Source: Candidatus Wolframiiraptor allenii
GTDB lineage: Archaea > Thermoproteota > Nitrososphaeria_A > Caldarchaeales > Wolframiiraptoraceae
DNA: 35,740 bases
Assembly: GCA_023539495.1 (NCBI GenBank)
Contig: JAKCEV010000005.1
Span: 1 to 35,740, forward strand
Direction: 5' to 3'
Part shown: in pieces, positions 1 to 35,740 of the stretch
How positions within the stretch are numbered: the stretch's first letter is position 1
How the letters are laid out: every line of letters starts with the position of its first letter
Made by a program: the position numbers and the translations under genes
Notes under the pieces: generated by a model
The model's database searches: none
The model's input: the letters and a program-made list of their open reading frames with translations, nothing else
Told to the model about the DNA's origin: nothing

Positions 1-75
1 CCACACTTGCCACAATACCATCCTAATACATGCCTGCCCTTATTTCTTGGGGACCTGCCTGAAAGTGGAAGATTG
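1..75 (-). repeat. Conserved upstream element, copy R1
   Basis: This segment is nearly identical to 19889-19960 (same order of short blocks, including the 10-base core TATTTCTTGG). At the better preserved locus the element lies directly upstream of a small minus-strand gene, so here it is probably the promoter/leader of a gene that starts to the left of the window. Related copies lie at 17878-17905, 20262-20311 (inverted), 26216-26262 and 35311-35329. Confidence 0.6.
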
Positions 76-84
76 AAGATTATT

Positions 85-372
85 GTGATGATGTCAAGAT
101 GCCGGGTATCCTGCTAAATAGAGAGTTTTCGACCCCCATTATGGTGATGGGAAGGCCCCAGAGCAGACATTCATAATGACGTTCGGGGACGGAGATAACA
201 TCAAGTATTTTGTGGTCAGGGGTATATGTGAGGGCGACAGGCACGTAACAAGATGCGACATGATTAGAGTAATGGACTGGGATCAGCTAGTTGAATATCT
301 CGGGGGTGTCTGGGGGAGATGTGGGACACCATGCTATTCAAGATGAAGACCGCCGAGGCGAGCATGCCGTAA
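85..372 (+). pseudogene. Broken copy of the 92-residue small protein gene at 19963
   Basis: Aligned by eye with the intact gene at 19963-20241, this copy keeps the conserved second half (the blocks GDGDN-like, KYFVVRG and RCDMIRVMDWDQLVEYL) and ends at an equivalent stop. The reading frame is closed early: in the frame of the intact start it meets a stop at about codon 11. A one-base deletion near 325-330 also shifts the last 20 or so codons relative to the intact copy. Function of the family is unknown. It is a decayed paralogue produced by duplication of the whole unit, including the upstream element at 1-75. Confidence 0.7.
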
Positions 373-604
373 AGCCGAAGTCCATCACAACACCCCATTT
401 TTATTTCTCCTCCATTCTCAGGGTAGATAGTGTCCAAATAACGGGTTTATTTACATAGCTGAAGACCTCCCATAGTAGCCTCGCGAGTAGAAATGGTCGC
501 CCCTAGAGAGTATTTAAAGCCTTATTTGGGCATCCACCATAACATACAATACTTTAAATGATGCCGAAAATAATCCCCCAAATAATGCTAATAACTCCAA
601 GCCC
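373..604. other. Spacer with no supported gene
   Basis: A-T rich stretch between the broken small gene and the structured RNA. Short TTTAAA-like motifs occur near 520 and 552 and could serve as TATA boxes for the RNA starting near 605. I see no open frame with convincing coding character. A minus-strand frame spanning 514-747 mostly reads through the RNA repeat and is taken as chance. Confidence 0.4.
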
Positions 605-738
605 TGAGTCCCACTTGGGATAGGGGGTAATGGCCGGAGACCCGGCCAAGGGCTAAACCTCCCAAAAGGGAGGGATGTAGCCCAAACCTCCCCCGCACTA
701 ACAGGAATCCTCATCATCCATGGCGGGGAGGAGGTCAG
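605..738 (+). ncRNA. Structured RNA repeat, copy 1
   Basis: About 134 bases closely matching 33874-34007, with unrelated flanks. Four paired elements can be drawn: TCCC/GGGA (609-612 with 617-620); a 7-bp hairpin 631-637 with 642-648 closed by AGAC; a hairpin 658-663 with 668-673 enclosed by GGGCT/AGCCC (650-654 with 679-683); and a long-looped hairpin with GCGGGGAGG at 723-731 pairing to 687-696. The second hairpin differs from copy 3 by a compensatory C-G to T-A change. It does not carry motifs I recognise from RNase P RNA, SRP RNA or 5S rRNA. Strand is inferred from the fold being best (AGAC/AAAA loops) in this direction; the transcript itself is not proven. Confidence 0.6.
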
Positions 739-766
739 AGGGCTCATAGGAGCAATGCCAATAGCT

Positions 767-2221
767 CTACCAATCTGTTTTCGGCGGTGTTGATCCCAGC
801 CTCACTTCTCTAAGCCTGACATGTGGGCCGCCCATCCAGACCGGGATGCTTTGGATTGGGTCACCCTTCCCACAATATCCGGCGAAGAACTTGAGATCCT
901 TGCCAACAGCATCTATCGATGAGTAAAGGCTCCGAGTGGTCACCTCCAGAACAGGGTTTCTGACGGGCTCCCGCAACTCGCCACCAACTATCCTGTAAGC
1001 CTCGACGCCGACGTATCTCTGGTTCCAGCGCTTATCATCAATATTCCACTCTTGGTAGCTCTTGATGTAGACGCCTTCCCGTATATCCTCGAGCAGCTCA
1101 TCGAAGGAGTAGTCTCCCGGCTTCATGTATGTCGTTGACATCCTTATGATCGGCTCCAAGTCATAGCCAGCAGACCTCGCCGCCCCATTGCTACTGACGC
1201 CGAATATCGCCGCGGTCTCCCGATTATGCAAAAGCTCCCTCAAGATGCCGTTCTCTATCAGCTTCCGCTCCCTCCCCTTGATGCCCTCATCATCATATGG
1301 GCTATAGCCGAATGAGTAAGGAGTTATCGGATCATCAACAACCGTAACAACATCCGATCCTATTCTCGTCCCAAGCAGCTCCGGCTTGATATAGCTGTCG
1401 CCTCCCTGAGCAAGCTCCCTGCCGAGAACCCTGTCAGCCTCGCCCGGGTGGCCGGCGGACTCGTGGCAGATTATCCCAACTATCTCCGGCCCGAGCACAA
1501 CATCAACGGGATCCCTCGGCGGCGCGACTCCTCGCAGCAGGACGGCGGCCACATGCTCAACCTCCTCCGAGACCATCTCGTTAGGTCTCCATGCCTCAAC
1601 AGCCTCCCAGCCCCTAGCCTCGCCTAGGTGCTGGAACCTCTGAATGCTCCCATGTTGTGGCGAGTAGAGGGTTATGAAATACTCGAGAAACGTCCTCGGG
1701 ATTCTCGTGAAGACGTCTGCACCATCACTATTTATGACCCATTTCTCAAGATCGCGCCTCCCAACTTCGAGGAACCTCATTACCTTTAAGCCCCGTCTCT
1801 CAGCGGCTTCGAGAATCGAAGAATCCACCTCCCTCAGGAACTCTATCTTGGCATCCAAGTCCACGGCGTCAAACCTCACCCTCGGCTTGACCTCGACTCT
1901 CGCTCTAGACATCTCCTCATCACTCAACTTAATCCTGTCTTTAAGGAGCCGCGACGCCGCCCTAGCCATGGAGAAAGCCGACCTAACAGCCTCTCTAATA
2001 GAGGCCCTAGTGAGAAATGGTGTTGACGAGAATCCTAAAGCGCCATCGATAAGAACCCTCACGCTAATCCCCTCATCAACTGATCTCGCGGTGATTTCGG
2101 GAGAACCATTCTTCAAGATGATAGCTTCCTCAACATCCTTCTGATATCTCGCCTCAGCATAATTCGCGCCTAGCCTACCAGCTTCTTCAAGAGCATACTT
2201 TAACATATCCTCAACCATCAT
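767..2221 (-). CDS. tldD: TldD/PmbA-family metallopeptidase, TldD type
   Basis: 484 residues, the usual length for TldD. TldD family members are zinc peptidases that, with the partner TldE/PmbA, cleave unfolded peptides or modified peptide precursors. The metal-binding HExxxH motif is present as HESAGH at about residues 254-259, and the conserved C-terminal block with FFAGYCGKGDP follows near residue 450. The start is one of two adjacent ATG codons; a TTTTAA box about 28 bases upstream suggests a leaderless message. No tldE/pmbA gene lies in this window, so the partner must be elsewhere. The box C/D sRNA at 2304-2361 lies just upstream on the same strand. Confidence 0.93.
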   Translation of the reverse strand: MMVEDMLKYALEEAGRLGANYAEARYQKDVEEAIILKNGSPEITARSVDEGISVRVLIDGALGFSSTPFLTRASIREAVRSAFSMARAASRLLKDRIKLSDEEMSRARVEVKPRVRFDAVDLDAKIEFLREVDSSILEAAERRGLKVMRFLEVGRRDLEKWVINSDGADVFTRIPRTFLEYFITLYSPQHGSIQRFQHLGEARGWEAVEAWRPNEMVSEEVEHVAAVLLRGVAPPRDPVDVVLGPEIVGIICHESAGHPGEADRVLGRELAQGGDSYIKPELLGTRIGSDVVTVVDDPITPYSFGYSPYDDEGIKGRERKLIENGILRELLHNRETAAIFGVSSNGAARSAGYDLEPIIRMSTTYMKPGDYSFDELLEDIREGVYIKSYQEWNIDDKRWNQRYVGVEAYRIVGGELREPVRNPVLEVTTRSLYSSIDAVGKDLKFFAGYCGKGDPIQSIPVWMGGPHVRLREVRLGSTPPKTDW

Positions 2222-2303
2222 CTATCCTCGGGGATAAATGGACCTTAAAAGAATTAGCCGCGAACACCACTTATGTTTTGGAGGAAAACCGCCCGGAATA
2301 CCG

Positions 2304-2361
2304 TAGCTCAGCCGGTTGATCCGTCATCACAGTTCAGGTGATGCGGGCGGTCATCACCGGA
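2304..2361 (-). ncRNA. Box C/D guide sRNA aimed at the 16S rRNA 5' end
   Basis: On the minus strand the order is box C GTGATGA (2351-2357), a 13-base guide (2338-2350), box D' CTGA (2334-2337), a 3-base spacer, box C' GTGATGA (2324-2330), a 12-base guide (2312-2323) and box D CTGA (2308-2311). These spacings are typical of archaeal C/D sRNAs. The complement of the D guide reads CCGGTTGATCC, the conserved sequence at the start of archaeal 16S rRNA. By the D+5 rule the methylated base would be the first U after CCGG. CCG/CGG outside boxes C and D can form a short terminal stem. The target of the D' guide was not recognised. Confidence 0.85.
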
Positions 2362-2414
2362 TAAGAGATGGGCGGGGTCCATGATTTAAGATTTCCGGGG
2401 ACCATGTATTATCT

Positions 2415-3434
2415 TCATCCTTTCGTGAAGCATGATTTGAAGGCCTGATCCCATAGCTTGAGGTTCCTGATCTTGCCTAGGGTTGATATAAAGGCGCCGA
2501 CGGGGCCATAAGCTCTCCTAAGCTTCTCGAGGGTTTCTATGTGCTTATTGACGAGCTTTTCTAGGTCTCGTGGGATATCTGCCTCGGGGATCCCCATAGT
2601 CTTGATTACCTGCTGGATGATGGGCTCCTCCTCTATTATAAATCCCGTGAAGACCGGGATGACTATGCTGGCATCCTTGAGGGCCTTGAGTATTTTCTCA
2701 ATCGGCTCGGCGTCGAAGATGAGCTGTGTTACGAGGAATTCTGCTCCAGCCTCATATTTCCGCAGAGCTCTTGAGGTCTCGATCTCTAGTGGAATGTAAG
2801 GGTTTAGGCCTGCGCCGACATGGATTCTCAGCATGACCTGTAGCTTATTCCCCAGCTCATCGACGCCGTAATCCGACATTATCCTCGCGAGATAGATGAG
2901 CCTGATAGAGTCTAGGTCGAAGACTGGCGCGGACTCCTCAGGCCCCATCTTCGGATGATCTCCCGTTAAGGCTAGGATATGCTCCACGCCGCATAAGGCG
3001 AGCGCGAGTATCCTCGACTTTATCGCGAGCCTGCTCAAATCCCTGCAGGTTAGATGGGCTATGACCTCGCATCCAAGCTTCTTCCTCAGTAGCTGGGCGA
3101 AGGCGCTGTTCTCGACATGGAGGAGCGCGAGCGGGTTATCAGGTATACTCAGGGCTGTGAATGAGAGGTCCTTGAGGAGGTCTATGTTACTAAGAGCTTT
3201 GGCACTTGGCGGGATCTCCGCCACCCAGACAGGTTTTTTCTCAACCTCCATGAGTAGTTTAGTGAAGCTTTGCCTCCTTCTGATTTCCGGCCTAAACTTG
3301 AATCCGTGATCCAAGATAATCTTGGATGGATATCGCTCGGAGAAAATGCATCGCCTGTCGCCGAGCTCGCATGTGCCATCCGGCCTCATCCCGCCGCATG
3401 GGCCATTCAAGACTCGCTTCGGGCATCCACTCAA
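2415..3434 (-). CDS. metF: Methylenetetrahydrofolate reductase-like protein with N-terminal zinc-finger-like MTHFR_C/MetV-type domain
   Basis: 339 residues. Residues 1-35 carry a cysteine cluster (CPKRVLNGPCGG, then two more Cys) typical of the small MetV/MTHFR_C domain that partners MetF in acetogens and other anaerobes. The rest is a MetF-like TIM barrel, with EIPPSA near residue 75, LTGDHP near 158 and a FLVTQLIFD-type strand near 235. MetF interconverts methylene- and methyl-tetrahydrofolate/tetrahydropterin. Here both pieces are one chain, suggesting a self-contained or differently coupled reductase. It lies 2 bases downstream of the membrane-protein gene at 3437 and opposite the SHMT/MetE block, consistent with one-carbon supply for methionine. 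The exact electron donor cannot be read from the sequence. Confidence 0.82.
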   Translation of the reverse strand: MSGCPKRVLNGPCGGMRPDGTCELGDRRCIFSERYPSKIILDHGFKFRPEIRRRQSFTKLLMEVEKKPVWVAEIPPSAKALSNIDLLKDLSFTALSIPDNPLALLHVENSAFAQLLRKKLGCEVIAHLTCRDLSRLAIKSRILALALCGVEHILALTGDHPKMGPEESAPVFDLDSIRLIYLARIMSDYGVDELGNKLQVMLRIHVGAGLNPYIPLEIETSRALRKYEAGAEFLVTQLIFDAEPIEKILKALKDASIVIPVFTGFIIEEEPIIQQVIKTMGIPEADIPRDLEKLVNKHIETLEKLRRAYGPVGAFISTLGKIRNLKLWDQAFKSCFTKG

Positions 3435-3436
3435 GC

Positions 3437-4201
3437 CTAGTCAACCCTCACCCTGAGATACCTAGATTTTCTCAAGAGGAGATACAGGTTGAACGCGACG
3501 ATGAATGAGAAGATGATCATGAGCCCTCTCTCGAGGGCTACCGCTGGAATTGCGGCGAGATACCAGGCCGCCATGGCCTCGGGCTCGAATGAATTGAGCG
3601 CATATCTAAAGACTATTATCGCCGCTAGGCTGCCATAGAAATGGTCAGCGAATATTCCGGAGAAGCACCCGGCGAAAATTCTGAACATTGATCGTCTGAT
3701 CCAGCTGCCCGCTTGGCCAAGGAGCCCGCTCGCGAGTATCAGGGCCATGGAAGCGATATAATATATCGTGAAGATGGCTGTGAGCCTGCCAACATCCGTC
3801 GCATACCAGATGGCCAGCATCGCGCCATGGATCCCGACCGCGTAGACCCATTTCGGCACGCCAAGCAGCCTTCCACGATCGAGGACAAAGGATGAGACGA
3901 GGACGCCGAGCGGCGCGGCGAAGATAGTTACGTAGCTGAAGAGTGTGTATTTTCCCGGCAGGAGAGTCATGGCCATGATTGTCCCGAGGAAGATTGAGGC
4001 GGGCCCGAGAACATGGCCTAGAATGAGGCCGTAGATGGGGGAAAGGGCGATCGCGATCTCGATCTTAACGCCGGGAAAGCCTATCGCCGGTATTCCCGGG
4101 AGCATTTTCAAGATCACCATATAGAGTGTGCTAAAGCTCGCGAGCAGAGCCACGTCTAGGCTCAGTCTCCTAGCGACCCCGCGCATACTTGAGCCCATCA
4201 A
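3437..4201 (-). CDS. Polytopic membrane protein, possibly an ECF-type substrate-binding (S) component
   Basis: 254 residues with about six hydrophobic segments. The first half (GVKIEIAIALSPIYGLILGHVLGP, split over residues 45-70) resembles the way ECF S components place small residues in short helices, but I do not see a signature that fixes the substrate. It is followed 2 bases later by the MTHFR gene, so the two are almost certainly cotranscribed. If the resemblance holds, a folate- or pterin-like ligand would make sense from the context; that is inference only. The start at 4201 has alternatives at the second or third Met (MMGSSM). Confidence 0.6.
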   Translation of the reverse strand: MMGSSMRGVARRLSLDVALLASFSTLYMVILKMLPGIPAIGFPGVKIEIAIALSPIYGLILGHVLGPASIFLGTIMAMTLLPGKYTLFSYVTIFAAPLGVLVSSFVLDRGRLLGVPKWVYAVGIHGAMLAIWYATDVGRLTAIFTIYYIASMALILASGLLGQAGSWIRRSMFRIFAGCFSGIFADHFYGSLAAIIVFRYALNSFEPEAMAAWYLAAIPAVALERGLMIIFSFIVAFNLYLLLRKSRYLRVRVD

Positions 4202-4223
4202 TATCTCCGGACTATAAACTTGA

Positions 4224-4240
4224 CAAACTTAATAAGGTAT
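4224..4240 (+). promoter_or_regulatory. TATA box of the SHMT gene
   Basis: ACTTAATAAGG lies about 24-28 bases before the TTG at 4260, the spacing expected for an archaeal TATA box and a message starting at or next to the start codon. Confidence 0.5.
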
Positions 4241-4259
4241 CTCCCGCGCCTCAAGCTAG

Positions 4260-5567
4260 TTGAAAGAGGGCATGTATGAAGCCGAGCTGAAGGAAATTCT
4301 AGATCTAGTCAAGAGGCATAATATGTGGAGGAGGAATGAGTGTATAAACCTCATAGCATCAGAGAACGTTACATCGCCGCTCTTGGACGTGGTCTATCTC
4401 TCGGATGCCATGCATAGGTATGCTGAAGGACTGCCGTTTAAGCGCTTCTACCAGGGGACAAGATACGTGGATGAACTTGAGGTTAGGGTCTCCAAGATCT
4501 TTGCGGAGCTATTCGACGCGAAATACTCGGATGTCAGGCCAATCTCGGGTACTATCGCAAACGCGACTATATTCGCTTGCCTAGCGAGGTCGGGGGATGA
4601 GGCTGCTGTCCTACCCTTACCCGGAGGCGCTCACGTCAGCCACTCGAAATATGGGATACTTGGGAGGCTCGGGATAAAGCCTGTTGAGCTCCCTATAATA
4701 CCCGAGGACATGATGGTGGATGTAGATGCTGCTGTCAAGCTGATTAGGGAGAGGTCCCCAAGAATGATAGTTTTGGGGGCGAGCGTCGTCATCTTCCCGC
4801 ACCCGGTTAAGGAGATATCTGAGGCGGCTCGAGAGGCGGGGGCAAGGCTAGTTTATGACGCGGCGCACGTCCTTGGCCTCATAGCTGGGAGGGCTTATCC
4901 AAACCCGCTTGAAGATGGCGCTGATGCGATCACAACCTCAACTCATAAGACCTTCCCAGGCCCACAGGGCGGAGCAATAATAACGAATAGCGACGAAATA
5001 TACGAAAAGGCATCGAAGATAGTCTTTCCCGTCTTCGTCTCGAATCATCACCTTCATAGGCTGGCGGCGCTCGGTGTGGCATCATTGGAGATGAGGGCGT
5101 TCGGACGAGGGTATGCGGACCAGATACTAAAGAACTCGAGGCGCTTGGCCGAGGAGCTTCACGCGAGAGGCTTTAAGGTTCTAGGCGAGAAATGGGGCTT
5201 CACGAGAACGCATCAAGTGCTTCTTGATGTTCGTGGTGATGGTGGTGGGGCGAGATGTGCTAGAGCCCTAGAGGAAGCGAATATAATCGTCAACAAAAAT
5301 ATCTTGCCATGGGATGGGCCCAGCGACATAGAGAATCCATCGGGAATAAGAATAGGGGTTCAGGAGGTTACTAGGATCGGGATGAAGGAGGATGATATGA
5401 GTGAAGTGGCCGAGTTGATATATAGGGTTGTGAAGAAGCGGGAAGAGCCATCGGAGGTTAGAAGACAGGTGATAGAATTCAGGAGGAACTTCACGAAGAT
5501 CCACTATACCTTCGACGTTGATGTGAGAAGCGTTGCGGAGGAAATCGGTTCCCTTATCCTAGGCTAG
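4260..5567 (+). CDS. glyA: Serine hydroxymethyltransferase
   Basis: 435 residues, PLP-dependent conversion of serine and a C1 carrier to glycine and methylene-C1 carrier. The PLP lysine is in the STHKTFPGPQGG motif (Lys230 when counted from TTG 4260), preceded by VYDAAHVLGL with the PLP-binding Asp and His near 200-203. LIASENV near the N terminus is typical. Archaeal enzymes usually begin about 21 residues before the WRR block, which would favour ATG 4272; however the TATA spacing places the transcript start at the TTG, so both starts remain open. The 3' end overlaps the metE gene on the other strand by 9 bases. It supplies the C1 unit reduced by the MTHFR-like protein at 2415. Confidence 0.95.
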   Translation: MKEGMYEAELKEILDLVKRHNMWRRNECINLIASENVTSPLLDVVYLSDAMHRYAEGLPFKRFYQGTRYVDELEVRVSKIFAELFDAKYSDVRPISGTIANATIFACLARSGDEAAVLPLPGGAHVSHSKYGILGRLGIKPVELPIIPEDMMVDVDAAVKLIRERSPRMIVLGASVVIFPHPVKEISEAAREAGARLVYDAAHVLGLIAGRAYPNPLEDGADAITTSTHKTFPGPQGGAIITNSDEIYEKASKIVFPVFVSNHHLHRLAALGVASLEMRAFGRGYADQILKNSRRLAEELHARGFKVLGEKWGFTRTHQVLLDVRGDGGGARCARALEEANIIVNKNILPWDGPSDIENPSGIRIGVQEVTRIGMKEDDMSEVAELIYRVVKKREEPSEVRRQVIEFRRNFTKIHYTFDVDVRSVAEEIGSLILG

Positions 5568-6548
5568 TTCCTCCCTAACCCTCCTAGCGGCCTCAACCAT
5601 ATTCTTTAGCTTCGCGAGGGCTATCTCTCGCTTAAGCCTCTTCAGCCCGCAGTCCGGCTTTACGTAGAGCTTCTCGGGTGGTAGAAGCTCCAAGCCCCTT
5701 GCGATTCCGTCCATTATCTCCTCGACGGGCTCAATCCTCGAGGTATGCACATCTATGACGCCGAGAGCCAGCTCCTTATCGAAGGAATACTCCTTCAACA
5801 CATCCAGCAGCTCGTAGTTCCTATTCTTAGTCTCGAAGTCGTATTGGTCTATCGGGAAGTCTAGGATCTCGGGGAAGAGCCTCTCCATCTTCCCATAACA
5901 TATGTGCGTTATCCTCTTCACATTGCTCAGCCCACCAAGCATGATCTCAAAGGCCTCGCCCGCGATCAGGACATCCTTCTTCTCGGCCCTCGTCGAGAGC
6001 GCAGGCTCATCAATCTGGATAAATGTCGCCCCAGCTCTTACCAAGGCCTCTATCTCCCTCCTAAAGGCCTCGGCCATGTCGAGGATAGCCCTTCTCATGT
6101 CCCCATAGAACTTGTCAAAGCTCCAAGAATACATGGTGTATGGGCCGGTAAGGGTCACCTTCATGGGCCTCCCGGCGGCGAGGCTTGAGGCATACCTCCA
6201 ATCATCTACAAGTATCTCATGCCTCCAAGCGATCTTACTAACGATCACGGGCTTCCTGAAGTAGACGTTGTCGAATATCCTGACTGGCTCGCTTATCTCG
6301 AAACCCTCAAGCTCCTCAGCGAAGAAGACCGCCATATCCTCCCTCCTCTGCTCTCCATCAGCTAGTATGTCTATCCCGGCTTCGAGATAATCCATTATCG
6401 CCTTCCTAGTAGCCTCCCTGACTAGGGATTCGTATTCTGGGCCGCGATCACCGCGCCTCCTGAGCTGGAACGCCTTAAGCGCCTCGGGGAAATATGGATA
6501 GCTCCCGACAACTGTTGTCCTAAGCTTGTTGGGGAGCTTATAGTTCAT
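5559..6548 (-). CDS. metE: Cobalamin-independent methionine synthase, catalytic (C-terminal-type) core
   Basis: 329 residues, equal to the catalytic C-terminal barrel of bacterial MetE. It transfers a methyl group to homocysteine. The zinc ligands are visible: His215 and Cys217 (THICYG), Glu239 (YDFE) and Cys300 (KPDCGLK); the homocysteine-site IDEPAL motif is at 179-184. The start overlaps the preceding minus-strand gene (6545-7525) by four bases (ATGA), so the two are translationally coupled. Archaeal stand-alone core MetE proteins have been described with different methyl donors (corrinoid protein or methyl-pterin), so the donor here is not settled by sequence alone, but the neighbouring MTHFR and SHMT genes favour a folate/pterin-type carrier. 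Confidence 0.92.
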   Translation of the reverse strand: MNYKLPNKLRTTVVGSYPYFPEALKAFQLRRRGDRGPEYESLVREATRKAIMDYLEAGIDILADGEQRREDMAVFFAEELEGFEISEPVRIFDNVYFRKPVIVSKIAWRHEILVDDWRYASSLAAGRPMKVTLTGPYTMYSWSFDKFYGDMRRAILDMAEAFRREIEALVRAGATFIQIDEPALSTRAEKKDVLIAGEAFEIMLGGLSNVKRITHICYGKMERLFPEILDFPIDQYDFETKNRNYELLDVLKEYSFDKELALGVIDVHTSRIEPVEEIMDGIARGLELLPPEKLYVKPDCGLKRLKREIALAKLKNMVEAARRVREELA

Positions 6549-7525
6549 ATGAATCTCACCTCCGCCTCGGCAAGAATCCTGCCAAGGGCATCAAGCCTCC
6601 TAACAGCCTCGTTATAAGGGATGTAGTCGAGCCAAGAGCTTGTCGAGAAAACTAGGATATCCGGCGAGATATAATCCAAGTATGTCTTCACATGGTAGAC
6701 CACTTCACGCGGATCCATGGGATAGATGTTCCTAGAATCTATGATGCCTAGGCTGAGGATGGGGCCCTCGAACCCATGCTCCTTGAGCGCTTGATCAGCC
6801 TCGGTGGGTGTGGACTTGAGATCGACATGAAGGCCTGCTCGAAGATCAAGGATCATGGCATATCTCTCTGGGTCTAGGTTAAAGTATGTCGCGACGATAA
6901 CTCTATCACTGGGAACATCGAGCCTCGTGAGGAACTCGTTTACAATATCAACGCCCCTCAGCCTCTCGGATCTTCCGAGCTCCGGGTCCACGAGAGACGG
7001 TTCATCAACTTGGATCAGGTCGGATGAGCTCTTCAGCACCTCCACCTCCGCTCTAAGGGCCTTGATCAAGTCATCGAGAAGCTCATCCTCCGAGGTGTAG
7101 AACCGGTTCTCGGAGAGTTCTAGAAATGTGAAGGGTCCCGGGATAACGGCCTTAACTAGCCCATGCGCAGCTCCTCTAACCTCCTGAATTTCCTCAAGCG
7201 TTATCGGCCCCCTCCATCGGATCTTGCCGGTTATCGTCGGACACCTGTAGTAGAAGTTGTTGTCGAAGAACCTGATGAGCCTTCCAGCCTCTAGTCCCTC
7301 AAGGCTCATCGTGAACGGCCTGAAGAGGTCGTGCCATGAGAGGAGGCCGCTGGTCACTATGCTCATCCCAGCCCTTTCCTGAAGCTTCACGACGTCGCGG
7401 ATTGACTCTGCTAGGATTCTCTTGAGCTCACCCTCACCTATCTTACCCTCAGAGAGGTCGTCGAATGCCTTGCGAAGCTTAGGCGGCCTCGGGAAGCTCC
7501 CACATATCCCTGCGTGGAGCCTCAT
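6545..7525 (-). CDS. MetE N-terminal-type domain protein without zinc site
   Basis: 326 residues with the MetE barrel pattern (GSFPRP at the start, IPGPFTFLEL near 140, LIQVDEPSLVD near 180). The zinc ligands of the catalytic paralogue are gone: the HxC pair is replaced by VATYFN, and the last Cys by a Ser/Thr stretch (VFSTSSW). This is what the non-catalytic N-terminal half of full-length MetE looks like, so the gene pair at 7525-5559 seems to be a split MetE, with this subunit probably binding the polyglutamylated or modified folate and shaping the active site. The four-base overlap with the catalytic gene supports a one-to-one complex. Confidence 0.85.
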   Translation of the reverse strand: MRLHAGICGSFPRPPKLRKAFDDLSEGKIGEGELKRILAESIRDVVKLQERAGMSIVTSGLLSWHDLFRPFTMSLEGLEAGRLIRFFDNNFYYRCPTITGKIRWRGPITLEEIQEVRGAAHGLVKAVIPGPFTFLELSENRFYTSEDELLDDLIKALRAEVEVLKSSSDLIQVDEPSLVDPELGRSERLRGVDIVNEFLTRLDVPSDRVIVATYFNLDPERYAMILDLRAGLHVDLKSTPTEADQALKEHGFEGPILSLGIIDSRNIYPMDPREVVYHVKTYLDYISPDILVFSTSSWLDYIPYNEAVRRLDALGRILAEAEVRFI

Positions 7526-7568
7526 CTCGGCCCGGGAAAAGCATAACTCTCTAGAATTAAGTATTGCC

Positions 7569-8636
7569 TTAGAATAGGGTTCTACGCTTCAGCGCCCTCG
7601 GCGACGGCCTACCATAGATCGCTATCGGGTAGCCACAATATACGCATCGATTCCTCTCGTCGAGGTTCCATGAGAGGATATCGAAGCCATAACGTTCAAC
7701 AACGACTTGGCCGCACTCGGGGCAGATAGTATTCTCATATGGATGGCCCGGGACATTCCCTAGGTAGACATATCTCATGCCTTCCTCCTTAGCAACTCGA
7801 TAATGCTTCTCGAGAGTTTCGATGGGCGTCGCGGGCAGATCGAGTACCAAGTAATCCGGGTGGAATCTTAGGAAGTGGATTGGCACATCGGGGCCGAGGT
7901 TGTCGTGTATCCAGCGGACGAGTCTCCTAGCCTGCTCCAAGTCATCTCCTATTCTTGGGACAACGAGGTCCGTTATCTCGATGTGAATCCTAGTCTCATC
8001 CCTCAACTCGAGCAGCGTCTCGAAGATCGGGTCGGGGCTGGGGACGGCGCTGAATTTTCTCAGGAAGTCCGGGTCGGCATTTCCCTTGAAGTCCACGGTC
8101 GCGGCGTCTAGGAAGTCCATGGCCTCCCTAACAGCGTCGGGCGTCCAGTAGCCATTGGTCACAAAGACGTTGAATAGCCCCTCCCTCCTTGCGATCACGC
8201 CTACATCATGCGCGAACTCCATAAAGATTGTCGGCTCATTATACGTGTAAGCTATCCCCTCGCTCCCATACTTCTTAGCCATCTTGACCACCATTTCGGG
8301 GCTGACATCAGCGCCCTCAACCCTTCTCCTCTGGCTAATATCATAGTTCTGGCAGTATCTGCAAGCCCAGTTACAACCATTAGTCGCTATCGAGAAGACC
8401 CTTGTCCCAGGCATATAATGCATGACGGGTTTCTTCTCAATTGGGTCAACATTCGCCGCGATAATCTTGCCATAAACTAAGAGATAGAGGATGCCGTCGA
8501 TATTCCCCCGGATGCCACAAAACCCTCTTTGACCTGGGCTAAGCCTACAATACCTCGGACAAGCCCTACAAACGACTATGCCCCCATCAAGCCTTTCATA
8601 AAGCCTAGCGGGCTTACCCGATACCTGTAGGCCCAT
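7569..8636 (-). CDS. amrS: AmrS-type radical SAM protein (AmmeMemoRadiSam family)
   Basis: 355 residues. An N-terminal cysteine set (Cys23, 26, 30, 40), the radical SAM CxxxCxxC cluster at Cys88/92/95 (NGCNWACRYCQNY), and a C-terminal zinc-ribbon-like pair (CPEC...CVYC near 310-340) match the AmrS/pyruvate-formate-lyase-activating-like family found in most archaea. The family is linked by genome context to the Memo and AMMECR1 proteins and its reaction is not firmly established; neither partner is in this window. It is transcribed divergently from the nuclease gene at 8706. Confidence 0.9.
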   Translation of the reverse strand: MGLQVSGKPARLYERLDGGIVVCRACPRYCRLSPGQRGFCGIRGNIDGILYLLVYGKIIAANVDPIEKKPVMHYMPGTRVFSIATNGCNWACRYCQNYDISQRRRVEGADVSPEMVVKMAKKYGSEGIAYTYNEPTIFMEFAHDVGVIARREGLFNVFVTNGYWTPDAVREAMDFLDAATVDFKGNADPDFLRKFSAVPSPDPIFETLLELRDETRIHIEITDLVVPRIGDDLEQARRLVRWIHDNLGPDVPIHFLRFHPDYLVLDLPATPIETLEKHYRVAKEEGMRYVYLGNVPGHPYENTICPECGQVVVERYGFDILSWNLDERNRCVYCGYPIAIYGRPSPRALKRRTLF

Positions 8637-8705
8637 CCAACAAGTATTACAGCAATAATCAGATATAATAAGGATTTAGCCCGCCATAATCAAGATGAGC
8701 GCCTG

Positions 8706-9125
8706 TTGAAAGGGGTCTACATCCTCTTTCTAAGAATCTTGGATGATGTGAAGCTGAGGGTCGGCGGCCTCGGCGAGATAGAGCTTGAGAAAGGATTCTA
8801 CGCGTATGTCGGCTCAGCTCAGAATAATCTTGAGAAGCGGCTGGCGAGGCACAGGTCTAAGGCGAAGAGGCTTCGATGGCATATTGACTATCTCACCGCT
8901 AGCGATAAGGTGATCGTCGAAAGCGCATACGCCTACGAGCTTCCAAAGGAATATGAATGTAGGATGGCGGAGCTCCTTGCAAGAATCTCCCAGAAAGCTG
9001 TTAGGGGATTCGGCTCATCCGATTGCAGGTGTCCGGGCCATCTATTCAGGATAGGAGGCATGGTCGAGGATGTATGCAAGATGATGTCAAGGTTTTTTGG
9101 AAGCAGGTCGATGCGCATCTTTTAG
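8706..9125 (+). CDS. GIY-YIG nuclease-like protein, DUF123 family
   Basis: 139 residues. GFYAYVGSAQNNLEKRLARH (residues 30-49) is the GIY-YIG-like core with the catalytic Arg and following basic helix; LRWHIDYL and a C-terminal CRCPGHLF motif are typical of the archaeal DUF123 family, sometimes fused to endonuclease III. A DNA repair role is commonly proposed for the family but not proven. The start is TTG, since no ATG or GTG is available at the right place. A TATA box (ATATAATAAG) lies around 8663. It converges with the AbrB-like gene, overlapping its end by four bases. Confidence 0.82.
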   Translation: MKGVYILFLRILDDVKLRVGGLGEIELEKGFYAYVGSAQNNLEKRLARHRSKAKRLRWHIDYLTASDKVIVESAYAYELPKEYECRMAELLARISQKAVRGFGSSDCRCPGHLFRIGGMVEDVCKMMSRFFGSRSMRIF

Positions 9126-9367
9126 GCATTAATCTTCTGCCGAGCCTTCCTCTTATTAACGTTCTGCCGGCCGCCCTCGCCATTATTCACTTTCTCTATT
9201 ATTATCCTCGAGGATCCGACATCAACCGAGATTATTAGCTCATCACCCTCGCTGAATGGGAACTGGCTATCATGCGCGAGCCTCGATGGAATATGGATGT
9301 AGAAATACTCGTTGCCGCTGGCGTGAACCTTCTTCCTGAGATGACCCCTAGCGGTTAGCATGGCCAC
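9122..9367 (-). CDS. Small SpoVT/AbrB-like protein
   Basis: 81 residues (GTG start; an alternative ATG two codons later at 9361 gives 79). FYIHIPSRLA followed by FSEGDELIISVD is the usual AbrB swapped-hairpin pattern, used in archaeal transcriptional regulators and antitoxins. The C-terminal 25 residues are basic and polar (GGRQNVNKRKARQK), which would fit nucleic-acid contact. No toxin gene is adjacent, so a stand-alone regulator is more likely than an antitoxin. Family assignment is by pattern only. Confidence 0.65.
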   Translation of the reverse strand: MAMLTARGHLRKKVHASGNEYFYIHIPSRLAHDSQFPFSEGDELIISVDVGSSRIIIEKVNNGEGGRQNVNKRKARQKINA

Positions 9368-9512
9368 ACCTCCGGCGCTATCCTTGGGGATAAGTTTTGG
9401 ATATAAGACTTGTGGGTAAAAAGCTCTTACCCCGCGCTCCTTATCCGGCTAAAAGCCTTCCGGGAAAGCTATTTATCATAGAGCCTCCTGACTGTGATTT
9501 AAGCCGGAGAGC

Positions 9513-9755
9513 ATGGGCCGCGTGAAGATACGGAAGATCAAGGTCCTAGCAAAGGAGGTTATAGAGAAGTTCCCGGACAGGGTCTCGGCCGATTTCGAGC
9601 TTAATAAGCTCCTAGTATCTCAGGCGCTCACAGGACAGGTCTCCAAGAAGATTAGGAACAAGGTTGCAGGATATATCACGAGGCTCGTGAGAAGAGGGCT
9701 TGAGGAAGAGCTTGAGGAGGCGGAGGCCGTGGAAGCCGCTGAATCCAGCGGCTGA
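9513..9755 (+). CDS. rps17e: Small-subunit ribosomal protein S17e
   Basis: 80 residues. MGRVKIRKIKVLAKEVIEKF, then VSADFELNKLLV and IRNKVAGYITRLVRR, are the family blocks. The last 17 residues are acidic (EEELEEAEAVEAAESSG), an extension commonly variable in archaea. A TATA-like CTATTTATC lies about 35-45 bases upstream. Next gene downstream is the Lrp-like intron-containing gene. Confidence 0.95.
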   Translation: MGRVKIRKIKVLAKEVIEKFPDRVSADFELNKLLVSQALTGQVSKKIRNKVAGYITRLVRRGLEEELEEAEAVEAAESSG

Positions 9756-9835
9756 AATGTCTTCAAAATGATCTCGAATCCTGATCTCTTAAAGTATTGA
9801 GAAGATTTATTACCCGGGGAAGCCGATCTAAAGCC

Positions 9836-10108
9836 ATGCCCACAGCATTCGTCCTAGTAAATACTGAGATCGGCTGTGAGGAGGAGATTCTAGAGGAGCT
9901 GAAGAAGATCCCCAATGTCAAAGAGGCTTACGCCGTTTACGGCGTATATGACATCATAGCCAAGGTTGAGGCAAATACTATGGATGAGCTCAAGGAGGTT
10001 ATCTCCTGGAGGATAGCGCCCCGGGCCTAGCTTCCGGCGCCGGGCGCCCTCATACGGAGGCTGGATAAAGTCAGGAGCACATTAACAATGCTAGTTATCT
10101 CGGAGTAG
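9836..10108 (+). CDS. Lrp/AsnC ligand-binding-domain protein, interrupted by a 39-base BHB intron
   Basis: Exons 9836-10014 and 10054-10108 join to a 77-residue protein, the normal size for stand-alone AsnC_trans_reg (RAM) domain proteins, beginning MPTAFVLVNTEIG and ending RRLDKVRSTLTMLVISE. Such proteins bind amino acids or similar ligands and lack the helix-turn-helix domain. Unspliced, the frame stays open for 39 bases only until a TAG at 10028-10030, giving a 65-residue protein missing the conserved last strand. Removal of 10015-10053 restores the family sequence (WRI-RRLDKV) exactly. The frame can be opened upstream to a TTG at 9797, but the family begins at ATG 9836. The last codons overlap the tiaS 3' end on the opposite strand by 18 bases. 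Confidence 0.85.
10015..10053 (+). other. Archaeal protein-gene intron with bulge-helix-bulge splice sites
   Basis: The junctions fold into a canonical BHB: inner helix GCGCCC/GGGCGC (10016-10021 with 10042-10047), a 3-base bulge ATA (10013-10015), a 4-bp central helix GAGG/CCTC (10009-10012 with 10048-10051), a second 3-base bulge ATA (10052-10054), and an outer helix starting 10008-10055, 10007-10056 (G-U), 10006-10057 with one mismatch further out. Cutting after the second base of each bulge removes 39 bases and joins the exons in frame. This is the substrate shape of the archaeal tRNA splicing endonuclease. Confidence 0.82.
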
Positions 10109-11362
10109 CTCGTCAAGCATCAGCGGCCTCGTCAAGTGTCTTCGCGCGGATGGCGGCACCTCATAGAATCCAGGCCTAATAGTCCTAGGAATCCTAACTA
10201 TTTCTTTACATTCCTCGGGCAGCCTAGCCCTACATCGCCCGCACTTAAACCCCTTATTCTTTCCCATGGAGGTCATTCTCCTTCCACACTCCGGGCACTT
10301 AGGCGGCCTCTCAATAATCTTCTCCGCGAGTCCTCTGATGTAGATCTTCTCGAGGTTCAGTGTTAGACCCTGAGGCTTCTGCTTGACGGCGCCGTATGCT
10401 ATGATCTTGTCCCCGGGGATGAGTTGCAGGATAAGCTTCCTGAAGCTTTTGGTAGGCTCATAGGCTGCGCACCAGATCTCACCATGTTCGTCCTTAAGCT
10501 TGAAGAAGACGTGGCCGCCCACATCTATTCTCGGGGTCTCGGCGACGATTCCCTCGACTATCGCACTCACGCCATCACTGAGATCTCTTGTTCCGAGCTT
10601 CTGGTAATGGGCGTCTGTCGCCTGATTCGTCTCAAAGATCGTCACGAACTCGATGGGCTCATATACCCGGATCATCCTGAAAGCCTTCTTGAGAATCTCT
10701 GGGTCAACGCCCCTTATGCCGAGGAGAACGGGGCAAGGCGTGTGAGGGGTTATCCTGATCTCACCACTTTCAGGATCTATGTTATCGAAGGTATACGGCC
10801 TCGTCGCCCTATCCATCTCGAAGACAGATGCTAGATCAATTTTCCTCACAGTGCCCCAATACTCCCTCCGCCTATGAGCGATGAGCTCATACGTCTTCCC
10901 GAGGCTCAGGTCAGCCCCTATCGCGGCGAGCGCGCCTATTATGCCCATGCCACCGCCATAGTAGATTAGCTTGGCGCTAACCTCCTCAGCAACTCTGAAT
11001 CCATCCTCTAGGGGCACAAGCTCGCGGACAGCCCTCCAGTAGAAGCCTCTAAGCTTCTCACCAGGTTCTCCCTCTAGGAATGCGATACCTGTCTCAGCCC
11101 CCTCGTTGATCTCCGAGAATTCCTCGACAACACATTGCATGACATCCTCGGCCTCCTCAAGTTTGACCCCCTCAACTTTGAAGGCGACCGCCGCGTTGCC
11201 CCGCGTCTTGTAGGGGCAGTTGGGGTTGAGTCTCACAAGTCTCGGATAGCCGATTAGCCTCGCGCCAAGAGCTTCAAGCCTTCTCATGGCTACCACTGCC
11301 ACGTAGGTCGTGCAACCACCCCTCCTCGAATCCGTATCATCAACCCCTATCCAGAGCGCCAT
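10091..11362 (-). CDS. tiaS: tRNA(Ile2) 2-agmatinylcytidine synthetase
   Basis: 423 residues. TiaS attaches agmatine to C34 of the CAU anticodon so that tRNA-Ile2 reads AUA; essential in archaea. The N terminus (IGVDDTDSRRGGCTTYVA) and the GNAAVAF and GTVRKID blocks are diagnostic. An OB-fold nucleic-acid-binding domain lies around residues 275-335 (DVGGHVFFKLKD, then GDKIIAYGAVKQ), followed by a zinc ribbon (CPECGRRM...FKCGRCRARL) near 345-370. Length and domain order match the family. Confidence 0.95.
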   Translation of the reverse strand: MALWIGVDDTDSRRGGCTTYVAVVAMRRLEALGARLIGYPRLVRLNPNCPYKTRGNAAVAFKVEGVKLEEAEDVMQCVVEEFSEINEGAETGIAFLEGEPGEKLRGFYWRAVRELVPLEDGFRVAEEVSAKLIYYGGGMGIIGALAAIGADLSLGKTYELIAHRRREYWGTVRKIDLASVFEMDRATRPYTFDNIDPESGEIRITPHTPCPVLLGIRGVDPEILKKAFRMIRVYEPIEFVTIFETNQATDAHYQKLGTRDLSDGVSAIVEGIVAETPRIDVGGHVFFKLKDEHGEIWCAAYEPTKSFRKLILQLIPGDKIIAYGAVKQKPQGLTLNLEKIYIRGLAEKIIERPPKCPECGRRMTSMGKNKGFKCGRCRARLPEECKEIVRIPRTIRPGFYEVPPSARRHLTRPLMLDELLRDN

Positions 11363-11407
11363 CCAGCTCAGAAAGTGGAGTAGTGATTCTTAAAAACCAT
11401 TAAGACC

Positions 11408-11881
11408 CTAGGCTAGCCTCCTGAGGATATTCTCGGCAAACCTCCTCGCCCTTTCGAGATCTTCCGCATTAGGCCTGCCCTTATTCATCCCCCCGATAAG
11501 CCGGAGAGCACCATGAAGATTATAGCCCCTGCAACTAAACTCCCCAACGAGCCTGAAGCCTTTTCTTGAGAGTATTGTGATCAGGGGCTTATGATAATTA
11601 TGGAGGACCGGTATCTTAGGGAGACCGCTTGTCGAGAAAACAAACACGTATCTATTCCGAGCCTCGGGAAGCTTTTCCGCAAATGTAATTATTGATGGGT
11701 GATGCCTGCCATAATATATGCCGGATCCGAGCCCGATTAGCTGATATTTCTTGACGGCTTCACGCGGGTCCAGTTCCCCAGGCTTATAAATCTCGGCGCG
11801 CAAGACCTCGCCAATAACTCTAGCAACTTTGAGAGTATTCCCCATGTGGGCCGAGTAGCAGATGATCACGCTTGAAATCAA
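11408..11881 (-). CDS. Flavodoxin-fold protein
   Basis: About 157 residues. IICYSAHMGNTLKVARVIGE is the flavodoxin phosphate-binding loop after the first strand; LIGLGSGIYYGRHHP and FVFSTSG follow as the FMN-contacting loops, and GRPNAEDLERARRFAENI ends the chain as in flavodoxin_5/HemG-like archaeal proteins. The frame is open further upstream to 11956, but ATTATAACG around 11910 is placed for a transcript starting at the TTG at 11881, just before the first strand, so I prefer this start. Redox partner unknown. Confidence 0.78.
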   Translation of the reverse strand: MISSVIICYSAHMGNTLKVARVIGEVLRAEIYKPGELDPREAVKKYQLIGLGSGIYYGRHHPSIITFAEKLPEARNRYVFVFSTSGLPKIPVLHNYHKPLITILSRKGFRLVGEFSCRGYNLHGALRLIGGMNKGRPNAEDLERARRFAENILRRLA

Positions 11882-12017
11882 GGCCGGATCAGAGAATGCC
11901 AGCCACGTTATAATGTTTTTTAGTCGAGCTGAGGCTCTTTCCCTAGAAGCTGGCACATAATTAGGATGTGTTACTGCATTTCTATTCTTGTTTAATGAAA
12001 AAGCTAAGATAAGAATT

Positions 12018-12121
12018 GAAATAAGAGAGGTGAGACTGGTTGGCGGCCATAGTGGCCGGAGCCGGCGGGCCGCACGTAAACCACCCCCCTAGAGACCCCG
12101 TGGCGTGTATGCATTCTCACC
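12018..12121 (+). ncRNA. Possible structured RNA upstream of rps15
   Basis: GGTGAGA (about 12020) can pair with TCTCACC (about 12113-12119), closing a domain in which GCGGCC/GGCCGC and CCAC/GTGG form further hairpins. The closing stem is followed directly by ACA, as in H/ACA guide RNAs, but the domain is larger than a standard archaeal H/ACA hairpin and I see no clear kink-turn. It may equally be a leader or terminator structure. The rest of 11957-12150 shows no gene. Confidence 0.25.
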
Positions 12122-12149
12122 ACAGGCTCTCCGGTTTTTACCGCTGCCG

Positions 12150-12214
12150 GCCAATAAGCGTTCCTTCCAAAGCTTCCTTTCACGAGGTAAATTTTGAGGG
12201 AGTAGTATATATGG
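12150..12214 (+). promoter_or_regulatory. Ribosomal-protein promoter region of rps15, shared with rps3ae
   Basis: This region aligns over about 65-70 bases with 20656-20731 upstream of rps3ae. Shared blocks include GCC.GCCAA.AAG, TTCCT.C, and GAGGTAAATT.TGAG.GA.TA.TATATA. The TATA box (AGTATATAT, 12204-12212) is about 26 bases before the expected start of a transcript with a short leader ending at ATG 12242. Confidence 0.65.
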
Positions 12215-12241
12215 AGGATATTTGTAACGATTTTGAGAAGT

Positions 12242-12688
12242 ATGGCGCGACTTCATGCGCGTAGACGGGGGAAGTCTGGGTCGAAGAGGCCGCTTAGCAA
12301 GGCTCCCCCATCATGGGTTAAGCTCACGCCAGAGGAAGTTGAGTCCCTAGTAGTTAAGTATGCTAAAGAGGGTTATCCGCCGAGTATGATCGGCATAATC
12401 CTGCGGGATCAGCATGGTGTCCCGCTCGTCAAGCAGGTCACGGGCAAGACGATAAAGCAGATCCTCAAGGAGAATAACCTATTACCCCAGATCCCCGAGG
12501 ACCTAGAAAACCTGCTCAGAAGAGCTAGGAGGATGAGGGTGCACCTGGGCAAGCATAAGGGAGACAGGTACAACAGGCATAGACTTCAGCTCGTCGAGGC
12601 CAAGATCCACAGGCTCGTTAAGTATTACAAGCGGATTGGCGAGCTCCCACCAGATTGGGAGCCAGAGCTTGTCTACGCATACAAGTAG
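12242..12688 (+). CDS. rps15: Small-subunit ribosomal protein S15 (archaeal uS15)
   Basis: 148 residues, the long archaeal/eukaryotic form. [17 protein letters not shown] at the start, [18 protein letters not shown] in the archaeal N-terminal extension, and [22 protein letters not shown] in the S15 core (split here as family blocks). An in-frame TTG 9 bases upstream is ignored because ATG 12242 matches the family start and sits about 8 bases after the predicted transcript start. Followed after 49 bases by the DHH-family gene. Confidence 0.96.
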
Positions 12689-12737
12689 TATCTGAAAACA
12701 GCTATTTTAGCCCCCATATAGATTATGAGTATAGTTG

Positions 12738-14180
12738 ATGAGCCTGGATAGATTCAGGGATGAACGAGGATTCCTCTCAAGAGCTGGGGAGGTGGCGGAG
12801 AGGATAAGATCCCTCATGGATGAGGGCGGTAAGTTTCTAGTCATATGTCACGTGGATGCTGATGGGCTTTCATCGGGCGCGATAGTCTCAGCCATGCTCC
12901 TGAGAGAGAATGCTAGGTTCGCGACTAGAGCTGTTGGGGAGTTTGAGGATGCGTTGAGATACCTTGCTGATCTCCCAGCATCATACATCCCCATTCTCGT
13001 AGATATGGGGAGTGGCTACCTGAATGAGTTGTCCAAGCTTTCGCTAAGCAGGCCTATCATAATACTGGATCATCATGAACCGATTGGGCCAGCTCCCGCG
13101 AGCGTGATCCAGCTTAACCCGCACCTCTACGGCATAAATGGTTCCGAGGAGGTTAGCGGCGCAGGCGTGGCATATCTCGTCGCGAAAGCGCTGAACGAGG
13201 AGAATATTCTCCTCTCGCCAGTCGCTGTAACGGGCGCTCTAGGTGATCTTCAGGATAGATCCGATGGCAGGAGCCTGCATGGGTTTAATGAGAAGATTGT
13301 TGAGGATGCCGTGAAGGCCGGGCTGCTCAGAGTCGAAGAGGATCTACTTTTCTATGGAAGGAGTAGTAAGCCCATACATGTGGCAATGGCGAGCACCATG
13401 AACCCCTTCATCGTCGGCATCTCCGGGAATGAGGCAAACGCCTACAGCCTCCTAACCGAGATAGGGATAAGGGTGAGGGATGATGACAGGTGGCGCGTCT
13501 TATCAGAGCTGTCAGAGGATGAGAAGAGGCAGCTTTACAATGGTATATTGAAGTATCTGGCGTCGCTGGGGCTTCCGCCGAGCATGGCGAGGGAGCTTAT
13601 TGGAAAGGTCTATGAGCTAACCATGGAGGAGCCCTGGACATATCTGAGGGATGCGCGGGAATTCGCCTCGCTACTGAATGCATGTGGCAAGACCGGCAAC
13701 GAGTGGCTGGGGATCTCAATAGCTATGGGGGGCCGCGGGGCCCTGCTCGAGGAGGCTCAGAGGGTGTTCGAGGATTATAGAAGGAGGCTTGCTGAGGCAG
13801 TCGAGTACGCCATGAGGGATGAGTGCAGGCAGGAGCTGAAGAACCTGCTCGTGATAGATGGCGGGGGAGTGATAGATGATAGGCTGATAAGCTCTGTGGC
13901 CTCGATGCTATCCTCAATGGGGGTTCAGGGTGATAAGCGTATCTTGGTCGCGCTAGCGCAGTCCGAGGACTCGATAAAGGTTTCAGCTAGGAGCTCGAGA
14001 AAGCTCGTCGAGATGGGCTTGAACTTGGGAAAACTCCTCGCCGAGGTCGCTGAGCTCGTCGGCGGGAGGGGCGGCGGGCATGATGTAGCGGCCGGGGCAA
14101 GCATACCCAAGACCCGGAAGGCATTATTCCTACTGGAGCTCGATAGGGCTGTTGAGGAGAAGCTCTCGGGGGCGAGGTGA
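12738..14180 (+). CDS. DHH/DHHA1-family phosphoesterase, archaeal RecJ-like
   Basis: About 480 residues. CHVDADGLSSGA near residue 37 and LDHHEP near 112 are DHH motifs that hold the metal ions; the C-terminal DHHA1 domain ends with GGRGGGHDVAAGASIP. Archaeal proteins of this type are RecJ-like exonucleases acting on single-stranded DNA or RNA; some associate with the GINS/CMG replication complex. The TTG three bases before the chosen ATG is also possible. The stop codon overlaps the start of pcc1 (TGATG), a coupling that joins nucleic-acid processing and tRNA modification genes downstream of rps15. Confidence 0.88.
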   Translation: MSLDRFRDERGFLSRAGEVAERIRSLMDEGGKFLVICHVDADGLSSGAIVSAMLLRENARFATRAVGEFEDALRYLADLPASYIPILVDMGSGYLNELSKLSLSRPIIILDHHEPIGPAPASVIQLNPHLYGINGSEEVSGAGVAYLVAKALNEENILLSPVAVTGALGDLQDRSDGRSLHGFNEKIVEDAVKAGLLRVEEDLLFYGRSSKPIHVAMASTMNPFIVGISGNEANAYSLLTEIGIRVRDDDRWRVLSELSEDEKRQLYNGILKYLASLGLPPSMARELIGKVYELTMEEPWTYLRDAREFASLLNACGKTGNEWLGISIAMGGRGALLEEAQRVFEDYRRRLAEAVEYAMRDECRQELKNLLVIDGGGVIDDRLISSVASMLSSMGVQGDKRILVALAQSEDSIKVSARSSRKLVEMGLNLGKLLAEVAELVGGRGGGHDVAAGASIPKTRKALFLLELDRAVEEKLSGAR

Positions 14181-14452
14181 TGGAGGCCGGATCACAGGTT
14201 GTCGAGTGCGAGGCTAGGATACGGATGTGTTTTGAGGATGCCTTGATTGCGGGGATCGTGATGAAGGCTCTCCAGCCAGATAATGAGCCCCTTCCAAGCG
14301 GCATGCAGCTCTCCGCTAGAATGAGCGACTGCGAGGTCATTTTCGAGGTTAGGTCGAGGAGACCGATAATGTCGCTCCTCACGACCCTCGATGACATACT
14401 CGCTTCGACGATTCTTGTGCTTAGGACCGTACAGTCCGTCGGCCAGCCCTAA
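14180..14452 (+). CDS. pcc1: KEOPS complex subunit Pcc1
   Basis: 90 residues, usual size for Pcc1, the dimerisation subunit of the KEOPS complex that makes the t6A modification of ANN-decoding tRNAs. ALQPDNEPLPSGM (residues about 30-43) and a final LRTVQSV helix match the family. Starts at the ATG overlapping the RecJ-like stop; a GTG three bases earlier is possible. Its 3' end overlaps the DtxR-type gene on the other strand by 32 bases. Confidence 0.85.
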   Translation: MEAGSQVVECEARIRMCFEDALIAGIVMKALQPDNEPLPSGMQLSARMSDCEVIFEVRSRRPIMSLLTTLDDILASTILVLRTVQSVGQP

Positions 14453-14906
14453 ATGCTATACAGGGCTCAACTTCCTCCATGCTAGCCCCCTTATGGATGC
14501 TCGGAATCCGGTATCCGCAGGGGCATGATTCAGGTGAGCCGAGTTTTATCCAGATGCGTTCGACATCCTCGGCTGGGATCTCTTGGACAATTCTCCAGGC
14601 TAGTCTACATGCTCCCTCGCGTGAGAGGCCGAGCTCAAAGAGCGCGCTCTCGATTATGCCATGCCTTCTGATGAGCTCCCATACCAGCTTCTCGCCCATC
14701 TCGCTGAGCATTATCTTCTCGCCTTCGACTCTTAGATAACCAACACACCTAAGCTTCTTCACCATCAGAGAGGCGGTCGGCTTCGAGACCCCGAGATCCT
14801 CTACTATCTCATATTGCCTCGCATAGCCCTTGCCTCGGGACCTCCTGAGAACGGAGAGGAGATATTCTATCGCCCTTGGGCTGAGCTTGGGCCTGCTAGG
14901 ACTCAC
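14421..14906 (-). CDS. DtxR/MntR-family metal-dependent repressor
   Basis: 161 residues. A winged helix-turn-helix (YARQYEIVEDLGVSKPTASLMVKKL, split over residues 28-52) is followed by the metal-binding/dimerisation region with RRHGIIESALFELG (HxxxE) and EIPAEDVERIW. It lacks an SH3-like third domain. It is the last gene of the ABC importer operon (11-base overlap with znuB), so it is likely an autoregulating repressor that closes the operon when zinc or manganese is plentiful. The closing CPCGYRIP segment near residue 130 adds extra cysteines that could contact metal. Confidence 0.88.
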   Translation of the reverse strand: MSPSRPKLSPRAIEYLLSVLRRSRGKGYARQYEIVEDLGVSKPTASLMVKKLRCVGYLRVEGEKIMLSEMGEKLVWELIRRHGIIESALFELGLSREGACRLAWRIVQEIPAEDVERIWIKLGSPESCPCGYRIPSIHKGASMEEVEPCIAFRAGRRTVRS

Positions 14907-15717
14907 GGGCCACCACCATCCCGATGACCGCGATCGCCGAGAGTATTCCTATGCCGCCGCTCGGCGGGATATTCATGACCTGGGCCAGAGCATAGCCTCC
15001 AAGGCTCAGGGAGGTTGCCGACAGGTAGGATGCGGCGAAAAGCCTTCTCCTGAAGAACCTGACGGCGATCGCCCCCGGAATCGCTAGGAGTACGTGGGTA
15101 GCGAGAACTCCTATGCTCATTGAGAGTATCGAGGCCGTGAGGGAGCCGAGGGCGAAGAAGAGATAACGGTATAGCCTCGTGTTTATACCCATCGCCTCGG
15201 CACCATCCCTATCGAAGGCGATGTACTTTATCTCACCACTTATCAGGTGCATCAAGGGCGCGGTTATCACTAGGCCGGTTAATGTTCTCTGAAGGTCTCC
15301 TAAAGTGGCCACTGCCGATGTCCCGGCGACATATACCCATGCCAGCGAGAGGCCGGTTGAGGATGCCTTAGCTAGGAGGTAACTGAATACAACGGTTATC
15401 GTTGTTGCTAGGGCAACAGCGAGAGCTATGGAAACGTCCTCTGAGAATATCCTCTCGGATAGCTCGGCGACGAGTATCGAGAGGATCAGGGCCATTAGGA
15501 ATGCTGTTACCGGGACTGGGAGGCTGATGCCCAACACCTCATTCAGGTAAACCCCGAGTATTGCACCACCGAGAATGGAATGAGTCATAGTCAATGCGAA
15601 TAATATACTCCTAGATATTATGAGGGGTAAGCTTATGGCCCCGATGAGGAGACCATTCGCGGCCGCTGATAGGTAAATTAGCAAGAGGAGGTCAAGCGGC
15701 ATCCGAGCATCACCCAT
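14896..15717 (-). CDS. znuB: Zinc/manganese ABC importer, ABC-3 family membrane permease
   Basis: 273 residues with about eight hydrophobic segments, the family norm. LTMTHSILGGAILG near residue 38 and VLLAIPGAIAVRF near 210 are ABC-3 motifs; AFDRDGAEAMGIN near 170 is the cytoplasmic coupling loop (usual form FDxxxAxxxG). Overlaps the ATPase gene by 8 bases upstream and the DtxR-type regulator by 11 bases downstream. Confidence 0.93.
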   Translation of the reverse strand: MGDARMPLDLLLLIYLSAAANGLLIGAISLPLIISRSILFALTMTHSILGGAILGVYLNEVLGISLPVPVTAFLMALILSILVAELSERIFSEDVSIALAVALATTITVVFSYLLAKASSTGLSLAWVYVAGTSAVATLGDLQRTLTGLVITAPLMHLISGEIKYIAFDRDGAEAMGINTRLYRYLFFALGSLTASILSMSIGVLATHVLLAIPGAIAVRFFRRRLFAASYLSATSLSLGGYALAQVMNIPPSGGIGILSAIAVIGMVVARES

Positions 15718-16471
15718 GATCCTCGCCGAGTATGAATCCCGCCGGTATCTCGGTCAAGCCTGGATAGGCCCTCCTGAGATTCTCTAATGTCAGAACCTCG
15801 CCAGCCCTCCCTATGGCGTAGACTCGCTTATTCAGCAGGATCACGGTAGGCTCCAAGTGAATGCATGGGCTGAGCTCATGCGCGACGAGGAATATATCGA
15901 TCCCCCTATCTCTATGCAGCCTATAGAGTAGATCAGCTATCTCGCATTTCATGTCGAAGTCCAGCATAGAGTAGGGTTCATCAAGGAGCAGCATCCTAGG
16001 CTCTCCGACGAGTGCTCTAGCGATGAGGACTCTCTGCCTCTGCCCGCCGCTAAGCTCGGAGAACTGCGCTGAGGGGTCATCCAGCCCGACGAGTTCGAGG
16101 GCTTCGCGAACCCTGCGCCTCACCTCTCCGGTCACGATCCTAGGCGGCAGGTTCCTCGACAAAGCCGCCATGGCGACAACCTCCTCAATGCTCATAGGTA
16201 TCCGATGATCTATATTGATGACCTGCGGGATGTATCCGATGAGTCTCCTGACCCTGTTAGCCTCCCTCGGGACATCATATCCCATAATACTTATCATGCC
16301 CTTTTGGGGCTTGAGCAAGCCAAGCATAAGCTTCAGCAGCGTGCTCTTTCCGGCGCCATTCGGCCCCATGACAGCGCAAAAGAAGGGCGAGTCGAGCTCG
16401 AAAGAAACGTCCTCTAGCGCCACCCTATCGCCGAAAGAATATGACACGTTCCTAAGCTCAACCTCACCCAT
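15710..16471 (-). CDS. znuC: Zinc/manganese ABC importer, ATP-binding protein
   Basis: 253 residues. Walker A GPNGAGKST at about residues 36-44, Q-loop YIPQ near 85, signature LSGGQRQR near 142-149, Walker B MLLLDEPY near 160-166 and switch His in VAHEL near 198. Pairs with the permease (15717) and lipoprotein-like binding protein (17477), with 8-base overlaps on both sides. Confidence 0.95.
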   Translation of the reverse strand: MGEVELRNVSYSFGDRVALEDVSFELDSPFFCAVMGPNGAGKSTLLKLMLGLLKPQKGMISIMGYDVPREANRVRRLIGYIPQVINIDHRIPMSIEEVVAMAALSRNLPPRIVTGEVRRRVREALELVGLDDPSAQFSELSGGQRQRVLIARALVGEPRMLLLDEPYSMLDFDMKCEIADLLYRLHRDRGIDIFLVAHELSPCIHLEPTVILLNKRVYAIGRAGEVLTLENLRRAYPGLTEIPAGFILGEDHG

Positions 16472-17477
16472 GCCGCTTCACCCTCAGGATGAGCAATACT
16501 AGGACTAGCGCGAGCATGATATTAGCCACAAGTGATGGAAGCAGGAATGCATCCAATAAGCTTCCCGTGCTCCTCATGTTACCACCAGACTGAAGCCTGC
16601 TCTTAATTATGGATGCCGCGGATGCTGGGGCGAGCTCAGGCCTATCTGAGAAGTCAAGAAGCGGGATAAGCGCATACGGGACATTATTCTCTTCTAATGC
16701 TCTCATGATGGCTGAGCCCTCCGTGAGGCCCATATCACTCATGAGCACGAGCGAGACCCTGCCTTCCCGAAAAAGTTCCACAATCTCGGCAACCTCCCTG
16801 GGAGAGGGCTCCACGCCGTGTTCAATCCTGAGCATGGCCTCCACGTCGAGACCGAGATCTTCGGCGATATACTGGAGCGCGGGATCCACAAGGGCAACTC
16901 TAACACCATGAACGCTCAATCGCTTGACAACATCCTCAATGAGCTTAATTCTCTCGAGATAAGCATCCAGTCTCTGCTTGAAGTACTCCGACTTATCCGG
17001 CATAAGCCTTAAGAGCTCGCCAGCGCACGCCTTAGCAATAGCCCTCAGGCCGCTTAACGAGAAGAAGTATCCATGTGGGTTCAGACTTCCATCTATCTCG
17101 AGAAGCCTCAACCCCTCCTTCTGATAATCACGGTAGTCTACAACTCGAGCCCTGATAAGCCCCTCCTTAACAAGCTCCTCAATCCTCTCCTCAACTGGGA
17201 GGTGATGCGGTCCTGTCATAACTATCAAGGATGCGCCGCCGATAAGCGATAGAAGTTCCTGAGCACTTGGCTCATAGCTATGTGGATCGGCGCCTGGCGG
17301 GAGAATTTCCTTCACATTAACATATTCTCCGCCGACCTCTTCGACGACGCTGGCCAAAGGCCCAGCAGTAACCACCACCAAGACCCTGCCCTCCTGAGCT
17401 GAGGCGTGACCCATCAAGAGAGCCAGAATCAGGAGGGCCGATAATAAAGCAGCCCCACCAACCCGGTAAATACTCAT
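16464..17477 (-). CDS. znuA: Zinc/manganese ABC importer, substrate-binding protein (ZnuA-like), membrane anchored
   Basis: 337 residues from the ATG at 17477. Residues 1-27 form a signal peptide ending ASA. Probable metal ligands: His66 (PPGADPHSYEP), a His in GPHHLP near 123, His in NPHGYF near 170, and an acidic residue near 260 (LMSDMGL). The protein ends with a hydrophobic segment (residues about 312-332, LVANIMLALVLVLLILRV) and basic tail, so it is held by a C-terminal transmembrane anchor rather than a lipid. A GTG at 17495 is in frame, but TTTAA about 26 bases before ATG 17477 points to a leaderless message starting there. Confidence 0.9.
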   Translation of the reverse strand: MSIYRVGGAALLSALLILALLMGHASAQEGRVLVVVTAGPLASVVEEVGGEYVNVKEILPPGADPHSYEPSAQELLSLIGGASLIVMTGPHHLPVEERIEELVKEGLIRARVVDYRDYQKEGLRLLEIDGSLNPHGYFFSLSGLRAIAKACAGELLRLMPDKSEYFKQRLDAYLERIKLIEDVVKRLSVHGVRVALVDPALQYIAEDLGLDVEAMLRIEHGVEPSPREVAEIVELFREGRVSLVLMSDMGLTEGSAIMRALEENNVPYALIPLLDFSDRPELAPASAASIIKSRLQSGGNMRSTGSLLDAFLLPSLVANIMLALVLVLLILRVKRHG

Positions 17478-17595
17478 CCATCGGGTAAGCAGCACAGCCG
17501 TGATTAAAGTTTTACGCCATAAAACTCAGAATGGTCGTCTAAGATTCCTCATATCCCCCTGTTAAAAAGCATCCCTTATACGCCGTGACAGCGTA

Positions 17596-17877
17596 TCAAG
17601 AGATATTATGGGGGTAGGGGAGGGTTGATGCTCTATTAATGACCCCCTCCCTACTCAGGTTAGGGAGGTTTGGGCTAAGCAAAATCATCAGCATGCTAAA
17701 GCTGTCATAGGCAAGCGTCCTAACAATGACCGATGGCGGCCTATACTTCTCCATGACAATCGGCGTCGAGTTTATGTTATCCAAGATATCGATGAACTCC
17801 TTTAGGAGGCCAGCCTCCTTGAAGGCATCCCTAAACTCCTTATTCGACCACCGAATCCCAGGCCGCAGCATACTCAC
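17596..17877 (-). CDS. Small protein, family A (paralogue of 19684-19890)
   Basis: 93 residues. The central block (FKEAGLLKEFIDILDNINSTP and the following ERY/EKYRPP region) matches FEGAGLLREFIVVLDYVDSTP of the gene at 19684, while the C-terminal 25 residues differ and look less ordered (NLPNLSREG). No known domain recognised. Upstream on the same strand (17878-17905) is a partly preserved copy of the conserved element that precedes the paralogue. It is thus a member of the same small-gene set, perhaps with an altered or decayed tail. Confidence 0.5.
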   Translation of the reverse strand: MSMLRPGIRWSNKEFRDAFKEAGLLKEFIDILDNINSTPIVMEKYRPPSVIVRTLAYDSFSMLMILLSPNLPNLSREGVINRASTLPYPHNIS

Positions 17878-17905
17878 TCACCAACGATATCCCCCTAATA
17901 CAGGC
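17878..17905 (-). repeat. Conserved upstream element, partial copy
   Basis: Contains CCTAATACAGGCCTGCCCTT, matching CCTAATACATGCCTGCCCTT of the copies at 1-75 and 19889-19945, but loses the TTATTTCTTGG core. It lies immediately upstream of the family A gene (minus strand). Confidence 0.55.
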
Positions 17906-18026
17906 CTGCCCTTCCCCCAACCCTGATCCTAGCAATCTTCCCGACCCTCACCTTCCTCCCTCTTATAAGGAGGAGCATGGAGAGGACCATTATAGGGAAA
18001 ATAGGGGCGGGGTCGTGTGAGAAGAA

Positions 18027-18278
18027 GTGAAAGCAGATGGCAGGAGGTCTGCGTTCTTAGCCGTCGAGCTTAACCTCGTGGACGAGTTTGGGAGGCGACT
18101 AAAAGGATGGCTATATCTCCTAATGGGATTCATGCTCACAGGCCTAGTGGATATCTTCTATTACTATTACGATCTCCTCGGGCTGATATGGGAGGGACAC
18201 CCGCTGGAGCTACTCTGGCTTTTCTCATACCTAGCTATGGCTAAAGGATTTCACGACGTGTGGATAGGGCGAGAATAA
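18027..18278 (+). CDS. Small membrane protein, unknown function
   Basis: 83 residues from a GTG. Two hydrophobic stretches (LYLLMGFMLTGLVDIFYYYY near 30-49 and LLWLFSYLAMA near 62-72) separated by a short acidic loop. No recognised family. The start codon is uncertain. Lies between the two family A genes in the accessory island, next to the 3' end of the tnpB unit. Confidence 0.45.
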   Translation: MKADGRRSAFLAVELNLVDEFGRRLKGWLYLLMGFMLTGLVDIFYYYYDLLGLIWEGHPLELLWLFSYLAMAKGFHDVWIGRE

Positions 18279-18398
18279 GCATGGTAGCCCATGAAAAGAG
18301 GGATAGGGAAGTCCCTCATGAAGGTGGAATGAGCATTTTTCTCAAGAGGGTTTCAACCCAGCTTGTGATCCCCGGCCCTATCCAAAGAACCACTCGAT

Positions 18399-18535
18399 CC
18401 AAGAAATAGAGAGGAGAGGGAACGTTCTTATAGCGTTCTGGGCTTTTTAGCCCTTCCTCCCTCTTCTCATTGGGAGGCTTTTGGGGGGAACGCGGGCTCC
18501 CCACATCAATCTGGCGCCGGCCGTCAAAAGAGGTT
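18399..18535 (-). ncRNA. Probable omega (re)RNA of the TnpB element
   Basis: Directly after the tnpB stop, the minus strand folds into consecutive hairpins: GGGGA/TCCCC, CCTCCC/GGGAGG, a perfect GGGCT-AAAA-AGCCC and GAACG/CGTTC. TnpB guide RNAs (omega RNAs) come from exactly this position, the 3' end and flank of tnpB. The 3' limit and guide start are not defined; I end the feature at CCAAGAAATA (18399-18408), an inverted copy of the TATTTCTTGG core found upstream of the operon at 19926-19935. Confidence 0.5.
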
Positions 18536-19687
18536 TTAGGGAGTTTTGGCATCCATGTACTCCTCGTAGTATCGGCGTGTCAGGTTTCTTACAGCAATCG
18601 CGTCCCTATCCTCCTCCAAGCCGCATCTCCGGCACCTCATCAGCCTGCGCCCGTTCAAGCTTTCTTCTAGCTCATCTCCGCATATAGGGCATATGCTTGA
18701 GGTATACGCTGGATCAACATACTTCACGTTCAATCCATGGAGCTTCGCCTGATACTCCAATATCCGCTGAAACCTCTTATAACCCCATCTATGTATCCGC
18801 CCATTAAGCTCCCTCGAATCTTTATCTTCCTTATAGACTTCAAGATTTTCCATTACTATTACTGTCGCGCCAACCTCCTTGGCCTTACTGATAATCTCCT
18901 TAGCCGCCCTATAGTAGATCTCCTCGACTCTATGCCTTTCACGGCCCCTATACTTCCCCAGCAACCTCGCTTGCAACTCCCTTTTACGAATTTTCGACTG
19001 TATCCGCCGGCGCTTAAGGAAATATCGCGTCCTAATAATCCCCTCATTCGTCTCAAACCTCTCAATGAAATCATCGTTACCATATACGATGACATTCTCA
19101 TTAACGTCAACGGCGATAACCTTGGCATCCGCGCCCACCTCCGGCAACACAACAGCCCGGCGAAAGGCGACGTTCAGGTAAAGATTACCATTATCCTTCA
19201 GCATCAGCCGCGCCTCACCCGGTTTCATGTCCTTGAACTTATCGTGATACCTCCCGTGAAGTAGCCTTAATGCAATCCATCTCCCTCCATGGACCGCTAT
19301 TGAAGCCCTCCAGCCCTCCACATCAAGCTTGAATAGATGATTATCCAGCCATATTACCTGCCCCTTGAATGTCGGCCTCTCCTTCTCACACATCCCCATC
19401 TTCTTCAACTCTATGAAGGACTCGTAAATGCTGGTGGCAAGCCGGCATGCAGTAAAAATATAATTTGATGGTAATGTTGAATGCCTCTGCCGTAGCTCGC
19501 GATACTTCGCATGATGCAGGCTAATAAAACTAGTGATCCTATGCAAGTGGGCGTATTCTATGAGCTCATTCACGATCCTCTGATACTCCTTGAACAGGCG
19601 ATGTATCTCTGAGATCGTCGCCTCATCAACATCCGTGAGATCCACCTTAAACCTCGCGGTAAGCTTTATCTCTTCAACCGGCATCAT
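18536..19687 (-). CDS. tnpB: TnpB-family RNA-guided nuclease (IS200/IS605 type)
   Basis: 383 residues. The RuvC-like active site is intact: Asp194 (VIAVDVN), Glu280 (VIVMENLE) and Asp362 (EEDRDAIAVRN). The zinc ribbon has Cys333, 336, 352 and 355 (CPICG, CRRCG). The length is typical. There is no tnpA transposase in the window, so the unit cannot move by itself. The start ATG overlaps the stop of the 68-residue gene upstream (TGATG), so translation is coupled. TnpB cleaves DNA matching its guide RNA and maintains the element at its site; intact catalytic residues suggest it is still active. Confidence 0.93.
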   Translation of the reverse strand: MMPVEEIKLTARFKVDLTDVDEATISEIHRLFKEYQRIVNELIEYAHLHRITSFISLHHAKYRELRQRHSTLPSNYIFTACRLATSIYESFIELKKMGMCEKERPTFKGQVIWLDNHLFKLDVEGWRASIAVHGGRWIALRLLHGRYHDKFKDMKPGEARLMLKDNGNLYLNVAFRRAVVLPEVGADAKVIAVDVNENVIVYGNDDFIERFETNEGIIRTRYFLKRRRIQSKIRKRELQARLLGKYRGRERHRVEEIYYRAAKEIISKAKEVGATVIVMENLEVYKEDKDSRELNGRIHRWGYKRFQRILEYQAKLHGLNVKYVDPAYTSSICPICGDELEESLNGRRLMRCRRCGLEEDRDAIAVRNLTRRYYEEYMDAKTP

Positions 19688-19890
19688 CGCTCACCCCTGA
19701 AATCCTCGTCCTCCTCGAAGACCTCATAGAGTAGGCCACATAGCTCCATGCAGACATGGTCCATCACTTTGCCAACGTATCCGCGATAGTATCTCTCGGC
19801 GGTAGCCGGCGTTGAGTCCACGTAATCCAAGACCACGATAAACTCCCTCAGGAGACCAGCCCCCTCGAAAGCGTCCACGTAACCATTCAT
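19684..19890 (-). CDS. Small protein, family A, coupled to tnpB
   Basis: 68 residues, no recognised domain. The block AGLLREFIVVLDYVDSTP is shared with the gene at 17596, followed by an acidic C terminus (EVFEEDEDFRGER). The stop overlaps the tnpB start, so both are made from one message starting at the conserved element 19891-19945. GGAGG lies next to the ATG. A regulator or partner of TnpB is a reasonable guess from the coupling, but nothing in the sequence proves it. Confidence 0.6.
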   Translation of the reverse strand: MNGYVDAFEGAGLLREFIVVLDYVDSTPATAERYYRGYVGKVMDHVCMELCGLLYEVFEEDEDFRGER

Positions 19891-19945
19891 GCCTCCACAA
19901 TACCATCCTAATACATGCCTGCCCTTATTTCTTGGGGACCCGCCT
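19891..19945 (-). repeat. Conserved upstream element, intact copy (left arm)
   Basis: Matches 1-59 nearly base for base and is repeated in inverted orientation at 20262-20311. Together the two arms bracket the family B gene at 19963, each acting as the upstream region of the gene facing outward (family A to the left, zinc-ribbon gene to the right). AAGAAATAAGG read on the minus strand is a candidate TATA box. Confidence 0.65.
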
Positions 19946-19962
19946 GAAAGTGGAAGATTATT

Positions 19963-20241
19963 ATGATGATGCCTAGATGCCGGGGAAGCCGGCTAAAAAT
20001 AGGATTCCATGGCGATAGAGGAACCTCGGAGCATATACTCATAATACCGTTCAGGGACGGGGACGATGTCAAGTATTTCGTGGTGAGGGGCGTGATGGAG
20101 GGTGACAGGCACGTAACGAGATGCGACCTGATCAGGATAATGGACTGGGATCAACTGGTCGAGTACCTTGGGGACGTATGGGAGAAGCTATGGGATGCAG
20201 TGCTATTTAAGCTAAAGGCCGCCGAGATAAGTATGCCATAA
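19963..20241 (+). CDS. Small protein, family B, unknown function
   Basis: 92 residues. IPFRDGDDVKYFVVRG and CDLIRIMDWDQLVEYLGD are the conserved parts shared with the broken copy at 85-372. The protein looks like a small alpha/beta domain and has no motif I recognise. Lies between two inverted copies of the conserved upstream element. The intact frame with preserved amino-acid sequence against a decayed duplicate argues that it is a genuine gene. Confidence 0.55.
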   Translation: MMMPRCRGSRLKIGFHGDRGTSEHILIIPFRDGDDVKYFVVRGVMEGDRHVTRCDLIRIMDWDQLVEYLGDVWEKLWDAVLFKLKAAEISMP

Positions 20242-20261
20242 ACATCATAACACCCCACATT

Positions 20262-20311
20262 TTTCCAAGAAATAAGGGCAGGCATGTATTTGAATTGTGG
20301 CGTGGAGGCGA
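20262..20311 (+). repeat. Conserved upstream element, inverted copy (right arm)
   Basis: CCAAGAAATAAGGGCAGGCA is the reverse complement of the block at 19916-19935, and GTGGCGTGGAGGC corresponds to its distal part. It leads into the ATG of the zinc-ribbon gene remnant at 20319. Confidence 0.65.
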
Positions 20312-20318
20312 GGGGGGT

Positions 20319-20603
20319 ATGGCTGATGTAGGGGACGAGGCTGTGAAGAAGGCAAGTGGCGGGAGGTGCCCAAAGTGTGGGGCCGTGATAAAGTATCTAT
20401 GCTATACTATTGGAAGAAGGCAGTGAATTCGAGGGAGTATTGGCCGGATGGATTCCACAACATAAGGACTGATTATGTCATAGAGTGTTATTTCATGTGC
20501 CCGAAATGCGGGGGAGGTATCACTCTTCGATGGTGTGGAGACCGCTGACAAGCTCCTGAGAGGCCAGCCGATAAAAGAGGGTGAGATATATCCTTGGGAC
20601 TAG
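20319..20603 (+). pseudogene. Frameshifted small zinc-ribbon protein gene (family C)
   Basis: Three pieces in different frames make one plausible protein: MADVGDEAVKKASGG-CPKCGAVIKY, then YYWKKAVNSREYWPDGFHN...CPKCGGGI, then LFDGVETADKLLRGQ ending at a TAG at 20601-20603. Two CPKCG knuckles indicate a zinc ribbon. A shift near 20395 and another near 20523 break the frame. A more decayed copy lies at 26281-26456. Function unknown. Confidence 0.65.
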
Positions 20604-20655
20604 CCCGCACATAACACTCCACTCTTTATTTTCCTCGCGAAAACATCATTAATTA

Positions 20656-20731
20656 CTGCCTGCCAGCCAACAAGTATTCCTCCTAAGATTTCTTTTTAGT
20701 TGAGGTAAATTCTGAGAGAATACTATATATA
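20656..20731 (+). promoter_or_regulatory. Ribosomal-protein promoter region of rps3ae
   Basis: Aligns with 12150-12214 upstream of rps15. Besides the TATA box (CTATATATA, 20723-20731), the 40-60 bases further upstream are conserved, far more than a BRE/TATA pair needs. The transcript would start near 20752, a few bases before ATG 20759. Confidence 0.65.
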
Positions 20732-20758
20732 ATGCCCGCCGGGTCTGAGGGCCTGAAA

Positions 20759-21424
20759 ATGTCGAGCAAGGCGAAGGCTGAGAAGAAGCTTCCAAAAATA
20801 GTCTATACGATTTACTCGCCGGAGTATTTCGGGTATAAGGAGATTGGGACTACTTGGGCGTATACGCCGGAGCAAGTTATCGGGAGGACGCTCTGGGTTA
20901 GCCTCTACACGCTTACGGGCGACTTCTCCCATCAATTCCTCTTGTTAAGGTTCAAGATCGTTAGGGTGAGGGACACGGTCGCGGAAACGGTCTTCTATGG
21001 ACATGAGTATGGGCGGGAGTTCCTGAGAAGCCTCGTGAGGCGTGGGACGAGTAGGATAGACATGATAACAAACCTCGTGACAAAAGATGGGTTCCACTTG
21101 AGGGTTCAAACAACTGCCTTCACATACAACCGGATTGGAAGGCACTCGTGGAAAGCTAAGATGATAAGGAGGATAATGAGGGAGATCTTGGAGAGGTCTG
21201 CGCAGGAGCTCGCCCTCTCCCAGCTCTCGCAGGAGATGGTCTTGGGCAAGACGGCGTCCGACATATACCAAGAAGCGAAGAAGATAACAGCCCTCAGGCA
21301 CGTCGGGGTGATAAAGAGCAAGGTCCTGAAGATACCGGAATGGGTTTATGGCGGAGAGAAGCTACCTGTGGCAGCGGTTGAGACCGAAAGATCGGGAGCG
21401 GAGGCAGAGGCTCCAGCAGGCTAG
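20759..21424 (+). CDS. rps3ae: Small-subunit ribosomal protein S3Ae (eS1)
   Basis: 221 residues from ATG 20759. KIVYTIYSPEYFGYKEIGTT, GRTLWVSLYTLTGDF and NRIGRHSWKAKMIRRIM (residue blocks) identify it. A frame-extending ATG at 20732 lies inside the TATA/start region and would precede the predicted transcript start, so it is rejected. The C-terminal tail (ERSGAEAEAPAG) is variable. The next gene begins within its last 77 bases. Confidence 0.94.
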   Translation: MSSKAKAEKKLPKIVYTIYSPEYFGYKEIGTTWAYTPEQVIGRTLWVSLYTLTGDFSHQFLLLRFKIVRVRDTVAETVFYGHEYGREFLRSLVRRGTSRIDMITNLVTKDGFHLRVQTTAFTYNRIGRHSWKAKMIRRIMREILERSAQELALSQLSQEMVLGKTASDIYQEAKKITALRHVGVIKSKVLKIPEWVYGGEKLPVAAVETERSGAEAEAPAG

Positions 21425-22031
21425 GGAGGCAGTCGCCCTAGAAGCCGCGAGACTACTTTATTATGGAGCATGCAAGGAGTATATTGAGGCTAAGAGGGTT
21501 GCTGCCCAGAAGCTGGGCATCGGCGCTCTTCCCAGCAACCGGGAGGTTGCCATAAAGCTCCTAGAGTATGCCGTTCTCGTGGAGGGTGATGAGTATTGGA
21601 GGAGGTTGAGGAGGTTTAGGGAGGAAGCCCTACATTTAATGATGACTCTCTCCAGCTTCAGGCCAAGGCTCGTTGGAAGCGTTTGGAGGGGGATCATAAA
21701 GCCGAGCAGCGACATAGATATCGAGCTGGACTTCACGGACCCGGAGCCCGTCAAGAGGAAGCTCCTCGAGGAGGGCTACAGGATCATCGAGGAAGGCCCC
21801 ATAGAAGTCCCCGAGCCCTTGAGATATGGAAGCCTGTGGAGAATAGAGGTCGAGACGCCGGCCGGGAGTAGGGCCGAGATAATATTGAAGGAGCATGAGT
21901 GGTATGTGAGGCCCCCCAGATGCGATATATATGGGGATCCTAAGAAAGGCTTAAACCCTGTGGAGTTGAGAGAAGTGCTGGAGAAGAGACCTGATGCACT
22001 CTTCATACCCGGTCTAGAAGGTGATGAATGA
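21348..22031 (+). CDS. MNT-type nucleotidyltransferase-fold protein
   Basis: 227 residues. GSVWRG...KPSSDIDIEL (around residues 110-130) is the nucleotidyltransferase signature (GSxxRG then DxD). The N terminus is helical and basic. Members of this archaeal family sit next to rps3ae in related genomes, but their substrate is unknown. The first in-frame ATG (21348) overlaps rps3ae by 77 bases; a TTG at 21378 would shorten the overlap and may be the real start. The stop overlaps the following gene. Confidence 0.78.
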   Translation: MAERSYLWQRLRPKDRERRQRLQQAREAVALEAARLLYYGACKEYIEAKRVAAQKLGIGALPSNREVAIKLLEYAVLVEGDEYWRRLRRFREEALHLMMTLSSFRPRLVGSVWRGIIKPSSDIDIELDFTDPEPVKRKLLEEGYRIIEEGPIEVPEPLRYGSLWRIEVETPAGSRAEIILKEHEWYVRPPRCDIYGDPKKGLNPVELREVLEKRPDALFIPGLEGDE

Positions 22032-22390
22032 TGGAGATAGATAGGGAGACTTTCAGGAAACTTTTCCCACACCTCTACCGAGAGATGGAGCTAGGGAGGA
22101 TGAGCCTATCAATAGACGCTATCAGGCTGGATGAGAAGGAGGCCGAGGAAGAGGCCTCGAGGCCGAGGGAGCCGACGATGCCGACGGCAATAGACTACTT
22201 GAGAAGATGCGATAACGATGATGAGGCCCTCGAGGTAATAGGCTACCTAGAGAAGAGGGGAGAGATCTCGGCGGAGCAGGCGGAGAGGCTCAGAAAACAA
22301 GTCAAGGAGCATGGTGTGAGGAGCTTCGGGAAGAAGAAGGAATGGGGTTATTACTCGACAAAATACCTAGGAGATGGGATAGAGGAATAG
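22028..22390 (+). CDS. DUF2095-family protein
   Basis: 120 residues. TAIDYLRRCDNDDEALEVIGYLEKRGEIS (split, residues 52-80) and RSFGKKKEWGYY are the family marks; the function is unknown. Acidic helix-rich N-terminal half. Coupled to the nucleotidyltransferase gene by overlapping stop and start, thus third gene of the rps3ae operon. Confidence 0.75.
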   Translation: MMEIDRETFRKLFPHLYREMELGRMSLSIDAIRLDEKEAEEEASRPREPTMPTAIDYLRRCDNDDEALEVIGYLEKRGEISAEQAERLRKQVKEHGVRSFGKKKEWGYYSTKYLGDGIEE

Positions 22391-22393
22391 ATC

Positions 22394-22598
22394 CTAGGCT
22401 CCTGTCTCCTCGATCATTGCTTCAAAGATCAATGATAATTCTTCGAGCCATCTTCTAGCGTTCGCATCGAATCTCGCATATCTCCTCGAGTAAAGTGCCA
22501 CGGGAATGTCCTTATCGCCGAACCTTATTCCAAAATATTTTCCTGGTAAGGTTCACAAGGTTTATGGATGAATTATTGTTGGGATCCAGCATAACCAT
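22394..22598 (-). pseudogene. Frameshifted small gene, unidentified
   Basis: On the minus strand MVMLDPNNNSSINLVNLTRKIF reads into a stop, while a one-base shift continues IRFGDKDIPVALYSRRYARF...EELSLIFEAMIEETGA to a TAG at 22394-22396. The two halves look like one helical protein with a charged tail. TATAGTATTTTAG upstream (around 22625) could be its promoter. No family recognised; a sequencing error is an alternative to true decay. Confidence 0.35.
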
Positions 22599-22634
22599 AC
22601 GGTATTCTATCTCGGAAATAAGCTTTCTAAAATA

Positions 22635-23846
22635 CTATAATGGCCTCCTTGCTGTGGCGACTATTGAGACAACGTCCCCCCATTTTAGCTCATAGTTCTC
22701 TCCGATCCTGACCTTTCTCTTAGCATCGATGGCATAGAGGAATGTTCTTCCTAAATCCGTATGTATCGCGTAGGCGAGGTCTCTTGGTGTGGAGCCGCTT
22801 GGGAGTATGTAGACGTCCGGGAGCACGTTTCCATCCTTATCCGTCAATTTCTCCGGGTCTTCCACGGGGTATACCGGTATGTATCCCAAGACCTCGAAGT
22901 ATGCCTTATTCACGACCTCCTGAACGCCTGTTGATCCCCACCTCTCGAGAACCTTTTCCTCAATGAGCTTCAGCGCCTTTCTCTGGTTCGCGGTGAGCTT
23001 TTCCTCATCTACTATCTCGAAGCTGCTGTCTCCGGGCAGATATCTTATCAAGCCTTTCTCTGCGGCCATCCTCAGGATACGCTCGGCCTCAGCACTCACG
23101 GGCACTACAGTATAGCCAGCGTTCTTCAACATCTTCACGCCATCCTCCGCCTCAGGAATATCGATCTTATTCGCTGCGACGATTATCGGTTTACTCTTCT
23201 CCCTAAGTCTCCTGACAAATGAGAGGAGCTGGCTCTCGCTCCACTTGGACGGCCTAGACTCATCGAGACCTAGTTCATCCACGGCCTCATCTATTAGCTT
23301 CCCGGTGATTCTGAGGCCCGATAGCTTCTTTGAGAGCTCGTCAATGAGCTTTGATACTCTGCTCTCGACAACCCTGCATATCCTCTTCCAGTCCTCTGAT
23401 AGGAGGCCATAGATCCAGTAGTCGAGCTCCTCCTCAACTATTCTTACGTCTTCGACAGGATCTCCCATGCCGGGCTTAATTGGGTTGCCATCGGGATCCG
23501 TTGACCTTGATGCATCCGCGACGACTATCAGCGCGGAGGCCTGCCTAATCTCGTCTAGGAACTGGAGCCCGAGTCCCCTTCCCATGTGAGCCCCCCTTAT
23601 AATCCCTGGGCAGTCAATAACCTCGACGGGTATGAACCTGACACCATCCACGCATCTGCTATTTTTCGGATTATCCTTGACCCCAAGCTCCCTGCAGACA
23701 CAGTTTATCCTGAGATAGCTCACCCCGCGATTCGGCTTTATCGTCGTGAAGGGGTAGTTCGCTATCTCAACAGGCGCCAATGTCATGGCCGCGAACAGCG
23801 TGCTCTTCCCAACATTAGGCTTGCCCACTATGCCGGCTAACTCCAT
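22635..23846 (-). CDS. YchF/OLA1-like GTPase with C-terminal TGS domain, archaeal type
   Basis: 403 residues, an Obg-superfamily P-loop protein. G1 GKPNVGKST (residues 7-15), G2 YPFTTI near 32-37, G3 DCPG near 77-80 and G4 NKID near 213. A long helical insertion (residues 140-200) separates G3 and G4 and a TGS domain (YILPSGSTPRDLAYAIH onward) closes the chain. The protein is presumed to act on ribosomes or in translation stress; whether it hydrolyses GTP or ATP is unclear. The upstream start codon is the family MELAGIVG start. Confidence 0.92.
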   Translation of the reverse strand: MELAGIVGKPNVGKSTLFAAMTLAPVEIANYPFTTIKPNRGVSYLRINCVCRELGVKDNPKNSRCVDGVRFIPVEVIDCPGIIRGAHMGRGLGLQFLDEIRQASALIVVADASRSTDPDGNPIKPGMGDPVEDVRIVEEELDYWIYGLLSEDWKRICRVVESRVSKLIDELSKKLSGLRITGKLIDEAVDELGLDESRPSKWSESQLLSFVRRLREKSKPIIVAANKIDIPEAEDGVKMLKNAGYTVVPVSAEAERILRMAAEKGLIRYLPGDSSFEIVDEEKLTANQRKALKLIEEKVLERWGSTGVQEVVNKAYFEVLGYIPVYPVEDPEKLTDKDGNVLPDVYILPSGSTPRDLAYAIHTDLGRTFLYAIDAKRKVRIGENYELKWGDVVSIVATARRPL

Positions 23847-23972
23847 CCCGGAAACCGTGACTGAAAATCTTTAAAACTGTTTCCCCCGAGGCCCCATAGC
23901 TCATCAAATCCATCACACATTAAGCCGAACGAATCTTTATTTTCTCCCATAGTTCCCTCAGATTGATGCGTT

Positions 23973-24200
23973 ATGGCTAGGGTGACTATTGACAGGGATG
24001 GATGCATAGGATGCGGTGCTTGCTGGGCCCTCGTTCCAGAGTTCTTCGAGCAGAACCCTGATGACGGGAAAAGCCAGATAGTCGAAAAGTATAGGGTTGG
24101 TGGAAATCCAGCCGTCGGAGAAGCACCCACTAATCTGTTAAATGATGTAAAGAGCGCCGCTGATGGATGTCCGGTTGGCGCAATAAAGGTCGAGGGGTGA
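23973..24200 (+). CDS. Single-cluster ferredoxin
   Basis: 75 residues. Cys11, Cys14, Cys17 and Cys66 (CIGCGAC, CPVGAI) hold one [4Fe-4S] cluster. The second cluster motif of bacterial-type ferredoxins is missing, as in Thermococcus/Thermotoga-type single-cluster forms. A small electron carrier for oxidoreductases; no specific partner is adjacent. Ends 8 bases before the converging L15e gene. Confidence 0.92.
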   Translation: MARVTIDRDGCIGCGACWALVPEFFEQNPDDGKSQIVEKYRVGGNPAVGEAPTNLLNDVKSAADGCPVGAIKVEG

Positions 24201-24208
24201 TAACCTCC

Positions 24209-24709
24209 TTACTCTTCCCGCCTCTTTTTCTCTAATTTCTTTCTGATTCTTCTTAAGAGTGGTTCAGGGAGCTGAATCTCCTTATCATTTAATATTGCTG
24301 GGTGATGTGGATCGATCATTACGACCTCATACCACTTGTATAAGCCATCTTCGGCGATCCAGTAGGCTCCGAGCGGGTAAAGGTTTGGATACTTCTTTTT
24401 CGCGCGCTGAATCGCCTCCTCCTTCATCGAGACATTCACCTTGTGTTTCACGACTCCGAGGGCTTTCGGCCTTCTGCCTGATCTCGGTCTAGGCTTCTGG
24501 AACCCTCCCCTTCTAACCCTGACCCTGAGCACGATGAATCCCTGCCTCGCCTTATAGCCGAGCTTTCTAGCCCTATCCAGCCTGAGAGGCTTCCTAACCC
24601 TGACTACTGCGGGCTCCTTCCGCCACTTGATCAGCCTCTGCCTCATTAGGGCCCGGAGCTCCTCAGGTTTCTCCCGCCACAGCTCCTCAAGCTTCCCGTA
24701 AAGCCCCAT
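24209..24709 (-). CDS. rpl15e: Large-subunit ribosomal protein L15e
   Basis: 166 residues. GLYGKLEELWREKP, VRVRKPLRLDRARKLGYKAR, RVRRGGFQKPRPRSGRRPK and DPHHPAILND are the family blocks (given separately). It is shorter at the C terminus than the 190-or-so residues common in archaea, ending in a basic RRIRKKLEKKRREE tail without the usual closing segment; possibly a lineage trait. Confidence 0.94.
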   Translation of the reverse strand: MGLYGKLEELWREKPEELRALMRQRLIKWRKEPAVVRVRKPLRLDRARKLGYKARQGFIVLRVRVRRGGFQKPRPRSGRRPKALGVVKHKVNVSMKEEAIQRAKKKYPNLYPLGAYWIAEDGLYKWYEVVMIDPHHPAILNDKEIQLPEPLLRRIRKKLEKKRREE

Positions 24710-24763
24710 TCTCCCGCCACAGCCTCATGAGGCATATTTAACCATATTCCGCGAATATTCCCG

Positions 24764-25489
24764 TCACTTGGTCATCAGTAGGAGTAGTTGATGGGACTCG
24801 AGGATCGCGGCAGCGAGAAGACATACTAGTATTGCTGGTATGGCGAGCTTGAGTGCTTTAACATATTTCCCGAGATACTGGAGAGGTTTTCTTGAGAGAC
24901 CTGGTAGAAGGGCGAGAATGCATGAAAATGATACTGCAATAGTCTCAATCGTTAGAAACGTGAGCGCGGCTGTGTCTGAGCCATGGAATATGAGTGTCCC
25001 TCCAATAAGGTAGAATTGTAGGTCTAGAGCGTATGATGGCAGGATTAATGAGAGTATCCTGTATGTTGTCCATCCTATCGGCTTGAAGAGCCAGATTCCA
25101 TGTTCGTAGTAGAGCTTGGAAAGGTGCTTATCCGAGAATGGTTTGGCCACCAGAATCGGTATCGGCGAGAATATTATGAGCGTGGACATGAAGGCGTTAT
25201 TGGCGAATATCCCTATGCCCATTGATAGGGTTAGTGTCTGGGCGCCGTCGAGTCCTAGGTGGCGGAGAGCATGAAAGACCGTCCTCGTGATCATGATTGC
25301 TCTCGAGTAGGCCTCTCTCAGGGATGGTAGCGCGCTAATTATCTCAAGCCCTAGATATGCTCCGAGAGTTGTTCCTAGGGTGATTATGCCTAAGAGAATT
25401 AGGCAGAGGAGCTTGAGCCTTACCAGCTCAAAGTCACCCCGAGAGCCAGATTCAAGGGGATGATTCTTCCCGCGGATTTTAATATTCAC
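24764..25489 (-). CDS. Polytopic membrane protein, possibly SpoIIM/DUF95-like
   Basis: 241 residues with five or six hydrophobic segments. GIGIFANNAFMSTLIIF near residue 90-106 resembles the FxNN motif of the stage II sporulation protein M (DUF95) family; the overall spacing of helices is compatible, but the evidence is thin. Function unknown. Lies downstream of L15e promoter on the same strand, with 54 bases between them, and shows no clear operon link. Confidence 0.5.
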   Translation of the reverse strand: MNIKIRGKNHPLESGSRGDFELVRLKLLCLILLGIITLGTTLGAYLGLEIISALPSLREAYSRAIMITRTVFHALRHLGLDGAQTLTLSMGIGIFANNAFMSTLIIFSPIPILVAKPFSDKHLSKLYYEHGIWLFKPIGWTTYRILSLILPSYALDLQFYLIGGTLIFHGSDTAALTFLTIETIAVSFSCILALLPGLSRKPLQYLGKYVKALKLAIPAILVCLLAAAILESHQLLLLMTK

Positions 25490-25541
25490 CCAAACGATAG
25501 TGTATATCGGTGGTCACTTAAAGCCAAACATGCTCTCTATT

Positions 25542-25560
25542 GCAGTTAAACTGCTTATAA
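25542..25560 (+). promoter_or_regulatory. Palindrome abutting a TATA box
   Basis: GCAGTTAAACTGC (25542-25554) is a perfect inverted repeat around a central A, directly followed by TTATAA at 25555-25560. Placed over the BRE position, it could bind a regulator of the (frameshifted) gene at 25624. Confidence 0.4.
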
Positions 25561-25623
25561 GACGGTAGCTATCATAATAGAAATACTAATCTTATGGAAA
25601 TGACTATGTTTTAGGACTGGCGA

Positions 25624-25970
25624 GTGATCGGCGAAGTCCCCCCTAGAGATTATGTTGAAAGACTTCTAAGGCAATGGCTCCTAAAGTTACTGGGTAATAC
25701 GGGCTAGTAGCCCTTGAGTATCAGCTGAGGAAAGTTCTCGGTAAGAGCCCCTACCAAGTGTTTTACGAGAATCCCAATGACCTTTACAACGCTTTCAGGA
25801 CAATATTTGGTGAGGGGGCGGAGGCTCTCCTGAGAGTATTGTTCTCTACAATGATCCGCGAGGGCGCTATCGACGCACCGAGCCCAGATGAGATATTAGT
25901 TCTCATGCGCCGGAACGATGAGGATGCTCGAAAGGCGCTCCTCAAAATGCTTAGGCCTAGCTGGGTCTGA
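25624..25970 (+). pseudogene. Frameshifted archaeal NitrOD5-like helical protein gene
   Basis: From the GTG at 25624, VIGEVPPRDYVERLLRQWLL...LGNTG meets TAG near 25704; shifting frame there continues GLVALEYQLRKVLGKSPYQ then VFYENPNDLYNAFRTIFGEG and ends at 25970. Together they give one 110-120 residue protein, with the YQLRKVLGKSPY-VFYENP-IFGEGAE pattern of the small archaeal NitrOD5-type domain (assigned from memory). The role of the family is unknown. A single-base shift within GGGCTAGTAGCCC, a small palindrome, is either true inactivation or a read error. Confidence 0.5.
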
Positions 25971-26050
25971 AAGATTCCCCGAGTCATCATATCATGATCA
26001 GCAATCGAGGGTCTCTTCATCCCCAAGTTGATGAACATTAAGTAGGGCTT

Positions 26051-26140
26051 TAGACCTTTGGTAACGACTCCTCCCTCATTGGGGGTTTAGCCTAGGGCCG
26101 GATCTCCGGCCCATTACCCCTACCCCTTTCGGGACTCGGA
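26051..26140 (-). ncRNA. Structured RNA repeat, copy 2 (diverged, minus strand)
   Basis: On the minus strand, from 26140 down, the order is GAGTCCC-GAAA-GGGGT, a hairpin GGGCCGG-AGAT-CCGGCCC (26095-26101 with 26106-26112), then GGCTAAACCCCCAATGAGGGAGG, as in copies 1 and 3. The first loop is now GAAA, a GNRA tetraloop. The final long-looped hairpin of the other copies is missing or replaced. TAGGCT/AGCCCTA can still close the third element. Confidence 0.5.
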
Positions 26141-26215
26141 GGTTATCGGCGCAACAGGCTCTTAGGTCGTAGCATACATATCCCACCAACCTGCCATCCA
26201 CAATATCTCTTGATC

Positions 26216-26262
26216 AAGCCTGCCCTTATTCATTGAGGGGTAGCCTGAAAATGGAAAGAGTG
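26216..26262 (-). repeat. Conserved upstream element, diverged copy
   Basis: Has GCCTGCCCTTATTCATTGAG and CCTGAAAATGGAAAGA, a degenerate version of the blocks at 24-75. It precedes zinc-ribbon debris just as the intact element does near 20262-20319. The region 25971-26456 holds only this, the RNA copy 2 and the decayed gene. Confidence 0.5.
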
Positions 26263-26280
26263 CTATAAGAGGCGAAGGAT

Positions 26281-26456
26281 GCGACTGATGCGGGGAGGGA
26301 GGCTGTAGAGGCTAATGGCCGGAAACGCCCAAAATGCGAGACCATGATACGTCGTCGACATTACTGGAAGAGGGCGATAAACAAGGGGAATATTGGCCGG
26401 CTGATTCTACAATATGAGGGCAAGCACAGTAATACATCGCGGATGGGAATGGGATA
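26281..26456 (+). pseudogene. Decayed zinc-ribbon gene, family C
   Basis: ATDAGREAVEANG-RPKCETMIRR, then YWKRAINK and a shifted EYWPADS/N.R stretch, match MADVGDEAVKKASGG-CPKCGAVIKY and YYWKKAVNSREYWPDG of 20319. The first zinc Cys has become Arg and the second knuckle is lost, so the protein cannot be functional. Confidence 0.55.
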
Positions 26457-26460
26457 ATGC

Positions 26461-26486
26461 TTATAAGTTGGATGGATTATCCATCC
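26461..26486 (+). promoter_or_regulatory. TATA box and palindromic operator of the ECF/DUF4430 pair
   Basis: TTATAA (26461-26466, preceded by GC) is placed about 26 bases before ATG 26490, so the message is probably leaderless. Between them lies GGATGGATTATCCATCC (26470-26486), a perfect inverted repeat of 8-base arms around one T. A protein bound there would block RNA polymerase, a classic archaeal repressor site. Confidence 0.65.
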
Positions 26487-26489
26487 AAC

Positions 26490-27038
26490 ATGTTTGAAAG
26501 CAGAAAGGCCAGCTTAATAGCCGTTACCGTGGCCGCGTGCTTAGGATCAAATTATGCCTTGATAGGAGTTGCGAACTTCAAGGTTATGGATCTCCTAGTA
26601 TTCGTGAGCGGCTTTGTCTTCGGCCCTATGATCGGAGCCTCCGTTGGCATCCTCGTCTGGACTGTTTATGGCCTGCTGAATCCCTATGGCTTCGTGCCCC
26701 AGATCTGGATCGCGACCATGTTATCTGAGTCGATATATGGTGTTGCGGGAGGTCTTCTCGGCAAGTCTTTGTCGGCGGTGAGGCTTCCTAGCAACAGGGC
26801 TGGGCTAAGCATTCTATTTGGTGCCACAGGTTTTCTCCTAACATTAACCTACGACCTAGTTACGAATATTGCCTTCGCGCTGACGTTCAACGTCCCGATC
26901 ATTGCGGCTCTGATCGCCGGCATACCCTTTGCGATAATCCACGAGGCGAGCAATACGGTCCTCTTCGGGATCTGCTCCATTCCATTGATCACGGTTTTGG
27001 AGAGGAGTTACAGGGGGATGATATCATGGCGTTTCTAA
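26490..27038 (+). CDS. ECF-transporter S component-like membrane protein
   Basis: 182 residues from ATG 26490, with about five to six hydrophobic segments. VFVSGFVFGPMIGASVGILVW and IAGIPFAIIHEASNTVLFG (residue blocks) are typical of ECF S components for vitamins or cofactors. The frame is open 11 codons further upstream to 26457, but that would start inside the promoter. The gene overlaps a DUF4430 protein gene by 13 bases; in many genomes such pairs accompany cobalamin (B12) uptake. No ECF ATPase or T component is in the window. Confidence 0.72.
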   Translation: MFESRKASLIAVTVAACLGSNYALIGVANFKVMDLLVFVSGFVFGPMIGASVGILVWTVYGLLNPYGFVPQIWIATMLSESIYGVAGGLLGKSLSAVRLPSNRAGLSILFGATGFLLTLTYDLVTNIAFALTFNVPIIAALIAGIPFAIIHEASNTVLFGICSIPLITVLERSYRGMISWRF

Positions 27039-27490
27039 AAAATAAGTGGGCCTTAGCCGCGATATGCATCTTATGCTGGGCGATCGCTGCATCGCTCCTA
27101 CTCGGCTACTATTATTACCAGTACACGGATCTTACTTCAAGACTTGAGAGATCGAAAGCGATCATAAACCTCGGCATAGACTATGGGAATGGTACTAGGA
27201 TTTGGTTCAATGGGACTCGGGGGCTGACGCTATATGATGCGATGCTAGAAGCTGGATGGAAGGTTGACGCGGAATCCTACGGCACCATGGGATTGTATGT
27301 GAAGGCGATAAACGGCGTGGAACAATCCATCGAGCAGTCGAGATACTGGACTTGGTGGATGTGGACGAGCCTCGGATGGGCTCATGGTGGGTCGGCATGC
27401 GACAAATATGTCCTGAGCAATGGCGAGACAATCCTATGGTACTATTCATACGCCGATCCAAAGACGTTCGAGATAACACCACCTCCCTGA
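27026..27490 (+). CDS. Membrane-anchored DUF4430 (transcobalamin C-terminal-like) protein
   Basis: 154 residues. A single N-terminal membrane anchor (residues 8-30) is followed by an extracytoplasmic domain with LTLYDAMLEAG, YVKAINGVEQS, WTWWMWTS and ILWYYSYADP, the DUF4430 blocks. The domain is related to the C-terminal domain of intrinsic factor/transcobalamin. Coupled to the S-component gene, it is likely the cell-surface receptor that hands a corrinoid or similar ligand to the membrane protein. Substrate assignment is inference. Confidence 0.8.
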   Translation: MAFLKNKWALAAICILCWAIAASLLLGYYYYQYTDLTSRLERSKAIINLGIDYGNGTRIWFNGTRGLTLYDAMLEAGWKVDAESYGTMGLYVKAINGVEQSIEQSRYWTWWMWTSLGWAHGGSACDKYVLSNGETILWYYSYADPKTFEITPPP

Positions 27491-27589
27491 GATTCAATTA
27501 TCCTCCATCATTACTCTATTGGATCTACTAATGAGCTAGTATATGGAAAGGCATTTATGCGGCGAGGAGGATAAATTTTCCGGAGCCTT

Positions 27590-28336
27590 ATGGTTGAGAG
27601 AGTCGTAACCGGGATACCCGGGTTTGATGAAATATTGAATGGTGGGATACCGAAAAGGAATGTTGTCCTGCTCTCGGGGGGCCCCGGGACGGGGAAATCT
27701 ATCTTCGGATACCAGTACTTGTATAATGGGCTTAGACGTGGGGAGCCCGGCATACTCGTCGCGCTAGAAGAACACCCCGTGGCCGTCAGGATAGCGATGT
27801 CGCAGTTCGGCTGGGATGTCTCAGAATATGAGGATGGGGGAAAGTTCGCGATAGTCGACGCATTCACAGCCGGGATAGGGGAGGCTGCCAAGAGGGAGAG
27901 ATACGTTGTCAGGGCGCCAGACGACTTCCAGATGCTCATCGATGTTTTGAGGACGGCGATCAGGGAGGTTAGGGCTGAGCGCGTTGTCGTCGATTCGGTC
28001 ACCACGCTCTACATAACAAAGCCGGTCATGGCAAGAGGCATGATCCTCCAGCTGAAGAGGGTCTTATCGGGGCTGGGATGCACCTCAATCCTGGTCTCAC
28101 AGGTCAGCGTGACCGAGCGTGGCTTCGGCGGGCCAGGAGTGGAGCATGCTGTTGACGGCATCGTGAGGCTTGACCTCGATGAGATACGAGGGGAGCTGAA
28201 GAGGAGCTTAATAGTCTGGAAGATGAGGGGGACCGCGCATTCGATGAGGAGGCATCCCTTCGAGATAACGGATAAAGGTATAATTGTGAAAGCAACGGAG
28301 GTTTTGAAGGAGGTGAGGGAACTTGAGCGAGAGTGA
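27590..28336 (+). CDS. KaiC/RadA-like ATPase
   Basis: 248 residues with a single RecA-type domain. Walker [11 protein letters not shown] at residues 29-38, Walker [12 protein letters not shown] near 134-144. Archaeal KaiC-like proteins act in signalling or DNA-related regulation and have no circadian role shown. The TATA-like GCATTTATGC lies about 28 bases upstream. Its 3' end overlaps the next gene, its usual HTH partner. Confidence 0.88.
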
Positions 28337-28931
28337 GGAAATTCCGTTAACGCCGATTGGGAGGGAACAAATACACAAGCTTGAGTCGGCACTGCTGATC
28401 GCGAGTATCTTCAGTCCAAGGGTCCTAGAGGAGCTCGAGAACCCGAAGGAGAGGCTGACTTGGATCGATAGCCTAGCTGTTGCGGCAGCGGCTCTCGCTA
28501 GGGAAAAGGCCAAGATGTCCATCCCGCAGATAGCCGAGGAGCTAGGAAGAACCGAGGCCACGATAAGAAATCATCTTCAGGGTAAGACAAAGGCTGGACA
28601 AATCGTCCGAGAGACATATGAGAGGTTCCTGAGAGAGGGGGTGAAGATACAGCTACCAACGGAGCTCTTCAAGGAGAAGTATGCACCCCTCGGCGAGGGC
28701 GTTGAGGCCGAGAAGATCTCCAAGCTCCAATCTGAGCTAGACTCTCTCAAGGCAAAGATCTCCGAGTATGAGTCAAGGATCTCAGAATATCAGTCGAGAA
28801 TATCCGAATATGAGTCGAGGATCTCCGAGTACGAATCTAAGCTAAAGGGCTATGAGGGTAAGATCTCCCATGCGAAGCAGGTCTTGTCCAGCATAATGGA
28901 AGCTCTGAACAAGCTCTCCTCCGAGCTGTGA
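28323..28931 (+). CDS. KaiC-associated HTH/coiled-coil regulator
   Basis: 202 residues (TTG start, 14-base overlap with the KaiC-like gene). Residues 45-95 ([20 protein letters not shown], then [16 protein letters not shown]) form the near-KaiC helix-turn-helix domain. Residues 135-185 are a coiled coil with four exact heptads of type ISEYESR, ending in KISHAKQVL. The adjacent families always occur together, so the two proteins probably make one complex. Target DNA unknown. Confidence 0.82.
28758..28841 (+). repeat. Four tandem 21-base units encoding heptads
   Basis: Four units of 21 bases (28758-28778, 28779-28799, 28800-28820, 28821-28841) each encode I-S-E-Y-(E/Q)-S-(R/K). The units differ mainly at synonymous positions, so selection on the protein heptad, not recent slippage, seems to keep them. 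Confidence 0.8.
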
Positions 28932-28976
28932 AGTCGCGACTCAGCATTAATATAGAAATCGCTCTCCAATACGCGC

Positions 28977-29411
28977 GTGGTCATGACATCCGAGCTGGAG
29001 CTAGTAACCAGGCTTATAGCGGCATTCGCTTTAGGCGGAGTGCTGGGCTATGAGCGTGAGCAAGTGGATAAGCCAGCCGGCCTGAGGACGCATATACTCG
29101 TCTCGCTCGGCTCATGTCTGTTCACGATCCTCTCGATGACGGCATTCCCAGGGGGTGATCCAGCTAGGGTTGCTTCTTACATCGTCGCTGGGATAGGATT
29201 CATCGGAGCTGGAACGATAATCCAGACCAGGGAAAGAATCGTCGGCATAACGACAGCGGCATCCCTATGGGTTACATCCTCGATAGGAATGGCCTTGGGC
29301 GCGGGCTACTACATCCTAGCAATAATAACCACCGCGATAGCCTACATCACGCTAAAGCTTAGGCTCATCGAGAGAAAAGTTAGGCCCTCAAGGGAAGAGG
29401 CTAGCTCTTAA
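28977..29411 (+). CDS. MgtC/SapB-family membrane protein
   Basis: 144 residues. FALGGVLGYEREQVDKPAGLRTHILVSLGS (residues about 16-45, given as family block) and FIGAGTII are diagnostic of MgtC, followed by two further helices. Four hydrophobic segments. Linked to Mg2+ or phosphate homeostasis in bacteria; unknown in archaea. GTG 28977 fits the TATA spacing (TTAATATAG near 28948), ATG 28983 is the alternative. Convergent 11-base overlap with the dehydrogenase gene. Confidence 0.88.
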   Translation: MVMTSELELVTRLIAAFALGGVLGYEREQVDKPAGLRTHILVSLGSCLFTILSMTAFPGGDPARVASYIVAGIGFIGAGTIIQTRERIVGITTAASLWVTSSIGMALGAGYYILAIITTAIAYITLKLRLIERKVRPSREEASS

Positions 29412-30441
29412 CCCTAGGAAGCTCGACGCCCAGCCTATTCGCCACCTCGATGAGCATGCTCCAGGTAGAATTATCTATCGGTATGCCGTCCCTAAGCCTC
29501 TTCTCGAGGGCCCTTTCCTCGAGCTCGCCCGGCAGCAGGATTTCCTCGAAGCCATGTGCGGGTGGGCAGGACTTGATGAGCCCCATGAGTCTCTCCAGAT
29601 CCCTCAGATACTCGGCATAATCCCGAAAGGCTGATACATCTAGCGCCATGATGAAGAATCCACCTTGAGTTGACGCATGCCTCACTACATCCACGCTAAG
29701 TAGCGCGCCCCCTAGAAGCGCTGAGAGCGCCTCGACCATCAGGGAGATCGCGTAGCCCTTATACTCTCCAAATGGGAGTAGTGCTCCGCGTAGCGCCTCT
29801 TCCGGGCTCGTGGTCGGCCTACCATCTAGGCTCAGCGCCACACCCTCCTGCAGTCTATCCCCACGCATTAGGGCCATCCTAATCTTGAAATCCGCGATCT
29901 TGGATGTCGCCATATCAAAGATCACAGGTTTACCGGCCGACGGGATGCTGAAGCTGATGGGATTGGTCCCAAATAATGGCTTTGAGCCTCCCCATGGAGC
30001 AACCCGAGCTGGGGAATTGGTAGCTGCGAGCCCCATCATCCCAGCCTCAGCCACTTTAAGCGTGTAGTATGCGAGCATGCCGATATGGCCCAAATTCCTC
30101 ACGCAGACAACTGCCACACCCATGTCCCTAGCTTTCTGGATCGCCAACTCCGTGGCCTTTGCGGCGACCGGTATACCGAGGCCGCCCCCACCATCAACGA
30201 GCGCCATCACAGGATTCTCCCTTAGAACCCTAAACTCGCTTTCTGGCCTGACATAACCCCTCTCAACGCCCTCGAGATAATATGGTATCCTGATGACACC
30301 ATGGGAATCAACGCCCCTGAGGTTTGCGAGAACAAGATGATCAGCTATAACGTCCGCATCCTGTTCAGGAACGCCCGCCCTGAGAAAGCACTCGCGAGTG
30401 AATCTGCGAAGATCCTCATGAAAGACGATAACATAGGACAT
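29401..30441 (-). CDS. LDH2/MDH2-family malate/L-lactate-type dehydrogenase
   Basis: 346 residues, the normal length. DSHGVIRIPYYLEG near residue 48, GHIGMLAYYTLKVAE with the catalytic His near 116, and ATNSPARVAPWGG...GTNPISFSIP near 140-170 are the family blocks of the non-Rossmann NAD(P)-dependent oxidoreductases that include malate, ureidoglycolate and sulfolactate dehydrogenases. Substrate specificity cannot be read here. A TATA-like GATATTAAG lies upstream around 30470. Confidence 0.9.
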   Translation of the reverse strand: MSYVIVFHEDLRRFTRECFLRAGVPEQDADVIADHLVLANLRGVDSHGVIRIPYYLEGVERGYVRPESEFRVLRENPVMALVDGGGGLGIPVAAKATELAIQKARDMGVAVVCVRNLGHIGMLAYYTLKVAEAGMMGLAATNSPARVAPWGGSKPLFGTNPISFSIPSAGKPVIFDMATSKIADFKIRMALMRGDRLQEGVALSLDGRPTTSPEEALRGALLPFGEYKGYAISLMVEALSALLGGALLSVDVVRHASTQGGFFIMALDVSAFRDYAEYLRDLERLMGLIKSCPPAHGFEEILLPGELEERALEKRLRDGIPIDNSTWSMLIEVANRLGVELPRVKS

Positions 30442-30511
30442 GTTGAGAGAAATGCCTCTTACATCTTAATATCCTTAATCATATGCTAGCGACATGGCGT
30501 GAGCTCTGCAA

Positions 30512-31576
30512 TCAACCTCGATGCACGCTATATCTCTTTAACGTGTCTAGGACCAAATCTAGAGGGGCTTCAGCCATACACACGTATTTATCAGCGGCTC
30601 CATAGTAGACGAGTAACTCCCTATTCTTTAAAACGGCCCCACAGGTGTATGTTATCCCGGGCTTAAACCCCTCATACTCATACCATTGATCGGCCTCTAT
30701 AACGGGGCTCCTAGCTCTATACATAACCCTCTCTGGCCTATCCAAGTCCAGTAGCATGAGCCCTATCTTGTATTTCCAAGGCTCATTCCTGTCCAGCCCA
30801 TGGTAGAATAGGAGCCACCCCTCGCCCGTCTTTATCGGCGGCCCCCCAGCCCCTTTCACCACGAGCTCCCATCCACCCGGATACGAGCAAGCCTCATAAT
30901 AGCTCTCGATATAGCTGTCGAATCTCAGGTCATCGAGGTATGCTATCTGGATCCTAGGCGAGATGCTGTGGAGGATCGCGTAACGGCCATCCACTTTCTC
31001 CGGGAAGAGCACGAAGTTCTTATTAATCTTGCCGGGATTCGATATTATCCTCTCCTCACTCCATCTCCACCTCTTGCCGAGAAAATCTTTAACATGTATT
31101 GATGTCAGCCCGACCCTCAACCCCCTAGAATCAAATATGTTATAGGTCATGTAGACGACGTCGTCTATCGCGACCAGTCTAGGGTCTTCGCATCCACCAA
31201 ACCCGCCGCCGGAGATCGAGAGAGCATTCCCATCCACACTGCTCTGATACACCGGATATGAGAGCCTTTCATCAATTGTGATCCCGTTACTTGATGAGGC
31301 ATAGCCAAAGCGCGATATCCAGTCAACCCCAAGAGCCCGATACACTATGTGAATTCTCTCAGCAAGGATTATCGCGCCCGGGTTAAATGTCTGATAAGCC
31401 TCCCAGTAATTATCCGGGTTAGGCCCAATTATGGGGTTGGAAAGCGACTTTGTGAAAACTTCTTTCCAAGGGTTTTTCATGGAAACACGGCCTTCGGAAA
31501 CCCCCATTCCAAGTTCATGGGCTCTTTCGCCTGATTCTCCCCTAGATCTAGGCTTGGATTGATGGGTAACAGGCAC
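30512..31576 (-). CDS. GH130-like glycoside phosphorylase/hydrolase
   Basis: 354 residues (GTG start) with a five-bladed beta-propeller pattern. WEAYQTFNPGAI near residue 60, GGCEDPRLV near 120, FPEKVDGRYAI near 185 and ACSYPGGW...GGPPIKTGEGWLLFYHG near 240 are GH130 blocks, acting on beta-mannosides by phosphorolysis or hydrolysis. The domain itself starts near the later Met (residue 33, 31480), so the first 30 residues may be non-coding. Divergent from a double-domain relative at 31697. Confidence 0.83.
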   Translation of the reverse strand: MPVTHQSKPRSRGESGERAHELGMGVSEGRVSMKNPWKEVFTKSLSNPIIGPNPDNYWEAYQTFNPGAIILAERIHIVYRALGVDWISRFGYASSSNGITIDERLSYPVYQSSVDGNALSISGGGFGGCEDPRLVAIDDVVYMTYNIFDSRGLRVGLTSIHVKDFLGKRWRWSEERIISNPGKINKNFVLFPEKVDGRYAILHSISPRIQIAYLDDLRFDSYIESYYEACSYPGGWELVVKGAGGPPIKTGEGWLLFYHGLDRNEPWKYKIGLMLLDLDRPERVMYRARSPVIEADQWYEYEGFKPGITYTCGAVLKNRELLVYYGAADKYVCMAEAPLDLVLDTLKRYSVHRG

Positions 31577-31590
31577 CCTAATCCCCTAAC

Positions 31591-31694
31591 ATATTATATC
31601 GCCATCACCATAGTTAAGTATTACTCCCACATACTCCATTCCCGAGTTTTATAAGCAAGACATATAACGCCGCAACCACCTCTTTATACTCAGA
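31591..31694. promoter_or_regulatory. Divergent promoter region of the GH130 genes
   Basis: Minus strand: GATATAATAT (31591-31600) about 20-26 bases from the GTG at 31576. Plus strand: TTTTATAAGC around 31648-31657 and a second TTTATAC near 31683, before ATG 31697. This arrangement suggests joint regulation of both GH130 genes. Confidence 0.5.
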
Positions 31695-31696
31695 TC

Positions 31697-33598
31697 ATGA
31701 GAAGGTATCTCCATAACCCGATCTTATCTCCCATAAGGGAGCATTCTTGGGAGGCTTACGCGGTTTTTAATCCATCAGTTGTTAAGCGTGGCAGATACTA
31801 TTACATGCTCTACCGGGCTCTCTCATCATCCGATCTTCTGAAGAAGCAGGGGTCGAGTTATAGCTCCATAGGCATCGCTAAGAGTAGGGATGGAATACAC
31901 TTCTACGACAGGAGGATATTCATATCCCCGGAGGAGGATTGGGAGCTCTTCGGATGTGAAGACCCGAGAACAACCTATATCGATGGAAAGTACTACATCT
32001 TCTATACTGCTGTCTCTACGCTACCGCCAAGGGCTGAGGGCATCAAGGTTGGCGTGGCCATTAGCCGTGATCTAGAGAGAGTTGAGGCGAAGTATTTGGT
32101 GACATCATTTAACGCTAAGGCGATGGCGCTCTTCCCGGAGAGGATAAATGGGAAGCTCATGGCTATACTGACGGTGCACACAGATAAGCCCCCAGCATAC
32201 ATTGCTGTCGCGCCACTTGGGGATGACCCATCAAAATGGCTCCAGGAGATGGATGAATGGTATAACAATTTCATGGCTTATACATTGAGCCCAGATCCTA
32301 GGAGATCCCAGCTTGATCATATTGAGGTTGGAGCGCCGCCGGTGAGGCTTAGGCAGGGCTGGCTATTGATATACTCCTATATCCAGAACTATTTTTCGCC
32401 AAAGCCGGAGGATAGGGTCTTTGGCGTGGAGGCCCTTCTACTTGATTTAAAGGACCCTAGGAGGGTTCTGAGGAGGACGAGGTACCCGTTAATGGTCCCT
32501 GAGGAGTTTTACGAGAAGTATGGTAACGTACCGAACGTCGTCTTCCCCACATCAGTCTTGAAACAAAAGGATACTCTCAGGGTATATTATGGGGCAGCTG
32601 ACACCACTTGCTGCCTCGCAACGGTTAAGATAAGGGATGTGCTCATGGCGATGGATGGTATGAAAGAGATTTTTGAGAGGTGTCCATGGAACCCAATAAT
32701 AAAGCCTGACCCAAAACATGAGTGGGAGAGTTTCGCGACATTCAACCCGGCGGCAATAGAGCTCGAGGGCAAGATATACATACTATACAGGGCATTATCG
32801 AGGGATAAGACCTCCACGATAGGGCTCGCGGTGAGCGAGGATGGATTCAACATTGTTGAGAGGCTTGATAAGCCAATCTACGTCCCGAGGGAGAGCTTTG
32901 AGATGAAGCTCACGCCGGGGCACTCCGGATGCGAGGACCCGAGGGTGGTTAAGCTGGGGGATAAGCTCTACATGTTCTATACGGCATACGATAATGTCCA
33001 TCCCCCAAAGGTCGCTGTAACCTCCATATCTGTGGACGATTTTCTTAGCAAGAATTGGGATGCCTGGTCGAGGCCACGGATAATCTCCCCGCCCGGCGTA
33101 GATGATAAGGATGCCTGCATAATCCCGGAGAAAATTGACGGCAAATACTTCTTCATACACAGGGCCATGGGGGTAAACATTGGCTACGATTACATAGATT
33201 CACTGGAAGACGTGAGGACCGAGGAGCTCCTGAGCATCACGCTTCTCTCCCCGAGGCCCGGGATGTGGGATGGCAAGAAGGTCGGCCTCGCGGCCCCTCC
33301 GCTAAAGATCCAGAAGGGCTGGCTAGTCTTCTACCACGGCGTCTCACATGATAACGTATACCGGGTTGGTGCATTTCTCCTAGACCTGAAGAGGCCGGAG
33401 AAAGTTATCGGGAGAACACTCTTTCCACTAATGGAGCCAAGCGAGGCCTATGAGAGGGAGGGATACGTGAGGAATGTTGTCTTCCCATGTGGCGCGATCA
33501 TCAGAGACGACATCATCTACCTCTATTATGGCGGAGCAGATATGTATGTATGCGCCGCCAAGGCTCCCCTAGACGAGATCCTCGCAAACATAACGTGA
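31697..33598 (+). CDS. Double GH130-domain glycoside phosphorylase/hydrolase
   Basis: 633 residues with two GH130 propellers: residues 1-315 (WEAYAVFNPSVVKRG, FGCEDPRTT, FPERINGK, PPVRLRQGWLLIYS, VRVYYGAAD) and 325-633 (WESFATFNPAAIELEG, GCEDPRVV, IPEKIDGKYFFIH, PPLKIQKGWLVFYHG, LYLYYGGAD). Each half has its own CEDPR and FNP motifs, so both may be catalytic. The second half is closer to the single-domain protein at 30512 (GCEDPRV/GCEDPRL, FYHG, YYG.AD.YVC). This is a tandem duplication and fusion, unusual in GH130. Substrate unknown. Confidence 0.83.
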   Translation: MRRYLHNPILSPIREHSWEAYAVFNPSVVKRGRYYYMLYRALSSSDLLKKQGSSYSSIGIAKSRDGIHFYDRRIFISPEEDWELFGCEDPRTTYIDGKYYIFYTAVSTLPPRAEGIKVGVAISRDLERVEAKYLVTSFNAKAMALFPERINGKLMAILTVHTDKPPAYIAVAPLGDDPSKWLQEMDEWYNNFMAYTLSPDPRRSQLDHIEVGAPPVRLRQGWLLIYSYIQNYFSPKPEDRVFGVEALLLDLKDPRRVLRRTRYPLMVPEEFYEKYGNVPNVVFPTSVLKQKDTLRVYYGAADTTCCLATVKIRDVLMAMDGMKEIFERCPWNPIIKPDPKHEWESFATFNPAAIELEGKIYILYRALSRDKTSTIGLAVSEDGFNIVERLDKPIYVPRESFEMKLTPGHSGCEDPRVVKLGDKLYMFYTAYDNVHPPKVAVTSISVDDFLSKNWDAWSRPRIISPPGVDDKDACIIPEKIDGKYFFIHRAMGVNIGYDYIDSLEDVRTEELLSITLLSPRPGMWDGKKVGLAAPPLKIQKGWLVFYHGVSHDNVYRVGAFLLDLKRPEKVIGRTLFPLMEPSEAYEREGYVRNVVFPCGAIIRDDIIYLYYGGADMYVCAAKAPLDEILANIT

Positions 33599-33612
33599 TA
33601 AGAGCATTGGTA

Positions 33613-33731
33613 TGCGGGGGGCGGGATTCGAACCCGCGAACCCCTACGGGACCGGGTCTCCAACCAGCAATCTGACCAGTTTTCATCAGGTCTTAAGCCC
33701 GGCGCCTTTGTCCAGGCTTGGCTACCCCCGC
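33613..33731 (-). tRNA. tRNA-Leu(TAA) with a 34-base intron
   Basis: Spliced length 85, class II with the long variable arm TCCCGTAGGGGTTC. Acceptor GCGGGGG/CCCCCGC, D-arm GCCAAGCCTGGACAAAGGC, anticodon stem CCGGG/CCCGG with loop CTTAAGA (anticodon TAA), T-arm GCGGG-TTCGAAT-CCCGC, discriminator A. CCA is not encoded. TTTATAAGC on the minus strand around 33783-33791 is its promoter TATA. Confidence 0.95.
33658..33691 (-). other. tRNA-Leu intron, position 37/38
   Basis: 34 bases between CTTAAG (exon 1) and ACCCGG (exon 2), at the standard archaeal position. Both bulges would be AG|A, and the central helix (CTTA with TTGG) has one mismatch, so it is a slightly relaxed BHB. Confidence 0.85.
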
Positions 33732-33873
33732 CCATTTACAACTGAAGGCCCCGCCTTTCAAGGCGATAATAGAGGGAAAAGCTTATAAACTTTCTCTATT
33801 TTTAATCATTCTCGGTGATGAGTATTAAACTCTTTGAGCCGGTGGCGATGATGAATGGTCTACGCATAACCCC

Positions 33874-34007
33874 GAGTCCCACTTGGGATAGGGGTAATGG
33901 GCTGGAGACCCAGCCTAGGGCTAAACCTTCCAAGAGGGGAGGGATGTAGCCCAAACCTCCCCGCACTAACAGGAACCCTCACCATCTATGGCGGGGAGGA
34001 GGTCAGG
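33874..34007 (+). ncRNA. Structured RNA repeat, copy 3
   Basis: Near-identical to 605-738 although the flanks differ. Hairpins: TCCC/GGGA (33877-33880 with 33885-33888); GGGCTGG-AGAC-CCAGCC (33899-33905 with 33910-33915), carrying the compensated base pair; CCTTCC/GGGAGG (33926-33931 with 33937-33942) inside GGGCT/AGCCC; and CCTCCCCGC/GCGGGGAGG (33956-33964 with 33991-33999). The loop of the last hairpin (CACTAACAGGAA...) is almost unchanged between copies 1 and 3, suggesting a functional single-stranded segment. Its last part reads into the following gene. Confidence 0.6.
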
Positions 34008-34472
34008 TACCTGCCGCATAGGGTTGGAAGGCTGATGTACTGGTTTCAGGTTGAGGATAACATGTATGAAGTCTCATTCTGCATTATGTGGGGCGTTATC
34101 ATCGCGCTTGGATGGCTTGTCTCCGGAGGGAACTTCTGGATTGGCATAGTGCCGGTGCTTTTCATGGCCATCGGGGACTCGGCAACAGGCTTCGTCAGGA
34201 ACGCGCTCTTCAAGAGGAGGACTAAGTCATGGTGGGGAAACTTGGCCATGGCGGCTGTCTCTATACCCATAGGAGCGATACTCGGTATGGCGGGAATCAT
34301 TGCCGGAGCTCTAGCATCGGTCATCGAGCACTTCGAATGCCCCCCAATAGACGATAACATCACGGTGCCGCTGGTGTCATTCATAATACTGCTCTTGGCC
34401 GCGCTATATGCGCCCTCGCTCCTCTCGCTCGAGAGCATATCGAGGATGATCTCACCGTTCTCCAGCCTTTAA
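33897..34472 (+). CDS. C-terminal part of a CTP-dependent dolichol kinase/DGK1-like membrane enzyme
   Basis: 191 codons open, but residues 1-35 are read through the structured RNA and cannot be normal protein. The rest has GDSATGFVRN and KSWWGNLAM, then EHFECPPIDDNITVPL, which are the nucleotide-binding and DN-motifs of SEC59/DGK1/VTE5-type CTP-dependent lipid kinases, with four hydrophobic segments. About 80 residues of the usual N-terminal helices seem absent. It may start at ATG 34035 (MYWFQVEDN) or earlier, or be a 5'-truncated pseudogene. The RNA element seems to have replaced or be inserted in its beginning. Confidence 0.55.
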   Translation: MGWRPSLGLNLPRGEGCSPNLPALTGTLTIYGGEEVRYLPHRVGRLMYWFQVEDNMYEVSFCIMWGVIIALGWLVSGGNFWIGIVPVLFMAIGDSATGFVRNALFKRRTKSWWGNLAMAAVSIPIGAILGMAGIIAGALASVIEHFECPPIDDNITVPLVSFIILLLAALYAPSLLSLESISRMISPFSSL

Positions 34473-34564
34473 TAGGCTCGTCGCGGTCGCAGAGCTTCCC
34501 CGCGATCATGAGATTATAGCTCACGTAACCGTTTTAAGTGGGCTTTTTCACGCGATAAGATGCC

Positions 34565-35218
34565 ATGAGAATACTTCAGGTTAGCGATATACATGGTAGC
34601 TTGGAGGCAGCTGAAAGGATCTCTCGCAAGGCTGGAGAAGTGAACGCGGATCTAATAGTGATCGCCGGCGATATAACGCACTTCGGAGGCCCCTCAACCG
34701 CCCTGAAGATCTTGGAGAGGATCTCCAAGTCCGGACTCCCACTATTCTTCGTATCTGGCAACTGTGATTCGCCGGAGCTTTTATCGTGGCAGCCGGAGGG
34801 TCTCAATGCCTATAATCTCCACGGCCGAATGAGAGAGTTTTCTGGCTACCTATTCGCGGGGGTGGGTGGTGGGAGCGGGAAATTCGGGACGCTGACGGAG
34901 CTTGAGGAGGATGAGTTCGAGAACATACTCAGGGGCTTCAGGGATGTGGGCGGTAAGCTGATACTCGTCGCGCATAGCCCGCCCTATGGCACCGAAGCCG
35001 ACTACACTGGGACAAAACATATCGGGAGCATCTCAGTGAAGCGGTTCATCGAAGAGGTTAAGCCGCTCCTAGTATGCGCCGGCCACGCCCATGAGGGAAG
35101 GTCAATAACACGGCTGGGCAGCACGGTGGTGGTTAACGCAGGGCCGGCTAAGGATGGATTCTGCGCAATAATCGAGATCGAGGACTCCACTGTGGACCCG
35201 CAATTGACAGTACTGTAA
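34565..35218 (+). CDS. Calcineurin-like metallophosphoesterase
   Basis: 217 residues. Metal-binding motifs in the order: VSDIHG (8-13), IAGDITH near 37-43, VSGNCD near 65-70, VAHSPPYGT near 140 and CAGHAHEG near 175. Family members hydrolyse phosphomonoesters or cyclic nucleotides; the substrate is not shown here. A TTTTAAG box about 28-30 bases upstream and a short leader precede the ATG. Confidence 0.9.
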   Translation: MRILQVSDIHGSLEAAERISRKAGEVNADLIVIAGDITHFGGPSTALKILERISKSGLPLFFVSGNCDSPELLSWQPEGLNAYNLHGRMREFSGYLFAGVGGGSGKFGTLTELEEDEFENILRGFRDVGGKLILVAHSPPYGTEADYTGTKHIGSISVKRFIEEVKPLLVCAGHAHEGRSITRLGSTVVVNAGPAKDGFCAIIEIEDSTVDPQLTVL

Positions 35219-35310
35219 AAATGTTTTCAAGAGGTGTTAGCTTCGAGCCTGCTCCTTGCGTATTGCCTCCAGATCCATACCCACACCCTTCAACAGCATC
35301 CATGATAGAG

Positions 35311-35329
35311 CCTCCCCTTATTTCTTGGG
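35311..35329. repeat. Core of the conserved upstream element
   Basis: CCTCCCCTTATTTCTTGGG differs by one base from the CCTGCCCTTATTTCTTGGG core of the copies at 24-51 and 19917-19936. No other block of the element is obvious here; it lies downstream of the three overlapping small genes. Confidence 0.5.
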
Positions 35330-35368
35330 CTGGGAAAAATAGGGGGTTTAATGGAGGTCTTCCCCCTA

Positions 35369-35494
35369 TTATCCCGCGACCCTCCTCCTCTTCGCCGCCC
35401 TCCTAACCCATTCCACGAAGACCGCTAACACGAACTCCTTAACATCCCTATCCTCCATCAGCCTCCAGAACTCCCTGACAAGCTCCTCATCCAT
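35369..35494 (-). CDS. Tiny basic/acidic protein, unknown
   Basis: 41 residues, MDEELVREFWRLMEDRDV...RRAAKRRRVAG: an amphipathic acidic start and a strongly basic end. Start ATG overlaps the previous stop (GGATGGATGAG). It is the third of three overlapping minus-strand genes, so it is probably translated by coupling. No family recognised. Confidence 0.45.
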   Translation of the reverse strand: MDEELVREFWRLMEDRDVKEFVLAVFVEWVRRAAKRRRVAG

Positions 35495-35630
35495 CCACTT
35501 TTACCTCCCCCTCTCCCATCACGGCCCCGGCCCTCTCCATGTTCCTCCTCACCATCTCGGATACATATAGCTCGCTCATAACCCTCTTGAGCTCCTCCTC
35601 GCTCGGCATCCGCCCATACTTCCTCTTCAT
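35487..35630 (-). CDS. Tiny protein, unknown, coupled to its neighbours
   Basis: 47 residues, MKRKYGRMPSEEELKRVMSE...MERAGAVMGEGEVKVDG. Charged and helical. Its start overlaps the stop of the upstream gene (GGATGAAG) and its stop overlaps the start of the next, an arrangement common in plasmid, viral and other accessory gene clusters. Confidence 0.45.
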   Translation of the reverse strand: MKRKYGRMPSEEELKRVMSELYVSEMVRRNMERAGAVMGEGEVKVDG

Positions 35631-35740
35631 CCCCCCATTACTTGGAAGACCCATTTGACGCTAGCGACGTATATGTTCCCCTGCCCGTCCGTGAGACGAT
35701 ACCCCTCGACCCTCTCGTAATAGTTGCCCCGTCTCCCTCC
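35627..35740 (-). CDS. C-terminal end of an unidentified protein (runs off the window)
   Basis: Last 37 codons of a larger minus-strand gene, ending YRLTDGQGNIYVASVKWVFQVMGG. Repeated aromatic/beta-like pattern, no motif recognisable. First gene of the trio with 35487 and 35369. Confidence 0.4.
   Translation of the reverse strand, partial: GGRRGNYYERVEGYRLTDGQGNIYVASVKWVFQVMGG

Follow-up and report, generated by a model that had tools for sequence, protein, structure and literature searches.

The segment at positions 605-738 of the window (the whole 35,740-nt stretch of DNA analysed) recurs with unrelated flanks, which raises the question of what kind of RNA it encodes. The first-pass annotation reported structured copies at 605, 26051 (minus strand) and 33874, and offered three readings of them: a mobile non-coding element, a regulatory RNA, or an omega-RNA-like remnant. 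Our analysis indicates that the repeat is almost certainly the omegaRNA (reRNA) of TnpB from an IS200/IS605-family element; its kind is known, and the family itself is undescribed.

A dispersed repeat with a four-hairpin scaffold

All three reported copies are present, together with a fourth that retains only the 3' end (Table 1). Copy 3 is 91% identical to copy 1, and in both the DNA beyond the terminal GAGGTC is unrelated, as it is in every other copy. Across the whole genome (1.32 Mb, 95 contigs) the 142-nt repeat unit yields 40 BLAST matches, and a covariance model (R1) made from 14 copies yields 65 at a cut-off of E<=0.01, partial ones counted, about 50 of which are nearly full length; the larger family predicted from three copies thus exists. 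The remaining model matches are fragments, mostly at contig ends. This is expected, because repeats break assembly: the contigs are fragmented at the omegaRNA repeats themselves, and many of them end inside copies.

Table 1. Positions of the omegaRNA copies and associated features in the window.
Feature	Positions	Strand	Details
omegaRNA copy 1	594-736	+	model R1 95.9 bits, E 6e-22; 34/35 pairs
Copy 1, SL1	601-627	+	
Copy 1, SL2	632-647	+	loop AGAC 638-641
Copy 1, SL3	650-683	+	
Copy 1, SL4	687-730	+	
Copy 1, 3' end	733-736	+	GGTC
Copy 1, predicted guide	737-756	+	first ~20 nt past GAGGTC; flanks differ in every copy from here
omegaRNA copy 4, 3' end only	17641-17677	-	AGCCCAAACC, hairpin 4, GGGGGTC; R1 17 bits, E 0.005 over window
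omegaRNA copy 2, decayed	26053-26149	-	R1 48 bits, E 4e-10; 21/26 pairs; hairpin 4 mostly lost; fold z-score only -1.6
Copy 3, target site and predicted TAM	33736-33739	+	TTAC
Copy 3, ORF-less 265-nt element	33740-34004	+	left-end palindrome 33752-33765; TATA-like box 33782-33789; right end GAGGTC
omegaRNA copy 3	33862-34004	+	R1 90.9 bits; 35/35 pairs
Copy 3, predicted guide	34005-34024	+	within host gene; putative guide role

Good copies fold into four hairpins (SL1-SL4) and end with GAGGTC. Specifically, SL1 has an outer CCCC/GGGG and an inner NCCC/GGGN stem, SL2 has the sequence GGCCGG-AGAC-CCGGCC, SL3 is a GGGCTA..TAGCCC stem that encloses an inner hairpin, and SL4 is formed by CCTCCCC..GGGGAGG. 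Fold z-scores range from -4.6 to -6.4 in four good copies, as compared to the value in Table 1 for decayed copy 2. In an alignment of 46 copies 94.9% of the pair cells form, and 21 of the 35 pairs show changes on both sides. Fitting these covariation alignments to the model favours the structure, and the controls therefore weigh more than the raw percentages: two-sided changes occupy 66 cells, as compared to 17.0 +/- 6.4 after shuffling and at most 12 when the pairing partner is slid. Among 18 distinct relatives, 16 of the 35 pairs and 49 cells are changed on both sides (14.1 +/- 4.2 in shuffles). In both data sets the two-sided changes exceed all shuffles and slides, marking the RNA as a conserved structured scaffold. 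Covariation beyond chance had been named beforehand as a check on this fold, and its strength in the 46 copies confirms the four hairpins drawn earlier in all good copies. The compensatory C-G to T-A change reported in the GGCC/GGCT hairpin is also real (CG 44, UA 2). Two loops had been described as conserved; AGAC is nearly invariant, whereas CACTAACAGGA is found only where hairpin 4 has its long form. In addition, GACC in the SL2 loop could form a four-pair pseudoknot with the 3' GGTC in 50 of 63 rows, a pairing that shows no covariation because 48 of these 50 rows carry identical letters.

Association with tnpB and the cognate nuclease

The identity of the RNA is indicated by its position relative to tnpB. 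The DNA 5' of most copies encodes a TnpB C-terminus (..KVFNADLIAARNIL..), and a full-length intact TnpB precedes the RNA in four of them (L009, L010, L016 and L018). In intact copies the TnpB frame extends into or through the RNA, so that the RNA overlaps the 3' end of the gene. The same RNA is located at the 3' end of all 17 foreign tnpB relatives that possess that end, five further loci that stop at a contig end being left outside this count. The foreign hosts are mostly Desulfurococcales, along with Archaeoglobales, Bathyarchaeota and Candidatus Geocrenenecus dongiae, and one viral contig also carries the TnpB-associated RNA. In Geocrenenecus, which belongs to the same family as the window genome (Wolframiiraptoraceae), one locus (L072, a sequence identical to a segment of L114) combines a Y1 transposase, TnpB and the RNA. 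The scaffold ends at the element boundary GAGGTC, which is followed by unrelated DNA and which the sister genomes locate to within 3 nt. On one Bathyarchaeota contig (L122:2001-2405) only TnpB residues 1-96 are present and the omegaRNA follows directly, representing an independent internal deletion.

The genome encodes about six intact paralogues of the cognate TnpB, and those of the four loci named above match OrfB_IS605, Cas12f1-like_TNB and guided_TnpB (Pfam, NCBIfam). In the cognate TnpB a glycine takes the place of the canonical RuvC-II glutamate (KVGYPK), and the first cysteine of the zinc finger is preceded, at a distance of six residues, by a glutamate (VDEAGTSSRC). As judged from an alignment with the window's canonical TnpB and the definition in PMC10711439, the cognate TnpB is an Ealt-type nuclease, an arrangement that occurs in Fanzors and some TnpBs (PMC10711439). 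D204, E337 and D372 are invariant in the own and foreign cognate TnpBs compared, and the D-E(alt)-D set is thus kept, in contrast to TldRs, which are defined by loss of the RuvC catalytic residues. The DPG motif that defines pro-Fanzors at RuvC-I occurs in L009 only, most members having GIDIGINN. Five of the genome's own paralogues show dN/dS values of 0.15-0.19 at dS 0.6-1.1, and by this measure they are old copies under purifying selection. An AlphaFold model of the L103 TnpB had a mean pLDDT of 49 and was set aside. In intact own copies a small gene of about 75-90 aa precedes tnpB (L018:2750-3025(-), L009:2402-2680(-)); it has no Pfam or NCBIfam match and sits at the position of the space that could hold tnpA in relatives.

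No cognate tnpB adjoins any omegaRNA copy in the window, the cognate genes being located on other contigs. The earlier link to the window's own tnpB (18536-19687) did not hold up: its product belongs to another clade, with 22% identity and a canonical RuvC-II glutamate, and the model finds no match at its 3' hairpins, so it was rejected as the partner. This canonical-type gene has conserved 3' hairpins of its own (18420-18540 (-)), common with L041 to about AGAACG, which are likely a second omegaRNA family.

The RNA resembles the reRNA of ISDra2 TnpB in that it spans the 3' end of tnpB together with the right end, forms a structured scaffold of ~120-145 nt, has flanking DNA as its 3' extension and is paired with a target motif at the left end (PMC8612924). 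The last roughly 16 nt of the ISDra2 reRNA derive from flanking DNA (PMC8612924). The two differ in sequence and in target motif (TTAC here, TTGAT in ISDra2), and unlike ISDra2 the present system has an Ealt nuclease, a majority of own-genome copies without tnpB, and no TnpA in its own genome. By analogy with ISDra2 TnpB, the scaffold would bind TnpB and the first 16-20 nt of flanking DNA would act as the guide, the role and length given to the copy 1 guide in Table 1 having the same basis. The complex would then cut DNA that contains TTAC and a match to the guide, i.e. the same site without the insertion, and repair of the cut site would copy the element back in.

These observations bear on whether the repeat could instead be a host regulatory RNA or cis-regulatory element, such as a riboswitch, that was amplified in the genome. 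ORF-less copies do occur in the intervals between diverse genes, and one type carries a TATA-like box of its own, but tnpB is immediately followed by this RNA in the window genome and in foreign ones, the neighbouring genes are unrelated and no riboswitch family is detected at threshold. Among seven other genomes of the genus a copy is found in G003 only, a single one that follows a TnpB reading as frameshifted; the RNA's near absence from congeners also argues against a host regulator, and the expansion is therefore specific to the lineage of the window genome. At Rfam gathering thresholds the only match in the window is an intron-containing tRNA, and c-di-GMP and Moco riboswitch readings were rejected, their matches being far below threshold. 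We consider a regulatory origin extremely improbable, and that option of the first-pass annotation is unsupported. Its mobile-element option stands, as the RNA behaves as such an element alongside being an omegaRNA, and its omega-RNA-like remnant proved correct as to omegaRNA, the term remnant fitting copies 2 and 4 and not copies 1 and 3, in which the pairing is complete or nearly so (Table 1).

Element ends and copies without a nuclease gene

In Desulfurococcales the left end of the element reads TTAC|AACTGAAAGCCTCGCCCTTCAGGGCGGGGAT, followed by a TATA-like box, and is typically positioned about 510 nt ahead of tnpB, a space that would fit tnpA although none is annotated there. The same TTAC precedes the left end in copy 3, in L003 and in most Desulfurococcales elements found. 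IS608 likewise targets TTAC (PMC8612924), and with its TTAC and palindrome the left end of copy 3-type elements is IS608-like. In copy 3 and L003 the left end and box are followed directly by the omegaRNA with no transposon ORF, and both elements have the two IS605-type ends that characterize PATE or ghost elements. Copy 1 adjoins neither tnpB nor a recognisable left end. Copy 4 aligns with SL4 and the 3' end and is fused to a fragment of the 75-90 aa gene described above (window 17596-17877(-)).

The right boundary of copy 3 was set from the sister genomes G002 and G003, to which homology resumes at 34008, three bases past GAGGTC. The gene at this site encodes a membrane protein to which Pfam assigns no family; it is complete in the sister genomes (254 aa in G003), and its 5' part is replaced by the element in the window genome. 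An ORF at 33897-34472 (+) starts inside the omegaRNA and continues in frame into the rest of this gene. The intron-containing tRNA gene (33613-33731 (-)) is located just before the left end. At the L003 site G003 has no insertion at the same place, and the L021 insertion is absent from both G002 and G003. Palindromes of ~40-50 nt that join the left and right ends without an omegaRNA occur at L039:924 and on the minus strand of L119 at 2712, and are the most reduced form of the element. A promoter-like or left-end-like repeat, CTTTCAGGCRGGTCCCCAAGAAATAAGGGCAGG or its reverse complement, is found in the window at 10-50, 17884-17913, 19895-19935, 20265-20309 and 26215-26256, and precedes several small genes and the genome's own tnpB operons.

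For 33 copies at least 400 nt of upstream DNA could be inspected: four have an intact tnpB, one a full-length broken gene and four a gene cut by the contig end, while eight retain only a C-terminal piece and 16 have no tnpB. From most classifiable copies, the window's included, tnpB has thus been lost, either through internal deletion or by truncation from the 5' side. About eight ORF-less copies at different sites share a common deletion junction and therefore seem to have spread after the ORF was lost. In this group the DNA that formerly encoded the C-terminus shows 0.503 identity to intact copies, as compared to 0.485 for random windows, whereas the RNA core is 0.876 identical (0.893 between intact copies). 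Pair integrity is 94.7% in ORF-less copies and 97.1% in intact ones. The RNA has therefore been kept without the ORF, and the ORF-less copies are PATE-like or 'ghost' elements that persist or spread. They resemble the PATEs of Haloquadratum, likewise ORF-less derivatives with IS605-type palindromic ends, in which omegaRNA content is undescribed, whereas the full omegaRNA is retained here (PMC3119063). The ghost omegaRNA loci of Spizellomyces Fanzors also lack the nuclease gene, outnumber it and are associated with an Ealt nuclease; they differ in being eukaryotic, flanked by inverted repeats and shown to work in trans (PMC10432273), a use that is a proposal for the present copies.

The retained RNA fits guide-only elements that use TnpB in trans, and it likewise fits PATE-like elements whose ends are kept for mobility. 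That about six intact TnpBs serve the ORF-less omegaRNAs in trans is a proposal to which we give slightly less than an even chance. In its fuller form, dozens of dispersed guide-only loci would be served by about six TnpBs and would spread or persist selfishly through a shared nuclease that cuts insertion-free alleles, without a nuclease or transposase of their own; we advance this scenario tentatively, as somewhat short of evenly probable. The opposing explanation, which comes close to an even chance, is that these copies are merely decaying or recently amplified non-autonomous (PATE/MITE-like) elements and not guides, the right end being kept for transposition or because the copies are young. 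Y1 transposases require the right-end hairpin, archaea are known to contain PATEs, decay is seen in copies 2 and 4, and the junction shared at different sites points to spread as ORF-less units. Against this, SL1-SL3, at a distance from the end, show the same degree of conservation as in intact copies, while the coding DNA beside them has fallen to random identity; the base pairs are kept, and no Y1 transposase was found in the assembly. A third explanation, that some ORF-less omegaRNAs are domesticated and direct TnpB to certain genes for their regulation or policing, much as TldR repressors act, could account for RNA retained without an ORF and for copies inserted beside or inside genes. It appears very unlikely, as the intact TnpBs retain their catalytic residues, conservation of a guide from one species to another is not known, and at the sites tested the sister genomes have no insertion. 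The window genome is a natural example, in a prokaryote, of guide RNA genes outnumbering their nuclease genes severalfold, and trans use of omegaRNAs is therefore directly testable.

Relation to the archaeal RNAs sot0042 and HgcC

Two Rfam families resemble the RNA below their gathering scores. RF02656 (sot0042), a sense-overlapping transcript of haloarchaeal tnpB, occupies the same place and is matched over its full model length with 26-48 bits; copy 1 scores 31.2 bits (E 1e-6, full model length) and relatives up to 48.1, neither of which reaches the gathering score of 88 bits, and the archaeal phylum differs. The present RNA is thus a new archaeal omegaRNA family without an Rfam entry at threshold, for which the scaffold, end, target motif and cognate nucleases are defined.

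With the RF00062 (HgcC) model, the SL2-SL4 portion at the 3' ends of tnpB scores 30-44 bits (L103, L104, L105, L106, L112, L117, L119, L120), and the score in the window genome is at most 29.9 bits as compared to a gathering score of 50. The function of HgcC is recorded as unresolved (PMC5732400), and no paper that names HgcC and TnpB together was found in the literature searched. In a 300-genome Thermoproteota sample 35 genomes match HgcC at E<=1e-5, and 12 of 25 loci (one per genome; L148-L172) immediately follow the 3' end of a TnpB frame and share its strand, counting L160, which has a 64-nt overlap, and excluding L158, which is on the opposite strand. The TnpB-linked loci include L148, whose HgcC match is above the gathering score. 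On the basis of this linkage, the orphan archaeal RNA HgcC is probably an omegaRNA.
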